Positions 1 to 64,000 of a stretch of 64,000 nucleotides of DNA are shown piece after piece. Location of the stretch: positions 1-64,000 of the forward strand of contig NZ_JPVO01000041.1 of the NCBI RefSeq assembly GCF_000772955.1, written 5' to 3'. Within the stretch, counting starts at the first letter, position 1. Each line of letters opens with the position of its first letter. This stretch comes from Ureibacillus sinduriensis BLB-1 = JCM 15800 (GTDB taxonomy: Bacteria > Bacillota > Bacilli > Bacillales_A > Planococcaceae). The translations under genes and the position numbers were made by a program. The notes below the pieces were generated by a model, which was given only the letters and a program-made list of their open reading frames with translations, ran no database searches and was not told the DNA's origin.

Positions 1-373
1 GTCCAGTAAATTACCGAAAACATGCCAGCCAATTAGCTGCATAATAAAAACTCTAACTTTAAGGGGTCACTACCTCCTTATTCAAGGAAAGCGCCCGATT
101 GCTGAATAACGAAGATTATAATTTGGTACCAAATAGCCTTGGAATTAAGTACGGTATTAACCACTGTTAATTGGTTTGTTGAATCACTTTTTCAATTTCC
201 CCATGAAAACTTAGAATTATGACTACTTTTAATTTCCGTTGCCATTGATAAGAATCTATAAAAAATCAATACAATTCGTTTGATATATTTTACGTTTGAA
301 CAAACCATCGTAGTGCTATGCGCCACATTTGTTTTTCAAATGGACGCTTAACCATTTATACAAACCCATATTT
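1..373. other. Non-coding left margin
   Basis: No convincing gene. A minus-strand frame opens with an ATG near base 40 and runs off the left edge (it would begin MQLIGWHVF), but no ribosome site lies at a useful distance, so I do not call it. The stretch holds one copy of the short hairpin repeat listed separately. The plus-strand frame at 318-503 lies mostly antisense to the DUF3231 gene and is a shadow. Confidence 0.5.
75..110. repeat. Short hairpin repeat, partial copy R1
   Basis: Contains CCTTATTCAAGG, a small inverted repeat, followed by AAAGCGCCCGATTGCTGAAT. The same pieces recur at 2326-2347 and, in part, at 1730-1737. It looks like a shortened member of a dispersed intergenic repeat family. 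Confidence 0.5.
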
Positions 374-1387
374 TTATGATTTATCTTGGGAAATTTCTTT
401 TCTATTAGGAGCAAGTGGTGGTTGTTCTAACCATTTATTTTCTACCATTAGATTAAACCATTTTTTTGTTACCATTAGATTTTTCAGAATGATGCTTTCA
501 TAAGTTGTTACAAGGTCCGTTCGCATTGCTGTAGCTAGTCCTACACCTTGATACGCCTGTGCAGTTTGGAACAAGAAACCAATATGATATAACATTAACT
601 TATCTGAAAACGGTGAATCCGTAGAAACTGTTACTTCTGTTTCAATCGATCTAGGAATTGGTAAATTATCCTTGTGCATTATTTTTGAAAGAGCTTGTAT
701 TTGAGTATCAGATGTTTTCTCTGTATCCGCTAAAAACTTTCTTACTTCTTTTGATTGAGTGACCTGACTAAATCCAATAGAAAGAGCTTTAGCCATAATA
801 CTTTTTTTAAGGTTGAAAGATAGGCTTATGATTTCAGGAGCAGCTATACGTCTTCCTTTTCCTAAAATTCCGTCCGTAAAATCCTGACTAGAAACATATT
901 CCGGATTTTTTGAAGGATAAAATAAAGGGTCTCTCTGAAAAATTCCTTTTTCAAGCATTAACTCTACGGTTTGATGATACATCCTTTTACCGTCATTATC
1001 ACATGAATCGTAAAAATACCGTAAGTCCTCTCTGACAGAAACGCTTAATGAACTTGTGTGTCCTAACAAACCATGTAAAGTCATGATGTGCAAATATTGT
1101 AAGCAAAATATGTCAGTAAATAATCTCTCTGCACCTATATTAAGATCAGATTCAGTAAATCCTATTGGTACTGGAAAACCCTCGTTCTCGATAAAAGTTA
1201 TTATTTCATTCTTTTGTTTTTCGAATGTTTTGATAGCATCATCAAATATTTCTTTTATCGACTCATCTTCAATAATAGAAAACATGTACCTATTTACCTG
1301 ATCAGTCATTGTTCCATTTACATACTCCATCCATAATGATCCTATTTCGGAAGATGTGAGTTTTATTTTATTTTTGTCCTTATCCAC
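374..1387 (-). CDS. DUF3231 family protein
   Basis: A 337-residue soluble protein with no signal peptide or membrane segment. Two halves of about 160 residues resemble each other, each opening with a helix containing LTSSEIGSLW-like or SLSFNLKKSI-like sequence, which fits the DUF3231 family (two tandem, all-helical, ferritin-like units common in spore formers). The start is GTG, six bases after a GAGGTG ribosome site. It stands alone, with the next gene on the same strand over 450 bases upstream. The biochemical role of the family is not known to me; an association with sporulating Bacillales is established knowledge, function is not. Confidence 0.75.
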   Translation of the reverse strand: MDKDKNKIKLTSSEIGSLWMEYVNGTMTDQVNRYMFSIIEDESIKEIFDDAIKTFEKQKNEIITFIENEGFPVPIGFTESDLNIGAERLFTDIFCLQYLHIMTLHGLLGHTSSLSVSVREDLRYFYDSCDNDGKRMYHQTVELMLEKGIFQRDPLFYPSKNPEYVSSQDFTDGILGKGRRIAAPEIISLSFNLKKSIMAKALSIGFSQVTQSKEVRKFLADTEKTSDTQIQALSKIMHKDNLPIPRSIETEVTVSTDSPFSDKLMLYHIGFLFQTAQAYQGVGLATAMRTDLVTTYESIILKNLMVTKKWFNLMVENKWLEQPPLAPNRKEISQDKS

Positions 1388-1710
1388 GAAATCACCTCTT
1401 TAGTAAATTTATCTGGGACAACTAACCCAATCACTACTTTTTTTTATGAGACATAGTTTGTGGACTTTTAACGGATTTATTCTCAGATTCCTTCAATATT
1501 AAAAATATATATCTCATTATAATAATTACTCATTAATAGAAACCATCTTTTTTATAGATCAATCAATTAATTACCCTGAATAAACTTTATGAGTTTTTCG
1601 AGGCTTGTACAATTTACTATATGTTTTTGTTTTTCTGTAAAGATTATTAACGGTTTTCACGATTGCCCGCATCTTAGTTACGATTACGGTCGAGGTTTGC
1701 TTCGCGAGTG
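1388..1710. other. AT-rich intergenic stretch
   Basis: No open frame with a ribosome site. It presumably contains the promoter of the minus-strand DUF3231 gene, but I cannot place it with confidence. Confidence 0.4.
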
Positions 1711-1781
1711 TTATTCCACAATCTGGCCCTATTGCTGAAGAAGGCACAATTCTTATTCAAGAATTGCACCCTTTAATGGAT
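1711..1781. repeat. Short hairpin repeat, copy R2
   Basis: Starts with TATTCCACAATCTGGCCC and ATTGCTGA, then an inverted repeat CAATTCT/AGAATTG. About 55 bases match copy R3 at 2251-2311 with single-base differences. R2 and R3 are direct copies that bracket the small frameshifted membrane gene between them. Confidence 0.7.
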
Positions 1782-1844
1782 TAACTATAATAACCTTAAA
1801 TTTACTTCATTCTTCTTACACTAACCCAACCGTTAATGCAATAA

Positions 1845-2155
1845 TTACTGAGCTTCTATTATTTCGCGTAGGAATGGCATGACTACATCCCCGACGAACA
1901 AAAAGATGGCGATGTAAAGGGTCGTTCCAGCTATTGGCAGAATCCATTTTTTCTTCTTGTATTGGAGCCAGTAATTAACTGCCCACATGACGAGCAGGAA
2001 AACAAAAAAAACGAATGCAAACATGTCACCAATGGAGTCTTCGACTGGGGGCTAATATTAACCACAGAGAAAAACGCGAGTAAACCGATAGCTCCCAATA
2101 GAAGTAAATTGACAACATGCACGACAATATTATAAATAGTATCATTGTTTTTCAT
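1845..2155 (-). pseudogene. Small membrane protein, frameshifted
   Basis: The frame from the ATG at 2155 gives MKNNDTIYNIVVHVVNLLLL and a membrane segment, then loses sense after residue 36. The other frame resumes as VEDSIGDMFAFVFFVFLLV, a second membrane segment, a Lys-rich loop and a third segment ending in EIIEAQ and a stop at 1845. Restoring one base in the five-C run (plus-strand G at 2047-2051) gives a smooth protein of 103 residues with three predicted membrane segments. Family not recognised. The gene lies between two direct copies of a hairpin repeat. Either a true pseudogene or a base-calling error. Confidence 0.65.
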
Positions 2156-2240
2156 TTAACTTCCACCCCTCATTTAACTTAAAAAAATGACGTTTCTTTT
2201 CTGTACGAAGTTCCAATAAATCCCTAATTTTAGTCATGTG

Positions 2241-2350
2241 ACTGTGTTGCTCCACAATCTGGCCCTATTGCTGAATAAGGCACAATTCTATTCAAGAATT
2301 GCGTCCGATAATGGAATAAAGCACTTCCTTATTCAAGGAAAGCACCCGTT
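2241..2350. repeat. Short hairpin repeat, full copy R3
   Basis: The longest copy. The first part matches R2 (CCACAATCTGGCCC, ATTGCTGAATAAGG, inverted repeat CAATTCT/AGAATTG). The second part, with CCTTATTCAAGG and AAAGCACCCG, matches R1. Two consecutive stem-loops suggest a composite element of about 110 bases, MITE- or REP-like. Confidence 0.7.
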
Positions 2351-2456
2351 ACTTTAAGTACATTTATTTATTCACGAAGTAATCTTTTTTACAGGTCATT
2401 TAGTGGTAGCCCCAGGAATATGCGAATTTACAACGTTAAGCAAATTCAAACATAAA

Positions 2457-2496
2457 AAAAGTCGAATTCCCTGTCCTTTAAGGAAACGACTTTTTT
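2457..2496 (-). terminator. Rho-independent terminator of the SDR gene
   Basis: Stem GTCG..TTCC / GGAA..CGAC flanked by an A-run on one side and a T-run on the other, 70 bases beyond the SDR stop codon. It could act in both directions. Confidence 0.7.
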
Positions 2497-2565
2497 ATAC
2501 GACTTCTTCAAATAAATCTCCATTAACCTTTTTGGGGGACTATTTGTAATCTCTGCGCAGTGAAA

Positions 2566-3312
2566 TTATACCTGTGCTAGCCCGCCATCTACGAACAATT
2601 CAACACCCGTCAAGTAACTGCTTTCGTCTGAAGCAAGGAAAGATACAGCGTTTGCTACTTCTTCAGGTGTCCCAACTTTTCCAGCTGGAACAGTATTTCT
2701 GCTATTTTCCAGTACCTCTTCAAGTGCATCACCAAAAAGCTCATCGTATGCAGGTGTAAGAATACCTCCTGGACTAACCACATTTACACGGATTTCAGTA
2801 CCTTTTAGGTCAAGAATCCAGTTGCGAACTAGTGCTCTTAATGCGGCTTTAGATGCTCCATATACACTAAACGCTGGGTTGCCAATTGATCCAGCAGTAG
2901 AGCCAGTTACAATAATAGAACCTACTTTGTCCGGGAATAGTGATAACGCTTTTTGAACAGTAAAGATGGTTCCTTTAACGTTAATGTCGAACGTTCTATC
3001 AACCTGCTCTTCAGTAATTTCACCTAATGGAAGGAAGTTGCCGGTGCCTGCATTAGCAAAAAGAATGTCCAACTTACCTTTTTCCTGCTTTATAATGTCA
3101 TATAGTTTGTCTAAGTCTTCAAGCTTAGAAATATCACCTTGAACACCGGTTACGTTCTTGCCAATTTGGTTAACAGCTTTATCAAGTTCGTTTTGTCTGC
3201 GTCCCGTGATATAAACATATGCACCTTCGTTTACAAATTTTTGTGCTGTAGCAAGACCAATCCCACTTGTTCCTCCCGTTACAAGCGCTATTTTACCTTC
3301 AAATTTACCCAT
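2566..3312 (-). CDS. SDR family NAD(P)-dependent oxidoreductase
   Basis: A 248-residue classical short-chain dehydrogenase. The Rossmann motif TGGTSGIG is near residue 13, NAG near 89, and catalytic Ser, Tyr and Lys appear in [10 protein letters not shown] and YGASKAALR. The C-terminal [13 protein letters not shown] is typical. Substrate unknown; closest in style to the 3-oxoacyl-ACP-reductase-like SDRs often paired with regulators. The ATG at 3312 is preferred because AAAGGAG lies eight bases upstream; an upstream GTG at 3321 overlaps that ribosome site. It is divergent from the HxlR gene at 3481, which probably controls it. Confidence 0.9.
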
Positions 3313-3350
3313 ACTTAACACTCCTTTAGAATTAATTTTATTTTATGTCT

Positions 3351-3366
3351 AGTACCGTTAAGTACT
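3351..3366. promoter_or_regulatory. Candidate HxlR operator between SDR and hxlR
   Basis: A 16-base inverted repeat AGTACCGTTAAGTACT lies in the shared promoter region of the divergent SDR and HxlR genes. A related GTAC-containing half (GGAAGTACCC) occurs near 3415, and ATATAGTA is found twice. HxlR-type regulators commonly bind such sites next to their own gene; assignment here is inference. Confidence 0.4.
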
Positions 3367-3480
3367 TGAAGAACAACTTACAAGATATAGTATCCTTCAA
3401 TAAGCACATTATCGGAAGTACCCACTTTTTTGTGATATAGTAACTAAAAAGTAATAAATGGGGAATGGAGAGCTTTAGAC

Positions 3481-3843
3481 ATGAAAAAATTTAGTTGTGG
3501 GTTTGAAGTGACAAAGGAAGTTATTGGCGGAAAATGGAAAGGCCTTGTATTATACTTTTTAATGAATGGACCAAAGAGAACGAGTGAATTAAAGCGCATT
3601 ATCCCAAATATAACTCAGAAAATGCTGATTCAAACACTAAGAGAGCTGGAAGCCAGTGGACTTGTGAGCAGAAAGATGTATAATCAAGTACCGCCGAAGG
3701 TTGAATATTCATCCACTGAACTTGGAGAATCTCTTAAACCTATCTTGCAGGAGCTCTGTCAATGGGGAAGCCATTATGCGGAGCAAGAGTATGCAGAAGG
3801 TGAATATGAAATTGTACAGCCAGAACAAGTTTCAATTTCATAG
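3481..3843 (+). CDS. HxlR family transcriptional regulator
   Basis: A 120-residue winged-helix protein. It has the family hallmarks: a Cys near the N-terminus (C5), the GGKWKGLVLYFL segment, RTSELKRIIPNITQKMLIQTLRELE as recognition region (read in two overlapping parts), and a PPKVEYSSTELG wing. In Bacillus relatives such as YodB and CatR the N-terminal Cys senses quinones and electrophiles. Its divergent neighbour is an SDR reductase, so a redox or electrophile-detoxification pair is plausible. Overlapping frames are shadows. Terminated by the hairpin at 3916. Confidence 0.9.
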   Translation: MKKFSCGFEVTKEVIGGKWKGLVLYFLMNGPKRTSELKRIIPNITQKMLIQTLRELEASGLVSRKMYNQVPPKVEYSSTELGESLKPILQELCQWGSHYAEQEYAEGEYEIVQPEQVSIS

Positions 3844-3915
3844 AGATCTAAAGGTATTAGTCATCTTAATCAATACCTTCAGAATAAGGTTTAGGCATGC
3901 AGTTAGCAATTAGAA

Positions 3916-3965
3916 TAAAAACGAGCTATTGTCATCCAAAAAGGATTCAAAATAGCTCGTTTTTA
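3916..3965. terminator. Bidirectional terminator between hxlR and topB
   Basis: Stem ACGAGCTATT / AATAGCTCGT with A-run before and T-run after. It serves the converging HxlR gene (plus) and topB (minus). Confidence 0.85.
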
Positions 3966-3976
3966 GCTTCCCAATA

Positions 3977-6163
3977 TTAATCTAATTTTATATTTTTCAA
4001 AAGGTCGGCAAACGCATTATTGATCGGTTCCGCTTCTTTTTCCTGTTGCTTCATATATTTTTGTACACTTCGTTTATCTACTTTGCCTCCGCCTTCTTTT
4101 TTGCGGCGCGCTTCAAAAGCAGATAGTTTTTCACGATAACCACATTTACATACGAAAATTTGCCCATCCCCTTCGCCTCGCAACTCCAGCTTCTTCTTGC
4201 ATTGAGGGCAACGTGCATTCGTTACACGGGAGACGTTTTTGCGATGGCCGCATTCACGGTCTTGGCAAACGAGCATTTTTCCTTTTTTGCCGTTCACCTC
4301 AAGCATTGGTTTTCCGCAATCCGGGCAGGATTTCGTTGAAATATTATCATGCTTGAATTTTTTATCGCTCCCTTTAATTTCTGAAACAATTTCTTTCGTA
4401 TGTTGTTTCATTTCATTAATGAACACATCTTTTTTCAACTTGCCTTTTGCAATCAACTCAAGTTTTTGTTCCCACTCTGCGGTTGTAGCCGGTGAGCGCA
4501 ATTCTTCAGGAACTAGATCAAGTAGCTGGCGTCCTTTGGAAGTAATATAGATTTCCTTGCCGCCCCGTTTTTCGATTAAAAATGAATTAAATAGTTTTTC
4601 GATAATATCTGCGCGTGTGGCGACTGTTCCCAGTCCCCCGGTTGATTTTAACGTATCTGCAAGCTTCTTGTCCCCGGTTTCCAAATACTTTGCCGGATTT
4701 TCCATTGCAGATAGCAATGTTGCTTCCGTGAAACGTGAAGGCGGTTTTGTTTGTCCCGAAGTTTGGGCAATCAGTTTCGTCTTTAACACTTCGCCCTTTT
4801 CTATACGAGGAAGCAGCTGCTCTTTGACATCATCCGTATCTTCATCATCGAAACGATTTTCATAAACTTCTTTCCAACCGGCTTGCAAGACTGTTTTCCC
4901 TTTCGCTATAAACTTTTCACCCTTAATTTCGGCTTGTAAAGTTAACTGCTCATACTCATGTGCAGGAAATAGAACCGCCAGGAAGCGTTTCACGACCAAA
5001 TCATAAATCTTGCGTTCCTTATCCGAAAATGCTGAAAAGTTCACATAACCTTCTGTCGGAATAATCGCATGGTGATCGCTTACTTTGCTATCATCCACAA
5101 ACGCTTTTGATGGCTTTATCGGTTTCGTTAACACTTTGTTTGCAAGCGGACGATATTCACCTATCCCACACGCTTTGAGACGCTCAGGCAAAGTACCGAC
5201 AATATCGGATGATATAAATCTGGAATCCGTTCGTGGGTACGTTAATACTTTATGCTGCTCATATAGCTTCTGCATAATCGTTAACGTCTCTTTTGCAGAG
5301 TAACCAAAGAACTTATTGGCATCACGTTGCAGTTCCGTTAAATCATATAATGCAGGGGCAAATGATTTTTTCGCCTTACGGTCGATGGATACGACCTTTG
5401 CATGATCTCGGCCAAGCGATTTTACAATTGTATCGATTTTTTCTTTATTGAAGCTACGGCTATTGCCATTTGCATCTTGCCATGTCAATTTTACTGATTC
5501 CGTTTGTGCTTCGATTCCATAATAAGTTTGGGGTTTGAAGTTCTTGATTTCATCTTCGCGGGCTGCAATCATTGCAACTGTTGGTGTCTGCACGCGCCCA
5601 CAATTCAGCTGGGCATTAAAGCGAGTTGTTAAAGCACGGGTAGCATTCAATCCGATATACCAATCCGCTTCTGAACGTGCTACGGCAGCATGATATAAAT
5701 TTTCATAGTGTTTGCCGGGCTTTAAATTTTGGAATCCATCCTTTATGGCTTTATCTGTTACAGATGAAATCCATAAGCGTTTGATCGGTTTGTTCACCTT
5801 CGCTTTTTCAATAATCCAGCGTGCAACTAATTCACCTTCACGACCGGCATCGGTCGCGATGATAATTTCATTCACATCTGGACGATTAAGCTGTGATTTA
5901 ACTGCATTGAATTGCTTACCTGATTGTTTGATCACCGTAAGTTTCAAACGATCCGGCAACATTGGCAAATCCTCTAAATTCCATGTTTTATATTTCACAT
6001 CATAGTTCTCCGGATCAGCGAGCGTGACTAAGTGCCCCAACGCCCATGTCACGATATATTGCGTGCCTTCTAGATAACCATTTCCTTTTTTATCACACTT
6101 CAGCACACGGGCAATGTCACGTGCGACTGATGGTTTTTCTGCAAGTACTAAGCTTTTTGCCAT
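3977..6163 (-). CDS. topB: DNA topoisomerase III
   Basis: A 728-residue type IA topoisomerase. The Toprim domain opens with LVLAEKPSVARD and carries the acidic DAGREGELVA motif near residue 105. Then come CGRVQTPTVA near 187 and the active-site Tyr in LTYPRTDSRFI near 310. Two C-terminal zinc-ribbon units follow (CPDCGKP..CQDRECG and CPQCKKK..CKCG, about residues 610-680), then a basic, Lys-rich tail. Length and domain order match Bacillus TopB, which decatenates replication and recombination intermediates. AAAGGATG precedes the ATG. Monocistronic between two terminators. Confidence 0.97.
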   Translation of the reverse strand: MAKSLVLAEKPSVARDIARVLKCDKKGNGYLEGTQYIVTWALGHLVTLADPENYDVKYKTWNLEDLPMLPDRLKLTVIKQSGKQFNAVKSQLNRPDVNEIIIATDAGREGELVARWIIEKAKVNKPIKRLWISSVTDKAIKDGFQNLKPGKHYENLYHAAVARSEADWYIGLNATRALTTRFNAQLNCGRVQTPTVAMIAAREDEIKNFKPQTYYGIEAQTESVKLTWQDANGNSRSFNKEKIDTIVKSLGRDHAKVVSIDRKAKKSFAPALYDLTELQRDANKFFGYSAKETLTIMQKLYEQHKVLTYPRTDSRFISSDIVGTLPERLKACGIGEYRPLANKVLTKPIKPSKAFVDDSKVSDHHAIIPTEGYVNFSAFSDKERKIYDLVVKRFLAVLFPAHEYEQLTLQAEIKGEKFIAKGKTVLQAGWKEVYENRFDDEDTDDVKEQLLPRIEKGEVLKTKLIAQTSGQTKPPSRFTEATLLSAMENPAKYLETGDKKLADTLKSTGGLGTVATRADIIEKLFNSFLIEKRGGKEIYITSKGRQLLDLVPEELRSPATTAEWEQKLELIAKGKLKKDVFINEMKQHTKEIVSEIKGSDKKFKHDNISTKSCPDCGKPMLEVNGKKGKMLVCQDRECGHRKNVSRVTNARCPQCKKKLELRGEGDGQIFVCKCGYREKLSAFEARRKKEGGGKVDKRSVQKYMKQQEKEAEPINNAFADLLKNIKLD

Positions 6164-6272
6164 TGATTAAAACATCCTTTCATACAAATCCCTTTGTTTA
6201 CTATAGCATAAGCTCCCTGGTTCATCATTCATTCGGCTGCAACTCTTCAAAGCATTTCTCCCGATATTCAAA

Positions 6273-6303
6273 AGCCCAAAATCCTGTTCTTGGATCTTGG
6301 GCT
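6273..6303 (-). terminator. Terminator of the PBP gene
   Basis: Stem AGCCCAAGATCC / AGGATTTTGGGCT on the minus strand followed by TTTT. On the plus strand an eight-T run follows a few bases later. Confidence 0.7.
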
Positions 6304-6343
6304 AATGCGTTTTTTTTGAACTTCAAAAGGCACCGTTAGTTAT

Positions 6344-8341
6344 TTACTGCGTCAACAATTCTAGATATTGGATAACCGGTTTGATGAGTTGCGTCGCTGT
6401 TTTCCCTACTGCCCTATGATCCTCCACAATCGAAACAGCCATATAGCTCGAGTCATTTGCATCGAAAACAGTGATTAGGCTATTTTCAACTCCGCGCTCC
6501 CCTTGCGCTTTTTTTAATTCAGCCGTGCCGGTCTTAGCTGCAATATTTCCTGTACCATTCAATTCATGAGCCGTCCCTTCTGGGGCTGTGACAACTTCTA
6601 CCAACATCGGTTTAATTGTATCTATCGTTTCTTTCACAAATACTTCTTTTGTTTTCGCTTTTGCACCGGCAATGAGGTTTGGGTAAGTTAATACACCATC
6701 GTTTGCAAGGACGGAAAAGTTGGCTGCCATGTGAATCGGTGACATTAACAGTTGTCCTTGACCATAGGCCGTATCCGCTAATAAAATCTCGGATTCAAAT
6801 ACTTCTTTATTCGAAATCTGAGCCGGTTCCATCGTCAAAGGCAATTCATATGATTCGCCAAAAGTAAGCTTATTCAAACCCTCACGGAAAGTCTCCTCTC
6901 CCATCTCCAAAGCTTCCTGTGCGAAATAAATATTATCGGACTTCACTAAAGCCGTCCTTAAATTCACATTAGCCGTTTCGGATACACGTGAAATTTTATA
7001 GCTACCCCATGAAGCATCTTGTTGCCATTGCAGTCCGGAAATTTGATGTGTTTCATCGACAGTCGTCACACCTGATTCAAGTCCTATGGAAGCAGTAATC
7101 GGTTTGAACGTCGAACCTGGTGCGTAGCGAGTCGTTATTCTGCTAATGAAAGGCTTGTCTTCATCATTATTGTAGGCATCGTACTCGCTTTGCGAAATGC
7201 CGACAACAAATTGATTCGGGTTGTAAGACGGTTTGCTGACGAGGGCAAGTAAATTGCCTGTTTTCGGTTCCATGACTACTGTGGATCCCGCAGCATTCCC
7301 AAGTGCATCGAAGGCAGTTTGCTGTAGATTCGCATCAATGGTCACTTCGATTGTTTGTCCATCTTGCTTCTCAATCTTTTGAATTGTAGCCCTTTTTTCG
7401 CCATTTGCCGTTTCGATGTAGATTTCCCCGCCATTTTGCCCGCGTAATTCTTTCTCGAAGGCAAGTTCCAATCCTGTCCGACCAATCACATCACCAGCTT
7501 GCAATGTAGGGTCCTTTTCGATATCCTCGGCATTGACCTCGCCGACATATCCAGTGATGTGTGCCGCAGCCTCACGCAATGGATATGCACGTGTATCTAC
7601 CTGTTGATACTGAACCGCCTCGATAGCTGGCGTATCTGCACCATAAGGCAATGTTTTTAATGGGACAAAATGTTCTTCCTGCACCCAGCTTTGTCCTAGC
7701 TGACCTTCTATAAAATCAACCGTTATCCACAACTTTTCTGCTATAGCCACGATTTTTGCTGTTCTCGTTTCCCCTTCGCCTAAATCTTTCGGTACAACCC
7801 CTGCTTGGTAAGTTATTGTATTAAACGCCAGAGGTGAACCTAATCGATCCACGATTTCCCCTCTCTTTGCTTCATTAACTGTATAGCGAATTTTATCGTC
7901 CGAAAGCATGCCGGGGAAGATTAATTCCGCTGTCCAATCAATTTTATAATCATCCTCGTTTTCAATGAGCTTCGTTTTATAACGGATTTCCGATATTGTT
8001 CCTAAAACGGTGTCGAATGTGGCAATGTATTCCAAGTTATCTTCTTCATCCACTTCATAGTCGATTTCCATATTGGATACACCAATGCCGCCAAAAATAG
8101 CTTTGTACTTTTCAACGATCGATTCCTCTGTATAACCCGCTTGCTCAACTGAATCTTTTGTAACGAGCCCAGGGATTTTTTCAAAGGATTGCTCTTTTAA
8201 CATTGCCACCCATTCCTGTGCAACCCGGTCTTTTTTTTCCTTCGTTTTTGTTTCATTCCATTGTTGATAGCCGAATACCGAACCGGCAGCTACCAACAAA
8301 ATAGCGATGAACCCTGCTATCCACATCCATTTTTTCTTCAT
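6344..8341 (-). CDS. Class B penicillin-binding protein, PBP3/MecA-like
   Basis: A 665-residue transpeptidase anchored by one N-terminal membrane segment (WMWIAGFIAILLVAAGSVF). Residues about 30-150 form the NTF2-like MecA-N domain, followed by the dimerisation domain (FEKELRGQNGG) and the transpeptidase domain with SxxK in PGSTFKP near 410, SDN in KSDNIYF near 465 and KTG in AAKTGTAEL near 604. This is the architecture of B. subtilis PbpC and of staphylococcal MecA. It cross-links septal or lateral-wall peptidoglycan outside the membrane. The ATG at 8341 has AGGG at a better distance than the one at 8350. No blaR/mecR-type regulator is adjacent, so a resistance role is not implied. Confidence 0.93.
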   Translation of the reverse strand: MKKKWMWIAGFIAILLVAAGSVFGYQQWNETKTKEKKDRVAQEWVAMLKEQSFEKIPGLVTKDSVEQAGYTEESIVEKYKAIFGGIGVSNMEIDYEVDEEDNLEYIATFDTVLGTISEIRYKTKLIENEDDYKIDWTAELIFPGMLSDDKIRYTVNEAKRGEIVDRLGSPLAFNTITYQAGVVPKDLGEGETRTAKIVAIAEKLWITVDFIEGQLGQSWVQEEHFVPLKTLPYGADTPAIEAVQYQQVDTRAYPLREAAAHITGYVGEVNAEDIEKDPTLQAGDVIGRTGLELAFEKELRGQNGGEIYIETANGEKRATIQKIEKQDGQTIEVTIDANLQQTAFDALGNAAGSTVVMEPKTGNLLALVSKPSYNPNQFVVGISQSEYDAYNNDEDKPFISRITTRYAPGSTFKPITASIGLESGVTTVDETHQISGLQWQQDASWGSYKISRVSETANVNLRTALVKSDNIYFAQEALEMGEETFREGLNKLTFGESYELPLTMEPAQISNKEVFESEILLADTAYGQGQLLMSPIHMAANFSVLANDGVLTYPNLIAGAKAKTKEVFVKETIDTIKPMLVEVVTAPEGTAHELNGTGNIAAKTGTAELKKAQGERGVENSLITVFDANDSSYMAVSIVEDHRAVGKTATQLIKPVIQYLELLTQ

Positions 8342-8420
8342 GTACACCATCCCTGTTCAATTCCAATGTATAATAATTACTCTCAGTTTAGCATATGGTT
8401 AAGAATTTTCAGATGAAATA

Positions 8421-8459
8421 TAAAAAAGAATTGAGTTTCTATTAGATTGACTCAATTCC
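8421..8459 (-). terminator. Terminator of the aminotransferase gene
   Basis: Minus-strand stem GAATTGAGT / ACTCAATTC followed by a six-T run, 100 bases after the aminotransferase stop and before the PBP gene. Confidence 0.75.
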
Positions 8460-8558
8460 AAAATTTAATAACTATTAAAGTAAATTCACACAATTTCAAG
8501 TGTTATTTTCCATAAATTAATATGACTCTTCCCTAATTGCTTCTCTTTCGTCCTCCAC

Positions 8559-9755
8559 TTACACTATCTGCTTCTCGGCAGATAGGGAATAGAGTATCTT
8601 TCCTAATCGTTTAATCCCCTCTTCGATTATTTCTGGTGAAGAGTTTGTATAGTTCAAACGTAAAGTATTTACATTTGTTTTATCGGTATAGAATGGGTCA
8701 CCCGGAACGAATGCTACTTTTACTTCCATTGCTTTTTCAAAGAATTCAAGGGCAGATGTCCCTTCCTCCAATGTTACCCAAATGAACATCCCTCCATCTG
8801 GTTTTGTATACTTCACGGAAGATGGGAAGTATTTTGCCATTGCATTCAGCATGGCATTTGCTTGAGTTTCATATAGATTGATAATCTTCTTAACATGTGA
8901 GCCCAAGTCATTGTTCACCAAATACTCATGCAGTATCATTTGTGAGAAAATATTCGTATGCAAATCCGTTGCTTGTTTTACAGTATTTATATGATGCATT
9001 AACTCTTTATTTTTTGTTACCACATAGCCAAGTCGCATACCCGGCGTTACGATCTTGGAGAATGATCCGAGCAAAACGGAATTTTCCAGTTTACCTGCCC
9101 CGATGTAAGGCAACTTTTCCCCATTCCAGCGCAGCTCACCGTATGGATCATCTTCAATCAACACCACATCATATTTATTCACCACTTCATAAACAGCTTC
9201 CCTTTTTTCCTTGGAATAGCTAATGCCCGTGGGGTTTTGGAAATTCGGGACTGTATAGATAAATTTAATATTATTATTCGCAGCAAGTGTTCGATCTAGC
9301 TGTTGGGCGTCTAGGCCATCCTCTTCCAATGTTACCGAATAAAATTGTGGTTCGGCTAAAGAAAATGCCTGGATTGCCCCTAAATACCCAGGCTCCTCCA
9401 TCACAATGCCCTCCCCCTTGTTCAGGAGTACTTGAGAAATAAGTTGTAATGCTTGTTGGGAGCCTGTGGTAATTAAAATATCATCCGGTTCAAAGTGTAG
9501 TCCGTAATCTTTTTTATATTTGTCTGCAATGTATTGTCGCAAAGGTAAATACCCTTCGGTAGTCGAATATTGGAATAATTTTGCCCCATTTTCTTCAACG
9601 GCATGATTAATCGAGCTTTGCAATTCTTCAATTGGAAAAGAAATTGGGTTTGGTAAACCTCCAGCAAACGAAATGACATCAGGTACATCGGTCACTTTTA
9701 AAATGTTTCGTATAAATGATGATGGAGTATTTAATATTTTATCAGAGTACTTCAT
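8559..9755 (-). CDS. PLP-dependent aminotransferase, class I/II (MocR-free type)
   Basis: A 398-residue fold-type I aminotransferase. Visible landmarks: SFAGGLPNP near the N-terminus, TTGSQQALQLI, PNFQNPTG, the DDPYGELR PLP-binding Asp/Tyr segment, and the Schiff-base Lys in LGSFSKIVTPGMRLG. This pattern matches 2-aminoadipate or aromatic/branched-chain transaminases (LysN-like), which lack the GntR domain of MocR regulators. Substrate cannot be fixed. The ATG at 9755 follows GAGGGAATTGCT; the longer TTG-started frame to 9809 adds residues with no ribosome site. Single-gene transcript. Confidence 0.9.
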   Translation of the reverse strand: MKYSDKILNTPSSFIRNILKVTDVPDVISFAGGLPNPISFPIEELQSSINHAVEENGAKLFQYSTTEGYLPLRQYIADKYKKDYGLHFEPDDILITTGSQQALQLISQVLLNKGEGIVMEEPGYLGAIQAFSLAEPQFYSVTLEEDGLDAQQLDRTLAANNNIKFIYTVPNFQNPTGISYSKEKREAVYEVVNKYDVVLIEDDPYGELRWNGEKLPYIGAGKLENSVLLGSFSKIVTPGMRLGYVVTKNKELMHHINTVKQATDLHTNIFSQMILHEYLVNNDLGSHVKKIINLYETQANAMLNAMAKYFPSSVKYTKPDGGMFIWVTLEEGTSALEFFEKAMEVKVAFVPGDPFYTDKTNVNTLRLNYTNSSPEIIEEGIKRLGKILYSLSAEKQIV

Positions 9756-10120
9756 AGCAATTCCCTCTTTTTTTCGATAGTCGCTGAACCATTTATACTT
9801 ATTCTCCAAAGGATTGGATTTGAAAATGAATCAGTGTTACATGATTTTATCAGACTATTTAAAATATTTCAAAATAAATTTTGACTAATTTATATAAATC
9901 GTTAAATTTTTAGCAGTCCAATGCAAATATTTGCTCGAACTCTTTACGTTACGCATCCTGGTGATGGAAATATGCTCTTTTTTGATTTTCTTGAGATTAT
10001 AGGGGATATCGTAGTAATTCAATAACTCGCAAGGATAGCCCGGGAATCAACACTCATGTCACTTCAGATTAGCTTCCGCTCACAATGATTGTTGATCCGA
10101 ATATGATCATTCCTTATAAA
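9756..10120. other. Intergenic stretch with a short coding-like remnant
   Basis: Contains the aminotransferase promoter region. On the minus strand around 9895-10045 an open frame of about 50 codons reads PGYPCELLNYYDIPYN and onward, without a start codon or ribosome site. It might be the tail of a decayed gene. I do not recognise it. Confidence 0.3.
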
Positions 10121-10121
10121 A

Positions 10122-10151
10122 AAATAGCCCAGTTCTTTTTACAAGAACTGG
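10122..10151 (-). terminator. Terminator of the DUF1541 lipoprotein gene
   Basis: Minus-strand stem CCAGTTCTT / AAGAACTGG followed by GCTATTTTTTT. Confidence 0.85.
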
Positions 10152-10162
10152 ACCGCCATGTT

Positions 10163-10837
10163 TTATTGGGAATCTGAATTTGAACCTGAATCTGAATTAC
10201 CATCCCAATCCGTGTCATAATCGGATTCTTCTTCAGTTTCCAGCTCGCTTTCCTTGAGCCATAAATGATTTGTTACAGTTTCACCTAGGGAATTTGTATA
10301 ATCGACTACGTAGACTGTTGTATCTTCCACCGTATCAACGGAACCTTCAGCACCCTGCATTCCGTCCAGATGGTTGACATTGATGATGACATCCGAGCCA
10401 ACATCGATTTTCTCATCATCCATCCCCGAGATCTCTCCCTCTACAAACCATCTGTGATTTTCTTCAAATTCATCACCATTGGTCGGCTTATATGAAACAG
10501 AGTATACTGTTGTTTCATAAGCCCCCTTGATAGTAGCCATCGCACCTTCCATGCCGTCTGTATGGCTTGCATTGATGACTGCGGTACTGCCAACAGGGAA
10601 CCTAGGATTTTCTGCTTCTTTTAAGCCTTCTGGCAGCTGGCCTTCAGCATGCCCTGCATGTTCGACAGATTCCTCGGCCGCTTCTTCACCCACTTGTTTG
10701 TCTGTCCCCTCAAGGTTATTTGTCACATCCGCCCCAGCTTCAGTAGGTTCATTTTTTTCCTTATCCCCCCATCCACAAGCGGATAAAAGCAGTACGGAAA
10801 GCAGTGTCATCGTAACTAATAGTAACTTACTATCCAT
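10163..10837 (-). CDS. YdhK-like lipoprotein with two DUF1541 domains
   Basis: A 224-residue secreted lipoprotein. The signal peptide ends in the lipobox LSAC, so the mature protein is anchored at that Cys. An acidic linker with His-rich AGHAEG follows, then two repeats of the DUF1541 domain, each with HxDGMxGA and TTVYSVSY or TTVYVVDY, and a Ser/Asp/Asn-rich tail. B. subtilis YdhK has the same arrangement. It lies just downstream of copA on the same strand; DUF1541 proteins are often found near copper or other metal genes, so a periplasm-side metal-related role is possible but unproven. The ATG at 10837 is nine bases from AGGAGG; the one at 10843 is too close. Confidence 0.85.
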   Translation of the reverse strand: MDSKLLLVTMTLLSVLLLSACGWGDKEKNEPTEAGADVTNNLEGTDKQVGEEAAEESVEHAGHAEGQLPEGLKEAENPRFPVGSTAVINASHTDGMEGAMATIKGAYETTVYSVSYKPTNGDEFEENHRWFVEGEISGMDDEKIDVGSDVIINVNHLDGMQGAEGSVDTVEDTTVYVVDYTNSLGETVTNHLWLKESELETEEESDYDTDWDGNSDSGSNSDSQ

Positions 10838-10977
10838 TTTCATAATCCTCCTAGTTTCTCAAGTCTCTCCACTAGTTTAAGGATTGAACTTTCCAGCAGA
10901 TTCTATTCATAAAAATGGTATTACTTTAGAAATGATGATGGAATGAACGCTTAAATTAAACAATAAAAATGGGCTGC

Positions 10978-13215
10978 TCAATGAACATCCCATTTTTTTG
11001 TTGCTTTCTTATTCAATTCGACTCTTTGCAAGCGTAATGCATTCAGCACCACTGAAACGGAGCTGAATGCCATCGCCACTCCAGCCAGCCACGGTGCAAG
11101 GAATCCTGCTGCTGCAATCGGGATGCCCAGCGTATTATAGCCAAACGCCCAAAATAAGTTTTGTTTAATATTGGCCATGGTTTTATGGCTCATTATAATG
11201 GCATCCGCTATACTGTTTAAATCCCCGCGAATCAAAGTGATATCCGCCGCTTCCATGGCAATATCCGTACCGGTTCCAACGGCCATGCCGATATTAGCCA
11301 CTGCTAATGCCGGTGCATCATTTGTACCATCTCCGACCATCGCAACTTTCCTGCCCGCTGCTTGCAATTTCCTGACTTCTTGTGCTTTTTCTTCAGGCAA
11401 GAGCTCTGCCATAACCCGTTGAATCCCCAACTGTTGTGCGATGGCCCGAGCAGTTCGCTCATTGTCCCCCGTCATCATAATGACCTCAATTCCCATGTCC
11501 TGAAGGCGTGCAATAGCTTGTCCCGAAGAATCTTTAATCGTATCGGCCACGGCGATCATGCCTGCATACCGGCCATCGATGCTCGCGATCATGGCGGTTT
11601 TCCCTTCGGCTTCAAGTTCTTCCATCATCCCGAGTGCTCCGGAAATATTGATATTATATTTATTCATTAATTTACGTGTACCTACCAAAATGGCTCGTTG
11701 GTTGACCGTTGCCTTGACACCATATCCAGGTATCGCTTCAAAATCGCGGACTTCGCGCAGCTTGATACCTTCTTGTTCTATCCCTTTAATAATCGACTGT
11801 GCAAGTGGATGTTCGGATTGTTTTTCAGCTGAACCTATAAATGAAAGGAGCATCCGAATATTCATGCCCTCGGCAACGATGACATCTGTTAGAATAGGTT
11901 TGCCATTTGTGACTGTTCCGGTTTTATCGACAATGACTGTATTAATATGATGAGTCTGTTCAAGGTGTTCCCCGCCTTTAAAAAGAATGCCCAATTCTGC
12001 TGCACGACCGGAGCCGGCCATTATGGATGTAGGTGTTGCAAGCCCCAATGCACACGGACAGGCAATTACGAGAACGGCAATTAAACTTTCCATTGCTGGT
12101 CCAAATTCACCTGGGGCAAGGAAGATCAACCAGACGAGATACGTCATAATGGCAAGAGCGATCACGACCGGGACAAAAACATCCGAAATCTTATCGGCCA
12201 GGCGTTGAATAGGCGCCTTAGAACCTTGCGCATCTTCCACCACTTTAATAATTTGGGCGAGCGCCGTATCACGTCCTACTTTTGTTGCCCGTATCGTAAT
12301 AAAACCATTCTTGTTGACGGTCGAACCGAATACAATAGACCCGGCTTCTTTGTCAATCGGCAGGCTCTCACCTGTTAACATCGACTCATCAACAGCGGTA
12401 TTGCCTTCCAAGATTTCTCCATCAACCGGTATTTTTTCGCCTGGCCTTATTAAAATAATATCGCCGACTACTACATCTTCTATCGAGATTTCTCTTTCCG
12501 CATCATTCCGAATCACTAATGCCGTTTTCGCTTGCAATCCCATCAACTTCTGAATCGCTTCCGATGAACGCCCTTTTGCTTTGGCCTCGAAAAGTTTTCC
12601 CAAAAGAATAAGAGTAATCAAAACTGCACTTGTTTCAAAATAGAGATGTGGGTAATGAAGCTGTGCATTTGTATTAACTGCCTGATAAACACTGTAAAAG
12701 TAAGCTGCCGACGTACCCATCACAACAAGTACATCCATGTTGGCACTTTGATCGCGTAGCGCTTTATAGGCACTGATATAAAATTGCCCTCCGATGATGA
12801 ATTGAACAGGTGTGGCCAAAATCATCTGCACCCAAGGATTCATCAGGATTTCAGGAACATAAATAAAGGAAGTTAATGAGAAATGACCTACCATTGTCCA
12901 TAAAAGCGGTAATGACAGAATTGCAGAAATGGCAAATTTTCTTTTTTGCTTTTGTATCGCTTCTTCGCGGTGGTTGAACACCGCCTGATCATTCTCCTTA
13001 ACCTGTGCCCCATAGCCCAACTTTTCCACCCGGCTTATGATATCGGACACAGCAACTCGACTTGAATCAAACTCGACTGTCGCATTCTCCAAGGCTAAGT
13101 TGACATTGGCCATCGTTACGCCGTCCATTTTATGAAGGCCTTTTTCAATTCGGGCAGCACAGGCTGCACATGTCATGCCAGTAATTTGCAAACTTGTTGC
13201 CTGGGCATTCATCAT
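10978..13215 (-). CDS. copA: Copper-exporting P1B-type ATPase CopA
   Basis: A 745-residue heavy-metal ATPase. One N-terminal HMA domain has [14 protein letters not shown] (residues 13-26). The membrane metal site is CPC in [13 protein letters not shown] near 388, the phosphorylated Asp is in DKTGTVTNG near 428, and [12 protein letters not shown] closes the hinge. CPC with this layout marks Cu+ export from the cytosol. B. subtilis CopA has two HMA domains and about 800 residues; this one has a single HMA. The usual partner gene copZ lies immediately upstream but is broken, and no csoR is visible. Confidence 0.95.
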
Positions 13216-13309
13216 TTTGTTCCACCAACCTCCAAATACCGATTAGGGCTATAGATATATGTCAAAAGAGAGAGCTGTCATCGAGCACTCTACTCTTGAA
13301 GCAGTTTTA

Positions 13310-13512
13310 TTACTGAACTACGTATCCTTGGTCATCAATCGCTTCCTTAATTTGTGTAAGCATGATTTTCCGTTCATTATAAGAAATGTTTACTTTGCCC
13401 GTTTCAAGATCTCCATACACCTCATTTTCTTAGCTCACCGACACTTCTTTCCACTGTTTTTTTTGCAATGTCCACAAGACATTCCTTTGACTACCAATAT
13501 CACGTTTTCCAT
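13310..13512 (-). pseudogene. copZ: copZ copper chaperone remnant, frameshifted twice
   Basis: From the ATG at 13512, ten bases after an AGGAG site, the frame reads MENVILVVKGMSCGHCKK with the GMxCGHC copper site, then breaks. Removing one A from the eight-A run restores TVERSVGEL. A second single-base correction near CTAAGAAAATGAGG restores VYGDLETGKVNISYN and a C-terminus ending DDQGYVVQ at 13310. The repaired protein is about 67 residues, the usual CopZ length. It sits upstream of copA in the normal copZ-copA order, so it once delivered Cu+ to CopA or CopA alone now suffices. Confidence 0.8.
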
Positions 13513-13845
13513 ATATCCATCGCTCCTTTACAAATTCGATGCAGGGCTATAATATTGTCAAACATTCTACTAAGTTCTGGATGATGGCTTTTTCGGCACT
13601 GTTTTTTGTTCGTTAAGTTTTCAATCGTTTTATCCAGTTTCTTCAACTCCGTTCTATCTTTCACTGCTTGTCCATATAAATTATGTTAGTCGCATAGAAA
13701 ACATTCGATTCATTTGCTATATGTAGTTCCTTTAACACACCCTTTTAAACTAAGAAACGAAATTGACTAACCTTCCGAGTATTTGCGCCATATATTAGCT
13801 CGATATTTACTTTTACGGTTAACCGATTTTTAGGAGGCGAATTAA
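13513..13845. other. Intergenic stretch upstream of copZ remnant
   Basis: A minus-strand frame of about 60 codons (13500-13680) includes VKDRTELKKLDKTIENLTNK and CRKSHHPEL but has no clear ribosome site and reads into the copZ start. It does not look like CsoR. The promoter of the plus-strand staygreen gene must lie at its right end. Confidence 0.3.
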
Positions 13846-14316
13846 ATGGAGGATTTCAATCCCCAAATGATGCAAGTGAGATTTATTCTACCCGCAAGTC
13901 CTATCGACCCTTTAATGGGAAGAAAATATACACTGACACATTCAGATGGAACCGGTCAACTTTTTCTCGATATTGGAATTGATTTTAATTATGAGGCTAT
14001 CAATGGGGAATTGCGTGATGAAATCATTGCACAATGGCAAAATGATTGGGAATATCGATTAATGGGTAAAGTCTACGTAGACAATGGAGAGTATACAGAG
14101 GAAGAAGCACACAAGCGATACAATCAATTTAAAAAACACATGAATGGCGCACTGCAAGGCATCGTTTTTGGAGACCGATTATTTTTATCAAACTACCCGC
14201 TGCTCCTTGATGCACCAATCTACATCCTCTTTGAGTCTACCTATCCACAATTTAGGGAAATCTATAATTATGGCACCCCACAACATTATTTGAATCAATT
14301 TCAGTTTGAAATTTAA
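13846..14316 (+). CDS. Staygreen (SGR) family protein
   Basis: A 156-residue soluble protein of the staygreen family (Pfam Staygreen). Plant SGR enzymes remove Mg from chlorophyll a. Shared features are the KYTLTHSD segment (His32, Asp34), LRDEIIAQW, a charged GKVYVD strand, and ALQGIVFGDRLFLSNYPLL followed by APIYILFES, which parallels the plant HGDGNLFNNYPEL..WVYF region. The Cys-rich C-terminal tail of plant SGR is absent, as in bacterial homologues. AGGAGGCGAATTAA precedes the ATG. It stands upstream of a ZIP metal transporter on the same strand, 120 bases apart. In a host without chlorophyll the substrate may be another tetrapyrrole; that is inference. Confidence 0.8.
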   Translation: MEDFNPQMMQVRFILPASPIDPLMGRKYTLTHSDGTGQLFLDIGIDFNYEAINGELRDEIIAQWQNDWEYRLMGKVYVDNGEYTEEEAHKRYNQFKKHMNGALQGIVFGDRLFLSNYPLLLDAPIYILFESTYPQFREIYNYGTPQHYLNQFQFEI

Positions 14317-14436
14317 TTCATTTACTAGTTTGATAAGCTGAACCCCATCCATTTCCATTGATTTTCCAGTTTATTCAGATTAAAATTTTCACTAAGGAAA
14401 CATTTAATATGAAAGTTTGTAAAGGGGATAGAGCCA

Positions 14437-15252
14437 TTGATGGACTTAATTTTAGAGCTTGATCCACTCCTTCAAGTAATAATTGCCACACTATTTACTT
14501 GGGGAATGACGGCATTAGGTGCTGCTCTAGTATTTACAACCAAGACCTTCAATCAAAAGTTTTTGGATAGTATGCTCGGCTTTGCTGGTGGTGTAATGAT
14601 TGCCGCAAGCTTTTGGTCTCTATTAGCCCCCGCTTTGGAGATGGCTGAAGGCGGAAGTCTGCCAGCTTGGCTTCCAGTAGCAGTTGGATTTTTGCTGGGG
14701 GGAGAATTCATTTACTTGATTGATAAACTGCTCCCCCACCTCCATCCCAACGCACCACTCAATAGTGCAGAAGGAATTCGTCCAAAAAAACGAAAGAGAA
14801 GTACTTTGCTCGTTCTCGCGATTACATTGCATAACATCCCTGAAGGCTTGGCCATCGGTGTATCTTTTGGTGCCGTTGCCCTTGGCTCGCCTTCCGCTTC
14901 ACTGGCAGGTGCCCTGGCTTTAGCCATCGGAATCGGGATCCAAAATATCCCTGAAGGTGCTGCTGTGTCGATGCCTTTGCTACGGGATGGACTCTCAAAG
15001 AAAAGAAGCTTTCTCTTTGGCCAGTTTTCAGGAATGGTTGAGCCCATTTCAGCAATAATCGGATTTCTGGCTGTGGCATATATTGAGCCGCTATTGCCCC
15101 TCGCTTTAGCTTTTGCAGCAGGTGCCATGATTTTTGTTGTGGCAGAAGAAGTAATTCCAAGTTCACAAGAAGAAGGAAATAAAGACCTTGCCGTCATGAG
15201 TTTAATGATCGGCTTTACTTTGATGATGATATTGGATGTTGCATTGGGCTAA
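14437..15252 (+). CDS. ZIP family divalent metal transporter
   Basis: A 271-residue integral membrane protein with eight predicted segments. Segment 4 has HNIPEGLAIGVSF and segment 5 has IQNIPEGAAVSMPL, the paired metal-binding signatures of ZupT-like ZIP carriers. A His-containing loop (LPHLHPN) lies between segments 3 and 4. It imports zinc or a related divalent ion. Start is TTG at 14437 (AAAGGGG nine bases upstream) or the adjacent ATG at 14440; the protein is the same but for one residue. A strong hairpin overlaps the stop codon. Confidence 0.9.
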   Translation: MMDLILELDPLLQVIIATLFTWGMTALGAALVFTTKTFNQKFLDSMLGFAGGVMIAASFWSLLAPALEMAEGGSLPAWLPVAVGFLLGGEFIYLIDKLLPHLHPNAPLNSAEGIRPKKRKRSTLLVLAITLHNIPEGLAIGVSFGAVALGSPSASLAGALALAIGIGIQNIPEGAAVSMPLLRDGLSKKRSFLFGQFSGMVEPISAIIGFLAVAYIEPLLPLALAFAAGAMIFVVAEEVIPSSQEEGNKDLAVMSLMIGFTLMMILDVALG

Positions 15253-15280
15253 TACTTGGGGGTCGGCATCCCCAAGTATT
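15251..15280 (+). terminator. Hairpin at the end of the ZIP gene
   Basis: Perfect stem AATACTTGGGG / CCCCAAGTATT overlapping the TAA stop. The following T-run is weak, so it may protect the 3' end rather than terminate efficiently. Confidence 0.6.
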
Positions 15281-15282
15281 AT

Positions 15283-15360
15283 TGAGCTATGAGCGTTTTC
15301 AATCTATTACGAGCGACTTTCGCCCGTTTATGAGCGGTTTTTTCCTCTTTACGGGCGAAT
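15283..15360. repeat. Degenerate tandem TAYGAGCG repeat
   Basis: Four units of about 20 bases start with CTATGAGCG, TTACGAGCG, TTATGAGCG and TTACGGGCG, each followed by T-rich sequence. Similar arrays are frequent between Bacillaceae genes, in my recollection. Function unknown. Confidence 0.55.
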
Positions 15361-15376
15361 TACTCCTTTTCTTCCC

Positions 15377-15411
15377 AAAAAAAGACGCCTCCAATTCTGT
15401 TTGGAGACGCC
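15377..15411 (-). terminator. Terminator of the DUF1292 gene
   Basis: Minus-strand stem GGCGTCTCCAA / TTGGAGGCGTC followed by a seven-T run. Confidence 0.9.
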
Positions 15412-15426
15412 CCTTGAATCAACTAA

Positions 15427-15699
15427 CTATATTTCCTCTTCATCCATGATTTCATCGAAGGCAGCCGATACCTTATCGAATTCTTCATCACTTTCGACCG
15501 CGCTAAAATCGCCTTCACTATCCACTTTCAGGAAGAAAACATCGATATCTGCTTCCGTATCCTCCTGAATGTCGTCTACAAAACCGACTGCCACGTATTC
15601 CGTACCTTCGATATTGATGGAAGCTAGAACTTCAACTTCCATTTCCTCATCATTTTCATCAGTAATTGTAAATACTTCTCCTACTTCGTGTTTTTCCAT
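15427..15699 (-). CDS. DUF1292 domain protein, YrzB-like
   Basis: A 90-residue, very acidic protein (about a third Asp and Glu). The N-terminal half FTITDENDEEMEVEVLAS and YVAVGF form the DUF1292 beta-rich domain, and the tail is helical and acidic. AAAGGAG lies nine bases before the ATG. It follows selO by 84 bases on the same strand and ends at a strong terminator, so the three genes from 17829 to 15427 may form one transcript. Role unknown. Confidence 0.85.
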   Translation of the reverse strand: MEKHEVGEVFTITDENDEEMEVEVLASINIEGTEYVAVGFVDDIQEDTEADIDVFFLKVDSEGDFSAVESDEEFDKVSAAFDEIMDEEEI

Positions 15700-15783
15700 G
15701 AGCGTAGTCTCCTTTTATTTCATGCTTTTAGTATCCGGAACTGGAATATAATTGAGAATCGCTTCCCTAAACCTATTATATCC

Positions 15784-17235
15784 TCAAGTTCCACAAAAAG
15801 TCCGATATGGGCGTTTTTGTGTTTCCGGCACTATGCAGTATTCCTCATACTCCGATGAATAATCATACGGATCAGCAAGCGCTGCCAGTAACCGTTCCAG
15901 CACACTTAAATCGCCATTTACGGCTGCATCCAATGCCTCTTCTACACGGTGATTCCGCGGTATAACAGATGGATTGCTATTTTTCATTAACTCCGTAGAT
16001 TCTTCAATACTCTGTGTTTGCCTGCTGCGTCTTAGTTCCCACTTTTGGAGCCATTCCTCGAACCCATCTTTGCCTTGGAGCGGTGATTTTTCATGTTGAC
16101 CGATTGTGAGTGCACTAAATGTATTTGTATAGTCTGCTTGATTTTTTTCCATCAAGTCGAGCAGCTCATCAGCCAGCTCTTTATCTTGATCTTCTTGGTC
16201 GAACAGACCCAGCTTTGCTCTCATTCCATCAAGCCAGTACTTCTCGAATTGGCCCATATACTGCGATATTTGACCTTGAGCAATTTCAATCGCTTTGTCC
16301 TCATCGTCGTCCAATAGAGGAACAAGCGACTCGGCAAAACGCGCTAGATTCCATAGCCCCATTTTTGGCTGGTTGCCATATGCGTAGCGACCCTTCGTAT
16401 CAATTGAACTAAATACCGTTTCAGGATGATAGGTATCCATGAAAGCACATGGTCCAAAATCAATCGATTCCCCGCTAATGGCCATATTATCCGTATTCAT
16501 GACACCATGAATAAAGCCTACGAGCTGCCATTTAGCAATCAATTCAGCTTGTTTCTTAATGACTTCTTGAAGCAAATACAAATATTGGTTATCGCTATTT
16601 GGAATATCTGTGTAGTGTCGGATGATTGTATAACTCGCCAAAGATTGAAGATCCTCAAAAGAACCCCAATTGGCGACATATTGGAATGTCCCGACACGAA
16701 TATGGCTGGAAGCAACACGCGTCAAAATGGCACCTGGGAGATCCGTTTCGCGGATGATTTTCTCTCCTGTTGAAACAACAGCCAAACTTCGGGTAGTAGG
16801 AATCCCCAATCCATGCATCGCTTCACTAATAATATATTCCCTTAGCATTGGTCCGAGTGCTGCCCGACCATCTCCTCCGCGTGAGAAAGGCGTTCTTCCT
16901 GCCCCCTTCAGCTGGATATCGAATCGTTCGTTCTCTGGGGTCATCTGTTCTCCATATAAAAGGGCCCGCCCATCCCCAAGCATCGTGAAGTAACCAAATT
17001 GATGCCCTGCATAGGCTTGCGCCATTGGAAACGATCCCTCCGGTGCTTTATTGCCGGCCAGGATTTGTACTCCTTCTTCACTTTGCAGCTCATCGCTGCT
17101 TAAACCCAACTCTTTTGCGAGCATTTCATTGAATATCACGATTTTTGGGTCACTTACAGGATGAAGACCTACACTTGCATAGAGCGTATCCGAAAGCCTT
17201 GCATAACTATTATCAAAATTCCATCCAAATCCCAT
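15784..17235 (-). CDS. selO: Protein adenylyltransferase SelO (YdiU/UPF0061)
   Basis: A 483-residue pseudokinase-fold enzyme of the SelO family, which transfers AMP from ATP to Ser, Thr or Tyr of target proteins. The family core is clear: [20 protein letters not shown], the nucleotide-binding Lys in [33 protein letters not shown], and the metal-binding HGVMNTDNM and DFGPCAFMD. The C-terminus ends RPYRTFCGT, keeping a Cys near the end as in many bacterial SelO proteins, where it can form a regulatory disulphide. AGAGG precedes the ATG. It lies 18 bases after a membrane-protein gene, likely an operon. Confidence 0.95.
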
Positions 17236-17253
17236 AGTATCCTCTTCTCTCTT

Positions 17254-17829
17254 TTATTGACTATTTTTAGCCTTGGTAGCTGTATTATACTGTTCACCAG
17301 AATTAAGTATCCTGTTAAAAAAACCTGTAATTATAAAGCATGCAATACAAGCAACAGTCGTGATAATACTTGCCAGAAGTAGGCCGAGCGATCTCATGAA
17401 AGTATCCTCTCCTGGATAATATGGCTCAATTCCAACATACATATATACAAATAGTATAGTTAATCCGAAATAAAAACTGCTGCCGATCAGTGCAAGTATG
17501 ATTCGTTCCCCATTCGATCCCATCCATGCTTTATTAAAGCCAATCCAAACCCATATGCTCAGAACCACTGCCACGATCATCACGAGGAGATGGATATAAG
17601 GTATAAAAACAAGGGTCAATGCATATAGAATCCCAAGGCACCCAAAAAACAAAGCGGCATTTATTAAAAGTAACATAATTCCGGCCAAATAACTTTTTTG
17701 AAACCATTTTAACTTTTGCAGTTTTTTTTCAAGTGCATTATTTCCGTTAACGCGATCAGCTATTGGTTCACGCAAAAACAAGAGGAAAAGGAATCCTATG
17801 AGCGCGGCTGCGAAAAAGAAAGCAATCAA
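17254..17829 (-). CDS. Multi-pass membrane protein, unknown family
   Basis: A 191-residue protein with about five hydrophobic segments (residues 1-20, 53-70, 75-100, 115-135 and 150-172) and a polar C-terminus. The first segment is followed by REPIADRVNG and a Lys-rich stretch. I do not recognise the family. It is upstream of selO with an 18-base gap, so both are probably co-transcribed. An AAGGAGG ribosome site precedes the ATG. Confidence 0.75.
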   Translation of the reverse strand: MIAFFFAAALIGFLFLLFLREPIADRVNGNNALEKKLQKLKWFQKSYLAGIMLLLINAALFFGCLGILYALTLVFIPYIHLLVMIVAVVLSIWVWIGFNKAWMGSNGERIILALIGSSFYFGLTILFVYMYVGIEPYYPGEDTFMRSLGLLLASIITTVACIACFIITGFFNRILNSGEQYNTATKAKNSQ

Positions 17830-17946
17830 TCATAAAACCTCCTTATATGGTAATTATAACGCACCCCCTCATTGGTAGTTTCAGCCAAACTATTCCCTCT
17901 TTTTATGGATTTACTTAAAAAGAGCGTATTTTCTTCATATAAAACG

Positions 17947-17997
17947 TTTACATAAATTAAATAATAATTTTATATTTTTTATATCACTTTTGTGATA
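17947..17997 (+). promoter_or_regulatory. Candidate MATE promoter with operator palindrome
   Basis: TTTACA (17947) and TATATT (17971) are spaced by 18 bases, and a perfect palindrome TATCACTTTTGTGATA at 17982-17997 lies where transcription would start. This suggests repression of the efflux gene by an unlinked regulator. Confidence 0.45.
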
Positions 17998-18091
17998 AGA
18001 TATTGCTCGATGTTAGAAAAAGACATTTCGACCAACTTTCATCGAAGTGAAGTTTTTCTATACAGATATCTCTAAAGAAAGAGGAAGATGA

Positions 18092-19495
18092 ATGAGTGAA
18101 ACACTTAAAAAACCTGCTGAAAAGCTAAGCTTGTTCCATTTAACATGGCCAATTTTTCTGGAAGTTTTCTTATTTATGTTAATGGGGCTGGCCGATACCT
18201 TTATGTTGAGCGCCGTCTCGGATGATGCGGTTTCAGGTGTCGGTACAGCCAATCAATATATACACATCGCGATTTTAATATTAGAAGTAGTTGGAAATGG
18301 TGCTGCAATTGTTGTCTCCCAGTATCTTGGCTCACGTCGATATTTTGAAGCCGCTAAAATTTCAGCATTAGCAGTTACTTTGAACCTATGCGTCGGACTT
18401 GCAATGTCGGTCGTTTTTATTTTGTCATCAAAGCATTTAATGAAGATGATGAATTTGCAAGGTGCAGTACTTGAGCATGCACAAAGCTATTTGATCATTG
18501 TAGGTGGAGGAATCTTCCTGCAGGCCATCATCAATTCATTAGCGGCAATCATCCGCGTGCACGGATGGACGAAGCAAACCATGTATGTTTCTTTAGGAAT
18601 GAACATATTCCACGTTGCTGCGAATTACGTTTTAATTTTCGGTAATTTTGGTGCACCGGAGCTTGGTGTGCAAGGTGCAGCGATTTCTTCAGTAGTCAGT
18701 CGATTACTTGCCGTGTTCGTGTTCCTATGGCTACTTTATCAAGCCTTGGAGATAAAAATAAAATTCGAGTATTACATTACCTTTTCAAAGGATTATGTGA
18801 AAAAAATCTTATCCATCGGGATACCAAGTGCCCTAGAACAGATTTTGTACCAACTATGCCAAATTATTTTCTTGTACTATGTAACATATCTTGGCGCTGA
18901 AGCGCTGGCAGCAAGACAATATGCAAATAACATCTCTATGTTTACGTATTTGTTTGCTCTGGCCATCGGAATGGGGACTTCAATTATTACTGGCCGCTTG
19001 GTCGGTTCAGGGGAAAAGGAAGCAGCTTATAAGCAGCTATGGTTCAGTGTGAAGGCCGCACTTATCTTTACCGCTGTTATTGCAACTCTTGTAACAATAT
19101 TCCGCGTTCCTTTAATGAGTCTATTTACTGACAATCCAGAAGTGATCAAGTTCGGTGCTTCAGTGTTGTTATTAAGTTTATTATTAGAAACTGGACGCAC
19201 AATTAACATAACAATAATTAACTCGTTACGCGCTTCAGGTGATGCGAGATTCCCGGTGAAAATCGGATTCCTGTCGATGGTTTGCATGAGTGTACCTTTA
19301 GGCTATTTACTTGTCTTCGTTTTCGATTTAGGTTTAGTCGGGGTATGGCTTGCTATTGCAGCCGATGAATGGACTCGGGCAATTATCATGCTATTCAGAT
19401 GGAAAAGTCGCAAATGGGAGCATCATGCATTAGTTTCACCATCCACGGACGACAAGGTTGAAATTGAGTTAAAAGAAACACCTGCACTCCCATAA
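18092..19495 (+). CDS. MATE family efflux transporter
   Basis: A 467-residue membrane protein with 12 predicted segments in two homologous halves. The N-terminal half has WPIFLEVFLFMLMGLADTF and GNGAAIVVSQYLGSR; the C-terminal half has LAIGMGTSIITGRLVGSG, both diagnostic of multidrug and toxin extrusion carriers driven by Na+ or H+. The cytosolic tail after residue 445 is charged. A good ribosome site (AAGAGGAAG) precedes the ATG. A palindrome upstream suggests regulated expression. Substrate unknown. Confidence 0.93.
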   Translation: MSETLKKPAEKLSLFHLTWPIFLEVFLFMLMGLADTFMLSAVSDDAVSGVGTANQYIHIAILILEVVGNGAAIVVSQYLGSRRYFEAAKISALAVTLNLCVGLAMSVVFILSSKHLMKMMNLQGAVLEHAQSYLIIVGGGIFLQAIINSLAAIIRVHGWTKQTMYVSLGMNIFHVAANYVLIFGNFGAPELGVQGAAISSVVSRLLAVFVFLWLLYQALEIKIKFEYYITFSKDYVKKILSIGIPSALEQILYQLCQIIFLYYVTYLGAEALAARQYANNISMFTYLFALAIGMGTSIITGRLVGSGEKEAAYKQLWFSVKAALIFTAVIATLVTIFRVPLMSLFTDNPEVIKFGASVLLLSLLLETGRTINITIINSLRASGDARFPVKIGFLSMVCMSVPLGYLLVFVFDLGLVGVWLAIAADEWTRAIIMLFRWKSRKWEHHALVSPSTDDKVEIELKETPALP

Positions 19496-19503
19496 GAGCA
19501 AAT

Positions 19504-19542
19504 AAAAATGGATCTCCTATTGATGCGAGATCCATTTTTTTT
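19504..19542. terminator. Bidirectional terminator after the MATE gene
   Basis: Stem AAAAATGGATCTC / GAGATCCATTTTT, ending in an eight-T run; shared with the converging FMN reductase gene. Confidence 0.9.
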
Positions 19543-20083
19543 AGTCTTTATTCGGCAATGTTTCACTTAATTTACAGTACTGTACGAATACATAGGCCAA
19601 TTCCTGCAATCGCTCCTGGATTTCCTCATCTACAATCATATCGTTTTCATCGAAGTGGGATGAGTGCGTATAGACATAATTGGGTGTTACTAAGCAACGG
19701 AAATAATCCAGAATAGGTCTCAACTGATTTTCGACTACTAAATGATGTTGGTATGTACCACCATTGGCAACCATAGAGACCGGTTTATATCTCATTGCCT
19801 TGGGATTGATCATATCAAACGCATTTTTCAATACTCCAGGAATGGATGCTTGATAAATCGGCGTCGAGATAATATATCCGTCCGCTTCCTCGAATTTTCG
19901 AATCATTTTTTGCATATCTTCGTTTAGCGGGCTACCATCCAGAATTTGATGTTTTAAATCGGCAAAATATAAAATTTCTAGCTGTAAATCATTATTAATT
20001 TCCTTGATATATTGTTCAATTTGTCGCAAGATTGCGCCTGTTTTCTTTCCGAATACAGTGCCATCAACAAGTAATATTTTCAT
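19541..20083 (-). CDS. NADPH-dependent FMN reductase family protein
   Basis: A 180-residue flavodoxin-like protein. The N-terminal strand and loop KILLVDGTVFGKKTGAIL binds the flavin phosphate, and DGYIISTPIYQASIPGVLKN with MVANGG are the FMN contact segments found in SsuE, YhdA and azoreductase-type enzymes. It reduces FMN or flavin-bound substrates with NAD(P)H. Monocistronic; converges with the MATE gene. Confidence 0.9.
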   Translation of the reverse strand: MKILLVDGTVFGKKTGAILRQIEQYIKEINNDLQLEILYFADLKHQILDGSPLNEDMQKMIRKFEEADGYIISTPIYQASIPGVLKNAFDMINPKAMRYKPVSMVANGGTYQHHLVVENQLRPILDYFRCLVTPNYVYTHSSHFDENDMIVDEEIQERLQELAYVFVQYCKLSETLPNKD

Positions 20084-20174
20084 TATTGTGTTTCCTCCAC
20101 CTTTTTATTTCCAACCGTTATTTTATCAGATGCGGCGGAAGTGGAATAGGGAACCGGTTTAGATTAATTAAAAT

Positions 20175-22013
20175 TCAGTCTTTTGGCGGATTTTCGGTAT
20201 TTGTCGCCCTCTCCATCGCCTTTTCCATCATTCGGGTTGGTGAGGACAGGCTTACGATGGTCGTTCCGGCGTCAAAGGAACGCTTTTTTGCAGTAGCCAA
20301 AAAAACTAAATTATTCTCACTATCCACGGCAAATAATGGGATTGTTTTATGTTCCTTGTCCCCAATAAAATCACCCAATGTGTATTGATCGGTTAGTTGG
20401 GTTTTCCGAATCATATAACCTTCTTCAATGAGGCGATCCAACGAGTGTATATCATATTCCCCGTCGCAAAGAATTTTACCGCCAATAGATTTGCTATAGC
20501 CTCCCGGATCCCCCGTATGTCTTGGTGTTTGAAAAATATGTTCCCGTCCCAATTCGGGCACAAAGTGTTGGCAAATCAATGCATTATAAGCATCATCTTC
20601 CGTTGCTGCTATCAACATTTCATACGGTGTCAAATCTACATGATATTCCGTATTTTCGCTTAGAATATCTCCAACTTCCGTCCTTAAGCCGAGTTGGCGT
20701 GCATGAAATAGAGATCCCCAAGAGCGATCGATCACCAACACCGGTTTATTAAAACTTTGCAAAGCCTCACCGAACACCGCACTAAATCGACTTCCCCCGA
20801 CAATCATTACACCTGCTTCATCGGTTGCCCGAAGGTCCAGTTTCTTCGCTAGCCAGCTGATTGAAAACCCATGCGCCAATACCGTCGCAAAAACAAGCGC
20901 TAGCGTCAAGGCTGTAATGATATCTGCATCAGGAAAGCCTTCCTCTCTTAATACACTCGCAAAAAAACCGGAAACGGTAAGCGCGACAATTCCCCTAGGA
21001 GCAATCCATCCGATCAAAATGCGTTCCTGTATTGTCAAGCCTACACCAATTGTCGCAAGCCAGATTGAGATTGGCCGCACAATAAATAGCATCACCAAAA
21101 CAAAGATGAGCATATTCCAGCTTAAAACATCCATCAATGTATCAACGGTTAGAGACGCAGTTAACATGATAAAGACCCCGGAAATTAAAAGAACCGATAT
21201 ATTTTCTTTAAAATGCAGTAAATCCTTTAGACTAGTTAAATGCATATTCGCCATAATAATCCCCATGGCAGTTACGGCGAGCAATCCTGTCTCATGCATA
21301 ATCATATCGGTCAACACAAATACGAGAAGTACAGTCACCAAGACAATGGGTGATTTCAGGAATTCGGGGATATATCCATGTTCCAATAATTTACCTAGTA
21401 AAAAACCCGCCCCTGCCCCAATAATCGCGGAGAGGAAAGACGCACCAAAGAATAGTAGAAGTGAATGACCGGTGATTGATTCATTGGTCCATAACACCAC
21501 TTGCAGGGCAAACAAGGCAACAAGGGCACCAAAAGGGTCTACTACTATTCCTTCCCATTTCAAAATTGTTGCAGGCCGTTCTTTTAGTTTTGCCTGACGC
21601 AATAGCGGCATAATAACGGTTGGACCCGTGACGATAAAAATCCCACCGATGATAAAGGCCACATCTAGCGAGATGCCCGCTAAGTAGTGGGCTGCAAAGG
21701 ATCCAGCAATCCATGCTATAAATGAACCGACTGTAGATACACGGAAAATGGATTTGCGCGAATCTTTTATTTCTCGAATATCCAGACTTAGACTACCTTC
21801 AAATAAAATAATTGCTACAGCAAGCGAAATAACCGGATTAAAGATCTCCCCAAAACTTTCTTTCGGGTTCAATAATCCGAGAAAAGGGCCGACAATCAAT
21901 CCTGCAAGCGACATAACGACAATCGCAGGAAGTCTAAATCGCCAGGCAAGCCATTGTGACAAAATTCCAAGTGCGATAATCGCAACGATTTGGAAGAGTA
22001 TTGAATCAAGCAT
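20175..22013 (-). CDS. NhaP-type Na+/H+ or K+/H+ antiporter with TrkA-like domain
   Basis: A 612-residue protein. Residues 1-390 form a CPA1 antiporter with about 12 membrane segments, including IAIILFEGSLSLD, IGGIFIVTGPTVIMPLL and IGWIAPRGIVALTVSG. Residues 400-600 are cytosolic, with a TrkA-N Rossmann-like unit (GVMIVGGSRFS) and a C-terminal regulatory portion. It exchanges Na+ or K+ for protons at the cell membrane in pH and salt homeostasis. The ATG at 22013 has AAGGGG nine bases upstream; the longer frame to 22073 lacks one. Confidence 0.92.
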   Translation of the reverse strand: MLDSILFQIVAIIALGILSQWLAWRFRLPAIVVMSLAGLIVGPFLGLLNPKESFGEIFNPVISLAVAIILFEGSLSLDIREIKDSRKSIFRVSTVGSFIAWIAGSFAAHYLAGISLDVAFIIGGIFIVTGPTVIMPLLRQAKLKERPATILKWEGIVVDPFGALVALFALQVVLWTNESITGHSLLLFFGASFLSAIIGAGAGFLLGKLLEHGYIPEFLKSPIVLVTVLLVFVLTDMIMHETGLLAVTAMGIIMANMHLTSLKDLLHFKENISVLLISGVFIMLTASLTVDTLMDVLSWNMLIFVLVMLFIVRPISIWLATIGVGLTIQERILIGWIAPRGIVALTVSGFFASVLREEGFPDADIITALTLALVFATVLAHGFSISWLAKKLDLRATDEAGVMIVGGSRFSAVFGEALQSFNKPVLVIDRSWGSLFHARQLGLRTEVGDILSENTEYHVDLTPYEMLIAATEDDAYNALICQHFVPELGREHIFQTPRHTGDPGGYSKSIGGKILCDGEYDIHSLDRLIEEGYMIRKTQLTDQYTLGDFIGDKEHKTIPLFAVDSENNLVFLATAKKRSFDAGTTIVSLSSPTRMMEKAMERATNTENPPKD

Positions 22014-22124
22014 TGTACTACCCCTTTTTACAAGTGATGAAAGCGAATCCGTATAACTCAACCCATACAGCAAATATTAATCGTCAATTCTATTTTGATG
22101 ATTTGTCGTTTTTAATGATTAATG

Positions 22125-22162
22125 AAAAAAAAGCCCTCCCACAAGTTTAGTATTTGCGGAGG
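22125..22162 (-). terminator. Terminator of the oxidoreductase gene
   Basis: Minus-strand stem CCTCCGCAA / TTGTGGGAGG followed by GC and an eight-T run. Confidence 0.85.
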
Positions 22163-22188
22163 ACGTTCTTTCATTCCATATTCATTAG

Positions 22189-23001
22189 TTATTGTTTCGT
22201 TTCATCGTTCACTTGCAGCTCTTGAAGCTTCTCACGGTTAAATACCACTTCTTCATCGATTGGGGTCAACTCTTCTTCTTTAAATTTACCCCAATTAAAA
22301 ATTTCCTCACTAGGAGCTAGTCCCTCTTCAGGCAATTCAGGCATCTTCATATTTGAAAGTTGTGCAGAATTATAAATCGTGACAGGTGATTTATCACCAT
22401 ATAATGCGATTGTTTTCATAGCCAATGCTAGCTGAGCGGCCTCAATAGAGCGATATTTTTTCATTGGTCCAATTAGTAAAGGGTTGAAAATTTTCAACAC
22501 CCATTCCCCTATTTTTTCACCAAACCGAAATTCATTACGTTCCCCAACTAATAAAGATGGTCTTACGATGGATACTTGAGGCAGCTCCAAATCGATCAAC
22601 TCTTTTTCAAGTTTCCCTTTCACTCGATTGTAATATACTCGCGACTTCTCATTTGCACCCATTGCCGAAATAAGGATGAAATGCATGATGCCACATTTTT
22701 TGGCTAGTGAGGCAATGTGCAGTGGATATTGTACATCCACTTTCTCAAACTCCTCGCGTGAACCTGCCTTTTTAATCGTCGTACCAAGGCAGCAATAAAT
22801 TTCATGAGCAAATTCAATATCCTTCTCTTCTATTTGATCAAAAGAGCGTAATTTCACAGTTAGTTTTGGATGTTCAAATGTTGGTTGTTTTCGCGCAATG
22901 ACAGTGACAGAAACATATTCTTTACTCTCACAGAGTAGTTTTACCAGGTTTGAACCGACCAAACCCGTACCGCCAACAACAATTGCTGAGCGCATTTCCA
23001 T
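22189..23001 (-). CDS. NAD(P)H-binding atypical SDR, YraR-like
   Basis: A 270-residue protein. AIVVGGTGLVGSNLVKLL gives the dinucleotide-binding loop; ISAMGANEKSRVYYNRVKG carries the Tyr-x-x-x-Lys-like pair; IVRPSLLVGERNEFR matches HTATIP2/YraR-type atypical SDRs. Those proteins are about 215 residues; here an acidic C-terminal extension of some 55 residues follows, which is unusual. The ATG at 23001 is preferred, with AGGAAG upstream. Substrate unknown. Monocistronic, with its own terminator. Confidence 0.85.
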   Translation of the reverse strand: MEMRSAIVVGGTGLVGSNLVKLLCESKEYVSVTVIARKQPTFEHPKLTVKLRSFDQIEEKDIEFAHEIYCCLGTTIKKAGSREEFEKVDVQYPLHIASLAKKCGIMHFILISAMGANEKSRVYYNRVKGKLEKELIDLELPQVSIVRPSLLVGERNEFRFGEKIGEWVLKIFNPLLIGPMKKYRSIEAAQLALAMKTIALYGDKSPVTIYNSAQLSNMKMPELPEEGLAPSEEIFNWGKFKEEELTPIDEEVVFNREKLQELQVNDETKQ

Positions 23002-23153
23002 TTTTCTTTCACTTCCTATCATCTTTCTCTATGTTAGCGCATAAAATTGAAAATCTATGTTACCTCTTTGCAATGACTCTATTGTTAATTTTCACACATA
23101 CTTTCAAATTTTTCACCATAATTTAATTAATAGTTGGGAAAGGATGGGATTAT

Positions 23154-24203
23154 ATGCAGAATGAACTAAGTGTCACTTCTTTAAAAAAGAAAATCGCCTT
23201 TATCGTTGAGCATAGTGCAATAAAAGGATATTATCCACTTGAACGCGCAGCAATATTAGCAAGGCTATTAAAAGAAGAAGAAAGTGTATATATTTTTTTA
23301 AAACAGGATGGACAAGAAGCTATTGAGATTTTCACTGACAAACAGCTTTCTCCTATTCTGTTCGATAATTATAATGAATTAAAAACGCAGATTCGTAATC
23401 TTGAGCCCGATTTAATCGTTCAGGATGGAAAAGATACATTGGTGGAACAAATTGAACAGCTGAGGCCTTTCTGTAAAGCGATTGTGCATTTTGATGATTT
23501 TGGTGAAGGTTCCATTCTAGCGGATTGCAATATCGTTGCGCTTTTCGAGGAAGTTAGGGAAAATACCGCCCAAAATATTATTTCCGGCAGCTTCGCCTTT
23601 GCTGTAAAGGAATCTCTTAAAACAATTGCGAATGAACGAGTTTCAAATGAACTATCAAATCCGCCACATATCGTTGTCGCCTATGAAGATGGCGATGAAA
23701 ACAATCTAACCTACAGAACATTGCGCCACTTGACCCAGTTGCAAATTCCATTAAGCGTGACGGTGGCAATTGATCGGGAGTACAAGCATTCAATCGAGGA
23801 TTTGCAGATGATGGTGCTGAGCCGCCGCAATACAAAAATATTGAAGGATGAACATGCTTTGGAAAAGCTTTTGCCCGAAGCCGATATTGTCATTTGCAAT
23901 GCAAACTATACCCCATATAAAGTGGCAACAGTTGGTATTCCTTGCATTACAGCCGCACAAAATGAACGGGAGTTGAACAACGCTTTCCCTAGGGAGCATA
24001 ATGGGTTTATTCATCTCGGCTTGGGCCGTAAAATGAAACAATCCAATATCCAAAATGCCGTAATGGAAATGCTGTTGCATGAAGCAAGACGCGAACGGGC
24101 TGTACGGAAGCAGTTTGAGCTTGAAATTCAAGATAATAACGACGTGATTAAGTCACTACTTCTAGATTTTGCATATGAACGCCATAACATGGTGTCATTG
24201 TAA
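23154..24203 (+). CDS. PseG/SpsG-like GT-B fold protein, orphan
   Basis: A 349-residue soluble protein that resembles PseG and Bacillus SpsG, nucleotide-sugar hydrolases or transferases of the GT-B fold. Supporting segments are KAIVHFDDFGEGSILADC, PPHIVVAYEDGDENN and ADIVICNANYTPYKVATVGIPCI near the C-terminal nucleotide site. The PseG N-terminal motif GxGHxxR appears as GYYPLER, so the general-base His is missing. There are no sps or pse genes nearby. A role in spore or cell-surface sugar metabolism is possible; activity is uncertain. A GGAAAGGATGGG site precedes the start. Confidence 0.6.
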   Translation: MQNELSVTSLKKKIAFIVEHSAIKGYYPLERAAILARLLKEEESVYIFLKQDGQEAIEIFTDKQLSPILFDNYNELKTQIRNLEPDLIVQDGKDTLVEQIEQLRPFCKAIVHFDDFGEGSILADCNIVALFEEVRENTAQNIISGSFAFAVKESLKTIANERVSNELSNPPHIVVAYEDGDENNLTYRTLRHLTQLQIPLSVTVAIDREYKHSIEDLQMMVLSRRNTKILKDEHALEKLLPEADIVICNANYTPYKVATVGIPCITAAQNERELNNAFPREHNGFIHLGLGRKMKQSNIQNAVMEMLLHEARRERAVRKQFELEIQDNNDVIKSLLLDFAYERHNMVSL

Positions 24204-24375
24204 ATTTGCATTCACAGCATTTTGGACGAGTATCTTCGTTTAAAATGCTTTTCTTATGCAAGAAGGCTGATAGATTTTAGTAATGCCGGTTTTTCATTAT
24301 TAATGAAAAACTACACCTTCCTATGATACAATGTCTTTAAGTTTTTGTACCGACAGAATAAGGAGCGTTGGAATT

Positions 24376-24564
24376 ATGCCTACGAAATCAGAGCTTCAAC
24401 AACAAATTGCAGAATTAAAAATGGATTATATCAATCTTCAAGGCGATATAGAAAAGCTTGAAAGTACAGGTCATGCTGATTCTGTTGCAAAAGCGGAAGA
24501 GCGCCTTTCCAACATGGAAAAACAACTTGCTGAACTGAACAAACAGCTCGCGGCGTTGTCGTAA
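24376..24564 (+). CDS. SE1832 family coiled-coil protein
   Basis: A 62-residue, all-helical protein (ELQQQIAELKMDYINLQGDI and heptad repeats to the end) that matches the small SE1832 family of Bacillales, whose function is unknown. The ATG at 24376 has GGAG ten bases upstream; the longer frame from 24331 has no ribosome site. The stop codon lies inside the loop of the terminator hairpin. Confidence 0.8.
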   Translation: MPTKSELQQQIAELKMDYINLQGDIEKLESTGHADSVAKAEERLSNMEKQLAELNKQLAALS

Positions 24565-24579
24565 CCCGCGAGTTTTTTT
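24547..24579 (+). terminator. Terminator overlapping the SE1832 gene end
   Basis: Stem CTCGCG / CGCGAG followed by seven T; the TAA stop is in the loop. Confidence 0.85.
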
Positions 24580-24696
24580 ATGGATATAGAGCTTCAGTTT
24601 TTTAGGTTGACCATCTATATAGCGCTAGATATAGAAATCGATTATTAAAGTTTATTGACAGATAAAGCAAGAAATCTACTATCGGAGGAATTTGGT

Positions 24697-26265
24697 ATGG
24701 CAATATTAACAGTTGAAAATTTAGGTCATTCATTTGGTGATCGTACTCTTTTCAAAGATGTTTCATTCCGCCTCGTTGAAGGCGATCACATAGGATTGGT
24801 TGGAGCAAACGGCGTCGGAAAATCTACATTGATGGGTATTATTACTGGACAAACAATCCATGATACCGGCCGTGTGGAGTGGCTTCCCGGAACACATTAC
24901 GGCTACTTGGACCAACATACGGTATTGAGTGCAGGGCGTACAATGCGCGAAGTGTTGCGTGATGCATTCCTTCCATTATATAAAAAAGAAGAAGAATTAA
25001 ATGAAATTACTAATAAAATGGCTGAAGCAACTCCGGAGGAACTGGAAGAGTTGCTCGAGCAAATGGCCGATGTTCAGGATGCATTGGATGCGGGGGACTT
25101 TTATTCATTAGATATCAAAATCGAAGAGGTTGCCCGTGGTCTGGGACTGGATGCGATCGGATTGGAGCGTGATGTGGCGGCTCTTTCCGGTGGTCAGCGT
25201 ACCAAGGTTTTGCTGGCAAAACTATTACTTGAAAAACCAAAAGTGCTGCTTCTTGATGAGCCGACAAACTATTTGGATGAAGAGCATGTTACTTGGTTGA
25301 AAAACTATCTTAAAAACTATCCACATGCTTTTTTATTAATTTCCCATGATACAGAGTTCATGAATGAAACAGTGGATGTCATTTTCCAACTAGAATTCTC
25401 CAAGCTGACACGCTATACAGCAACGTACGAGAAATTTCTGGAGCTTGCAGAAATTAATAAACGACAGCATATTGACGCATATGAAAAACAACAAGAATTC
25501 ATTAAAAAGCAAGAGGACTTCATTGCAAAAAATAAAGCACGTTACTCGACAACAGGCCGTGCGAAATCCCGTGCAAAACAGCTTGACCGTCTGGAACGAA
25601 TCGATCGTCCCGAAACAGCTGTGAAACCTGAATTCAGCTTTAAAGAGGCTCGCACACCAAGCCGTTATGTAGTAGAAGCCGAAAATCTTGTAATTGGGTA
25701 CGATAAAGAAAAACCATTGCTTCCTCCCCTTACATTTATGATTGAACGTGGGGAAAAAATTGCACTTGTTGGAATGAATGGAGTTGGGAAATCAACTCTA
25801 CTTAAAACAATGCTAGGAAAAGTAAGACCACTTGATGGAAGCGTAATACTTGGCGACTATTTGGTACCTTCCTACTTTGAACAAGAAGTAAAAGCAGATA
25901 AAATCACGCCGATTGACGATGTCTGGAATGCCTTCCCATCAATGGAACAGGCACAGGTCCGTGCGGCTTTAGCACGTGCAGGCCTGAAAACAGACCATAT
26001 CACACGTCCTTTAAACTCATTGTCCGGGGGCGAACAAGCGAAAGTCCGCCTTTGCAAACTGATGATGGATGAAACAAACTGGTTAATCTTTGACGAACCA
26101 ACAAACCACTTGGATGTCGATGCCAAAGCTGAGTTAAAGCGCGCCATGAAGGAATTTAAAGGAACAATTGTCTTAGTATCGCATGAACCTGAATTCTATG
26201 AAGGCTTGGCAACAAAAGTTTGGAACGTTCAAGACTGGTTTACAACCGGGAAAACAGATTTATAG
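24697..26265 (+). CDS. ABC-F family ATPase, YkpA-like
   Basis: A 522-residue protein with two ABC domains and no membrane part. Walker A motifs are GANGVGKST and GMNGVGKST, signatures LSGGQRTK and LSGGEQAK, and Walker B motifs LLLDEPTNYLD and LIFDEPTNHLD. The inter-domain linker is long, charged and helical (KQQEFIKKQEDFIAKNKARY), as expected for the ribosome-facing P-site tRNA interaction motif. Proteins of this class act on stalled or starting ribosomes; this one resembles housekeeping YkpA more than antibiotic-resistance ABC-F proteins. GGAGG lies eight bases before the ATG at 24697. Confidence 0.93.
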   Translation: MAILTVENLGHSFGDRTLFKDVSFRLVEGDHIGLVGANGVGKSTLMGIITGQTIHDTGRVEWLPGTHYGYLDQHTVLSAGRTMREVLRDAFLPLYKKEEELNEITNKMAEATPEELEELLEQMADVQDALDAGDFYSLDIKIEEVARGLGLDAIGLERDVAALSGGQRTKVLLAKLLLEKPKVLLLDEPTNYLDEEHVTWLKNYLKNYPHAFLLISHDTEFMNETVDVIFQLEFSKLTRYTATYEKFLELAEINKRQHIDAYEKQQEFIKKQEDFIAKNKARYSTTGRAKSRAKQLDRLERIDRPETAVKPEFSFKEARTPSRYVVEAENLVIGYDKEKPLLPPLTFMIERGEKIALVGMNGVGKSTLLKTMLGKVRPLDGSVILGDYLVPSYFEQEVKADKITPIDDVWNAFPSMEQAQVRAALARAGLKTDHITRPLNSLSGGEQAKVRLCKLMMDETNWLIFDEPTNHLDVDAKAELKRAMKEFKGTIVLVSHEPEFYEGLATKVWNVQDWFTTGKTDL

Positions 26266-26273
26266 GATTGATA

Positions 26274-26310
26274 CGGATTAGAGCCGATTTTTGGCTCGGT
26301 CCGTTTTTTT
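26274..26310 (+). terminator. Terminator of the ABC-F gene
   Basis: Stem CGGA..GAGCC / GGCTC..TCCG followed by seven T. Confidence 0.9.
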
Positions 26311-26822
26311 GGTTTGCTTGAGGGTCTGGGGGTGTATATTGTTGGTCCGGATTGAAAGTTTCGATAAGTGTGAGATACATCCTACCCGCTCTAATTATTT
26401 AGTTTTCCATGAATTCATTTTCCTATCGGCAATCATTTCTTTCCTTAATAAACCGCATCCACCACCGTTGATTATATGGAAGTAAGCAAATAATCATCCC
26501 ACTTTATGCAGCGGCATCACTTGGAATACAAGCATAATTTGACACTCACTTTCTATAATGCAATATAATCCTGCCTTTTCCCAATCTGCAACTTCCCTTC
26601 CCCGCCCCCCATCTCCTTTTTCATACTCTACTTTGGATACTAGCAAAATATTAAATTTAAGTTTCCAACATTGGAAGTTAGTCGAGGTAAATAATTCAAA
26701 TTAGCATTTGTAATTAAAATATGCAATTATTTGAAACTTTTTTTCCGTAAAAACGTATATATTTATAGAAAAACGGTTATTAATTTAATGTAACAAGCCC
26801 ACTTATAGGACGGAAATCGCTA
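26311..26822. other. AT-rich intergenic stretch
   Basis: About 500 bases without a supported gene. A plus-strand frame at 26291-26485 begins inside the preceding terminator and has no ribosome site. I see no repeat or RNA structure here that I would defend. Confidence 0.5.
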
Positions 26823-26881
26823 TTGACTTACAATTAACTTATTGGTAAGATATTAATATAAACAATATGACTTACTAGTAA
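26823..26881 (+). promoter_or_regulatory. Spx-MarR operon promoter with two palindromes
   Basis: TTGACT (26823-26828) and TAAGAT (26846-26851) are 17 bases apart. A palindrome CTTATTGGTAAG (26838-26849) covers the -10 element and TTACTAGTAA (26872-26881) lies downstream; their centres are 33 bases apart, three helical turns. Likely operators for the MarR protein encoded in the same unit. Confidence 0.65.
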
Positions 26882-26921
26882 AATTACGAAACTTTAAAAT
26901 ATATGAAAGCGAGGAGATTTT

Positions 26922-27326
26922 ATGACAGTTACAATTTATACACAATCTAGCTGTTCCTCTTCACGAAAAGCTATTAAATGGTTAAAAGAAAATGAAATTA
27001 ATTTCACTGAAAAACGCATAACATCACAACCTTTAACATTAGCAGAATTTAAAAATATTTTAAGAATGACTGAAGATGGTACAGACGAAATCATTGCAAC
27101 TAACTCAAATGACTTCAAAAACTTAAATATCGATATTGAACAACTATCAATCCAAGATCTGTATAACTTGATTCAGCAATATCCACGTATGTTGCGCAGC
27201 CCAATATTACTGGACGAAAAACGCATCCAGGTCGGTTACAACGAAATGGATATTCGTCGATTCATTCCACGGAAAGTCCGTGCCTACGAGCTAAACGCCA
27301 TGCAACAAATCGCTGCACAAGGATAA
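26922..27326 (+). CDS. Spx/ArsC family protein with CxxS in place of CxxC
   Basis: A 134-residue thioredoxin-fold protein very close to Spx, which binds the RNA polymerase alpha C-terminal domain and redirects transcription under disulphide stress. ILRMTEDGTDEIIAT, QDLYNLIQQYPRMLRSPI, LDEKRIQVGYNE and RRFIPRKVRAYEL all match Spx. The redox switch, however, reads C11-S-S-S14, so no intramolecular disulphide can form. The C-terminus ends in AAQG rather than the Spx LAN-like degradation tail. GCGAGGAG precedes the ATG. Co-transcribed with a MarR gene 75 bases downstream. Probably a regulatory paralogue controlled by level, not by oxidation. Confidence 0.9.
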   Translation: MTVTIYTQSSCSSSRKAIKWLKENEINFTEKRITSQPLTLAEFKNILRMTEDGTDEIIATNSNDFKNLNIDIEQLSIQDLYNLIQQYPRMLRSPILLDEKRIQVGYNEMDIRRFIPRKVRAYELNAMQQIAAQG

Positions 27327-27401
27327 TCATTGGCTAGCGAAAGCAAATTTCGTAAAAGTACAAGACCTGCGAAATGAATTTTGTAAGTGGAGCTGAACAT
27401 T

Positions 27402-27842
27402 ATGGATAACCAACGGCATGAAACCCTTTCCTCTCTCTTTGAAGTTGTCTCTTCATTAGAGCGTAAATGGGCAAATGAGTGGAACCAGCAAAATATTTTA
27501 GGATTTTCTAAATCTCATATATTACTCTTAGATTTATTGGCCAAAGAAGGTCCAAAACGTCCTTCCGCTATTGCTGAACGCTTAAAAGTGACGACGGGTG
27601 GCGTTACTGTTTTAACTTCAAAGTTAATTAATGGTGGCTTTATTGAGAAAACACAAAGCAATGCCGATCGTCGCGCTTCGCAAATCGCTATAACATCTGA
27701 AGGCGAAAGAATATTACAAGAATCCCGCGCCCAAGTGACGGCAATGGTAAACTCAATGTTTGGCATGCTCACAAATGAAGAAATTAAAACGTTACATACA
27801 ATTTTTGAAAAATGTCTTGTGACTGGAAATGGGCAAAGTTAA
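27402..27842 (+). CDS. MarR family transcriptional regulator
   Basis: A 146-residue winged-helix protein. HILLLDLLAKEGPKRPSAIA and LKVTTGGVTVLTSKLINGGF form the helix-turn-helix, SNADRRASQIAITSEG the wing, and the flanking helices the dimer interface. No Cys is positioned for OhrR-type peroxide sensing in the N-terminal helix. The ATG at 27402 has GGAG nine bases upstream. Placed second in an operon after the Spx paralogue; the two palindromes in the operon promoter are the obvious candidate targets, giving autoregulation. Confidence 0.92.
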   Translation: MDNQRHETLSSLFEVVSSLERKWANEWNQQNILGFSKSHILLLDLLAKEGPKRPSAIAERLKVTTGGVTVLTSKLINGGFIEKTQSNADRRASQIAITSEGERILQESRAQVTAMVNSMFGMLTNEEIKTLHTIFEKCLVTGNGQS

Positions 27843-27875
27843 AATAAGTAGCATCAAGTATTGGAAATATCATTA

Positions 27876-27917
27876 AAAAAAGAGTAAGATGCAACCATAT
27901 GCATCTTACTTTTTTTG
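27876..27917 (+). terminator. Terminator of the Spx-MarR operon
   Basis: Stem AGTAAGATGCA / TGCATCTTACT with an A-run before and seven T after; usable in both directions. Confidence 0.9.
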
Positions 27918-28028
27918 ATGATAAGTTAAGCAGTTTTAAAAAGCTAGTGTATGGTTCAAAGCTTTTCCCACCCGAAATATTGATTATGTACCACAAATAC
28001 CAATTATAAAAAATCAACGCTAAGATTA

Positions 28029-28063
28029 CAAAAAAGGAAACTACCCAATAGGTAGCTCCCCTT
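28029..28063 (-). terminator. Terminator of the amino-acid ABC operon
   Basis: Minus-strand stem GGAGCTACC / GGGTAGTTTCC followed by six T, just after the last permease gene. Confidence 0.85.
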
Positions 28064-28065
28064 CA

Positions 28066-28716
28066 TTAGCTCGCCTTTAATTCTAATCTTCTTGTCACGA
28101 TTGATAGGATATAATTTACAACAAAGTACATTAATGCTACTAGAATGAAGATTGGAACAATATAATTGATACTTTGTGCATTAAGCACTTGTGCGTTATG
28201 CATTAAATCTGGTAAAGCGATAACTGTCGCAAGTGATGTGTCTTTCAATAATGAAATAAATTGACTTACTATCGGTGGCACCATCTTTTTAATTCCTTGA
28301 GGGAGAACGATGTGCCATAGAGTTTGAATATACGATAATCCAGAAGATCGACCTGCTTCAATTTGTCCTTTCGGTACAGAATTCAATCCACTTCGTATAA
28401 TTTCAGCTAACATGGCAGATTCAAAGACCGTTAATGCAATAATTGCAGATGCTTCAATGCTAAACTTAATTCCAATTTCGGGTAATGCGAAATAAACAAA
28501 GAATATGATCAACAGTAAAGGTAAGTTACGGATAACTTCAATCATACCGGCTACAATTTTAGAGACAACTGGTATATCCGCATAACGGAGAATTCCTAGT
28601 ATACCTCCTATAATAAAACTCAATACAATTGAAATAGCTGCTACTTTTAGTGTAATCCAAAAACCATCTACTAAAAACATTAAATTGTCAGGGCTATATG
28701 CTCCGATAAAATCCAT
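28066..28716 (-). CDS. Amino-acid ABC transporter permease 2
   Basis: A 216-residue polar amino-acid permease with five membrane segments and the ABC-docking EAA loop in EAGRSSGLSYIQTLWHIVLPQG. It resembles GlnP/GltK-type subunits that pair with a second permease. GGGGG precedes the ATG. Last gene of a four-gene minus-strand unit (ATPase, binding protein, two permeases), 12 bases after the first permease. Confidence 0.93.
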   Translation of the reverse strand: MDFIGAYSPDNLMFLVDGFWITLKVAAISIVLSFIIGGILGILRYADIPVVSKIVAGMIEVIRNLPLLLIIFFVYFALPEIGIKFSIEASAIIALTVFESAMLAEIIRSGLNSVPKGQIEAGRSSGLSYIQTLWHIVLPQGIKKMVPPIVSQFISLLKDTSLATVIALPDLMHNAQVLNAQSINYIVPIFILVALMYFVVNYILSIVTRRLELKAS

Positions 28717-28728
28717 TCACCTAACCCC

Positions 28729-29382
28729 CTAATTACTCAGTGCAAGTCTTTTTTCTAAACGATTTACGCCCAGACTTAAAGGAAGCGTAATAATTAGGTA
28801 AAAGACAGCAACAAAAATATAAACATCAAAAGTTACGAAAGTTCTAGAAGAAATCAAATCTCCCTGATACATTAGTTCTCCTGCAGCCACAATTGTCAAA
28901 ACTGATGAGTTTTTTACTAAATTGATAAATTGGTTTCCTAATGGCGGAATAACAATTTTAATCGCTTGAGGTAAAATGACATGCACCATTGCTTGAGTAT
29001 AAGTGAGACCCGATGATCTCGCCGCTTCCATTTGTCCCTTTGGTACTGAGAGAATACCCGCACGGATTGCTTCTGCAATAAAAGCAGCGGTATATATCAT
29101 TAATGCCAATGTCCCAGCAACAAAACCACTTAAACGGATTTCAAATACAGGTAGCCCTGTGAAAATAAAGAATAAAATAATTAATAAAGGTATATTCCGG
29201 ATAAACTCAACGTAAATTGTCCCAATCCAATTTAATGGTTTGATAGGAGCAATTCGAAATATCGCTAAGATTGTTCCCAATATGAAACTCCCAATAAGCG
29301 CTAGGAAACTTACATACAAAGTATTTTTGAATCCTTCTAAAAACACATCAAAGTTTTCAGATAGGATAGTAAAATCAAGCAT
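28729..29382 (-). CDS. Amino-acid ABC transporter permease 1
   Basis: A 217-residue permease, about 35-40 percent like its neighbour by eye. The EAA loop is EAARSSGLTYTQAMVHVILPQA. The pair probably forms a heterodimeric channel for glutamine or glutamate. GGAG lies seven bases before the ATG. A hairpin lies between this gene and the upstream binding-protein gene, probably lowering permease relative to binding-protein expression. Confidence 0.93.
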   Translation of the reverse strand: MLDFTILSENFDVFLEGFKNTLYVSFLALIGSFILGTILAIFRIAPIKPLNWIGTIYVEFIRNIPLLIILFFIFTGLPVFEIRLSGFVAGTLALMIYTAAFIAEAIRAGILSVPKGQMEAARSSGLTYTQAMVHVILPQAIKIVIPPLGNQFINLVKNSSVLTIVAAGELMYQGDLISSRTFVTFDVYIFVAVFYLIITLPLSLGVNRLEKRLALSN

Positions 29383-29484
29383 ATTATCACTCCATTAAAT
29401 AACCAAGATAGAAAAACTGTAAAACAATAATACTAAGAACTTACGAATTGAGATCATTCTCCAAATTAGCTTGGACTGTCTTTA

Positions 29485-29536
29485 TAAACAAAACGGGCAG
29501 CTACCCTTTGTAGAGTATTTCTTGACTGCCCGTCAA
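29485..29536 (-). terminator. Intercistronic attenuating hairpin
   Basis: Minus-strand stem ACGGGCAG / CTGCCCGT with a 25-base loop, followed by TTTGTTT, between the binding-protein and permease genes. Such hairpins in binding-protein operons act as partial terminators or mRNA 3' protectors. Confidence 0.65.
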
Positions 29537-29555
29537 CTTACAAGTCTTTATTAAA

Positions 29556-30380
29556 TTAGAAATTAAGCCATTTGCTATAAATTTCGTCATATTTGCCGTT
29601 TTCTTTTAATTCAGCAAGTGCATCGTTAACCGCTTGAACAAAATCGTCACTGCCTTTTTTCATAGCAATACCATATGGCTCATCCGTAAAGATATCGCCT
29701 ACAAGCTCAAAATTACTATCTTCCGAAGCCATTCCGTATAGAATCGCATTATCTGTTGTTAAAGTATCCCCTTGACCAGCTTTTAAAGCCGTAAATGCTT
29801 CTGCATAGTTTTCAAATTCTAATACTTGTGCATCAGGAGCTTTTTCACGAATGTTGATTGCTGATGTAGAACCTTTAACAGCGATTACTTTTGTGTCCGC
29901 AGTAATATCATCAATGCTTTGAATATCGCTGCCTTTTTCAACCAATAGTGATTGTCCAGCCTCAAAGTATACATCCGAGAAATCAACTTCTTGTTTACGT
30001 TCTTCAGTAATTGTCATAGTAGCAATAATTGCATCAATTTCACCATTATTTAACATTGGAATACGAGTTTTCGATGTTACTTCTTTAAATTCCACTTTAG
30101 AAGCATCGCCTAAAATAATTTCAGTGATTGCTTTTGCCATATCAACGTCGAAACCTTCAATTTCTCCATTACTTGGATTTTTAAGACCAAATAATTTTGT
30201 ATCGTTTTTTACACCCCAAACAATTTTATCATTTGCTTTAAGCGTTTCTAATGTTGACTTACCTTCCGAAGAAGAGGCATCGTCTCCTGAGTCCTCATCA
30301 CTGCCACCACATGCCGCTAGAGCAAATACCGATAGAATTAGTAAAAACATGAAGGTGAAGAGTTTTTTGCTTTTGAACAT
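29556..30380 (-). CDS. Amino-acid ABC transporter substrate-binding lipoprotein
   Basis: A 274-residue lipoprotein. The signal peptide ends LAACGG (lipobox), followed by a Ser/Asp/Gly-rich linker. The SBP_bac_3 domain shows FGLKNPSNGEIEGFDVDMAK, an Arg-binding KTRIPMLNNGEIDAII, and TITEERKQEVDFSDVYF. This pattern fits glutamine, glutamate or similar amino acids. It is lipid-anchored outside the cell membrane and feeds the two permeases encoded downstream. GGGGG lies seven bases upstream of the ATG. Confidence 0.95.
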   Translation of the reverse strand: MFKSKKLFTFMFLLILSVFALAACGGSDEDSGDDASSSEGKSTLETLKANDKIVWGVKNDTKLFGLKNPSNGEIEGFDVDMAKAITEIILGDASKVEFKEVTSKTRIPMLNNGEIDAIIATMTITEERKQEVDFSDVYFEAGQSLLVEKGSDIQSIDDITADTKVIAVKGSTSAINIREKAPDAQVLEFENYAEAFTALKAGQGDTLTTDNAILYGMASEDSNFELVGDIFTDEPYGIAMKKGSDDFVQAVNDALAELKENGKYDEIYSKWLNF

Positions 30381-30405
30381 TTTAATTCCCCCTATTTTCT
30401 ATTTT

Positions 30406-31134
30406 TTAATGATTCAAAATTCGACTAAGGAATACGCGAGCGCGTTCATCTTTTGGCTCATTATAAAACTCAGTCGGATCTGTATCCTCAAGTATCTGAC
30501 CCTTATCTATAAAGATAATACGATCTGCAACTTCTCTTGCGAATCCCATCTCATGAGTAACAACGACCATTGTCATCCCTTCACGAGCAAGTGCTTTCAT
30601 AACATCTAGAACTTCTCCAATCATTTCTGGGTCCAATGCGGATGTAGGCTCATCAAACAACATAATCTCAGGATTCATCGCGAGACCTCTGGCAATTGCA
30701 ACACGCTGTTGTTGTCCGCCCGAAAGTTGGCTTGGATAGGAGTTTGCCTTTTCAGGAATCCCCACCTTTTCCAAGTAATACATAGCCGTCTTTTTCGCTT
30801 CATCTTTTGATTTGTTAAGTACTTTCACAGGTGCTAACATTATGTTTTCCAAAACCGTTTTATTAGGATATAAGTTAAAATGCTGGAATACCATTCCCAC
30901 ATTCTTTCTAAATTCGTTTATATTTACTTTTTTATCGTTCACTACAACGCCATTTACTTCGAGATGGCCTTCCGTTATTGTTTCTAATCGGTTTATACAA
31001 CGAAGCAGGGTACTCTTACCTGAACCAGAAGGACCGATAATAACAACTACTTCCCCTTTGTTAATTTCGAGATTAATATTATTTAAAACATGGAAATCTC
31101 CGTAATGCTTATGTACTTTTTCGAATTTAATCAT
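30406..31134 (-). CDS. glnQ: Amino-acid ABC transporter ATP-binding protein, GlnQ-like
   Basis: A 242-residue ATPase. Walker [15 protein letters not shown]-loop [17 protein letters not shown], signature [15 protein letters not shown], Walker [14 protein letters not shown] and the H-loop [16 protein letters not shown] are all present, and the overall sequence is typical of the polar amino-acid subfamily. First gene of the four-gene importer unit, 25 bases upstream of the binding-protein gene. GAGGGG lies eight bases before the ATG. The symbol is by family; the exact substrate is not fixed. Confidence 0.93.
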
Positions 31135-31420
31135 TAATAAAACCCCTCACTATAAAAGTAATGCGATCACTTTTATGTATCATATAAAGCTATTAAATTA
31201 CATATTCAAAGGTATTTTTAACACTTTTCAAGTATAGTAGCAATAATCTAAAAATCAGCTATTTTCTGAATAATACGATTATAAGTAATTTGTCGATTTA
31301 AATCATTGCCTTTTTGATATAGGTTTAATCTAATTTTGATATATATTGCATTTATAACAGGAAAATCAATGTATCTCAATACATACCAATACGTTACATT
31401 CCTAATAAATATGAGTAAAA
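31135..31420 (-). other. Promoter region of the ABC importer
   Basis: About 285 AT-rich bases between the sigma-factor terminator and the ATPase gene. No clear consensus promoter, riboswitch or repeat could be defended by eye. Confidence 0.4.
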
Positions 31421-31455
31421 AAAAGGAAATCTCCTATTAAGCAGGAAATTTCCTT
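31421..31455 (-). terminator. Terminator of the sigma-factor gene
   Basis: Stem AAGGAAATTTCCT / AGGAGATTTCCTT flanked by an eight-base T-run on the minus strand. Confidence 0.85.
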
Positions 31456-31468
31456 TAGTTCTTTTTTC

Positions 31469-32014
31469 TTACGCCATCACAACATCCTTAAGAGATGAAT
31501 CCGAAAGTAATATTTCTTTTAATCTAGCCTTCGCTCGAAATAGACGGGATTTTACCGTTCCAATTGATACCTTCATCAATGTTGAAATTTCGATTAAAGA
31601 ATATTGATCAACATAGAAATACCATAATGTTTTTTGATAGATCGCATCCAGTTCATGCATTTTCTCCTGGACAATTTTCGTTACAACATCTTTTTCCACC
31701 TTTTCTTCAGTAGAAATGTCATTGCTGGGAACCAAATCTAGAATCGGTACGTCTAATGTTTCAGGTTGACTCATCATATACTTGCTTCTTCTGACATTCT
31801 TGCGATAGCGGTCGCGGAATGTATTCATTGTAATTGTTGTAAGCCAAGCTTTCACGTGATCAACCTTTTGTACCTGCTCTTCATTACGCACAACTTTCAC
31901 CCATACTTCTTGCATCAAATCCTCGGCTTCTGCTGTGTTGCGAGTTAACTTTAAACATAAGTGATATATATAACGGTTATATTCTTCATAAATTCCATTT
32001 AAACAACTAATCAT
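31469..32014 (-). CDS. ECF-type RNA polymerase sigma factor
   Basis: A 181-residue sigma-70 family protein with region 2 (residues 8-75, including AEAEDLMQEVWVKVVRN and KAWLTTITMNTFRDRYRK) and region 4 (115-170, YSLIEISTLMKVSIGTVKSRLFRAK). Regions 1 and 3 are missing, as in extracytoplasmic-function sigma factors. No anti-sigma gene follows; the next gene on the strand is an ABC ATPase behind a terminator. So control must come from elsewhere or from expression level. GGAGG lies nine bases before the ATG. Confidence 0.9.
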   Translation of the reverse strand: MISCLNGIYEEYNRYIYHLCLKLTRNTAEAEDLMQEVWVKVVRNEEQVQKVDHVKAWLTTITMNTFRDRYRKNVRRSKYMMSQPETLDVPILDLVPSNDISTEEKVEKDVVTKIVQEKMHELDAIYQKTLWYFYVDQYSLIEISTLMKVSIGTVKSRLFRAKARLKEILLSDSSLKDVVMA

Positions 32015-32102
32015 GTTTTATTTCCTCCAATATTCAATACCTTCTGTTTACATTTTCCCAAATAATTGCATTACACTCTATCGGATTTGCTTTCAATTAC
32101 AT

Positions 32103-32119
32103 TACATTCTTGTAATGTA
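32103..32119. promoter_or_regulatory. Palindrome between the sigma gene and the M20 peptidase gene
   Basis: TACATT-CTTGT-AATGTA, embedded in further TTACATTA sequence, 90 bases upstream of the sigma start. Candidate operator for the sigma-factor promoter. Confidence 0.4.
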
Positions 32120-32162
32120 GTAGTAACACAAAAATCGCTTCAATATTCAGAATTCTCCTAGA

Positions 32163-32216
32163 TTTGTGTGTGTGCCTGGCACTCACACTATTCAGATTAG
32201 TTTGTGTGCCTGGCAC
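32163..32216. repeat. Two copies of the GTGCCTGGCAC palindrome
   Basis: GTGCCTGGCAC at 32172-32182 and 32206-32216, each preceded by TTTGTGTG, with a 34-base period. The second copy covers the region where the -35 element of the peptidase promoter should be. Confidence 0.6.
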
Positions 32217-32226
32217 GCATTCGGTA

Positions 32227-32235
32227 TGCTATACT
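32227..32235 (+). promoter_or_regulatory. Extended -10 promoter of the M20 peptidase gene
   Basis: TGCTATACT, a TGn-extended -10 element, 40 bases before the start codon. No good -35 hexamer; the GTGCCTGGCAC palindrome occupies that place. Confidence 0.5.
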
Positions 32236-32275
32236 ATTTCTACTATCTAAATAAATTTGAAATGAGGGTTTATGA

Positions 32276-33658
32276 ATGAGTCAATCGCAAACTTTAGATG
32301 CTTATTTTACAGAAAATCGTGAGAAACACTTGGAGGAATTAAATGAATTTCTACGAATTCCAAGTATCAGTTCCCTTTCCGAACACAAACAAGATATCCA
32401 AACAGCGGCCGAATGGTTGGCGGAGAAACTGCGCATGTTAAATATCGAAAACGTATCGGTAGATCAAACTGCCGGTCATCCGGTTGTTTATGGGGAATGG
32501 CTGCATGCCGAAGACAAGCCGACTATATTATTCTATGGCCATTATGATGTTCAACCCGTCGATCCGCTTCATCTTTGGGAATCGGAACCTTTCAACCCTG
32601 TAATCCGCGACAATAAACTATTTGCTCGTGGTGCTTCTGATGATAAAGGACAGGTATTCATGCACTTAAAAATGATCGAAGCGTTATTCGCAACAGAAGG
32701 GACACTTCCTGTAAACGTGAAATTCATTTACGAAGGTGAAGAAGAAATCGGTAGTCCGAACCTGCCTGCCTACGTGGAAGAAAACAAAACTAAACTTTCT
32801 GCAGACTTGATTTTAATCTCCGATACTGGTCTTTATGCTCCTGGAAAACCTGCTGTTTGTTACGGTTTACGTGGTCTTACCGGGGTTCAAATCGATGTGC
32901 GTGGGGCAAAAGGCGACCTTCACTCTGGCCTTTATGGCGGCGGTGTTCAAAATGCAATCCATGCATTGGCAGATATTCTGGCATCGTTCCGTGATGAACA
33001 TGGAACAATACAGGTGGAAGGTTTTTATGATAAAGTGCTTCCATTATCCGACGAAGAGCGTCAAGCTTATCGGGAACTAAACTTTGATGAAGAAGCATTG
33101 AAACAAGAAATCGGCGTAAATGAACTATTCGGTGAAGAAGGATACTCCTATTTAGAACAAACATGGGCTCGTCCTACGTTAGAGATTAACGGCGTTTTTG
33201 GCGGTTTCTCCGGAGAAGGAATCAAAACCGTACTTCCCGCTGAAGCTGGTGCAAAAATTACTTGCCGCTTAGTGCCTGACCAAGACCCAAATGAAATCGT
33301 CGAGCTGCTCAGAGCACATATTGAGAAGCATAAACCAAAAGGTGTGGAGGTAGTTATATCCGAGTTCGATAAAGGCGCTCCCTTCTTAACACCATTCGAT
33401 CACCCATTAATCCAAGCAGCTGGACGTTCTTATGAACGCGTCTATAATGTCCCGACAGCATTTACACGTGGCGGCGGTTCCATTCCTATAGTCGCGGCAT
33501 TTGATGAAATTTTAGCTCTACCTGTTGTCCTGATGGGGTTCGGTTTAAACAGCGAAAACTTCCATGCCCCGAACGAACACTTCCACTTGGAAAACTTCGA
33601 TAAAGGTTTGCGCGTTTTGGGTGATTATTTACACGAAGTATCAAATCTCGAATTTTAA
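32276..33658 (+). CDS. M20 family dipeptidase (CNDP-like)
   Basis: A 460-residue cytosolic metallopeptidase. Metal ligands and catalytic residues are in FYGHYDVQPVD (His and Asp), RGASDDKG (Asp), YEGEEEIGS (catalytic Glu and ligand Glu), LILISDTG (Asp) and ENFHAPNE (His). The lid/dimerisation domain spans about residues 190-350, with RGLTGVQIDVRGAKGDLHSG. This set matches carnosinase-like and DUG1-like dipeptidases that bind two Zn or Mn ions. Role: release of amino acids from small peptides. TGAGGG precedes the ATG. Single-gene transcript with its own terminator. Confidence 0.92.
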   Translation: MSQSQTLDAYFTENREKHLEELNEFLRIPSISSLSEHKQDIQTAAEWLAEKLRMLNIENVSVDQTAGHPVVYGEWLHAEDKPTILFYGHYDVQPVDPLHLWESEPFNPVIRDNKLFARGASDDKGQVFMHLKMIEALFATEGTLPVNVKFIYEGEEEIGSPNLPAYVEENKTKLSADLILISDTGLYAPGKPAVCYGLRGLTGVQIDVRGAKGDLHSGLYGGGVQNAIHALADILASFRDEHGTIQVEGFYDKVLPLSDEERQAYRELNFDEEALKQEIGVNELFGEEGYSYLEQTWARPTLEINGVFGGFSGEGIKTVLPAEAGAKITCRLVPDQDPNEIVELLRAHIEKHKPKGVEVVISEFDKGAPFLTPFDHPLIQAAGRSYERVYNVPTAFTRGGGSIPIVAAFDEILALPVVLMGFGLNSENFHAPNEHFHLENFDKGLRVLGDYLHEVSNLEF

Positions 33659-33671
33659 TCACTTATATCAA

Positions 33672-33707
33672 CCTAAAAGTTCTTTTTCCGAACTTTTAGG
33701 TTTTTTT
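33672..33707 (+). terminator. Terminator of the M20 peptidase gene
   Basis: Perfect stem CCTAAAAGTTC / GAACTTTTAGG followed by seven T. Confidence 0.95.
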
Positions 33708-33942
33708 ATATTCAATCCCCCTCTTAACTACTCCAGAAAAATTGCAACTCTGTCTTCCTCATCTCAATCAAGCATTGTGAGTAATAATCATCATATTGAA
33801 AATACCCTAATCTTCGTTAAGAATATTTCATTTATGTAACAAAAAGGAAATTCCTAAATATTTATAGAATTCCATTAATATATACATTTATAAGCATATT
33901 TCTAGCAACATGCTATCTTTCTTGAACAGGAGTGTGATTTGT

Positions 33943-34197
33943 ATGGAAAATAAAAGAAGTCTTGTAATTCTAATGCAACCAGTTGTTGGCCTTTTACTAG
34001 TATTGATTGGGATTTATACGTTCGCCGTGGGAAGCCCGAACTTACTGCCATGGGCGTATATGTTGATGGGACCCCTCTTTTTTGGAATGGGGCAATATGA
34101 ATTGAAAAGTCAAAACAAGAAAAACTATAGTATTTTCTATTACTCATTAGCAACTGTTTCTCTTCTATTCGGTGTTTACTCATTTAGTGCATTCTAA
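33943..34197 (+). CDS. Small membrane protein, DUF3953-like
   Basis: An 84-residue protein with three hydrophobic segments: LVILMQPVVGLLLVLIGIYT, LLPWAYMLMGPLFFGMG and IFYYSLATVSLLFGVYSF, with a charged YELKSQNKK loop between the last two. The arrangement resembles DUF3953 (YczI-like) proteins. The ATG at 33943 has AGGAG ten bases upstream, the longer frame has none. Monocistronic; function unknown. Confidence 0.7.
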   Translation: MENKRSLVILMQPVVGLLLVLIGIYTFAVGSPNLLPWAYMLMGPLFFGMGQYELKSQNKKNYSIFYYSLATVSLLFGVYSFSAF

Positions 34198-34219
34198 TCC
34201 AGTTAAAATATTGTGCAAT

Positions 34220-34247
34220 AGCCGATGCGTAACGTCATCGGCTTTTT
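34220..34247 (+). terminator. Terminator of the DUF3953-like gene
   Basis: Stem AGCCGATG / CATCGGCT followed by five T. Confidence 0.9.
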
Positions 34248-34322
34248 ATATTTTTATAGTAAATACCCTAACATCGGAATTTTAAACTACACAAATTCCG
34301 GTTATATATAAATAGTAACAGA

Positions 34323-34512
34323 AAAAACACCGTGCACTAATGCACGGCGCTTTTGGACTGACCCTTTTAAAAAGCATTTTATATATAAACATAGGGGAGG
34401 TTATATATCTTGTCGAACAAGCTTTTATGAGGTTCTTATGAGCTTTACTTACCACTTTTACTAAAAGGAGCAATTTCTCATAGAGAGGCTGTCAAAGGTT
34501 GACCTCCTATGA
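34323..34512 (-). other. Possible decayed holin-like toxin (type I TA) locus
   Basis: On the minus strand: AGGAGGTCAACC, then TTTGACAGCC, about 90 bases with no intact frame, then AACCTCCCCTATG, GGGTCAGTCC and a GC-rich terminator stem CCGTGCA / TGCACGG with six T at 34327-34350. This order resembles the loci of short holin-like toxins in Bacillales, where the frame begins MTA and the 3' end contains a similar CCTCCCC..GTCAGTCC..GTGCA block. The frame here is interrupted, so it would be inactive. Pattern match from memory, not a search result. Confidence 0.3.
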
Positions 34513-34827
34513 TATTTTTATCTTATCATCTCAAGCATTGGTTGGATATCGCTCATCCTTACATGTCACATTTTCATCACATTTCCGTTCACATTTCTGA
34601 AATATTTTGTTGTATAACACAATCTACTCAAACATTTTAACCATCTCCCTAGTCAAATTATTTAAAGAAAAATCCTTTATTAAAAGGGTTCGTTAAAATG
34701 AGACTATTACATTTGCATTCTTTTCTGATATGCAACAGAGTTATCCCGTTAGGATTGTTAATAATTACACGCCTACGCTTAAATTTTAAATAACTACCCC
34801 ATTTCTTTATCCATTAATAATAGAAAA
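34513..34827. other. AT-rich intergenic stretch
   Basis: No supported gene, RNA or repeat between the decayed locus and the terminator of ctaB. Confidence 0.5.
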
Positions 34828-34853
34828 GGCATCCCATCTATTGATGGGACACC
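34824..34853 (-). terminator. Terminator of ctaB
   Basis: Minus-strand stem GGTGTCCCATC / GATGGGATGCC followed by TTTTC. Confidence 0.8.
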
Positions 34854-34863
34854 TTAGTCGATA

Positions 34864-35748
34864 TTACTGGAAGATCATGCCGACACTGGAATAGATAATT
34901 ACTGTTGCAAATACTGCCATCATATAGATTAACGAGTAACCAAACATTTTATTTGCCCACTTTTTCTCATCCATTTGTCGATAGCCAACAATACTGATCC
35001 AAAGCCATATTCCGCCCAGAATGAGTGAGACAAGCGTCAGCCCCCAACTTAAAGGAACGAACAAGAAGCTTGTCAGCATCATGATGACTAAATAAATATT
35101 CGTTTGCAAGTATGTTCGTCGCATACTCTTTATAACAGGTAACATTGGAATATTTGCCGCAGCATAGTCATCTTTTTTACGTATCGCAATCGCATAGAAA
35201 TGCGGCATTTGCCAGATCACCATGATAATAAACAACGCCCACGCCGCGGGATACCAAATATTCGGCGCTACCGTTGCCCAACCGATTAGCGGGGGCATTG
35301 CACCTGAAATACTACCTACTTCTGTATTCCAAATTGTTCTTCGTTTTGACCACATCGTGTAAGGGACAACATAGAAGAATACGCCAAGGAATCCAAGAAA
35401 AGCAGCTAGCCAGGTTGTTAAAGAGAGAACTGCCAACCCCGCAATCAACAGGATAATACCGACAATCAGTACTGTTCGAGCACTTAATTCCCCTGTTACT
35501 GTAGGTCTGGATTTCGTACGTTGCATAATTGCATCAATATCGCGGTCATACAAGTTATTAAAAATTCCCGAAGCTCCGATAATAAAAGCAGAACCTACAA
35601 AGGCAAAAATGATATGCGGTATATGTTCTATAAAATTTAATTTGTACGTATATAATGCGAGCATAAGTGCGGCAATCATAGGAATTAAATTCGACTTAAT
35701 TATTCCTGTCTTAACCGCCTTAGCCCAGAGATCAAGATAGTTTTGCAT
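34864..35748 (-). CDS. ctaB: Protoheme IX farnesyltransferase (heme O synthase)
   Basis: A 294-residue UbiA-superfamily prenyltransferase with about nine membrane segments. The first Asp-rich motif is NLYDRDIDAIMQRT near residue 65 and the second conserved loop is IWQMPHFYAIAIRKKDDY near 180. It adds farnesyl diphosphate to heme B, giving heme O for the cytochrome oxidases. In Bacillus, ctaB usually lies with ctaA or ctaCDEF; here it stands alone, which is common for a second copy. I cannot tell whether another copy exists outside the window. Confidence 0.95.
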   Translation of the reverse strand: MQNYLDLWAKAVKTGIIKSNLIPMIAALMLALYTYKLNFIEHIPHIIFAFVGSAFIIGASGIFNNLYDRDIDAIMQRTKSRPTVTGELSARTVLIVGIILLIAGLAVLSLTTWLAAFLGFLGVFFYVVPYTMWSKRRTIWNTEVGSISGAMPPLIGWATVAPNIWYPAAWALFIIMVIWQMPHFYAIAIRKKDDYAAANIPMLPVIKSMRRTYLQTNIYLVIMMLTSFLFVPLSWGLTLVSLILGGIWLWISIVGYRQMDEKKWANKMFGYSLIYMMAVFATVIIYSSVGMIFQ

Positions 35749-35941
35749 AGTATGTCTTTCCTCTCATTTTTAGGCAACCATTCGCGGAAGCACTATATTC
35801 TATCATACCATTCTGTTATAGCTTTCAACAATCACATCGCTTATTTTAATATGAATATTCATTGACAATTAAATCGAAATCCCAAACTTTACCTTATTTA
35901 CAAGCATCTAATAAGCTATCGACACTAAACACATAACAAAA

Positions 35942-36110
35942 AGGGGCGGGACAAAATCCAAAAACACCATTTTCGATGGAAAATGGTGTTTTTAGTGTGC
36001 CTTGATTACCGTTACGAAGGCGCGCATCCAATGGCACGGCTCGAGCCTGTTGTCTCCCCCTTGTCTCGTCCCCCAGGAGTCGCCCTCCACTCCAATCAAT
36101 CCACAGAGTA
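35942..36110. repeat. GC-rich Bacillaceae-type intergenic repeat with hairpin
   Basis: Bases 35961-35993 form a perfect hairpin AAACACCATTTTC / GAAAATGGTGTTT that ends in T on both strands and would terminate the minus-strand gene at 36143. Next to it, on the minus strand, GGAGGGCGACTCCTGGGGGA, GACAAGGGGGAGACAACAGG and CTCGAGCCGTGCC form a block of clearly higher GC. In my recollection this GGCGACTCCTG..GGCTCGAGCCGTGCCC consensus recurs many times in Bacillus and Planococcaceae chromosomes. Confidence 0.65.
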
Positions 36111-36142
36111 TGATATTAATAATAAATATGATTCCATTGTCC

Positions 36143-37222
36143 CTATTGTATTCCGCTTTTTTTCAGCCGATTTACTTTTTTCTCCACTTGTCTATTGTCT
36201 ATATATGAACATGCTATCTTCAACAATGGCAATACTAACAAAAAGACGAATAGCAACCTGAAAATCTGAAACACAGTTACTGTCGAAACATCAGCTCCAA
36301 TAGCGGTCGCAAGTAAGCTCATTTGATCCAGTCCACCTGCTGCTGTGCTTAAAAAGCTTGTCGATAAAGAATAATCCAGGAAGCGAATTAATAGAAGGCC
36401 TTGTCCGAAAGTGATGGCAATTAAAAACATTGCACTTCCTATCCCCAATAATATTATTTTCTTTCCCAGTTTAATCATATTTGGTTTTAATAATAGGCCG
36501 ATATATGCACCCATTAGTAATTGAGCTATATGTAGTACGACTCCCGGTACATGAGGTGTATCAAACGAAAATGAAGTGAGCGCCATAATTAATAATATTG
36601 GCGTTAAAAAGTATGGAACTGGCAATTTAATCTTTTTCCCGATCCATACTGTCGCCCCAGCCACTAACAATAAAACTATCAACGGCAACAAATCTCTGCC
36701 CAGGACACCATCCGTATTCCCAGGGAGCACGGCATGCCCTGACAATACAAACGGAATGACCATCACAATACTAACTACTCTTACAACGTGAAAATATGTA
36801 ACGACAGCCAAATCAATATCTTTTTCTTCCTCAGCGAACACGACAATCTGCCCCAAGCCACCCGGGACAGTACAAGTTAATGCGGTCTTAAGGGAAATGC
36901 CACCCCATTTTTGCACTCCAAGCGCCATTACTATACTAATAATAACTAGAGCGATATTGATCAAGAACATAAAAAGGACTAACCAACCCATTCCTGAAAA
37001 AACATTTAACTGAAACGTTTGACCAATGGATACACCGATGACAATTAACCCTATATTCCGTAGCTGGATTGGCCAATATAATTCAAGCTTGATGAAAAAT
37101 TGACTAATCAACACAGCAAACAAAGATCCTAGCATCCACGGAACCGGCAAACCAAGCATATCAAACAATAGGGCTCCAATAACGCTTATGATTGCAACTA
37201 AGCTAATTGATTTTATATGCAT
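36143..37222 (-). CDS. AbrB-family (ammonia monooxygenase-like) membrane protein
   Basis: A 359-residue membrane protein with about ten segments made of two homologous halves. The repeat signatures are TCTVPGGLGQIVVFAEEEKD in the first half and STAAGGLDQMSLLATAIGAD in the second, each followed by V-F-R-rich helices. This is the Pfam AbrB membrane family, sometimes misnamed as the transition-state regulator AbrB, to which it is unrelated. Probably a transporter; substrate unknown. The C-terminus is basic. Single-gene unit ending at the hairpin of the adjacent repeat. Confidence 0.88.
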   Translation of the reverse strand: MHIKSISLVAIISVIGALLFDMLGLPVPWMLGSLFAVLISQFFIKLELYWPIQLRNIGLIVIGVSIGQTFQLNVFSGMGWLVLFMFLINIALVIISIVMALGVQKWGGISLKTALTCTVPGGLGQIVVFAEEEKDIDLAVVTYFHVVRVVSIVMVIPFVLSGHAVLPGNTDGVLGRDLLPLIVLLLVAGATVWIGKKIKLPVPYFLTPILLIMALTSFSFDTPHVPGVVLHIAQLLMGAYIGLLLKPNMIKLGKKIILLGIGSAMFLIAITFGQGLLLIRFLDYSLSTSFLSTAAGGLDQMSLLATAIGADVSTVTVFQIFRLLFVFLLVLPLLKIACSYIDNRQVEKKVNRLKKSGIQ

Positions 37223-37331
37223 AAGTTACCTCTTTTCTATTTCGTGTTCCTAAATAGATTACCATATTATATGTTTTAGTGAGAACTGTGTTTATGTTTA
37301 TATGTCTCAGTACCCGTATTGATGCAAATGC

Positions 37332-37364
37332 AAAAACCGGTTTCTAAATCGAAACCGGTTTTTT
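37332..37364. terminator. Bidirectional hairpin terminator
   Basis: Perfect stem AAAAACCGGTTTC / GAAACCGGTTTTT. On the minus strand it follows the VOC gene at 37497 by 130 bases. Confidence 0.85.
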
Positions 37365-37496
37365 CGTAGAAGGATGAATCAGTTGTGCTCTGACCACTCT
37401 TAGAATACGCAAAGTAATGGACATTATACTCTGCTATTGTGGAACCCTCTCATTCTGACTTGATCCCCCAAGTAAATAGTGCGTAATCCAACATTC

Positions 37497-37862
37497 CTAT
37501 CGAGTGTAATTCAATAGCCAACCAACACCAAACTGATCCACTAAATTCGCATGTAAAGCTCCCCAATTGGTGTCTTGGAGTTCTACAGTCACACTTCCGG
37601 AGACACTTAAATCATTATATACCCTAGTAATCTCATCTTCACTTTCACATTCTAGACTTACTCGTACATTATCCCCTTTCGTCGTTCCCCCAAAATGATC
37701 CGAAAAATGAATAGTACTATTGCCTATAACAAGTTCTGCATGTAAACACTTGCCATCGTCCGTTTGTTGAACATTGCGAATTTCGCCATTAAATATATTC
37801 CGGTAATATTCTATTATTTCTAGACAGTTCTCTACAAAAATGTATGGACTTGCACTTCTCAA
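37497..37862 (-). CDS. VOC family protein, PhnB-like
   Basis: A 121-residue glyoxalase-fold protein: ASPYIFVENCLEIIEYYRNIF, IRNVQQTDDGKCLHAELVIG, STIHFSDHFGG and WGALHANLVDQFGVGWLLNY are the PhnB/3-demethylubiquinone-methyltransferase-like pattern. The usual start call is ATG at 37883, but the sequence there encodes GGAGG, and a TTG at 37862 lies seven bases after it; that TTG is the better start. Function of this subgroup is unknown. Single gene. Confidence 0.85.
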   Translation of the reverse strand: MRSASPYIFVENCLEIIEYYRNIFNGEIRNVQQTDDGKCLHAELVIGNSTIHFSDHFGGTTKGDNVRVSLECESEDEITRVYNDLSVSGSVTVELQDTNWGALHANLVDQFGVGWLLNYTR

Positions 37863-37963
37863 ACTTATTCCTCCATTCCTCATTTTCCTGGGATTTTACC
37901 ACCCGATTAGTATCACCAAATTTGAGCAAGTTAAATAACACAATTTGGTTATACACAAACCGC

Positions 37964-38608
37964 TTATGGAATGAGGGTTGTTAATTCCCTAATATCGTCA
38001 ATGACAATGTCAGCTTGCTCCAGCTCATCTTTTTGAGCAAAGTCAAAATTCACGCCTATCGAGATTAGCCCATTATCTTTTGCCGCTTTAAAATCAGACA
38101 ACCGATCCCCCACAACCCATGCTGAGGAGAGTTTATTTTCTTTCACTACTTTCTTTACCAGCTCCGATTTATTACCTGAAGGTATCAATTGAATGCTGTA
38201 GACCTTTTTAAAAAAGCGGTTCAAATGATACGTATCGACAATTGATTGCAAGTATTCCCCGAGCCCATTACTGGCGATGAAAAGATCATACTTGGTACTT
38301 AGTGATTGAAGAGTCATTTCCACATTTGGATAAAGAGACCCTTTTTGGCTACGGATTATCTCATTCAGTTTTCCTTGAAACAACTCATTACTATTCTCTC
38401 GGTCTTCTTGTGAAAAGCTTGGACATAGCGTTTCCCAAACAACCGGTAAGGGCACACCCATAATTTCGCGGTATTTGTTTATTGGCGTCTCTCCAACCCA
38501 CAAACCATTTTCTCTTAACACGTTAAATGTTCCTTCCAATGCCGGTTCCAATATTTTATCTGTTTGAAATAAAGTACCATCCATATCAAAAATTATCGCT
38601 GTATTCAT
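37964..38608 (-). CDS. HAD family hydrolase, beta-phosphoglucomutase-like
   Basis: A 214-residue HAD phosphatase. Motif I IFDMDGTLFQTD carries the nucleophile Asp, FIASNGLGEYL gives motif II Ser/Asn, the Lys is in SGNKSELVKKV, and WVVGDRLSDFKAAKDN is motif IV. The helical cap between residues 15 and 85 marks subclass I (phosphoglucomutase or phosphoglycolate phosphatase type). Substrate unknown. GGAGG lies five bases before the ATG at 38608; the longer frame has no ribosome site. Confidence 0.9.
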   Translation of the reverse strand: MNTAIIFDMDGTLFQTDKILEPALEGTFNVLRENGLWVGETPINKYREIMGVPLPVVWETLCPSFSQEDRENSNELFQGKLNEIIRSQKGSLYPNVEMTLQSLSTKYDLFIASNGLGEYLQSIVDTYHLNRFFKKVYSIQLIPSGNKSELVKKVVKENKLSSAWVVGDRLSDFKAAKDNGLISIGVNFDFAQKDELEQADIVIDDIRELTTLIP

Positions 38609-38890
38609 TGTTGCCTCCAATTTTCTTAGTTTACTTACATACTTCATATGTATAGGTTTTTTATCTTTTTTCCAACTACTAGCTTCTGTTAGATAAAAGA
38701 AAAATACATCTTCCACCTTATATTATTTTGTAATAAAAAGTAAATATATATAAATTTATGTAAAAGTGGGGATGATTTATTTTCTGAATAGTAGAAATAT
38801 ATTAAATATAATTAATTTTTAGCATGCTTTGTATATAAGATTTTGTTATTATAGTGTCATTATAAATTTATTATATTAGGAGGGATTTTT
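38609..38890. other. AT-rich promoter region of the MCP gene
   Basis: Upstream of the chemoreceptor; a TATAGT element at 38850 could be a -10, with no convincing -35 and no clear SigD motif (TAAA-15-GCCGATAT). Confidence 0.35.
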
Positions 38891-40885
38891 TTGAAGATAT
38901 CTATTAGATGGCGAATACTGGCTATAGTTTTAATAATTATCGTGTTAGGCTTGGGTACACTAGGAACTGTCAGCTCACTTTTAATCTCTTCTAAGACGGA
39001 AGATAGTGTAATTCAACAAAGTGAAGTAGTTGTTGAAGGACTCTCTGACAATATTACAACATTTTTATCAATATATGAGAAAAGTATAAAAAAATTGGCC
39101 GTGTCACCAGATGTACATAATTTCCACTCATTTTCACTTACTTATAACGACGACGCCGATCAATTATACCGAGCCGATTTAGCAGATTACCTATCAGTAT
39201 ATGATGCTGCTTCAGGCATTTACTTTACCGATGGTGAATACACGATTATGGAACCTCATTTTGAGGGGCTCAAGGACCTCGATATGAAAACACGCCCTTG
39301 GTATACAAAAGCTATGCAAAATCCTGATCAGTTTGTTTGGTCGTCCCCTTACCTGGATAGTGTTACCGGCGAGTATGCGATAACAGGTTCTATGGCTGTT
39401 AAAGATGGTAATAAAATTATAGGTGTTATGGGTGTAGATATCCTATTAGCGCAACTAACAGATATGTTATCAACCACTAACCTGGGGTATGATGGTTATC
39501 CTCTAGTATTAGATAACAGCGGAAGCGCGATAGTGCATCCATCGAGAATGGGAGAAGACCTCAGTGCAGAAGAATTCGTTCAAGCATTACAGACAGATAG
39601 TAATACAAAAAATAAATTGAAGGCAACGATCGATGACAAAGACGCTGTAATCGTTTATACGAAAGTGCCGGAGTTAAACTGGACAGTAGCTTCAGTCTAC
39701 TACGCCGATAATTTAAATGGACTTGCCAAGAATATTCAACAAGTCATCTTATATATTTCAATAGCTATTATTGTGGTTACTTTCATTGTTTTATTCCTTT
39801 TTATAACGAACGTTCTAAAACCTATCAACAAACTTGGGCACTTAATGAAAGAAGTTTCGCAAGGGGATCTATCAGTCAATATCGAAGTTAAATCACAGGA
39901 TGAAATTGGTAAACTCAACACCCATTTCAACTCAATGATTGTAAACATGAAGAATATTATTAAAGTTGTGCAAGAATCATCAAATAACGTGGAACATCGT
40001 TCTCATCACCTAAGTGCTCTAGCTGAGGAAACAAGCGCTTCTAGTGTAGAAGTTTCAAATGCAGTAAATGACATCGCAGTTGGAGCGACTACTTCATCGG
40101 AGAATGCCGATGCGGTAACAGAAACTACAGGCCAACTCGGCGAAAAAATTAACGAGATGCTGGTTCAGTCCCATTCTTTACATGACATTACAGAAAAAGC
40201 AGATCAGTTAAATATTTTAGGTCACGACAAGATGAAAAATTTATTGGGCTCCTTTGACCATTCCAATCACGAGTTAACGATAATGGCACAGGCGGTTAAA
40301 GGCTTAGAGACAAAAGTGAATGCGATTGATACTGTCATGAGTTCGATATCTGATATTTCTGCTCAAACGAATCTACTCGCACTCAATGCAAGTATCGAAG
40401 CTGCCCGTGCTGGTGAGCATGGAAAAGGCTTTGCTGTTGTAGCCGAAGAAGTTAGAAAGCTTGCAGAACAATCAGCAAGAGCGACAGTACAAGTTAAAAG
40501 GACGCTCATTGAGCTTCAAACAGAATCTCAACAAGTGGCAAATCAAATGGGGGAAATGCAAAAAACATTCCTAAACCAAGGTGCTGTAGTAGAAGATACT
40601 AGTTCCCTTTTCAAAAATCTTTCTGCTCTTATTGAGAACATGGAAGGTACATTTAAGAATGTCATTTTCCAAATTGAAGGGATTGTTATTTATAAAGATC
40701 AAGTAATTCAAACAATTGAAGAAATGTCACTAACAGCTCAATCCACTGCCGCTGCCTGTGAGGAAGTAAGTGCTTCAAGCGATGAACAGCTTACAGCAAT
40801 CCAGTCTGTTGCAGAAGCCTCAGAACAATTAAACAACTTAAGTACAGAGCTAGCAACTGTTATAAGTAAATTTAAAATAAAATAA
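38891..40885 (+). CDS. Methyl-accepting chemotaxis protein with dCache sensor
   Basis: A 664-residue chemoreceptor. A membrane anchor spans residues 9-31. The extracellular dCache_1 domain (about 40-270) has the typical [21 protein letters not shown] and [10 protein letters not shown] segments. The second anchor lies near 280-303, then HAMP ([19 protein letters not shown]) and the signalling hairpin, whose tip reads [19 protein letters not shown] near residue 490. dCache ligands are often amino acids or organic acids. Start is TTG at 38891 with AGGAGGG six bases upstream. No other chemotaxis gene is near, the usual state for MCPs. Confidence 0.95.
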
Positions 40886-40908
40886 CCTGTCAAGCGGATT
40901 AAATTTCG

Positions 40909-40939
40909 TCCCACAAGCATATTCCAAACCTTTTGGGAC
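40909..40939 (+). terminator. Weak hairpin after the MCP gene
   Basis: Stem CGTCCCA / TTTGGGACG with a loop of about 17 bases and GATATTTAT behind it. The stem is good, the T-run is poor. Confidence 0.5.
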
Positions 40940-40957
40940 GGATATTTATCTGATTAG

Positions 40958-41430
40958 TTAATCCCTCTTTACCATGGTCATAAATTCCGCTCGATCCGTC
41001 CAAAATTCTTTATCTTTTTTAAACCCAAGTTTTTCGTATAAACGAATTGCTCTCTGATTAAATTTGGCTACCGTTAACCGGATACTCACTTTCCCGTTTT
41101 TCTTTTTGATTACATTAATTATAAAAGAACAAAACTCTACCCCCTTCCCCTACCGACGAATCTTGGATTCATCCCTAATCCCATATCAACAAAATTTTCT
41201 TTATAGGCCCGTGTGGCATGTCCAGCAGGTACTTGCGCAGATTTACCAGAACAAAAAAATCCAAACAATTCATTTTCCGTATCTACTAAAGCATAGTATG
41301 AACTATCAAGTAATTCTTCCAATGCTTCCTTTGTATACTCATTATCATAAAAATTATAAGGTGGATCATACTTCCAATTAAGTATTTGAGTTGCATATTG
41401 CTCATTCATGTCGACTACTTTCATTTCCAT
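40958..41430 (-). pseudogene. GNAT acetyltransferase, frameshifted
   Basis: From the ATG at 41430 the frame gives MEMKVVDMNEQYATQIL and reaches FVGRGRG, the acetyl-CoA loop, where it hits a stop. In the next frame VEFCSFIINVIKKKNGKVSI and AIRLYEKLGFKKD complete the GNAT fold to a stop at 40958. One missing base in the five-C run at 41140-41144 explains the break. Repaired length is about 158 residues. GGAG lies upstream of the start. Confidence 0.8.
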
Positions 41431-41600
41431 GTCTACCATCACTCCATTACTGTTTCGCTAAGTTGTTAAACATCCTTTAAATCAGTTATATGTAAATTTA
41501 ATTTGGGCAAAGCAAAATATTAAGTATTTATTTTAGAGGACTTTCGCTTTTTTTGAAGAATTTAAATATCTTTACATCAATGTATTCGGGAGGGGTTTCA

Positions 41601-42167
41601 ATGATTGCTAGTATAGTTGGTAACAGAGTGACATTAAGAGAGCTGCAAGAAACGGATTGGATGGATGTGCATTCCTACGCCTCTTTGCCTATTGTATGTC
41701 AGTACCAACCTTGGGGGCCAAATTCAGAAGAAGATTCCAGGGAGTTTGTTCAGCAAGTGATTTTCGACAGTAAAGAAATTCCTAGATCCCGTTTTGTTTT
41801 CGCTGCGACAGTAGAAGATAAGCTCATCGGTTCAGGAGAAATCAACATACAAGATTTTATTGATAGAAAAGGTGAAATTGGATATGTTGTACATCCTGAT
41901 TTTTGGCGATCTGGATATGCTACAGAGATTGCAAAACTATTAATTACATTTGGCTTCACTCAGCTAAACTTGCATCGAATTTCTGCAACTTGCGATCCTC
42001 GGAATGTAGGCTCAGTAAAAGTTTTAGAGAAGGTGGGCATGCTGAGAGAAGGAACAGTTCGTGACGATTTTATCATACATGATGGCTGGAGAGACTCTCA
42101 CCTTTATGGCATTCTCGAACATGAATGGCTTGAAACTGCTTCTTCTCGAAAAATCATAGATCGATAA
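41601..42167 (+). CDS. GNAT acetyltransferase, RimJ/RimL type
   Basis: A 188-residue N-acetyltransferase. RVTLRELQETDWMDVHSYAS at the N-terminus, GEIGYVVHPDFWRSGYATEI with the acetyl-CoA loop, and HRISATCDPRNVGSVKVLEK with VGMLREG are diagnostic for the RimJ/RimL group, which acetylates N-terminal amines or small molecules. The ATG at 41601 follows GGGAGGGG by five bases. Monocistronic, with a terminator behind it. Confidence 0.92.
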   Translation: MIASIVGNRVTLRELQETDWMDVHSYASLPIVCQYQPWGPNSEEDSREFVQQVIFDSKEIPRSRFVFAATVEDKLIGSGEINIQDFIDRKGEIGYVVHPDFWRSGYATEIAKLLITFGFTQLNLHRISATCDPRNVGSVKVLEKVGMLREGTVRDDFIIHDGWRDSHLYGILEHEWLETASSRKIIDR

Positions 42168-42199
42168 AGCCCTATATCCTTTTTTTTATTCTGTAATTT

Positions 42200-42228
42200 C
42201 ACCTCAATTAAAGCAGAGGTGTTTTTTT
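42200..42228 (+). terminator. Terminator of the GNAT gene
   Basis: Stem CACCTC / GAGGTG followed by seven T. Confidence 0.85.
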
Positions 42229-42238
42229 ATTCCAAATT

Positions 42239-42442
42239 TTATATACCATTACAAGTAAAAGACCAGTTTGATATGAACCCTTCCTTATGTACAACTGGAT
42301 AACCATCAAGATTGTAGCAAGCATTGGACGCCTCCATAATTTCTTTATGGGTTAAATACAAATCTATTGATAACCCAATAACAACCATTAAAGCAAGAGA
42401 AGAGAGAATAAGTATTACTTGTTTTTTGACACTATTGTTCAC
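42239..42442 (-). CDS. Small single-pass membrane or secreted protein
   Basis: A 67-residue protein: basic N-terminus, one hydrophobic segment (VILILSSLALMVVIGLSI), and a polar outside part with two Cys (residues 42 and 64) that could pair. The GTG start lies nine bases after AAGGAG. Family not recognised; real on the basis of start signals and topology. Confidence 0.65.
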   Translation of the reverse strand: MNNSVKKQVILILSSLALMVVIGLSIDLYLTHKEIMEASNACYNLDGYPVVHKEGFISNWSFTCNGI

Positions 42443-42721
42443 TTTAATACACTCCTTATAAAATCCACAACAACGATAATATATGATTGTTTTTAACTAA
42501 ATATGACAATCTATTACATAGTTTTCACTTTTTTATAGTTAATATACGAAGAACAAAAATGATTGTTTCATTTTTAGTGTATTTTTATTTTAATCTTTAG
42601 TTAATACTTCCTTTTTTGTCCAGAAGAGTTAATAATATTTGCCTCTATTTAGTTTTAATTACCTCCTAAATGCAAATAATAAGATTGGAATGTTAACTTA
42701 CTCAATCAGGAGGATATCAAG

Positions 42722-42901
42722 ATGAATGTTCAAAGAGCCCAAGAGATTTCGGAGTCTCCGGTTATTGCAAACGTATTGTATAACGGAGAAAAGGTATATA
42801 TTCAACATGTAGATGCGGAAAAAGGAACTGCTAGAATATACCCTCTTGATGATCCTCAAAAAGAACAAGATGTTCCTTTATCCAGTTTATTGGAGCAGTA
42901 A
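42722..42901 (+). CDS. sspH: H-type small acid-soluble spore protein
   Basis: A 59-residue protein beginning MNVQRAQEISESP and containing VYIQHVDAEKGTARIYPLDD, the hallmark of H-type SASPs. In B. subtilis SspH is made in the forespore under sigma G or F and is a minor core protein. AGGAGG lies eight bases before the ATG. The gene is shorter than common gene-calling cut-offs, so it is easily missed. It marks the host as a spore former. A hairpin terminator follows directly. Confidence 0.92.
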   Translation: MNVQRAQEISESPVIANVLYNGEKVYIQHVDAEKGTARIYPLDDPQKEQDVPLSSLLEQ

Positions 42902-42913
42902 GAAGTAATCAGG

Positions 42914-42951
42914 GAGAATATGTAATTAACAATATTCTCTCTTTTCTTTTT
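42914..42951 (+). terminator. Terminator of sspH
   Basis: Stem GAGAATAT / ATATTCTC followed by TCTTTTCTTTTTT. Confidence 0.85.
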
Positions 42952-42959
42952 TATTATTT

Positions 42960-43344
42960 TCACAAGGGGTAATTCATTATCATTACCACATTCCCATCTG
43001 GATCTGCTACATTGAACCAAGCCATTTCATCAACATGCCATTCAATTTCCCTAACTATCTTATAGTTCCTCTTTTTTAAGTACTGATAAGCTCATCAAAT
43101 TAGGAGCGTAAAAATTAAATATCGGATTTGAACTTGTTTGATGTTTAAAATGAGGATCGAAAGTATGATCATCTAAAGTCAGGAAGTACTCCCTCAATAG
43201 GTACATTGAAAACGGAGGATTTTATTATTTCTAAATCAACTTTTATGCCAAGTAGTTCGCAATCCCATTGTGCAGATTTTTCAAATTACTTGCATGAATG
43301 AAAATACCGTTCATTCGGTTTTTAATAGGAATTTCCTTTTCCAT
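42960..43344 (-). pseudogene. VOC family protein, multiply frameshifted
   Basis: Starts MEKEIPIKNRMNGIFIHASN after an AGGAGG site. Further frames give SAQWDCELLGIKVDLEIIKS, then TLDDHTFDPHFKHQTSSNPI, then KKRNYKIVREIEWHVDEMAW and NVADPDGNVVMIMNYPL before the stop at 42960. At least three or four single-base losses are needed to join them. The repaired protein is a 128-residue glyoxalase-fold (VOC) protein. It follows another damaged VOC gene on the same strand by 26 bases. Confidence 0.75.
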
Positions 43345-43370
43345 TAAAAACAACCTCCTACAAACATGAG

Positions 43371-43720
43371 TTACTTCTTTTGAATTAGACCAAATCCCAT
43401 CCCAACCGGGTCGACCAAATAAGCTAAATAAAAATCATCAAATTCCATTTTATCCCGAAGAATCATAGCACCATTCCCTTTTGCTTTCTGCAACGTTTCA
43501 TCGATTGATTTGACCTCTATTTGTATTCTTGTCCCGTGAGGATAATCACTAGGCCCTTTACTTATCCCCCCATCTATACCATGTTCTTCTGCTTGTCCCG
43601 TTGTTACTGCCCAATAATCCCAAGAGGGCTCGGCCACTTCCCAGCCAAACACGTCAGCAAAAAATTGGGCTGCTTTTTCCGGATTTTGACTGCTATTTCA
43701 AACCCAATAACTCTTGCCAA
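43371..43720 (-). pseudogene. VOC family protein, single frameshift near the N-terminus
   Basis: AAGGAGG stands nine bases before a TTG at 43720. The frame reads MARVIGFEIAVK, then needs one extra A (four-T run at 43684-43687) to continue NPEKAAQFFADVFGWEVAE and on to a C-terminus LVDPVGMGFGLIQKK. Repaired length is 116 residues, a normal single-domain VOC protein. Without the repair only a 93-residue fragment from an internal ATG can be made. Confidence 0.8.
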
Positions 43721-43901
43721 ATTTATAGACCTCCTTATTTTAAAAAAGTATTATCATTTGTTCCAATATTTTGAAAAATCCATTTGAACTATCCATCAAT
43801 AGAAAATAGGAAATTAATGTCTCCCTATGTAAATGTTTTTGACACCCTACCTAGAATAAAACCGTTTATCCTGAGCAAATTAGTACCTAGGAGGTGAATT
43901 C

Positions 43902-44108
43902 ATGGGGAACAAAAACAGCAAGGAAACATTGAATGTGAGAACCCACAACCCTTTCGAAACTTATGCACATTTGCATAGAAATACCACTAGTCATCGAGAT
44001 AATCCGGAGGACAATACTGCTGAGATAGCAGAAGAATTCGATTCAAAAGTTAAGAATAAGAACAATGCAACCAATCATGACAAAAATCAACAATCAAATA
44101 AAAGATAA
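43902..44108 (+). CDS. Small Asn/Lys-rich, spore-type protein
   Basis: A 68-residue hydrophilic protein, MGNKNSKETLNVRTHNPFE onward, rich in Asn, His, Lys and Glu, with no hydrophobic segment. It contains DNTAEIAEEFDSKVKNKN, which parallels QEIAQELDVQEVKNNN in the next gene and is reminiscent of the FASETNAQEVR repeats of gamma-type spore proteins. AGGAGG lies eight bases before the ATG. Family not certain; a spore-core or coat storage protein is a guess from composition and from nearby sspH. Confidence 0.65.
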   Translation: MGNKNSKETLNVRTHNPFETYAHLHRNTTSHRDNPEDNTAEIAEEFDSKVKNKNNATNHDKNQQSNKR

Positions 44109-44136
44109 ATAATCTAAACTAATGGAGGAACTGGAA

Positions 44137-44271
44137 ATGGCGAAAAAAAATAAGAATAGAAATAATAATAACAACAACTTAAACAATAACAACCAAGAGA
44201 TCGCTCAAGAGTTGGATGTACAAGAAGTTAAAAACAACAACAAAAAGCAGAAAAAGAACAGAAACAATTAG
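44137..44271 (+). CDS. Very small Asn/Lys-rich protein
   Basis: A 44-residue protein beginning MAKKNKNRNNNNNN, with QEIAQELDVQEVKNNN in the middle and KKQKKNRNN at the end. GGAGG lies eight bases before the ATG. It follows the 68-residue gene by 28 bases and shares its central motif, so the two are likely paralogous and co-transcribed. The terminator at 44284 follows at once. Extreme composition makes homology calls weak. Confidence 0.7.
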   Translation: MAKKNKNRNNNNNNLNNNNQEIAQELDVQEVKNNNKKQKKNRNN

Positions 44272-44283
44272 TTAACTGTAGAT

Positions 44284-44315
44284 GCACCAAAAGTACATAT
44301 CGATACTTTTGGTGT
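44284..44315. terminator. Bidirectional terminator
   Basis: Perfect stem GCACCAAAAGTA / TACTTTTGGTGT followed by ATTTA; shared by the small-protein pair and the converging ATPase gene. Confidence 0.75.
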
Positions 44316-44320
44316 ATTTA

Positions 44321-45040
44321 CTATTCCTCTCCTTGGAGAATGTCCTTTAAAAATCGCTCCCTGTTTTCCAAAAAGTACCTCATAATTCGGTAATGATTCG
44401 TTTCTTCATATTTTATTTCTTGAATGGACTCTTCATCAAAACTGTAGATTGTAGCATTGGGGTATCCTAAAAGAATTGGTGAATGTGTCGCAATAATAAA
44501 CTGACTGTCTCCTTCTTGGACCAAATCATGTAGAATCCTTAAAAAAGCAAGCTGTCTTTGGGGGGAAAGTGCTGCTTCCGGTTCATCCAATAAATAGATC
44601 GCATTTCCATTAAACCGGTTTGAAAATAGCGACATAAAGGATTCCCCATGGGACTGTTCATGTAAAGAGCGCCCACCATACGATTTAAAAGCTGCTACTT
44701 CATCTATATGTGATGCAAAGTTATAGAAAGACTCTGCACGCAAAAAGAAACCGTTTGTTACTTTTGGCCACCATGAAAGTCTGATAAATTCACCTAATGC
44801 AGATTCGGACCGATGAACATCATAAAAATTGTTCCTTCCCCCACCAGCAGTATTAAATCCGCATTTTTCTGCAATTGCTTCTAATAGTGTCGACTTGCCC
44901 GAACCATTTTCTCCAACGAAAAATGTGACCTGATTCTCTATTTCCAATCGGTCAAGTGTCTTGATTGTCGGGATTGAAAAAGGGTATTCATTATACGATG
45001 AAATTAAATCGCGCTGGAGTTCAACTCTATTCAAGAACAT
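44321..45040 (-). CDS. AAA-type ATPase (COG3910-like)
   Basis: A 239-residue ABC/SMC-like single ATPase domain: Walker [18 protein letters not shown] near residue 42, a signature-like region around SHGESFMSLF, Walker B NAIYLLDEPEAALSP and the switch IIATHSPILLG. No transporter partner or nuclease is adjacent. Related stand-alone ATPases are widespread in Firmicutes with unknown function. A 28-base gap separates it from the GNAT gene upstream on the same strand, so they may form one unit. Confidence 0.88.
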   Translation of the reverse strand: MFLNRVELQRDLISSYNEYPFSIPTIKTLDRLEIENQVTFFVGENGSGKSTLLEAIAEKCGFNTAGGGRNNFYDVHRSESALGEFIRLSWWPKVTNGFFLRAESFYNFASHIDEVAAFKSYGGRSLHEQSHGESFMSLFSNRFNGNAIYLLDEPEAALSPQRQLAFLRILHDLVQEGDSQFIIATHSPILLGYPNATIYSFDEESIQEIKYEETNHYRIMRYFLENRERFLKDILQGEE

Positions 45041-45068
45041 TTTTAATCCCCCTCTTACCTCTCATATA

Positions 45069-45536
45069 CTATAAATAATAGCTCATAACTATGAGCTCGC
45101 CCTTTTTGCCCATTCTTCGTTCCCCTTCATCAACATATCCACATTTTTTGTATAGATTATGGGCAACTTCATTTCCAAGATTCACTGCTAAAACAATTTC
45201 ATTAATACCATAAAAATTTTCTCGAACAAAAGACGGTAATCGCTTTAACGCCTGTTTTGCATAGCCATTTCCTATATAGCGGATATCTGTGGAAAATGCT
45301 CTTAATAAAATTGCATCGGGATTGTCAGAATAGGGTTCTACCCCCTTATTTTTATGTAGATTAAAGTATGTAACCAAGATCCCGCCCTCAATCGCCATTA
45401 TGGCGTGTCGATCCGGATCCTTTGCGCAAAGCTGCGTACAATCAACCGGTGCACCGGTAAACCTTAGTTGGTCCTCAGTTATTTGATAGTTTTCAACTGC
45501 CTCTTTATATGTTTCGTTATAAAAACAAAGATTCAA
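45069..45536 (-). CDS. GNAT family acetyltransferase
   Basis: A 155-residue N-acetyltransferase. HAIMAIEGGILVTYF, FSTDIRYIGNGYAKQALKRL (acetyl-CoA loop) and VNLGNEVAHNLYKKCGYVDE give the GNAT fold. Start: GAGGTG lies six bases before a TTG at 45536, better than the ATG at 45560, which lies inside a palindrome. That palindrome matches the LexA box core. It is upstream of the AAA ATPase gene in a probable two-gene unit. Substrate unknown. Confidence 0.82.
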   Translation of the reverse strand: MNLCFYNETYKEAVENYQITEDQLRFTGAPVDCTQLCAKDPDRHAIMAIEGGILVTYFNLHKNKGVEPYSDNPDAILLRAFSTDIRYIGNGYAKQALKRLPSFVRENFYGINEIVLAVNLGNEVAHNLYKKCGYVDEGERRMGKKGELIVMSYYL

Positions 45537-45552
45537 GATAATCACCTCACAC

Positions 45553-45568
45553 AGGAACATTTGTTCCT
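45553..45568 (-). promoter_or_regulatory. LexA-like SOS box upstream of the GNAT-ATPase unit
   Basis: AGGAACATTTGTTCCT, a perfect 16-base palindrome with the Bacillus LexA core GAAC-N4-GTTC. Read on the minus strand it differs from the published consensus CGAACRNRYGTTYC only at the first base. Confidence 0.5.
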
Positions 45569-45701
45569 ATTTTACATTATATCACTTGTTCCTTCAACCA
45601 TATTTTTCAAAAAATTCAATTTCCTATTTTGGACTTAGCTGTATTGAACCTCTTTTTGCTGGAATATACTCCTATATAAATTTCAACTTTGGAGGGTATC
45701 C

Positions 45702-46667
45702 ATGAAAGCAATTATTACAAAAAAATACGGAACACCTGATATTTTGGAGCTAAAAGAAGTTAATAAGCCATTACAAAATGATGATGAAGTATTGGTAAGT
45801 ATTAAAGCCGCCTCTATAAATTACGGTAACTTAGTTCTTTTATCGGGAAAACCATTTTTGGCACGAATGGCTTTCGGTTTGTTCAAACCTAGATTCGCTA
45901 TACCAGGTGGTGATATCGCGGGGATAGTTGAAGCAATCGGCAAAAATGTAACCGGGTTTCAGCCAGGCGATCAAGTTTTCGGTGACCTTTCCGCTTTTGG
46001 ATGGGGAGGATATTCCGAATATGTCGCGCTCCCGCAACGAGCAATAGTCCACAAACCAACTAATCTTACTTTTGAAGAAGCCGCCGCTGTTCCTATGGCA
46101 GCAGTTACAGCCTTGCAAGCGTTGCAGAGGGGCAAAATAAATTCCGGCCAAAAGGTGCTAATAAACGGTGCCTCTGGAGGAGTCGGGACTTTTGCCATTC
46201 AGATCGCTAAGGCATACAACACAGAGGTGACAGCCGTTTGTAGTTCTAGAAATATAGAAATTGCACGTTCACTTGGTGCAGATCATGTCATTGATTATAC
46301 AAAAGAAGATATTTCAAAAATGGAAAATCGCTTTGATCTCATTCTTGCAGTGAATGGATACGTTCCGATTTCAACCTATAATCGTCTTCTAAAGCCAGAA
46401 GGTTCATACGTGATGATTGGTGGTTCTGAAGCACAAATGTATCAGGCCATGTTCCTGGGTCCCCTCCTATCCTTAACAAATAAAAAGAGCCTTAAGAACA
46501 TGCTGCAGAAAACGAATCGAAAAGATTTGCTATTTTTAAAGGAACTTATTGAAGCGGATAAAGTAAAACCCGTTATCGATCGAACTTACAAGTTAAGCGA
46601 ACTAAAAGAAGCCTTCGAATATTTTGAACAAGGCCATGCACAAGGAAAAATTGTCATTTCTATTTAA
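45702..46667 (+). CDS. MDR family NAD(P)-dependent quinone oxidoreductase-like protein
   Basis: A 321-residue medium-chain reductase lacking the structural zinc lobe. The catalytic domain opens with KAIITKKYGTPDILELKEV; the nucleotide domain has LINGASGGVGTFAIQIAKAY near residue 150 and ends with LKEAFEYFEQGHAQGKIVI. It belongs with NADPH:quinone reductases and reticulon-4-interacting-protein-like enzymes. Substrate unknown. TTTGGAGGG lies six to nine bases before the ATG. Monocistronic. Confidence 0.92.
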   Translation: MKAIITKKYGTPDILELKEVNKPLQNDDEVLVSIKAASINYGNLVLLSGKPFLARMAFGLFKPRFAIPGGDIAGIVEAIGKNVTGFQPGDQVFGDLSAFGWGGYSEYVALPQRAIVHKPTNLTFEEAAAVPMAAVTALQALQRGKINSGQKVLINGASGGVGTFAIQIAKAYNTEVTAVCSSRNIEIARSLGADHVIDYTKEDISKMENRFDLILAVNGYVPISTYNRLLKPEGSYVMIGGSEAQMYQAMFLGPLLSLTNKKSLKNMLQKTNRKDLLFLKELIEADKVKPVIDRTYKLSELKEAFEYFEQGHAQGKIVISI

Positions 46668-46679
46668 TCTATTGTACCT

Positions 46680-47516
46680 TCACCCGCGTTTAAGTCGGTA
46701 ATTGAACAATATATCCTTTTCCGTAAAACCTACTTTGAAGTAAATATGATTAGCTTGATCATTTTTCCGTTCTACACACAATTTTATTTCTTTTATAGTC
46801 AAAAAAGTAAAGAGTTCCGTAATAACTTCGTTCAGCAACATGGTGCCATATCCTTGATTTTTAGCAGATGGAGAAATAGCAATGTAGTGTAGGAAAGCTT
46901 CTCCCAATTCCATATCTACCTCATAATGAGCATAGCCAAGAATTTCACCCGTTGTTGATTTCAGCACTCTTAAAAAACAATATTCATCATTCAATCGGGC
47001 TACAATCGTTTTGGCATCATAATATGTATCCGGAAACTCTGCTCCATGCAAATATTCAAAAGCTTGATAGTCGGTATCACAATATTTTGTGCTTTTAAAT
47101 TCAAGCACACCTTCAAAATTTTCTTTTTGAAGTTCTAAAATTAGGTGTTCACCCGTTTTAGTAGCTTGCAGTATGTTCATAAACTCCTGCTGAATGTGAT
47201 TATCACTATTCAGAAAAAAGTTGAATGACCTGATTGTTGGATACTCTTCCAATAGCCGTCCCCATATTTTTTGCTGTAATACGTGCGAAGAAGTTTTATT
47301 AAATGGTCCCCATACTTCCGCACTTTTTCCATCAATATCCAACCCAATTGCCGCATCTATTTTTCCTTCAATATTTTTGGCAATATAAAAGGCAATCCGA
47401 CCATTTTCCTGAACAAAATCTTTTTTTAATGTTGCATAGATTTCTTCAACTTTGTCACCACAATATCCAATATGGGATGATTTTTGATTATTTACTTCGT
47501 ATAGGAAGTTTGCCAC
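46680..47516 (-). CDS. Tandem GNAT acetyltransferase, N-terminus frameshifted
   Basis: The open frame from a GTG at 47516 has 278 residues: a degenerate N-terminal GNAT-like half and a C-terminal GNAT domain with AFLHYIAISPSAKNQGYGTM (acetyl-CoA loop) and CVERKNDQANHIYFKVGF. That GTG has no ribosome site. In another frame, GGGGTG precedes an ATG at 47554 that starts MPAMIEMAADLDEWQ, which joins NFLYEVNNQ if one base is added at 47509-47511. So the true gene probably spans 46680-47554 with about 290 residues and one missing base. Substrate unknown. Confidence 0.8.
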   Translation of the reverse strand: MANFLYEVNNQKSSHIGYCGDKVEEIYATLKKDFVQENGRIAFYIAKNIEGKIDAAIGLDIDGKSAEVWGPFNKTSSHVLQQKIWGRLLEEYPTIRSFNFFLNSDNHIQQEFMNILQATKTGEHLILELQKENFEGVLEFKSTKYCDTDYQAFEYLHGAEFPDTYYDAKTIVARLNDEYCFLRVLKSTTGEILGYAHYEVDMELGEAFLHYIAISPSAKNQGYGTMLLNEVITELFTFLTIKEIKLCVERKNDQANHIYFKVGFTEKDILFNYRLKRG

Positions 47517-47623
47517 TCATCCAAATCTGCAGCCATTTCAATCATTGCAGGCATATAAGCACCCCATTTCTTTCTGATCTATAAAAAGTTCGTTGTGTTA
47601 GCGATAAACCCTTTTATATAAAG

Positions 47624-47655
47624 AAAAAAAGCGTTTCTTTTTATAGAAACGCTTT
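47624..47655 (-). terminator. Terminator of the YitT-family gene
   Basis: Minus-strand stem AAAGCGTTTC / GAAACGCTTT followed by a seven-T run. Confidence 0.9.
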
Positions 47656-47668
47656 CCAGCATTAACAA

Positions 47669-48541
47669 TTAATGAATATCCCGTTTTCTAAAGTTACCGC
47701 CCTTCACTTCCGCTACATCATAGACGGTAACAAAAGCACCTGGATCGATTTCTTGAATGATCTCTTTCATTTTACTTTCTTCCAAACGGTTAATGACACA
47801 AGTCACTTCAATGAACTTTTCTTTCGTATAGCCGCCATATGCTTCATTATAAGTGGCACTTCGACCTAGACGATCACGAATCGTATCAACAAGCATTTCC
47901 GGTTCCAGGGTGATAATTTTAAATGTCTTAGAGCCACTTAGCCCTTCTTCTACAATATGAATGACCTTAGATGCTATAAAGTAAGCAATACCCGAAAGAA
48001 TAGCGCCTTGCAGACCGAAAACTGTTGATACAATAATGAAGACAAATAAATTCAGGAATAAAATTAAATCACTTGTCCCAAAAGGCAATTTTTTCGATAA
48101 GAGAACCGCCAACATATCAATGCCATCCAATGCACCGCCATTACGCAGCGCCAAACCCATACCAAATCCGAGGATAATCCCGCCGACAACCGTAACCAAT
48201 AAAGTATCGCCATCAATAATGGCCGGGATATGATGCATGAGTATTGTCCCAACTGCTAATGAAGCTATACCCAACACTGAATAGATAGCAAAGCTTTTCC
48301 CAATTTGCTTATACCCAAGCCATACGAATGGGATGTTCAAAACGGCGATTAAAACGCCCAAAGGTAACCCGAACAACTGTGAGCCGACGATACTTAGTCC
48401 CGTTACTCCACCGTCCGATACATTATTCGGAATTAATACAGCCTCCAGTCCATATGCTGCGATTAACCCCCCCAATATAATCATGATGGATTTCGTTAAA
48501 ATCCTGACTATATTAGTCTTTTTCTTTCTCACTTTATTCAT
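47669..48541 (-). CDS. YitT family membrane protein
   Basis: A 290-residue protein with five or six membrane segments (residues 14-200), including GLEAVLIPNNVSDGGVTGLS and GLALRNGGALDGIDMLAVLL, and a C-terminal cytosolic DUF2179 domain (TYNEAYGGYTKEKFIEVTCV). This is the YitT/YqfU architecture, with several paralogues in each Bacillus genome. Function unknown; membrane-bound ligand sensing or transport has been suggested for the family. AGAGG lies seven bases before the ATG at 48541. Confidence 0.93.
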   Translation of the reverse strand: MNKVRKKKTNIVRILTKSIMIILGGLIAAYGLEAVLIPNNVSDGGVTGLSIVGSQLFGLPLGVLIAVLNIPFVWLGYKQIGKSFAIYSVLGIASLAVGTILMHHIPAIIDGDTLLVTVVGGIILGFGMGLALRNGGALDGIDMLAVLLSKKLPFGTSDLILFLNLFVFIIVSTVFGLQGAILSGIAYFIASKVIHIVEEGLSGSKTFKIITLEPEMLVDTIRDRLGRSATYNEAYGGYTKEKFIEVTCVINRLEESKMKEIIQEIDPGAFVTVYDVAEVKGGNFRKRDIH

Positions 48542-48742
48542 TTTGTTTCCTCTTTCCAATACAGTTTCGTTCGGTTATGTAAAGTTTTTCACTTATATTT
48601 CCCAATATAATAATTATATATTAGCTTTCCCTATTCTCAAAACAACAGCCCTTAAAAGTTATATTGAAATGCTTTTTTGCAGTCGATAACTTGTTGAAAT
48701 CCTAATCCACGAACAATGATCAGATAAAATATTCAAAGCCTT

Positions 48743-49333
48743 CTACTGCACAGGCGAAATGTTATTGACCTGTAAAATTTGTAATTTCCCCCACGTTCCT
48801 TTCCAATCTTTTTGAGCTACACGTGTTTCATAATTCTGAATTCTCCCTTTGTCCATCAATACGAAGGGAGTCGGCTTAACAACCATATTTACAACGTCGG
48901 TAATCCCATACGGTGCAGCCAAAATCAGGTTACCCCGGCCATCCAATTTAATTCCGATTGCAGTTGCTGTTTCCGGAAATTTTGATATTGCATCGATTGA
49001 AGATGTATAAGGAGCAGTGTTATTTCTTATGTGCATTCTCGCTTCATTTTTTACGGACCATGGAATATTTGGCAGGAGTGATTCCAACTTTATCTCGTAC
49101 CACTTTTCCTCTGATTCATCAAGATTGGACGAATCAAAGTAAATTACGTCCACATCAGGTACCTGCGTCCTTTTATGAAAACCATGTAGTGTATCCCAAA
49201 TTTTTGCCCTTACAAACCCCGCACATATCCACCAGTCAGGAAGATCCAATGTTTTCGCAGCTTGTAAGATGTCCATCATCCAAGCATCCTCCCGAATGAT
49301 TGAAATAATCTTTTCCTCATTCAACAATACCAT
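48743..49333 (-). CDS. Nucleotidyltransferase family protein (DUF925/COG3575)
   Basis: A 196-residue protein of the NTP_transf_6 family: DWWICAGFVRAKIWDTLHGF, DVDVIYFDSSN with the paired Asp of a minimal nucleotidyltransferase active site, EARMHIRNNTAPYTSSIDAI and AAPYGITDVVNMVVKPTP. Substrate and partners are unknown. Preceded by an AAGGGGGAG site. Single gene. Confidence 0.85.
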   Translation of the reverse strand: MVLLNEEKIISIIREDAWMMDILQAAKTLDLPDWWICAGFVRAKIWDTLHGFHKRTQVPDVDVIYFDSSNLDESEEKWYEIKLESLLPNIPWSVKNEARMHIRNNTAPYTSSIDAISKFPETATAIGIKLDGRGNLILAAPYGITDVVNMVVKPTPFVLMDKGRIQNYETRVAQKDWKGTWGKLQILQVNNISPVQ

Positions 49334-49363
49334 TCTCCCCCTTATGTCTTCTAAATCCCCAAT

Positions 49364-49384
49364 AAAAAACTGCCAAAGCGGCAG
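49364..49384 (-). terminator. Terminator of the isochorismatase-like gene
   Basis: Minus-strand stem CTGCC / GGCAG followed by six T. Confidence 0.75.
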
Positions 49385-49426
49385 TGGAGATCTGTTTTGA
49401 TTAGAAATATTATAGACTATATCAAC

Positions 49427-49984
49427 TTATCGATAATTATTATGTGTAGGCGTAAACAAATCCTCATCCGAATTTCGAACAAGTGAAAAATTATCAACAT
49501 TGTAATGTCCATGCAATGTCCTATTATGATGATTGATAATTTGTTGTCCAGTTAGTGCATCTGAATCAGATGTAGAGTGTCCGTCCTCTACCAGCGTCAC
49601 GTCAAATCCAGATACTGTTGCCGTCCTTACCGCTGTGTCGATGCAGTATTCCGTTTTGCACCCCATCATGACAAGATGTTCAATTCCACGTTCTTTTAGA
49701 TAATTATTTAATGGCGTCCCATAAAATGAATTTGTCGCTGCCTTGTTAAAAGTGATGGTATGCGAAGGCACATTGATTCCCGGATGCACCTCAAAACCGG
49801 GGCCTTCGCCATTTGCAACATCGACGTCCCGGATAAATATGATTGTAATCTTTCTGTCTAATGCCTGTTGGATAACCGCGTTAATCTTTGTTATTAATCT
49901 TTCCTTTTCGATCACTCCCGGTTCAACGTGATCCCCTTCAATCAACGCTTGCTGTGCATCAATGATTACTAATGCTTGTTTCAA
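49427..49984 (-). CDS. Isochorismatase family cysteine hydrolase
   Basis: A 185-residue hydrolase with the catalytic triad Asp9 (VIIDAQQ), Lys81 (FNKAATNSF) and Cys114 (GCKTEYCIDTAV). A cis-peptide-type VMMGCKTE precedes the Cys. The family cleaves amides such as nicotinamide or N-carbamoyl compounds; substrate here is not fixed. Start is TTG at 49984 with GGGGGG seven bases upstream. Confidence 0.92.
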   Translation of the reverse strand: MKQALVIIDAQQALIEGDHVEPGVIEKERLITKINAVIQQALDRKITIIFIRDVDVANGEGPGFEVHPGINVPSHTITFNKAATNSFYGTPLNNYLKERGIEHLVMMGCKTEYCIDTAVRTATVSGFDVTLVEDGHSTSDSDALTGQQIINHHNRTLHGHYNVDNFSLVRNSDEDLFTPTHNNYR

Positions 49985-50074
49985 CTAATTTCCCCCCTAG
50001 CAACTTGTTTATCTCCATTTCTATTCCTTATCTGCAGAAAAAAATCCTTCTTTCCGCCATGATAATTTAAATCT

Positions 50075-50107
50075 AAAAGAGCGATACCCTTATAAAAAGG
50101 TATCGTT
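50075..50107 (-). terminator. Terminator after the DUF2071 gene
   Basis: Minus-strand stem ACGATACC / GGTATCGC followed by CTCTTTT. Confidence 0.75.
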
Positions 50108-50111
50108 CCCA

Positions 50112-50864
50112 TTATTTATTCTCTGCCTGGACGATCGGCCAAATACGAACCACTGCCTTTTTGGCATAATGCAATATCGGTCTTTCGTAATTCGGCACGA
50201 TATTCAAGGCTTTCAGCAAGGTGTTATGCTGGAATTCAGCTTCCGCTCTTTCCAGCAGCCAAGGTTCGTGCAAAATATCCGCTCGTAAAGGGACACCTTT
50301 TTCATTGACAGTATAGAGACAATATCGTTCCACTAGCCATTCTTCCATCGACCCTTTGTCTGCCACTGATGGCGCGGATATCGACTTATAATTGCACAGC
50401 AACTGTAGACCTGACTTCTTTTCACTTTCAAATATGATTAATTCCTTCGCCTTTTTGTAGTACATGTTCATATGAAAGTAGGGCAACCGGAAAAATGTTT
50501 TAGCAGAATATGCGGCAAGAAAGTTGGAAGCCGTTAAACTAAAAAAGTAAACTCCCGGCTTTCCATTCAGCGTTACATACGTACGGACATTAAAGCCTGG
50601 AAACGCAGCCATTCCGGGTATGGGCGGCAATCCTCTTAAATGCATGGAACTCGTTAAGTAAGGTACAATAGTAACCCACCCGGTTTGATAAAACGTATCC
50701 AACGTCAACCCACTTGGCACCAAATTTTCTAGAACTTTGCGTGGCACCGGATAATGTGCAAATAAGACATCACTCCAAGTCTGCTTCATAATCCAAGGCA
50801 AACTGGTCGTTAACTTCCTCTTTTCCTCTATACAGCCTTCTTCAACAAACATTCGCTCTTTCAT
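50112..50864 (-). CDS. DUF2071 family protein, YqjF-like
   Basis: About 250 residues with no membrane segment. TWSDVLFAHYPVPRKVLENL, LTSSMHLRGLPPIPGMAAFP, FNVRTYVTLNGKPGVYFFSL and WLVERYCLYTVNEKG are the standard DUF2071 (YqjF) pattern. Function is unknown. The start is uncertain: ATG codons at 50864, 50888 and 50960 are possible; only AAGG and GGTGG lie near the first two. It follows the Oye-type reductase closely, so both are likely co-transcribed, and a terminator follows. Confidence 0.85.
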   Translation of the reverse strand: MKERMFVEEGCIEEKRKLTTSLPWIMKQTWSDVLFAHYPVPRKVLENLVPSGLTLDTFYQTGWVTIVPYLTSSMHLRGLPPIPGMAAFPGFNVRTYVTLNGKPGVYFFSLTASNFLAAYSAKTFFRLPYFHMNMYYKKAKELIIFESEKKSGLQLLCNYKSISAPSVADKGSMEEWLVERYCLYTVNEKGVPLRADILHEPWLLERAEAEFQHNTLLKALNIVPNYERPILHYAKKAVVRIWPIVQAENK

Positions 50865-50914
50865 TTTCCTTGCTGTCACCACCTTCATTATTCGTAGATA
50901 ATTTCCAGTATGAA

Positions 50915-52045
50915 CTAAACGCCAGGGAACCAACCAGGTGCGTTTAGGATAATTTTCCATAACGTGTCTGGTACAACTAACTCTTCTTGCTTTTCTTTAT
51001 CGATCTCAGTTACGATTTCATCTTCTTTTCCATCCGCTACTTTTTGGACCCAGTCCGGATCTATAATCAATTCACGACCCAGTGCCAATAAAGGTATACC
51101 CGTCGCAAAAGCTCTGCGCGCGTCTTCAGCACTATAAATCGAACCAACCCCAATCAATGGGACACGTCCGTTGATTTTTTCAAGTAAATACTCAATACGT
51201 GTTTTCGATAGATCCTCAACACCTCTTTTGGCAGTTGAGAAAAATTCCATTAATGAAACATGCAGATAATCTAAACCTTTGTCGGCTAAAACATCCACTA
51301 ACGCTAATGTATCCGCCATTGTAATGCCGTTTTCTTCAGGTTCTTCGGGAGAAAAGCGATGTCCAATTATGAAAGAAGCGTCACCATACTTTTCTACCAC
51401 ACTTTTCACCTTATCAACTACTGCCAATGGGAACGCCATGCGTTTTTCCAAGCTTCCACCAAAGCGGTCTTCACGCTTATTGGAATGTCCTGAGAAAAAT
51501 TGTTGTATTAAATAACCATTTGCCCCGTGAATCTCCACACCATCATACCCTGCTTCGATTGCTCGGCGGGTTGCTTCACCATATGCTTCGATAATTTCAT
51601 AGGCCTCTGCTTCTGTTAAAGGTTTCGGTATTTTCCCTTCTACTCCGTTATGAACAGCCGGCACATCGCTCGCACTGACAATTTCACCATTTGGAACCAG
51701 CTCAGGAGGAGACATTTTTCCGCCATGATAAATCTGCAGGATCGCTTTTGCCCCTTGTTCCTTAATGGCTGTTGCCACGCGCTTCATGCTTGGAATAAAT
51801 TCATCACTATAGGCAGCAAATTGTCCATGGAAACCTTGACCATTTGGCGTTACATGCGTACACGCTGTAATGACCATACTTACTCCGCTAGAACGACGGG
51901 AATAGTATTTAATCTCTGCGTCCGTCACCGTTCCATCCGCATTAGACGAATAGTGCGTCATAGGTGCCATAATAAGCCGATTTTTTAATTCAACTCCATT
52001 CGGCAATGTATGCGGTGTAAACAAGTCTTTATATTTTTCATTCAT
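50915..52045 (-). CDS. NADH:flavin oxidoreductase, Old Yellow Enzyme family
   Basis: A 376-residue TIM-barrel flavoenzyme. KNRLIMAPMTHYSSNADGTV binds FMN, GAKAILQIYHGGKM and DGVEIHGANGYLIQQFFS hold the active-site His/Asn pair, NKREDRFGGSLEKRMAFPL is the family signature, and GVGSIYSAEDA with LALGREL bind the phosphate. Reduces activated alkenes or related electrophiles using NAD(P)H. Sequence places it with the YqjM-unlike, NemA/YqiG-type branch. It leads a two-gene unit with a DUF2071 protein. AAGGGGAGG precedes the ATG. Confidence 0.93.
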   Translation of the reverse strand: MNEKYKDLFTPHTLPNGVELKNRLIMAPMTHYSSNADGTVTDAEIKYYSRRSSGVSMVITACTHVTPNGQGFHGQFAAYSDEFIPSMKRVATAIKEQGAKAILQIYHGGKMSPPELVPNGEIVSASDVPAVHNGVEGKIPKPLTEAEAYEIIEAYGEATRRAIEAGYDGVEIHGANGYLIQQFFSGHSNKREDRFGGSLEKRMAFPLAVVDKVKSVVEKYGDASFIIGHRFSPEEPEENGITMADTLALVDVLADKGLDYLHVSLMEFFSTAKRGVEDLSKTRIEYLLEKINGRVPLIGVGSIYSAEDARRAFATGIPLLALGRELIIDPDWVQKVADGKEDEIVTEIDKEKQEELVVPDTLWKIILNAPGWFPGV

Positions 52046-52201
52046 ATCTTATTCCTCCCCTTACTAATTGCAGAATCTATTTAGAAAGCTAAGAACTCCT
52101 ATATCAATCTCATAGCGTAGTCCCTAATTTCCAAAATGTAGACCTTATGTATATACTAAACAAACATCACCCAAATCAGTAACTAATATGCTTGGGGAAA
52201 C

Positions 52202-52528
52202 TTAATGGCGTGGTGCGAACAACATCACTGACACGCCGGCTAAGCAGATGCATGCACCAATCCAATCATAGAAATCAGGAGTTTTCCTATCAATCCCCCA
52301 TCCCCATAACACTGAAAGGATGATAAACACGCCGCCATAAGCTGCATAAACTCTCCCGAAAGATAAAAAGTTTTGAAATGTGGATATAATACCGTATAGC
52401 GCCAATGCAATCCCACCCCCTATCCCCCAATACAAAGGTTTTCCTTCCCTTAGCCATAACCAGATCAAATAACCTCCGCCAATCTCCGCAACCCCTGCTA
52501 AGATGAATAACGCCATTGTATAAAACAT
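52202..52528 (-). CDS. YnfA family (UPF0060) membrane protein
   Basis: A 108-residue protein with four membrane segments: [56 protein letters not shown] and [16 protein letters not shown]. The [10 protein letters not shown] and [10 protein letters not shown] motifs identify the YnfA family, distant relatives of small multidrug resistance proteins. Function unproven. GGAAGTG precedes the ATG. Confidence 0.95.
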
Positions 52529-52854
52529 ATTTCAACACTTCCTTAATCGTTTTTATAAATTATACTAAACACTTTCACCAAATCTGTACTTGAGCAATCT
52601 GTTCTTGTTCTCTATAACTCCCCGTCCAATACCGTCATTCCCACCCTTCTAGAGTCGATCTACAAGTATCATCTCAATGTGACTAATTAAATTTAAACCG
52701 TACCTCTTTGGAATCTGAGAATAGTTAATTAGTATCATTACAAGTCTTATGCACTATACATTGCAAACATATTGCTTCCTTGCACTTAAGTCCTATCGAA
52801 TATGGACGGTGTCGAGAATTGTTGTATATAATTGAATGAAGTCAAATTTTGTAG
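52529..52854. other. Divergent promoter region
   Basis: About 325 bases between ynfA-like (minus) and the ketosynthase-like gene (plus). A TATAAT at 52827-52832 suits the -10 of the plus-strand unit, without a good -35. No repeat or RNA element seen. Confidence 0.4.
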
Positions 52855-52863
52855 GTGAAATAC

Positions 52864-54042
52864 TTGGACGATATCGTAATTACCGGTTATGGCATTAAAG
52901 CACCTGGTATTTTAGATAATTTAAGCTTTTTAAATGTTTTAGAAAAGGGCATATGTACACAGAGTATTTTAAGAAACCCTCAGTATCCGGAAACTCATAT
53001 TGTTGCGGGTATAATAGAGGACAGTTTCCTAGATATACGAGGAAGAAATTATAAGCGCCACTCGCGTTCTGTCAGAATGGCGGTCGCCTCTGCTTTGGAT
53101 GCTTGCGAAATGTCGAATTTGGAATATTTCAAACCACACCGTATTGCAGTAATAATGGGAACTTCTGCTGGTGCCATTCTTGAAATAGAACAGCAGTCTT
53201 CAGACTTTTTTGATTTAAAGACTACTCCCATCCAAGGTGTTTCATATGCCGATACACACACGCTTTCGGGTACGGTTGCAGAGGTAATAGGTTCGTTTGG
53301 GCCTGCCTTTACTTTAACTACCGGATGCACTGCCAGTTTGGATGCACTGTCTATCGGAAAACTCCTTCTTGAAAATGGGACCGTGGATGCGTGCATTGTA
53401 GGTGGAACCGATGCGCCGTTAGGCCAGTGGACAATCAATGGCTTTAAAAAATTAAGAGCCCTCTCAACCGAATTGTCCATTGAAAATGCTGGTGTTCCTT
53501 TTTCAACAGCCCATCGCGGATTTGTTATATCGGAGGGCGCTGGAGTTATTGTGCTGGAACGCAGACAAACAGCAGAATCACGCAGCCAGAAGATATACGG
53601 AAAAGTTGAACGGGTCATAACGAGAAATGAAGGGCAAAAACTATTAAGTTCAGATACGACCGGCAGACATATGCTTGAGGTATTCCAGGATACTATCGGG
53701 GATACTGTACCAAGCTATGTAAATAGCCAGGCGCTTGGTCTGGAAACAAACGATCACATAGAACGCTTGGTTCTGAAAGAAACATTCGGCTCGGAAGTAC
53801 CGATCACTTCAATTAAAGGAATGACTGGACATTCATTTGGTGCAATGGGGGCCATTCAAATCATTTCATCACTACTTTCAATGGAACATGGGTTCATACC
53901 TCCTACCATTAAAACAAAATGCGTTGGTTTTAATGATATACCCATTGTTCTGAAGACTAGATATCAAGCTGTGGACTCTGTATGCATCACTGCTCATGGC
54001 AGTAGCGGGAATAATGCCTGTCTACTGCTGACACATTGCTAG
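52864..54042 (+). CDS. Beta-ketoacyl synthase-like protein lacking the first active-site His
   Basis: A 392-residue thiolase-fold protein of the FabF/KS type. DDIVITGYGIKAPG opens the fold, VIMGTSAGA is the dimer strand, the nucleophile Cys155 lies in TTGCTASLDAL, and Lys318 with His323 in SIKGMTGHSFGAMGA keep the spacing of FabF. The first His, in FabF part of NAHGTSTPLND, is Gln289 here (NSQALGLETND). Such a change should impair decarboxylative condensation while leaving the acyl-Cys. No acyl carrier protein gene is near. TTG at 52864, six bases after AGGTG, is preferred to GTG at 52855. It is 12 bases upstream of a GGDEF-EAL gene. Confidence 0.85.
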   Translation: MDDIVITGYGIKAPGILDNLSFLNVLEKGICTQSILRNPQYPETHIVAGIIEDSFLDIRGRNYKRHSRSVRMAVASALDACEMSNLEYFKPHRIAVIMGTSAGAILEIEQQSSDFFDLKTTPIQGVSYADTHTLSGTVAEVIGSFGPAFTLTTGCTASLDALSIGKLLLENGTVDACIVGGTDAPLGQWTINGFKKLRALSTELSIENAGVPFSTAHRGFVISEGAGVIVLERRQTAESRSQKIYGKVERVITRNEGQKLLSSDTTGRHMLEVFQDTIGDTVPSYVNSQALGLETNDHIERLVLKETFGSEVPITSIKGMTGHSFGAMGAIQIISSLLSMEHGFIPPTIKTKCVGFNDIPIVLKTRYQAVDSVCITAHGSSGNNACLLLTHC

Positions 54043-54054
54043 GAGGCGCAATAC

Positions 54055-56442
54055 ATGTTTTTTACCTTTTTAATTTTACTATCCTGCATTCCGATAGTAG
54101 TCGGCGTGACGCTATTAATTTTATTTAAAAAATACAAGCTATCGAGAGTGCTATTTCTACTTCTCTTAATGGTGACATTTTGGCAATTGGATGTTGCCTT
54201 TTTATATTCTTATAATCTTTTAAGTGAAGAAATTATCCTCTTCTTGTTCAAGTTGCTGCGCTTTGGTTCGATTTTGATTACACCTGTATTTTTCCATGTC
54301 GGATATACAATTGTGCAAGAAATCTTGCCGGAGGAATTGCAAAAGAAATGGAAACCTTATGTAAATCGTACTACTGTCTTTTTATTCTACGGACTAGCCT
54401 TTTTTGTATATATCGTAGGATGGAGCAAAAATGGAGTTAGTAGTTTGGAGCTTATGCAAATAGGTTCCAACGAATTTTACTTTCCAGTTTACGGAAAGTT
54501 ATCTTGGACTTTCATTTTCAATATTTTAATCTTCCTGGTTAGTATGACCACCTGTTTTTTAATTAGTTTAAATGTTAAACAGAATAGCGAACGTACCTTT
54601 TTAGTTTATTTTAGTATCTTTTCAACTGTTGGTTATGCTATAGGTGGCTTAAATATGTTTCCGGCGGCAAAATTATACCCAAGTTCAATTGCGTTGCTAG
54701 TCTATGCCCTTTCCATATTAATCATTTCTAGCAGAATGCATCTAGAGATTGTGAATAATATGAACAAGAAATTAAATGAGCAGAAGAAATTCCTTTTTCA
54801 AGTAATCGATTTGAACCCGAACTATATCTATGCACGAGACAGAAATGAACGTTATACTCTGTTAAATCAATCCTATGCACAGCTGAAAGGAATCAACATC
54901 CAGGATATGGTCGGGAAAACGGATGATGAACTGCAACGAGAACCCCAACTGGAAAAAAGAATACAGGCGGGCAATCTATACGAGGTGCGGGAAAAAGTCT
55001 TTATTCGCGAAGAAGAAATCACCTCTGCTTCCGGTGAGGTCGTATGGGTTCAGACTGTCAAGGTCCCAATCAATCTGGATGAGAGCTCCGCAATACTTGC
55101 TGTCTCAACAGATATTACTGAACGGAAACAATATGAAGACGAAATCAAGTTCCAAGCCTATCATGATTCTTTAACCGGATTGCCGAATAGACGAATGTTT
55201 AATGAAGATTTGACCAGCCTCCTGGAAAGAACAAAGTCGGAAAATAGTCAGAGTGCCATTATGTTTCTAGATTTAGACCGATTCAAATACATTAATGACA
55301 CAATGGGGCATGACGTTGGAGACCTTCTATTAGTCGAAGTATCAAGACGTATTGAGAATCTGCTGAAGAAGAGGCACCATTCAGCCAAAATTTATCGCCT
55401 TGGGGGGGATGAATTTACAATTCTGCTTTCACAATATAGTGCTACCGAGAGTGAAGCCCTTGCCAAAGAATTATTGGCGCAATTTAAAACTGGCTTCATG
55501 ATTGTTGGCAGTGAGTATTTCATCACCCCGAGTATCGGTATCAGCATCTATCCACAAGATGGCGTTGATGCAAATACCCTCATAAAACATGCTGATACGG
55601 CCATGTACTATGTGAAAGAAAAAGGGAAAAATAACTATCAATTATTTACTGCGGAAATGCAGAAAAACTTCTACCGAAAGATGATGATTGAAAGCCAATT
55701 AAGAACAGCATTGGATAATAAGGAATTGGAACTATATTATCAGCCTATCATTGATTTAAAATCCAAAAACATTGTTGCAGTGGAATCTCTATTAAGGTGG
55801 AATAACGAAACTGTCGGACCTGTGTCACCTGATGAATTTATACCGGTTGCAGAAGAAACAGGAATGATTTTGCCAATCGGCCATTGGGTGCTGCAAACAG
55901 CTATCCAGCAAAATGCGAAATGGCTGAGTGAAGGTTACAAACCTTTAAAGACAAGCATCAATGTTTCAGTGAGGCAATTACTTGATCCAATGTTTGGGGA
56001 TAATGTGAAAAATGCAATAGAAAGCACTGGGATCGATGGGGACAAAATTGTACTGGAGATCACCGAGAGCATTGCAATGTATGCAGATTCGATGATAGAA
56101 AAGCTGAATGCCTTAAAGAAAATTGGCGTCACCCTCTCGATGGATGACTTTGGGACAGGTTACTCCTCCCTTAGTTACCTAAACAAGTACCCATTGGATT
56201 CACTGAAAATCGATAAATCGTTTGTTATGGGGATGCATCAAGACGAGGAGCATAAGGCCATTGTAAAAACGATTATTGCCATAGCAAATCATCTTGAATT
56301 GAGGGTGATTGCCGAAGGAATTGAAGGCCTGGAAGATGCCGACTACTTGAATGAAATGGGTTGTGATTATGGCCAAGGATATTACTTCAGCCGCCCACTT
56401 CCTGCAAAAGAATTCGAAGAAAGATGGCTGGCCTTAAAATAA
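54055..56442 (+). CDS. Membrane PAS-GGDEF-EAL cyclic-di-GMP enzyme
   Basis: A 795-residue protein. Residues 1-225 have seven or so membrane segments like the 7TM region of histidine kinases; a PAS domain follows (about 240-355, NPNYIYARDRNERYTLLNQS). The diguanylate cyclase domain has an intact RLGGDEFT near 448, but its inhibitory RxxD site is changed (HHSA). The EAL domain keeps ESLLRW near 577, DDFGTGYSSL near 697 and downstream metal residues, so both synthesis and breakdown of c-di-GMP are possible. AGGAGG lies eight bases before the ATG, and the gene follows the ketosynthase-like gene by 12 bases: one transcript. Confidence 0.95.
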   Translation: MFFTFLILLSCIPIVVGVTLLILFKKYKLSRVLFLLLLMVTFWQLDVAFLYSYNLLSEEIILFLFKLLRFGSILITPVFFHVGYTIVQEILPEELQKKWKPYVNRTTVFLFYGLAFFVYIVGWSKNGVSSLELMQIGSNEFYFPVYGKLSWTFIFNILIFLVSMTTCFLISLNVKQNSERTFLVYFSIFSTVGYAIGGLNMFPAAKLYPSSIALLVYALSILIISSRMHLEIVNNMNKKLNEQKKFLFQVIDLNPNYIYARDRNERYTLLNQSYAQLKGINIQDMVGKTDDELQREPQLEKRIQAGNLYEVREKVFIREEEITSASGEVVWVQTVKVPINLDESSAILAVSTDITERKQYEDEIKFQAYHDSLTGLPNRRMFNEDLTSLLERTKSENSQSAIMFLDLDRFKYINDTMGHDVGDLLLVEVSRRIENLLKKRHHSAKIYRLGGDEFTILLSQYSATESEALAKELLAQFKTGFMIVGSEYFITPSIGISIYPQDGVDANTLIKHADTAMYYVKEKGKNNYQLFTAEMQKNFYRKMMIESQLRTALDNKELELYYQPIIDLKSKNIVAVESLLRWNNETVGPVSPDEFIPVAEETGMILPIGHWVLQTAIQQNAKWLSEGYKPLKTSINVSVRQLLDPMFGDNVKNAIESTGIDGDKIVLEITESIAMYADSMIEKLNALKKIGVTLSMDDFGTGYSSLSYLNKYPLDSLKIDKSFVMGMHQDEEHKAIVKTIIAIANHLELRVIAEGIEGLEDADYLNEMGCDYGQGYYFSRPLPAKEFEERWLALK

Positions 56443-56497
56443 ATAACTATTTTTGTTAGTATATTTTGCAAATTAGAATTTTATAAACAAGCAAATA

Positions 56498-56536
56498 AGG
56501 CATTCAGTATGAAAACGTACTGAATGCCTTTCATTT
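56498..56536 (+). terminator. Terminator of the KS/GGDEF-EAL unit
   Basis: Perfect stem AGGCATTCAGTA / TACTGAATGCCT followed by TTCATTTTTT. Confidence 0.85.
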
Positions 56537-56719
56537 TTTCATATGCCCATCTATCTTGCCATTTGGCATTTGCTATCTACCACAAATCTATAAAAGTTGC
56601 TCAGGACTACATATGTAAATCTTGTATAACCATCCTCTTATCTAATAGGAATTCCCACCTTTAATTACCAGCCTACTTTTAGACGATTCTATATTATGAT
56701 TGTTAGTGAGGTGATGAAA

Positions 56720-57049
56720 ATGATAAAAGCTTATACATACCCAGTAATTTTTGCTCTAGAGGATACAGAAACAGATGAAGGTGATTTCCCCGTTTATATC
56801 AGAATCCCAGATCTTATGGATGCGGGATTTTCCTTCGCCGCATCTGCAGGGAATACTGAAGACGATATTTTGGCTATTGCCAGCGATTGCATGAAGATGT
56901 CCCTTGCCGATGGGCTTCGTCGTGACTTACAGGCGCCAATAGCATCAAAACTTGACAACGTTGACTTAAAGAGACATCTGTCACGGTATGACGATGAAGA
57001 TATAAATCTTAAAAGCATCGCAATAGAATGGATTAAAACTGAGGTGTAA
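56720..57049 (+). CDS. HicB family antitoxin-like protein, orphan
   Basis: A 109-residue protein. KAYTYPVIFALEDTE, DFPVYIRIPDLMDAGFSFAA and the helix DDILAIASDCMKMSLADGL are the partial RNase-H-like fold of HicB antitoxins. A C-terminal part (LKRHLSRYDDEDINLKSIAI) could be the DNA-binding or dimer segment. No hicA toxin gene is visible on either side, so it is solitary. GAGGTG lies six bases before the ATG at 56720. The stop codon lies in the loop of the terminator. Confidence 0.8.
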   Translation: MIKAYTYPVIFALEDTETDEGDFPVYIRIPDLMDAGFSFAASAGNTEDDILAIASDCMKMSLADGLRRDLQAPIASKLDNVDLKRHLSRYDDEDINLKSIAIEWIKTEV

Positions 57050-57064
57050 AGCCTCAGTTTTTTT
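57036..57064 (+). terminator. Terminator overlapping the hicB-like gene end
   Basis: Stem AAACTGAGG / CCTCAGTTT with the TAA stop in the loop and seven T behind. Confidence 0.9.
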
Positions 57065-57208
57065 GCAGTTCATAACAATAAATTTGCCTATCCTATCCGC
57101 CCTGTCGCTACCGCTTTGCAACTAAAATTATTAGGTACTTTTCTTCATTTATAAGAGACTGAAAATTGTGTTAATATCGTTGTATCTTAATAGAATTGGA
57201 GAGTTGAT

Positions 57209-59011
57209 ATGATAAGTTTTTCTAAACCTGGTGTAGAACAATTTTTTCAGACGTTAACGATTTCAGATTTCACAATTAGTCCTGACGAAAAACAATTGGT
57301 ATTCAGTACCAATTTAAACGGTTATTTCAACCTGTGGGCAATGGATTTGCCAAATCAATTCCCTTATCCTCTCACATTTAATAATCAAAGTGCAGCATTT
57401 CTGTCTTATGCTAAAACAGGTGAGTTCATTATTGCAGGCTTCGATAAGGATGGGGATGAAAATGCACAAATTTATGCTGTTTCCCCCCAAGGCGGAACAT
57501 TATATCCTCTACGTCTGCATGAAGGCGAACGTCACTTTTTTTCACATCTGAGCGAAGATGGAAAACGGCTTTACTATCCAAGTACTTTTGGTAATACAAC
57601 CTACTTCAATAACTACGTTTATGATATCGAATCAGGAGAAGAAAAACTCTTGCTTGAAGGTGAGGAAGCACCTACCTTCATCGATGCAGTGAGTCCTAAC
57701 GAGGATTCCTTTGTTGCCATCAAACAATACGGCAACACCCATTCTGTGGCTTATGTATATCTTGGAGCAGAGAAGCACTTGCTCACTCCCGAGACAACGG
57801 AGCAGCATACTGTTACAGGAATTGTCTATACCTCTAATTCGGAAATTTACTTTTTAACTGAATACAACGCAGATTTAAATTATCTAGCAAAATTAAATCT
57901 AGCAACAAAAGAATTTTCAATCGAATTACAGCTTGATAAAGAAGATTTCACATATTTAACATATTCAAAGAAAGATCATTCTCTCTATCTAATCGGATCA
58001 TATGGTGTTGAGGATCGTTTATACAAGTACAATCTGGAGAACGGCCAATTACACTCCTTGAACACGCCGACAAGTGTGATCGATAAACTAGTCGTTACTT
58101 CCAGTGGCAGCCTTTATGTTCTAGGTCGCAATGCAACTACACCAGGTAATATTTTCACCTCGAAGGATAATGGCACTGACTGGATAGAATTAACTCATTA
58201 CCGTGTACCGGGGGTAAACGAAGATGAATTGGTTGAGCCGGAAGTGTTGACTTACCCTTCATTTGATGGAATGGAAATTGAAGCATTATTTTTCAAAGCG
58301 AAGGAAGAAACCTCAAATGGTCATGTTATTCTTTGGCCTCATGGAGGTCCGCAAGCTTTGGAACGCAAAACTTTCCGATCCATGTTCCAATCTCTTCTTT
58401 ATAGCGGCTATTCGATATTTGCGCCAAACTTCCGTGGGTCAACCAATTACGGTCTGCAGTTTTCCAAAATGGTTGAAGGCGATTGGGGTCATGGGCCACG
58501 TTTAGATAATATCCAAGGTTTGGAATGGTTAATTGAAAAAGGCTATGCTGACAGAGAAAAAATTCTACTATTGGGAGGAAGCTATGGGGGCTATATGGCC
58601 CTTTTACTTCACGGTAGACATGCAGAGTACTTCAGGGCGGTAGTGGACATTTTCGGACCGAGCGATCTCTTCTCATTTATCGACTCTGTACCTGAGTTTT
58701 GGAAACCTTATATGGAACAATGGGTTGGGGATCCTGTGAAAGATAAGGAAAGATTAACAAAGGATTCCCCCATCACTTATTTAGATGGCATGACAAAACC
58801 AATGCTCGTCATTCAAGGAGCAAACGATCCACGCGTTGTGCAAAAAGAGTCCGATCAAATTGTTGCTGCACTGAAGGAAAAAGGACGCGAAGTGGAATAC
58901 ATCGTGCTGGAAGATGAAGGACACGGTTTCTCCAAAAAGCAAAATGAGATACTCGTCTATGGAAAAATTATCGAGTTCTTCAATCAACAAATCGCCAAAT
59001 TGATGCAATAA
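57209..59011 (+). CDS. S9 family prolyl oligopeptidase-like peptidase
   Basis: A 600-residue cytosolic serine peptidase. Residues 15-340 form a beta-propeller (repeats such as TISPDEKQLVFSTNLNGYFN and DGDENAQIYAV); the alpha/beta-hydrolase domain follows. The triad is Ser458 in GGSYGGYMAL, Asp540 in GANDPRV and His572 in DEGHGFSK; the oxyanion strand WPHGGPQA is also present. It cleaves short peptides or acyl-peptides. GGAGAG precedes the ATG by seven bases. Monocistronic with a terminator. Confidence 0.93.
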   Translation: MISFSKPGVEQFFQTLTISDFTISPDEKQLVFSTNLNGYFNLWAMDLPNQFPYPLTFNNQSAAFLSYAKTGEFIIAGFDKDGDENAQIYAVSPQGGTLYPLRLHEGERHFFSHLSEDGKRLYYPSTFGNTTYFNNYVYDIESGEEKLLLEGEEAPTFIDAVSPNEDSFVAIKQYGNTHSVAYVYLGAEKHLLTPETTEQHTVTGIVYTSNSEIYFLTEYNADLNYLAKLNLATKEFSIELQLDKEDFTYLTYSKKDHSLYLIGSYGVEDRLYKYNLENGQLHSLNTPTSVIDKLVVTSSGSLYVLGRNATTPGNIFTSKDNGTDWIELTHYRVPGVNEDELVEPEVLTYPSFDGMEIEALFFKAKEETSNGHVILWPHGGPQALERKTFRSMFQSLLYSGYSIFAPNFRGSTNYGLQFSKMVEGDWGHGPRLDNIQGLEWLIEKGYADREKILLLGGSYGGYMALLLHGRHAEYFRAVVDIFGPSDLFSFIDSVPEFWKPYMEQWVGDPVKDKERLTKDSPITYLDGMTKPMLVIQGANDPRVVQKESDQIVAALKEKGREVEYIVLEDEGHGFSKKQNEILVYGKIIEFFNQQIAKLMQ

Positions 59012-59022
59012 TATTAAAATAG

Positions 59023-59067
59023 CCCTTAATGCTGGATTTTCTTTGCATTAAGGGTGTATTATTTTTT
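59023..59067 (+). terminator. Terminator of the S9 peptidase gene
   Basis: Perfect stem CCCTTAATGC / GCATTAAGGG followed by TGTATTATTTTTT. Confidence 0.85.
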
Positions 59068-59247
59068 CCGGTTGCATCGCATCTCAAAATAAATACACAT
59101 ATCAAGAAATTGCCACCCCTTCGTTCAACTCAAGAAACAAACACGATGAACAATCCTAATGATCTAAAAGAATTATTATAAATTCTTTTATTGCCTCCCC
59201 ACTCAAATTTTCAATTTTTGAAATATATAAAACTCATTTAAACAAAC

Positions 59248-59275
59248 GGTTTTTCTACTACAATAAGTAGAAACC
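59248..59275 (+). promoter_or_regulatory. Hairpin upstream of the YdjM-like gene
   Basis: GGTTTTTCTACT / AGTAGAAACC with a six-base loop, 35 bases before the start codon. Operator or 5'-UTR structure. Confidence 0.4.
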
Positions 59276-59309
59276 TTAAATAGAATAAGAGTTAAAAGGA
59301 GGCAACATC

Positions 59310-59834
59310 ATGAATAAATGCGCACATCTGATGGGTGGCCTAACAGCAGGTATAGCCGCATCAAAGCATCTCCTTCCATCGGTTTCACAAAACGGATCGT
59401 TTGATGGCTTGTTGGGTATCGGGGCGGTACTTTGTGGAGCTATACTGGGATCGCTTCTTCCTGACATTGATCATCGAAACAGTTATATCGGCAGAAAGCT
59501 GAAGATTGCTTCTTTTATCATTAGCAAGACACTAGGGCATCGAAGTGTCGTTCATACTCCTCTTGTTATCTTTGCGTTCTCCGCATTGATTTACTCCTTA
59601 TCAATCGGATTAACCGGCCCAATTCAAGCCTTATTAACCCCCTTTATTTATGGGTTAAGTTGCGGGATGTGGAGTCATCTGCTTCTAGATATGATGACCA
59701 AAAGAGGGATTCCCCTCCTATATCCCTTCACTAAAATGAGTTTTCGGATTGCGAATTTCAAGAGTGGCGGCATGGGCGATACTATCGCAATAATGGGCTG
59801 TACGCTCTTGATGTTCTTGATGTTAATTAATTGA
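59310..59834 (+). CDS. YdjM-like membrane-bound metal-dependent hydrolase (DUF457)
   Basis: A 174-residue protein with four hydrophobic segments. The conserved polar motifs are N-terminal H6, LLPDIDHRNSYIG, KTLGHRSVVHTPL and SHLLLDMMTKRGIPLLYPF; together they form the His/Asp cluster of the DUF457/YdjM family, related to membrane phospholipases. Function unproven. AAGGAGG lies seven bases before the ATG. Converges with the tag operon. Confidence 0.9.
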   Translation: MNKCAHLMGGLTAGIAASKHLLPSVSQNGSFDGLLGIGAVLCGAILGSLLPDIDHRNSYIGRKLKIASFIISKTLGHRSVVHTPLVIFAFSALIYSLSIGLTGPIQALLTPFIYGLSCGMWSHLLLDMMTKRGIPLLYPFTKMSFRIANFKSGGMGDTIAIMGCTLLMFLMLIN

Positions 59835-59843
59835 GATATAACG

Positions 59844-59896
59844 AAAAAAATGAGCACATTACGAGCTGACATTCAGCCTGTAATGTACTCTTCCTT
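59844..59896. terminator. Bidirectional terminator
   Basis: Stem GAGCACATTA..GCTGA / TCAGC..TAATGTACTC with a seven-A run on the left, which reads as T on the minus strand. Shared by the YdjM-like gene and the tag operon. Confidence 0.8.
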
Positions 59897-59900
59897 TTCA

Positions 59901-60146
59901 CTATTGCTTATGATTCATTTTCTCTTTCCTTGAATGAATAAATTTTTGAGTGACCATTCCCGCATTAAATAGCGCAATAATCATAACCAAGTAAAACAAT
60001 AATCTAGGTAAAGCAAATTCCCCTTCATACGAAAAATCCGTATAGTAGAAAGAATTCATCACAAAGCAACCTGCTACAAATATTGTTAGAATGAGTTCAA
60101 ATCTCGAGGATTTCCTCAATTCTTTTACCTCCCTAGTCAATTTCAT
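59901..60146 (-). CDS. Small membrane protein, last gene of the tag operon
   Basis: An 81-residue protein with two hydrophobic segments (LILTIFVAGCFVMNSFYY and LLFYLVMIIALFNAGMV) and a Lys/His-rich C-terminus. The ATG at 60146 overlaps the tag stop codon as ATGA, the usual sign of translational coupling. An alternative TTG at 60119 lies eight bases after GGGAGG and would give 72 residues starting MRKSSRFEL. Family not recognised. Confidence 0.7.
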   Translation of the reverse strand: MKLTREVKELRKSSRFELILTIFVAGCFVMNSFYYTDFSYEGEFALPRLLFYLVMIIALFNAGMVTQKFIHSRKEKMNHKQ

Positions 60147-60706
60147 TGTGAATGTGACGGATGGCAGCAGCATTCCAGGATGTGGTCGTTCACCATTCCC
60201 ACCGCTTGCATAAAGGAGTACATAATTGTACTTCCGACAAACTTAAAACCCTCTTTTTTCAGTTTTTTGCTCATCTGATCACTAATTTCGGTCGTTACAG
60301 GAACTTCCTTCATGGACTTCCATTCATTGATGATCGGTTGATGGTCGACAAAATCCCATATGTAATTGGAGAATGAACCGTATTCCTTTTGTATCCGCAA
60401 AAAGATCTGAGCATTTGTTACAACACTTTGTATTTTCAACTTATTCCGGACAATCCCTGGATTTTCTTTCAGGGCTTGTAATTTTTCCTCAGTGTAATGA
60501 ACGATCTTTTCAGCATCAAATTGATCGAAGGCTTCGCGATAGTTCTCTCTTTTCTGTAAAATCGTCCACCAACTTAACCCTGCTTGTGCACCTTCCAAGC
60601 AGAGCATTTCAAATAGTTTCCGATCATCATATACAGGGACTCCCCACTCTTTATCATGATACTCAATATATAACGGTTCTTTTGTTACCCATCCGCAACG
60701 CTTCAC
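60143..60706 (-). CDS. tag: DNA-3-methyladenine glycosylase I
   Basis: A 187-residue base-excision enzyme that removes 3-methyladenine. With the GTG start at 60706 (GGAGG nine bases upstream) the zinc ligands fall at Cys4, His17, His175 and Cys179, as in E. coli Tag, which supports that start over the TTG at 60715. EYHDKEWGVPVYDDRKLFEM, GAQAGLSWWTIL and GFKFVGSTIMYSFMQAVGMV complete the HhH glycosylase fold. Middle gene of a three-gene unit with two small membrane proteins. Confidence 0.95.
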   Translation of the reverse strand: MKRCGWVTKEPLYIEYHDKEWGVPVYDDRKLFEMLCLEGAQAGLSWWTILQKRENYREAFDQFDAEKIVHYTEEKLQALKENPGIVRNKLKIQSVVTNAQIFLRIQKEYGSFSNYIWDFVDHQPIINEWKSMKEVPVTTEISDQMSKKLKKEGFKFVGSTIMYSFMQAVGMVNDHILECCCHPSHSQ

Positions 60707-60725
60707 TGTAATCAACCTCCATTCA

Positions 60726-60884
60726 TTAGCATTTCTTCTCTATTTCTTGTAGTAGCCTAATCATTTCTTTGTTTTGTTCTACATGAATTTCGCTATTTAT
60801 TTTAATATGACGAATCCATCTGACGATAAAAGCCAATATGAACAACGGCACAAGATAAAAAATAGCGGCAATCAAATCTCCCAT
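60726..60884 (-). CDS. Small single-pass membrane protein, first gene of the tag operon
   Basis: A 52-residue protein: MGDLIAAIFYLVPLFILAFI gives one membrane segment, followed by a charged cytosolic helix with EQNKEMIRLLQEIEKK. AAGGGG lies seven bases before the ATG. It ends 20 bases before tag. Short enough to be missed by default gene callers. Family unknown. Confidence 0.75.
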   Translation of the reverse strand: MGDLIAAIFYLVPLFILAFIVRWIRHIKINSEIHVEQNKEMIRLLQEIEKKC

Positions 60885-61112
60885 TTAAACACCCCTTAAA
60901 TTACTCCATTTATAACTGTTGCATTTGCACTTATATGATAATATCAATTTCATTTCAAAATATAGCACACACTTTTATACATCCTAAATAATACCATATT
61001 ACAATTAATCAGTTGTTAATTGTAGTAAAAACTATATTTAAGACTTTTGTACAAAATGAAAAAGTTATAAATTGCATTATGCTCACTATTAATAAATTTT
61101 GGGAGTGACGAT
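60885..61112. other. Divergent promoter region of tag operon and VOC gene
   Basis: About 230 AT-rich bases; no clear operator or consensus promoter could be assigned. Confidence 0.4.
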
Positions 61113-61796
61113 ATGAAGATAAATAAAGTTACCTTATATGCCCATGATTTGGAGGGCTTGGAAATTTTCTATTGCAAGAAACTCGGGTTTCAAAAGCTCG
61201 AAATGACTTCAACAGGTTTGGAAATCAAGATTGGGGAGAGTATACTAGCATTTGAAATGGCAGTTCCAAACGAACAAAAGCAATACCATTTTGCATTCAA
61301 CATCCCAAGCAATCTTTTTGAGAAAGCAAAAGAATGGATCCAGTGCCACACCTTACTGTTAAAGGACCAAGGTCGGAATTTTGCATATTTTGAAAACTTC
61401 GATGCCCATTCCGTATATTTTTATGATCCTGAAGGAAATGTCGTTGAATTGATCGCCCGCCACTCCGCTAACCCTGCAGCTCATACTGACCGATTTACGG
61501 CAAGAGAGATACTTAGTATCGGCGAGATTAATTTAACAACTGAAGATCTGTTGGTAGTGGGACAAAAATTGGTTTCCCTCGGGATTCCCTTACAAAATGG
61601 AGCTGAGCTGGATGAAACTTCACTTAATTTTATGGGGGAACCGAACAGCAATGCCTACATCTTACTAGGGCCCGCAAAGCGCAATTGGTATTTTTCCACT
61701 AAGGATGCTGTTGTGAGTCGGATTAATATTATTGTGAATGGTCATCTTGAGCTTTCGGTTGATAAAAATGGCCGTTTCCATTACAAAAATAGTTAA
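61113..61796 (+). CDS. VOC family protein, catechol-dioxygenase-like
   Basis: A 227-residue protein of two glyoxalase-fold modules. The first (1-120) has KVTLYAHDLEGLEIFYCKKL and SVYFYDPEGNVVELIARH with the metal-ligand pattern of VOC enzymes; the second (130-227) is degenerate, with IGEINLTTEDLLVVGQKLVS. Length is shorter than CatE (about 280). Possibly a ring-cleavage relative or a metal-binding detoxifier; substrate unknown. GGGAGTG precedes the ATG. Confidence 0.8.
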   Translation: MKINKVTLYAHDLEGLEIFYCKKLGFQKLEMTSTGLEIKIGESILAFEMAVPNEQKQYHFAFNIPSNLFEKAKEWIQCHTLLLKDQGRNFAYFENFDAHSVYFYDPEGNVVELIARHSANPAAHTDRFTAREILSIGEINLTTEDLLVVGQKLVSLGIPLQNGAELDETSLNFMGEPNSNAYILLGPAKRNWYFSTKDAVVSRINIIVNGHLELSVDKNGRFHYKNS

Positions 61797-61831
61797 AAAA
61801 CGGGCATTTCTTCGCTTTGAAGAAATGCCCC
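61795..61831. terminator. Bidirectional terminator
   Basis: Perfect stem GGGCATTTCTTC / GAAGAAATGCCC; on the minus strand a six-T run follows, serving the CarD-type gene. Confidence 0.9.
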
Positions 61832-61845
61832 TATGCTCATTACAT

Positions 61846-62343
61846 TTAATTTGCCAAAATGATTTCTTCAACTTTATCCATTACCTGTTTGGCAGTTAAA
61901 TTAAAGCTTAGTGCCAACTCCTCGGAAAAATGCGCTATCACTTGTTCGAGTATTTTTAAGTCTTGGTTGGGCAAATTTTTATCCTCTTTATTTAATTCGA
62001 TCTTTTTTCTTAAAATGGTATTAATCATTTGGGCAATCTGTATATGATTTTTTGATTCTATCACTTTTTGATAATGTTGCGTCCGTTCATTCATACGGCT
62101 ATGCCAGACATCCGGTGGATTTTTAAATGTCTCCAAAATCGTCTCCGCTGCCTCTTTCGTTGTAATAGTCGATAGTTTAGAATCCTTCGCTTCAACAGGA
62201 TGATATAACCTGATGGATGCATCATGATAAGAATGCAATATATAGTAGGTTTTCTTTTGTCCAGAGAAAGTTAACTCCTGGATATCCTGGACTACGCATA
62301 CGCCATGTGCACCATAAAAGACCTTATCCCCAATTGAGAACAT
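61846..62343 (-). CDS. CarD/TRCF-RID family transcriptional regulator
   Basis: A 165-residue protein. The N-terminal RNA-polymerase-interaction domain is FSIGDKVFYGAHGVCVVQDI onward, with the Tudor-like pattern of CarD and of the Mfd RID. The helical C-terminal part (residues 75-165) is the DNA-contacting or regulatory domain. Resembles B. subtilis YdeB. It likely binds the beta lobe of RNA polymerase near promoters. The ATG at 62343 has GGGGG six bases upstream; the longer frame has no site. Single gene with a terminator. Confidence 0.92.
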   Translation of the reverse strand: MFSIGDKVFYGAHGVCVVQDIQELTFSGQKKTYYILHSYHDASIRLYHPVEAKDSKLSTITTKEAAETILETFKNPPDVWHSRMNERTQHYQKVIESKNHIQIAQMINTILRKKIELNKEDKNLPNQDLKILEQVIAHFSEELALSFNLTAKQVMDKVEEIILAN

Positions 62344-62561
62344 CGTTTTCCCCCTTGTAATTAGCATTTTATTGTATGCCACTCATTACATCCAATGGCT
62401 TTTAAAAATGTTTACAGCACTCTCTCCAGCCACTTCTCATTAGTCAGTATATTCGCCGACTGCTCCAAATACCTCTAAAAATGCATCGTTCCAACTATCT
62501 TACTATTTTCGCATTAACTTTTATCATTTATAACGCAAACAATCAAATAGTAGTGCGTCAA

Positions 62562-62598
62562 TAAAAAGAAGTGTTAACCTTTTACTGGCTAACACTTC
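62562..62598 (-). terminator. Terminator of the acyltransferase gene
   Basis: Minus-strand stem GAAGTGTTAGCC / GGTTAACACTTC followed by TTTTTAT. Confidence 0.85.
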
Positions 62599-62614
62599 AT
62601 ATTAATAGTCATTG

Positions 62615-63619
62615 TTAAACTAAATTTCTAGTACCGAACTTTTTCGGTAAATTCATAATATTACCAGTGATTAATGGCGAAGTAACCTTCCACACCCATT
62701 TGCTTGATAAAAGATAGACAATGAAAAATGCGATCCCGAACAATGCAATGTAGTTGCCCGTTTCTTCAATCCATTCATAAATGGCCGTTTCCTTAAACGC
62801 TCTGATGATAAATAGATGCAATAGGTAGATTGCCAATGTTTTACCGCCAATATCTGTATACCATTGCACATTTTTAGGGACAAGTGACAAGAAAATATAA
62901 GTTGCTATAAACATAACCCCATATACGGCCAATCTGCTTAATGCGCCTGAGTCGACTATGCCATAGCCAATATCCCCATACGGAATTCTACCGAAAAACC
63001 ACTCTTTCCATCTTACATCGCCAAATTGATAAACGAATACTACGAGCATTATTCCTATAATATATGCTGCACACATATTCCATTTATTTTTCAGCTTTAC
63101 AAAATTTTCCCGGTTCAAGTGATATCCCAACAGGAAGAATGGGAAGAAGAAGAAAGTTCTGGCCAAGGATAACCATTCATTCACTGTACTTATGTATCCA
63201 ATAAGCAATGAGAGGGCGATCGATACTAATATCATCATCTTATGACTACTGAATGCCCATAAAAGGAATTTCCATATCGCCATACTAAGTAAAAACCATA
63301 ATGCATAGCGAGGCTCGAAAATTTCAAACACTACATTATCTCCAAAAACGTTTTTATAATATACGGTATATAAGAGCTGAAAGATAATATATGGCAACAA
63401 CAAGGTCTTTCCAATTTTAACCAAATCTTTCCGACTTTTAATAGTTCTTGAAAAATGCCCCGATATTAAAATAAATGCCGGCATATGAAATAAATAGATG
63501 ACTAAATACAAAGTATCTATATATTGATTTTCTTTCAGATACCCCGACAATAGATGTCCTAATACAACCAAGTAGATTAATATTGCTTTTGCGTTATCAA
63601 AATATGCACTTCTATTCAT
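62615..63619 (-). CDS. Acyltransferase family 3 membrane protein
   Basis: A 334-residue membrane protein with ten or so segments. The N-terminal RSAYFDNAKAILIYLVVLGH has the catalytic His of acyltransferase 3 (OafA/NolL-type), with YLFHMPAFILISGHFSR as second conserved block. It probably adds acetyl or similar groups to a sugar or cell-wall polymer, using acyl-CoA at the membrane. Lacks the SGNH domain. No polymer biosynthesis genes are adjacent. GGAAG lies before the ATG. Monocistronic. Confidence 0.9.
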   Translation of the reverse strand: MNRSAYFDNAKAILIYLVVLGHLLSGYLKENQYIDTLYLVIYLFHMPAFILISGHFSRTIKSRKDLVKIGKTLLLPYIIFQLLYTVYYKNVFGDNVVFEIFEPRYALWFLLSMAIWKFLLWAFSSHKMMILVSIALSLLIGYISTVNEWLSLARTFFFFPFFLLGYHLNRENFVKLKNKWNMCAAYIIGIMLVVFVYQFGDVRWKEWFFGRIPYGDIGYGIVDSGALSRLAVYGVMFIATYIFLSLVPKNVQWYTDIGGKTLAIYLLHLFIIRAFKETAIYEWIEETGNYIALFGIAFFIVYLLSSKWVWKVTSPLITGNIMNLPKKFGTRNLV

Positions 63620-63789
63620 GATGACTTCCTTTCAAGCAACCATTTTAACATAGAATAATAAAATTCTAGCTGCCAATTTTTTCATTCCCAAAATGCACTG
63701 TTTTAAAACATTGCTAACGTGTTATTTTTCATCATAGTCATCTGGGAATGGCTGCTCGAGGAACACCCCATCCATTCAATCGTTTAAAT

Positions 63790-63820
63790 GAAAAAAACAT
63801 TAATCTACTAGATTAATGTT
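63790..63820 (-). terminator. Terminator of the right-edge GNAT gene
   Basis: Perfect minus-strand stem AACATTAATCTA / TAGATTAATGTT followed by T-run. Confidence 0.85.
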
Positions 63821-63832
63821 TTGCAACCCAAC

Positions 63833-64000
63833 TTATAATTTATAGTCTTCTTTTAATAGCCCGTACATATATAGGTCATCAAACTTCCCACAAGCATACT
63901 CGTATTTCCTCAACAGTCCTTCTCGAAGGAAACCTGCTTTTTCCACCATCTTTTGCGATGCGATATTGGGAGGTTCAATTAATGCTTGAATACGCTGGAT
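63833..64000 (-). CDS. GNAT acetyltransferase, RimJ/RimL type, C-terminal part
   Basis: The last 55 codons of a gene cut by the window edge: IQRIQALIEPPNIASQKMVE and KAGFLREGLLRKYEY are the conserved C-terminus of RimJ/RimL-type N-acetyltransferases. A terminator follows. Confidence 0.85.
   Translation of the reverse strand: MQRIQALIEPPNIASQKMVEKAGFLREGLLRKYEYACGKFDDLYMYGLLKEDYKL

Follow-up and report, generated by a model that had tools for sequence, protein, structure and literature searches.

A ketosynthase clade with an altered active site is linked to signal transducers in Bacilli and might represent a synthase-receptor pair

Gene organization of the locus

The analyzed window is a stretch of 64,000 nucleotides from Ureibacillus sinduriensis (contig NZ_JPVO01000041.1). 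On its forward strand, this stretch carries a gene for a FabF-type ketosynthase (KS)-like protein of 392 aa (52864..54042) and, 12 bp downstream, a gene for a 795 aa protein (54055..56442) that combines a 7TM domain (about residues 1-230) with PAS, GGDEF and EAL domains (PAS_4, GGDEF and EAL in Pfam). The initial annotation had described the same two genes at the same spacing. The KS reading frame can begin at 52855 or 52864; the latter start, a TTG codon preceded by AGGTG at 52853-52857, is favored since in several orthologs the first start codon falls on that residue. An AGGAGG ribosome-binding site read from the sequence (54041..54046, forward strand) overlaps the KS stop codon, an arrangement shared with 6 of the 7 named orthologs. 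A scan of the window found no terminator-like hairpin between the two genes, and one of 15 pairs is located 3' of the second gene (56497..56530, forward strand). The promoter-like hexamers TGGACG-18-TATAAT (52803..52832, forward strand), 31 bp upstream of the KS start, match the consensus in 10 of 12 positions, but the site is considered weak because such sites are no more frequent in this region (13) than in shuffled sequences (mean 13.3).

No ACP, FabG or FabD was detected among the ten neighboring window proteins scanned, in line with the annotated lack of an ACP or malonyl transferase nearby; the corresponding statement on reductases has to be qualified, given that an FMN oxidoreductase (PF00724) is encoded at 50915-52045 on the strand opposite to the KS. 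Neither protein of the pair matches any defence system in PADLOC.

A distinct ketosynthase clade

The window KS contains both FabF/KAS II domains (PF00109 and PF02801), and its closest solved relative by sequence is the actinorhodin KS (1tqy, chain A). None of its 20 NCBIfam matches reaches the respective cut-off, the FabF equivalog scoring 179 bits against a cut-off of 493.75. We examined 51 loci encoding this KS type (typified by the NSQALG and TxHG motifs), all from the class of the window, Bacilli; only the best few candidates per genome were scored in the genome surveys, so further members may have been missed, also beyond Bacilli. In the phylogenetic tree, 45 clade members are split from 9 ordinary KSs with 100/100 support. 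Among 398 genomes of the phylum, only the window genome and G478 stood out; the next match (205.5 bits) is an HGT-type KS, and all 6 motifs inspected in lower-scoring loci of this survey are HGT or HAT. Four named matches from outside the class (L059-L062) were rejected as relatives on account of their ordinary HGT motif.

Alignment with E. coli FabF confirms the previously noted active site residues. Cys155 (codon 53326..53328, forward strand, as are the codons below) occupies the position of the nucleophile Cys163 and is present in 51 of 51 members (46 by alignment, 5 by motif); Lys318 corresponds to Lys335, and His323 (53830..53832) to His340, the latter being retained in 44 of the 46 aligned members (Asn in L049, Gln in L150). 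The position of FabF His303 is taken by Gln289 (53728..53730) in 50 members and by Leu in the remaining one (L124), whereas all 9 ordinary KSs have His there; given this conservation, Gln289 of the window is not a chance substitution. The initial annotation had missed a new histidine, His378 (53995..53997), which replaces Phe398 of FabF and is invariant in all 51 members. Other shifts relative to FabF are Glu349 to Gln (Gln332), Asn396 to Thr, and the gating Phe400 to Ser or Tyr in 41 of the 46 aligned members; Gln289, Gln332 and His378 are each invariant or nearly so in the clade. The ACP-facing basic positions are mostly kept, as is the loop-2 acid.

The FabF set of Cys163, His303 and His340 is therefore incomplete in this clade, with His303 replaced, and malonyl-dependent extension by Cys-His-His chemistry appears unlikely from the sequence. 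A specialized but ordinary elongating KS, linked to signaling genes only because a signal controls lipid synthesis, would agree with the FabF-type sequence and with the retained Cys and second His, and FabH-type enzymes are described as condensing with a different residue set (PMC4807248). Such an enzyme is nevertheless very unlikely, considering the loss of the decarboxylation His in the entire clade, the substitution of the gating Phe400 and the lack of fab genes among the ten window neighbors scanned.

The dN/dS values of the KS gene range from 0.08 to 0.22 in five pairs, and both the KS and the receptor genes are under purifying selection. The active site looks rewired rather than decayed. 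Gene decay is rejected for the main set on the basis of the invariant residues and dN/dS, and truly decayed KS copies exist in G115, G158 and G163. With Cys155 invariant and the lost His accompanied by the equally invariant His378, the clade KS is more likely an altered enzyme, with a predicted activity, than a pseudo-enzyme. Hence, of the original suggestion that this protein may bind an acyl group or a fatty-acid signal rather than extend chains, the part on extension agrees with our analysis, whereas mere binding is not favored.

Chain-length factors, which have Gln in place of the Cys and are encoded next to a partner KS, were considered and rejected: the Cys is universal in the clade, and no partner KS adjoins the window gene, the sole other KS match in the genome being an ordinary, HGT-motif FabF on another contig. 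Loss of the HGT-motif His with retention of the Cys is the pattern of non-elongating KSs (KS0); however, in the account of this concept given in PMC4661987, KS0s are domains of assembly lines, unlike the window protein.

In local-mode hhalign, most profiles place His378 on Cys379 of the biosynthetic thiolase AtoB, the thiolase acid/base position, with T-x-H of the KS facing T-x-C of the thiolase and a GH motif common to both. The similarity is remote (profile E-value 5e-6 for the family and 1e-6 once ordinary KSs are included), and the register is missing with one of the four subclade profiles, namely the one built from the GGDEF-EAL subclade of the window alone, which yields a different C-terminal register. 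Gln289 is not placed on the Asn of the thiolase NEAF motif in the profile alignment, and global-mode hhalign gave no useful alignment with thiolases. Thiolases employ a Cys nucleophile, the His of GHP and the acid/base Cys of CxG; in the clade KSs, the CxG position is His378 rather than Cys, and the sequence is otherwise of the KAS II type. We therefore compare these proteins to thiolases in how they may work and do not class them as such.

Linkage to signal transducers

Gene order in relatives, which had been set beforehand as a test, is not random. A signal transducer gene lies directly downstream of the KS gene in 39 of the 51 loci (24 7TM-PAS-GGDEF-EAL proteins, 9 7TM-kinases and 6 soluble kinases), compared with 4 of 771 other genes at the same loci, and the KS and partner genes nearly overlap or overlap at the linked loci. 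KS members occur in 10 families, each with at least one linked KS-receptor locus. No transducer is found directly downstream in the other 12 loci, 5 of which (G728, G953, G1285, G1286 and G1290) have no adjacent transducer by profiles; in 7 loci beyond the 39, the KS gene is convergent to a gene for a putative hydrolase-type regulator. The possibility that the KS is a chance neighbor derived from a decayed FabF copy draws on the few decayed copies and can be practically dismissed given the neighbor control, the dN/dS values well below 1 in five pairs and the invariant residues; for the main set, chance linkage is rejected by the neighbor control.

The 21 intact window-family orthologs examined comprise 20 at no less than 69% identity (the window included), all of which are followed by a GGDEF-EAL gene, and one at 37% identity, followed by a 7TM-histidine kinase gene. 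Psychrobacillus insolitus DSM 5 is among the strains that encode the pair. In other genera, members of this KS clade are paired with histidine kinases that carry the same 7TM domain. Window genes of at least 100 aa other than the KS-receptor pair are each found again in 11 of the 50 other loci at most; neither exporters nor modifying enzymes from the window neighborhood accompany the pair widely, and an oxidoreductase does so in one clade. Because the output type of the partner varies among the 39 linked loci, the conserved unit is the KS together with a receptor, and c-di-GMP turnover is one of several outputs. The gene coupling noted initially is real, old and specific, but c-di-GMP is not what defines it.

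The receptor and its co-inheritance with the ketosynthase

By a simple hydropathy count, the N-terminal 260 residues of the window partner contain 7 hydrophobic segments, and the relatives' 7TM partners have 5 to 7. Pfam searches with 17 members of the 7TM domain gave no match better than E 0.02, and assignment to a known 7TM family was rejected. Depending on the lineage, this domain is fused to GGDEF-EAL or to a histidine kinase. The PAS, GGDEF and EAL columns align in all 24 GGDEF-EAL partners; among the residues that define an active EAL phosphodiesterase, every position checked is kept in 24 of 24, and GGDEF, a form of the GG[DE]EF motif of active diguanylate cyclases, is present in 22, the window protein included in both cases. 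The other two (L032 and L148) have SGDEF. L032 is also the locus of the nearest relative of the window KS.

In one subclade, the partners are soluble kinases, 5 of 6 without any hydrophobic segment and the sixth with a single one, in a start probably called too far upstream. This observation bears on the suggestion that the KS is a non-extending acyltransferase producing a membrane lipid or a lipid tag, the resulting membrane change being monitored by the 7TM protein. Such a receptor would be located where the lipid is; yet the soluble kinases do not fit, no lipid gene of the window neighborhood recurs widely with the pair, and we consider this explanation improbable.

Path distances of the KS and the 7TM domain are correlated (r 0.94, 29 pairs; none of 2000 permutations as high), and the 7TM domain is present in 17 of 32 KS-positive genomes compared with 3 of 48 KS-negative genomes. 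The 15 KS-positive genomes without it form two groups, and 13 of them have another partner. In three genomes, both genes are present but distant from each other; the receptor persists after KS decay in G158 and G163. The co-inheritance partly mirrors species descent. Trees require 2-3 changes between GGDEF-EAL and histidine kinase outputs; because well-supported branches force only 1, repeated swapping of the output is no more than likely.

The tight pairing, with genes that nearly overlap or overlap, could also be explained if the KS makes no product and is a sensor subunit: acyl-ACP would bind or acylate it, and through contact with its partner it would relay the status of fatty acid synthesis to c-di-GMP or a kinase. 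The loss of the decarboxylation His and the mostly kept ACP-facing positions are compatible with this role, and RpfF is reported to be bound by its own receptor, RpfR (PMC6361424). However, the partner inputs look unrelated (7TM, a soluble helical-looking domain, a hydrolase-type domain), so that a contact surface common to all is not apparent; in three genomes, the two genes are unlinked; and the changes at Gln289, Gln332 and His378 suggest altered chemistry rather than loss. We regard a sensor subunit as rather unlikely.

A tentative model of a synthase-receptor pair

Our preferred, still tentative reading, with a probability somewhat short of one half, is a two-gene cassette in which the KS makes an acyl-derived molecule that the receptor senses. 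The KS would load its Cys155 with an acyl group supplied by acyl-ACP (or acyl-CoA); lacking the His-His pair, it would not decarboxylate malonyl-ACP, and His378, with His323 and Gln289, may instead support a non-decarboxylative condensation or acyl transfer to another acceptor. The product, a small acyl-derived molecule, would be sensed by the adjoining receptor, mostly through the 7TM domain and elsewhere through the domain of a soluble kinase or, perhaps, by a regulator of the hydrolase type, with c-di-GMP turnover (in the window), phosphorelay or transcription as the output. The sequence data show the clade, its residue changes, the linkage, the different outputs on one 7TM domain and the co-inheritance; the loading step, the chemistry, the ligand and an action between or within cells are inferred. 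Several points count against the cassette, among them the 12 loci with no transducer directly downstream, the three KS-negative genomes that have the receptor, the share of species descent in the co-inheritance, the lack of a widely recurring exporter or modifying enzyme, the thiolase register that one subclade profile does not give, and the exceptions at Gln289 and His323. Receptor domains of differing folds would also have to recognize related ligands, and an internal signal would suit the soluble partners of one subclade just as well as an exported signal. The more specific proposal of a new autoinducer-type system of Gram-positive Bacilli, in which a thiolase-like KS makes a lipophilic acyl signal without decarboxylation and the 7TM domain senses it, is possible but doubtful.

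Known cell signaling in Gram-positive bacteria is mostly peptide-based. The sequences point to a lipid-type signaling pair in many Gram-positive bacteria; literature searches aimed at this KS-receptor system found no description, as the initial annotation had anticipated. If the prediction holds, the pair, which occurs in ten families of a single class, would extend Gram-positive signaling by a lipid-type signal, introduce a receptor domain family and a condensing-enzyme active site that are both new, and explain the input of at least one c-di-GMP enzyme family in Lysinibacillus, Ureibacillus and Psychrobacillus.

Comparison with known signaling systems

Enzymes of lipophilic signals adjoin multi-TM histidine kinases in CqsA/CqsS, LqsA/LqsS and PhcB/PhcS, which belong to other enzyme families and include no KS. 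The photopyrone synthase PpyS of Photorhabdus is a KS of the FabH/OleA type with a Cys-His-Asn set and a Glu base contributed by its partner subunit, unlike the clade KSs; its receptor, PluR, is a LuxR solo, again unlike the KS-linked receptors. In the RpfF/RpfR system, RpfR has the PAS-GGDEF-EAL layout without a 7TM domain, and RpfF is a crotonase-type enzyme, whereas the window enzyme has KS domains. RpfF and RpfR, the BDSF synthase and receptor of Burkholderia and relatives, are reported to bind each other, and they resemble the window pair in joining an acyl-chain enzyme with a PAS-type receptor acting on c-di-GMP (PMC6361424). A PAS-GGDEF-EAL receptor encoded with the synthase is the feature shared by 24 of the 51 KS loci, but the output of the KS-receptor pairs varies between lineages. 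PqsBC is a FabH-like heterodimer with a Cys-His dyad, in which respect it differs from the clade, and the receptor of its signal is a transcription factor. As described in PMC4807248, PqsBC is a quinolone-signal condensing enzyme whose active site is altered, and the clade KS would be similar on both counts. By analogy, RpfF/RpfR, PpyS and PqsBC are precedents that argue for the proposed synthase-receptor cassette.

A ketosynthase-like protein encoded next to a predicted c-di-GMP enzyme

The window encodes, head to tail, a 392-aa FabF-like ketosynthase (KS; 52864-54042), which matches both Pfam ketoacyl-synthase domains, and a 795-aa 7TM-PAS-GGDEF-EAL protein (54055-56442). The 12 bp gap reported in the initial annotation is present, an AGGAGG motif overlies the KS stop codon, and a terminator-like hairpin lies downstream of the GGDEF-EAL gene; none was found between the two genes in the window sequence. 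By sequence, the best solved relative of the KS is the actinorhodin KS, all 20 of its NCBIfam matches score below the cut-off, and the only further KS match in the same genome is an ordinary FabF. Five pairs each of KS and partner genes gave dN/dS values of 0.08-0.22 and 0.05-0.21, respectively; some of the dS values are high and probably saturated. Elsewhere in the window, the gene at 61113-61796 (+) encodes a protein of the glyoxalase type that carries a domain of toxoflavin-degrading enzymes (PF18711).

Active site of the ketosynthase

Alignment to E. coli FabF (genome record) bears out the residue assignments made initially: C155, K318 and H323 correspond to C163, K335 and H340, and Gln289 to His303. 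Among 46 aligned members of this KS type, Cys155, Lys318, Gln332 (FabF Glu349), Thr376 (FabF Asn396) and His378 (FabF Phe398) are invariant, Gln289 is found in 45 (Leu in one) and His323 in 44 (Asn in one, Gln in one); five later members match by motif at Cys, Gln and His378. At the sites that differ, nine ordinary KSs carry His, Glu, Asn, and Phe or Leu. In FabF, the gating loop (residues 399-402, including Phe400) adjoins the active site (PMC7138838), so that His378 is predicted to lie just ahead of this loop. The ACP-facing basic residues are largely kept, with K/R at the position of FabF Arg68 in 39/46 members, of Lys69 in at least 35/46 and of Arg206 in 40/46; the loop-2 acid is D/E in 45/46.

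In a profile alignment of the KS family to four E. coli thiolases (E 5e-6; 1e-6 with ordinary KSs added), Cys379 of AtoB, the acid/base residue of thiolases, pairs with His378, and the His of the thiolase GHP motif pairs with His323; Gln289 and the Asn of the thiolase NEAF motif were not aligned together. The same register is seen in ordinary KSs, with Phe398 on AtoB Cys379, and was reproduced by three of four subclade profiles, but not by the profile built only from the GGDEF-EAL subclade, to which the window's KS belongs. Because the nucleophile is kept along with the loop-2 acid and most of the ACP-facing residues, the decarboxylation His is replaced by Gln, and a new invariant His occupies the thiolase base position, it appears most likely that acyl groups are still loaded on the KS and that its second-step chemistry differs from the decarboxylative type.

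Genomic linkage to signal transducers

Counting only directly downstream genes that share the KS strand and lie no more than 100 bp away, a signal transducer follows the KS in 39 of 51 loci (24 GGDEF-EAL, 9 7TM histidine kinases (7TM-HKs) and 6 soluble HKs), compared with 4 of 771 other genes of the same loci, the kinase and GGDEF profiles having been built from some of these same partners. The test of gene order in relatives proposed at the outset came out in favor of the pairing; among the 20 GGDEF-EAL loci of the window's family, 15 have a gap of exactly 12 bp. Outside the pair, each window gene of at least 100 aa recurs in at most 11 of the 50 other loci. The soluble HKs (L151-L154, L156, L157) have an N-terminal part of about 165 aa for which no convincing Pfam match was found in the three scanned. 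In genome G959, the kinase was recognized by a weak HATPase match alone, slightly over the cut-off, and a response regulator gene precedes the KS and 7TM-HK genes.

The remaining 12 loci comprise seven of one clade, those of G1285, G1286 and G1290, where a 7TM-HK is encoded elsewhere in the genome, not beside the KS, and those of G728 and G953, where no KS neighbor was recognized by kinase, GGDEF or 7TM profiles. In all seven members of the clade (L110, L123, L125-L129), the KS gene lies directly 3' of an FMN-type flavin oxidoreductase gene (PF00724) on the same strand (10730-11824 in L110) and is convergent with a gene for an alpha/beta-hydrolase protein (7763-9373 in L110). Six of these hydrolase proteins, when scanned, gave matches under Pfam cut-offs to fused DNA-binding/winged-helix or BTAD-like and TPR domains; the seventh was recognized by tblastn at a contig end. 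The protein is possibly a one-component receptor-regulator, judging from these domains. The window also contains an FMN oxidoreductase gene (PF00724; 50915-52045 (-)) near the KS on the opposite strand; its product is only about 30% identical to those of the clade, so the shared location may be coincidence.

Distribution and co-occurrence

A tree of 54 proteins separates 45 members from nine ordinary KSs, the branch having support 100/100. The 51 loci come from ten families of the window's class. Within the window's family, 19 of 200 genomes encode an intact KS of this type (the window's own, 17 at 69-81% identity and one at 37%), and one more, G115, has a decayed copy. Profile searches, in which few candidates per genome were scored, recovered the type in at least 2/398 genomes of the phylum (the window's own and G478, above ordinary KSs; the next score, 205.5 bits, belongs to an HGT-type KS), at least 11/295 of a second family and at least 23/398 class-wide; in smaller groups the counts were 7/11, 2/14, 1/17, 5/24 and 2/4. 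The genome sets overlap and E-value limits vary between searches. One member with a 7TM-HK partner (L150, 9137-10558) is a 473-aa frame with Gln for the second catalytic His (GQP).

Both KS and receptor are present in 19 of the 200 family genomes; two others (G158, G163) retain the receptor and a KS remnant, and G115 has remnants of both. The decayed KS copies lie at L106 10105-10305, L107 10364-10552 and L050 9508-10408; beside them, the receptor frame is open in G163 and G158, and both genes are decayed in G115. Among 80 genomes tested, the 7TM domain occurs in 17 of 32 with the KS and in 3 of 48 without it, all three of one genus. The 15 genomes with the KS but no 7TM domain are eight genomes of family f2 without a downstream transducer, seven of which have the convergent regulator, and seven of family f148, six with soluble kinases. 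Over 29 of 33 pairs, the path distances of KS and 7TM domain show a correlation of 0.94, to which shared descent contributes. 7TM-HK proteins of this receptor family with no KS in the surrounding 20 kb are encoded at L192, L193, L194, L195 and L199; such KS-less proteins include a second copy in G1219 and, in G1289, a copy with a split frame.

W43 and R69 of the 7TM domain are invariant in 16 diverse sequences. R69, placed by eye toward the outer side of the third segment, is a candidate ligand contact.

Predicted function and comparison with known systems

The EAL set is intact in all 24 GGDEF-EAL partners, and SGDEF replaces GGDEF in two, including the window's nearest relative (L032, 6878-9274 (-)); therefore, this family of partners may not need cyclase activity. 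These patterns make c-di-GMP hydrolysis the likely output in the window, and since its own GGDEF motif is intact, synthesis is possible as well. The initial reading, a protein that may bind an acyl group or fatty-acid signal rather than extend chains and that feeds into c-di-GMP, is partly supported and holds for the coupling itself; the system is broader, its outputs including 7TM-HKs and soluble HKs, and the KS looks like a re-tooled enzyme. The largely kept ACP-facing residues would also suit a sensor subunit that binds or is acylated by acyl-ACP, touches the partner and reports fatty acid synthesis with no product made; we regard this as a less likely alternative to a signal-making enzyme.

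As an enzyme paired with a receptor of variable output, the KS most resembles an autoinducer synthase. To our knowledge, none of RpfF/RpfR, PpyS and PqsBC includes a KS of the window's type or its receptor. These Gram-negative systems offer parallels to each half of the pair: RpfF with RpfR (PMC6361424), PpyS as a KS that makes a signal by head-to-head condensation (PMC4578411), and PqsBC as a condensing enzyme whose active site is altered (PMC4807248).
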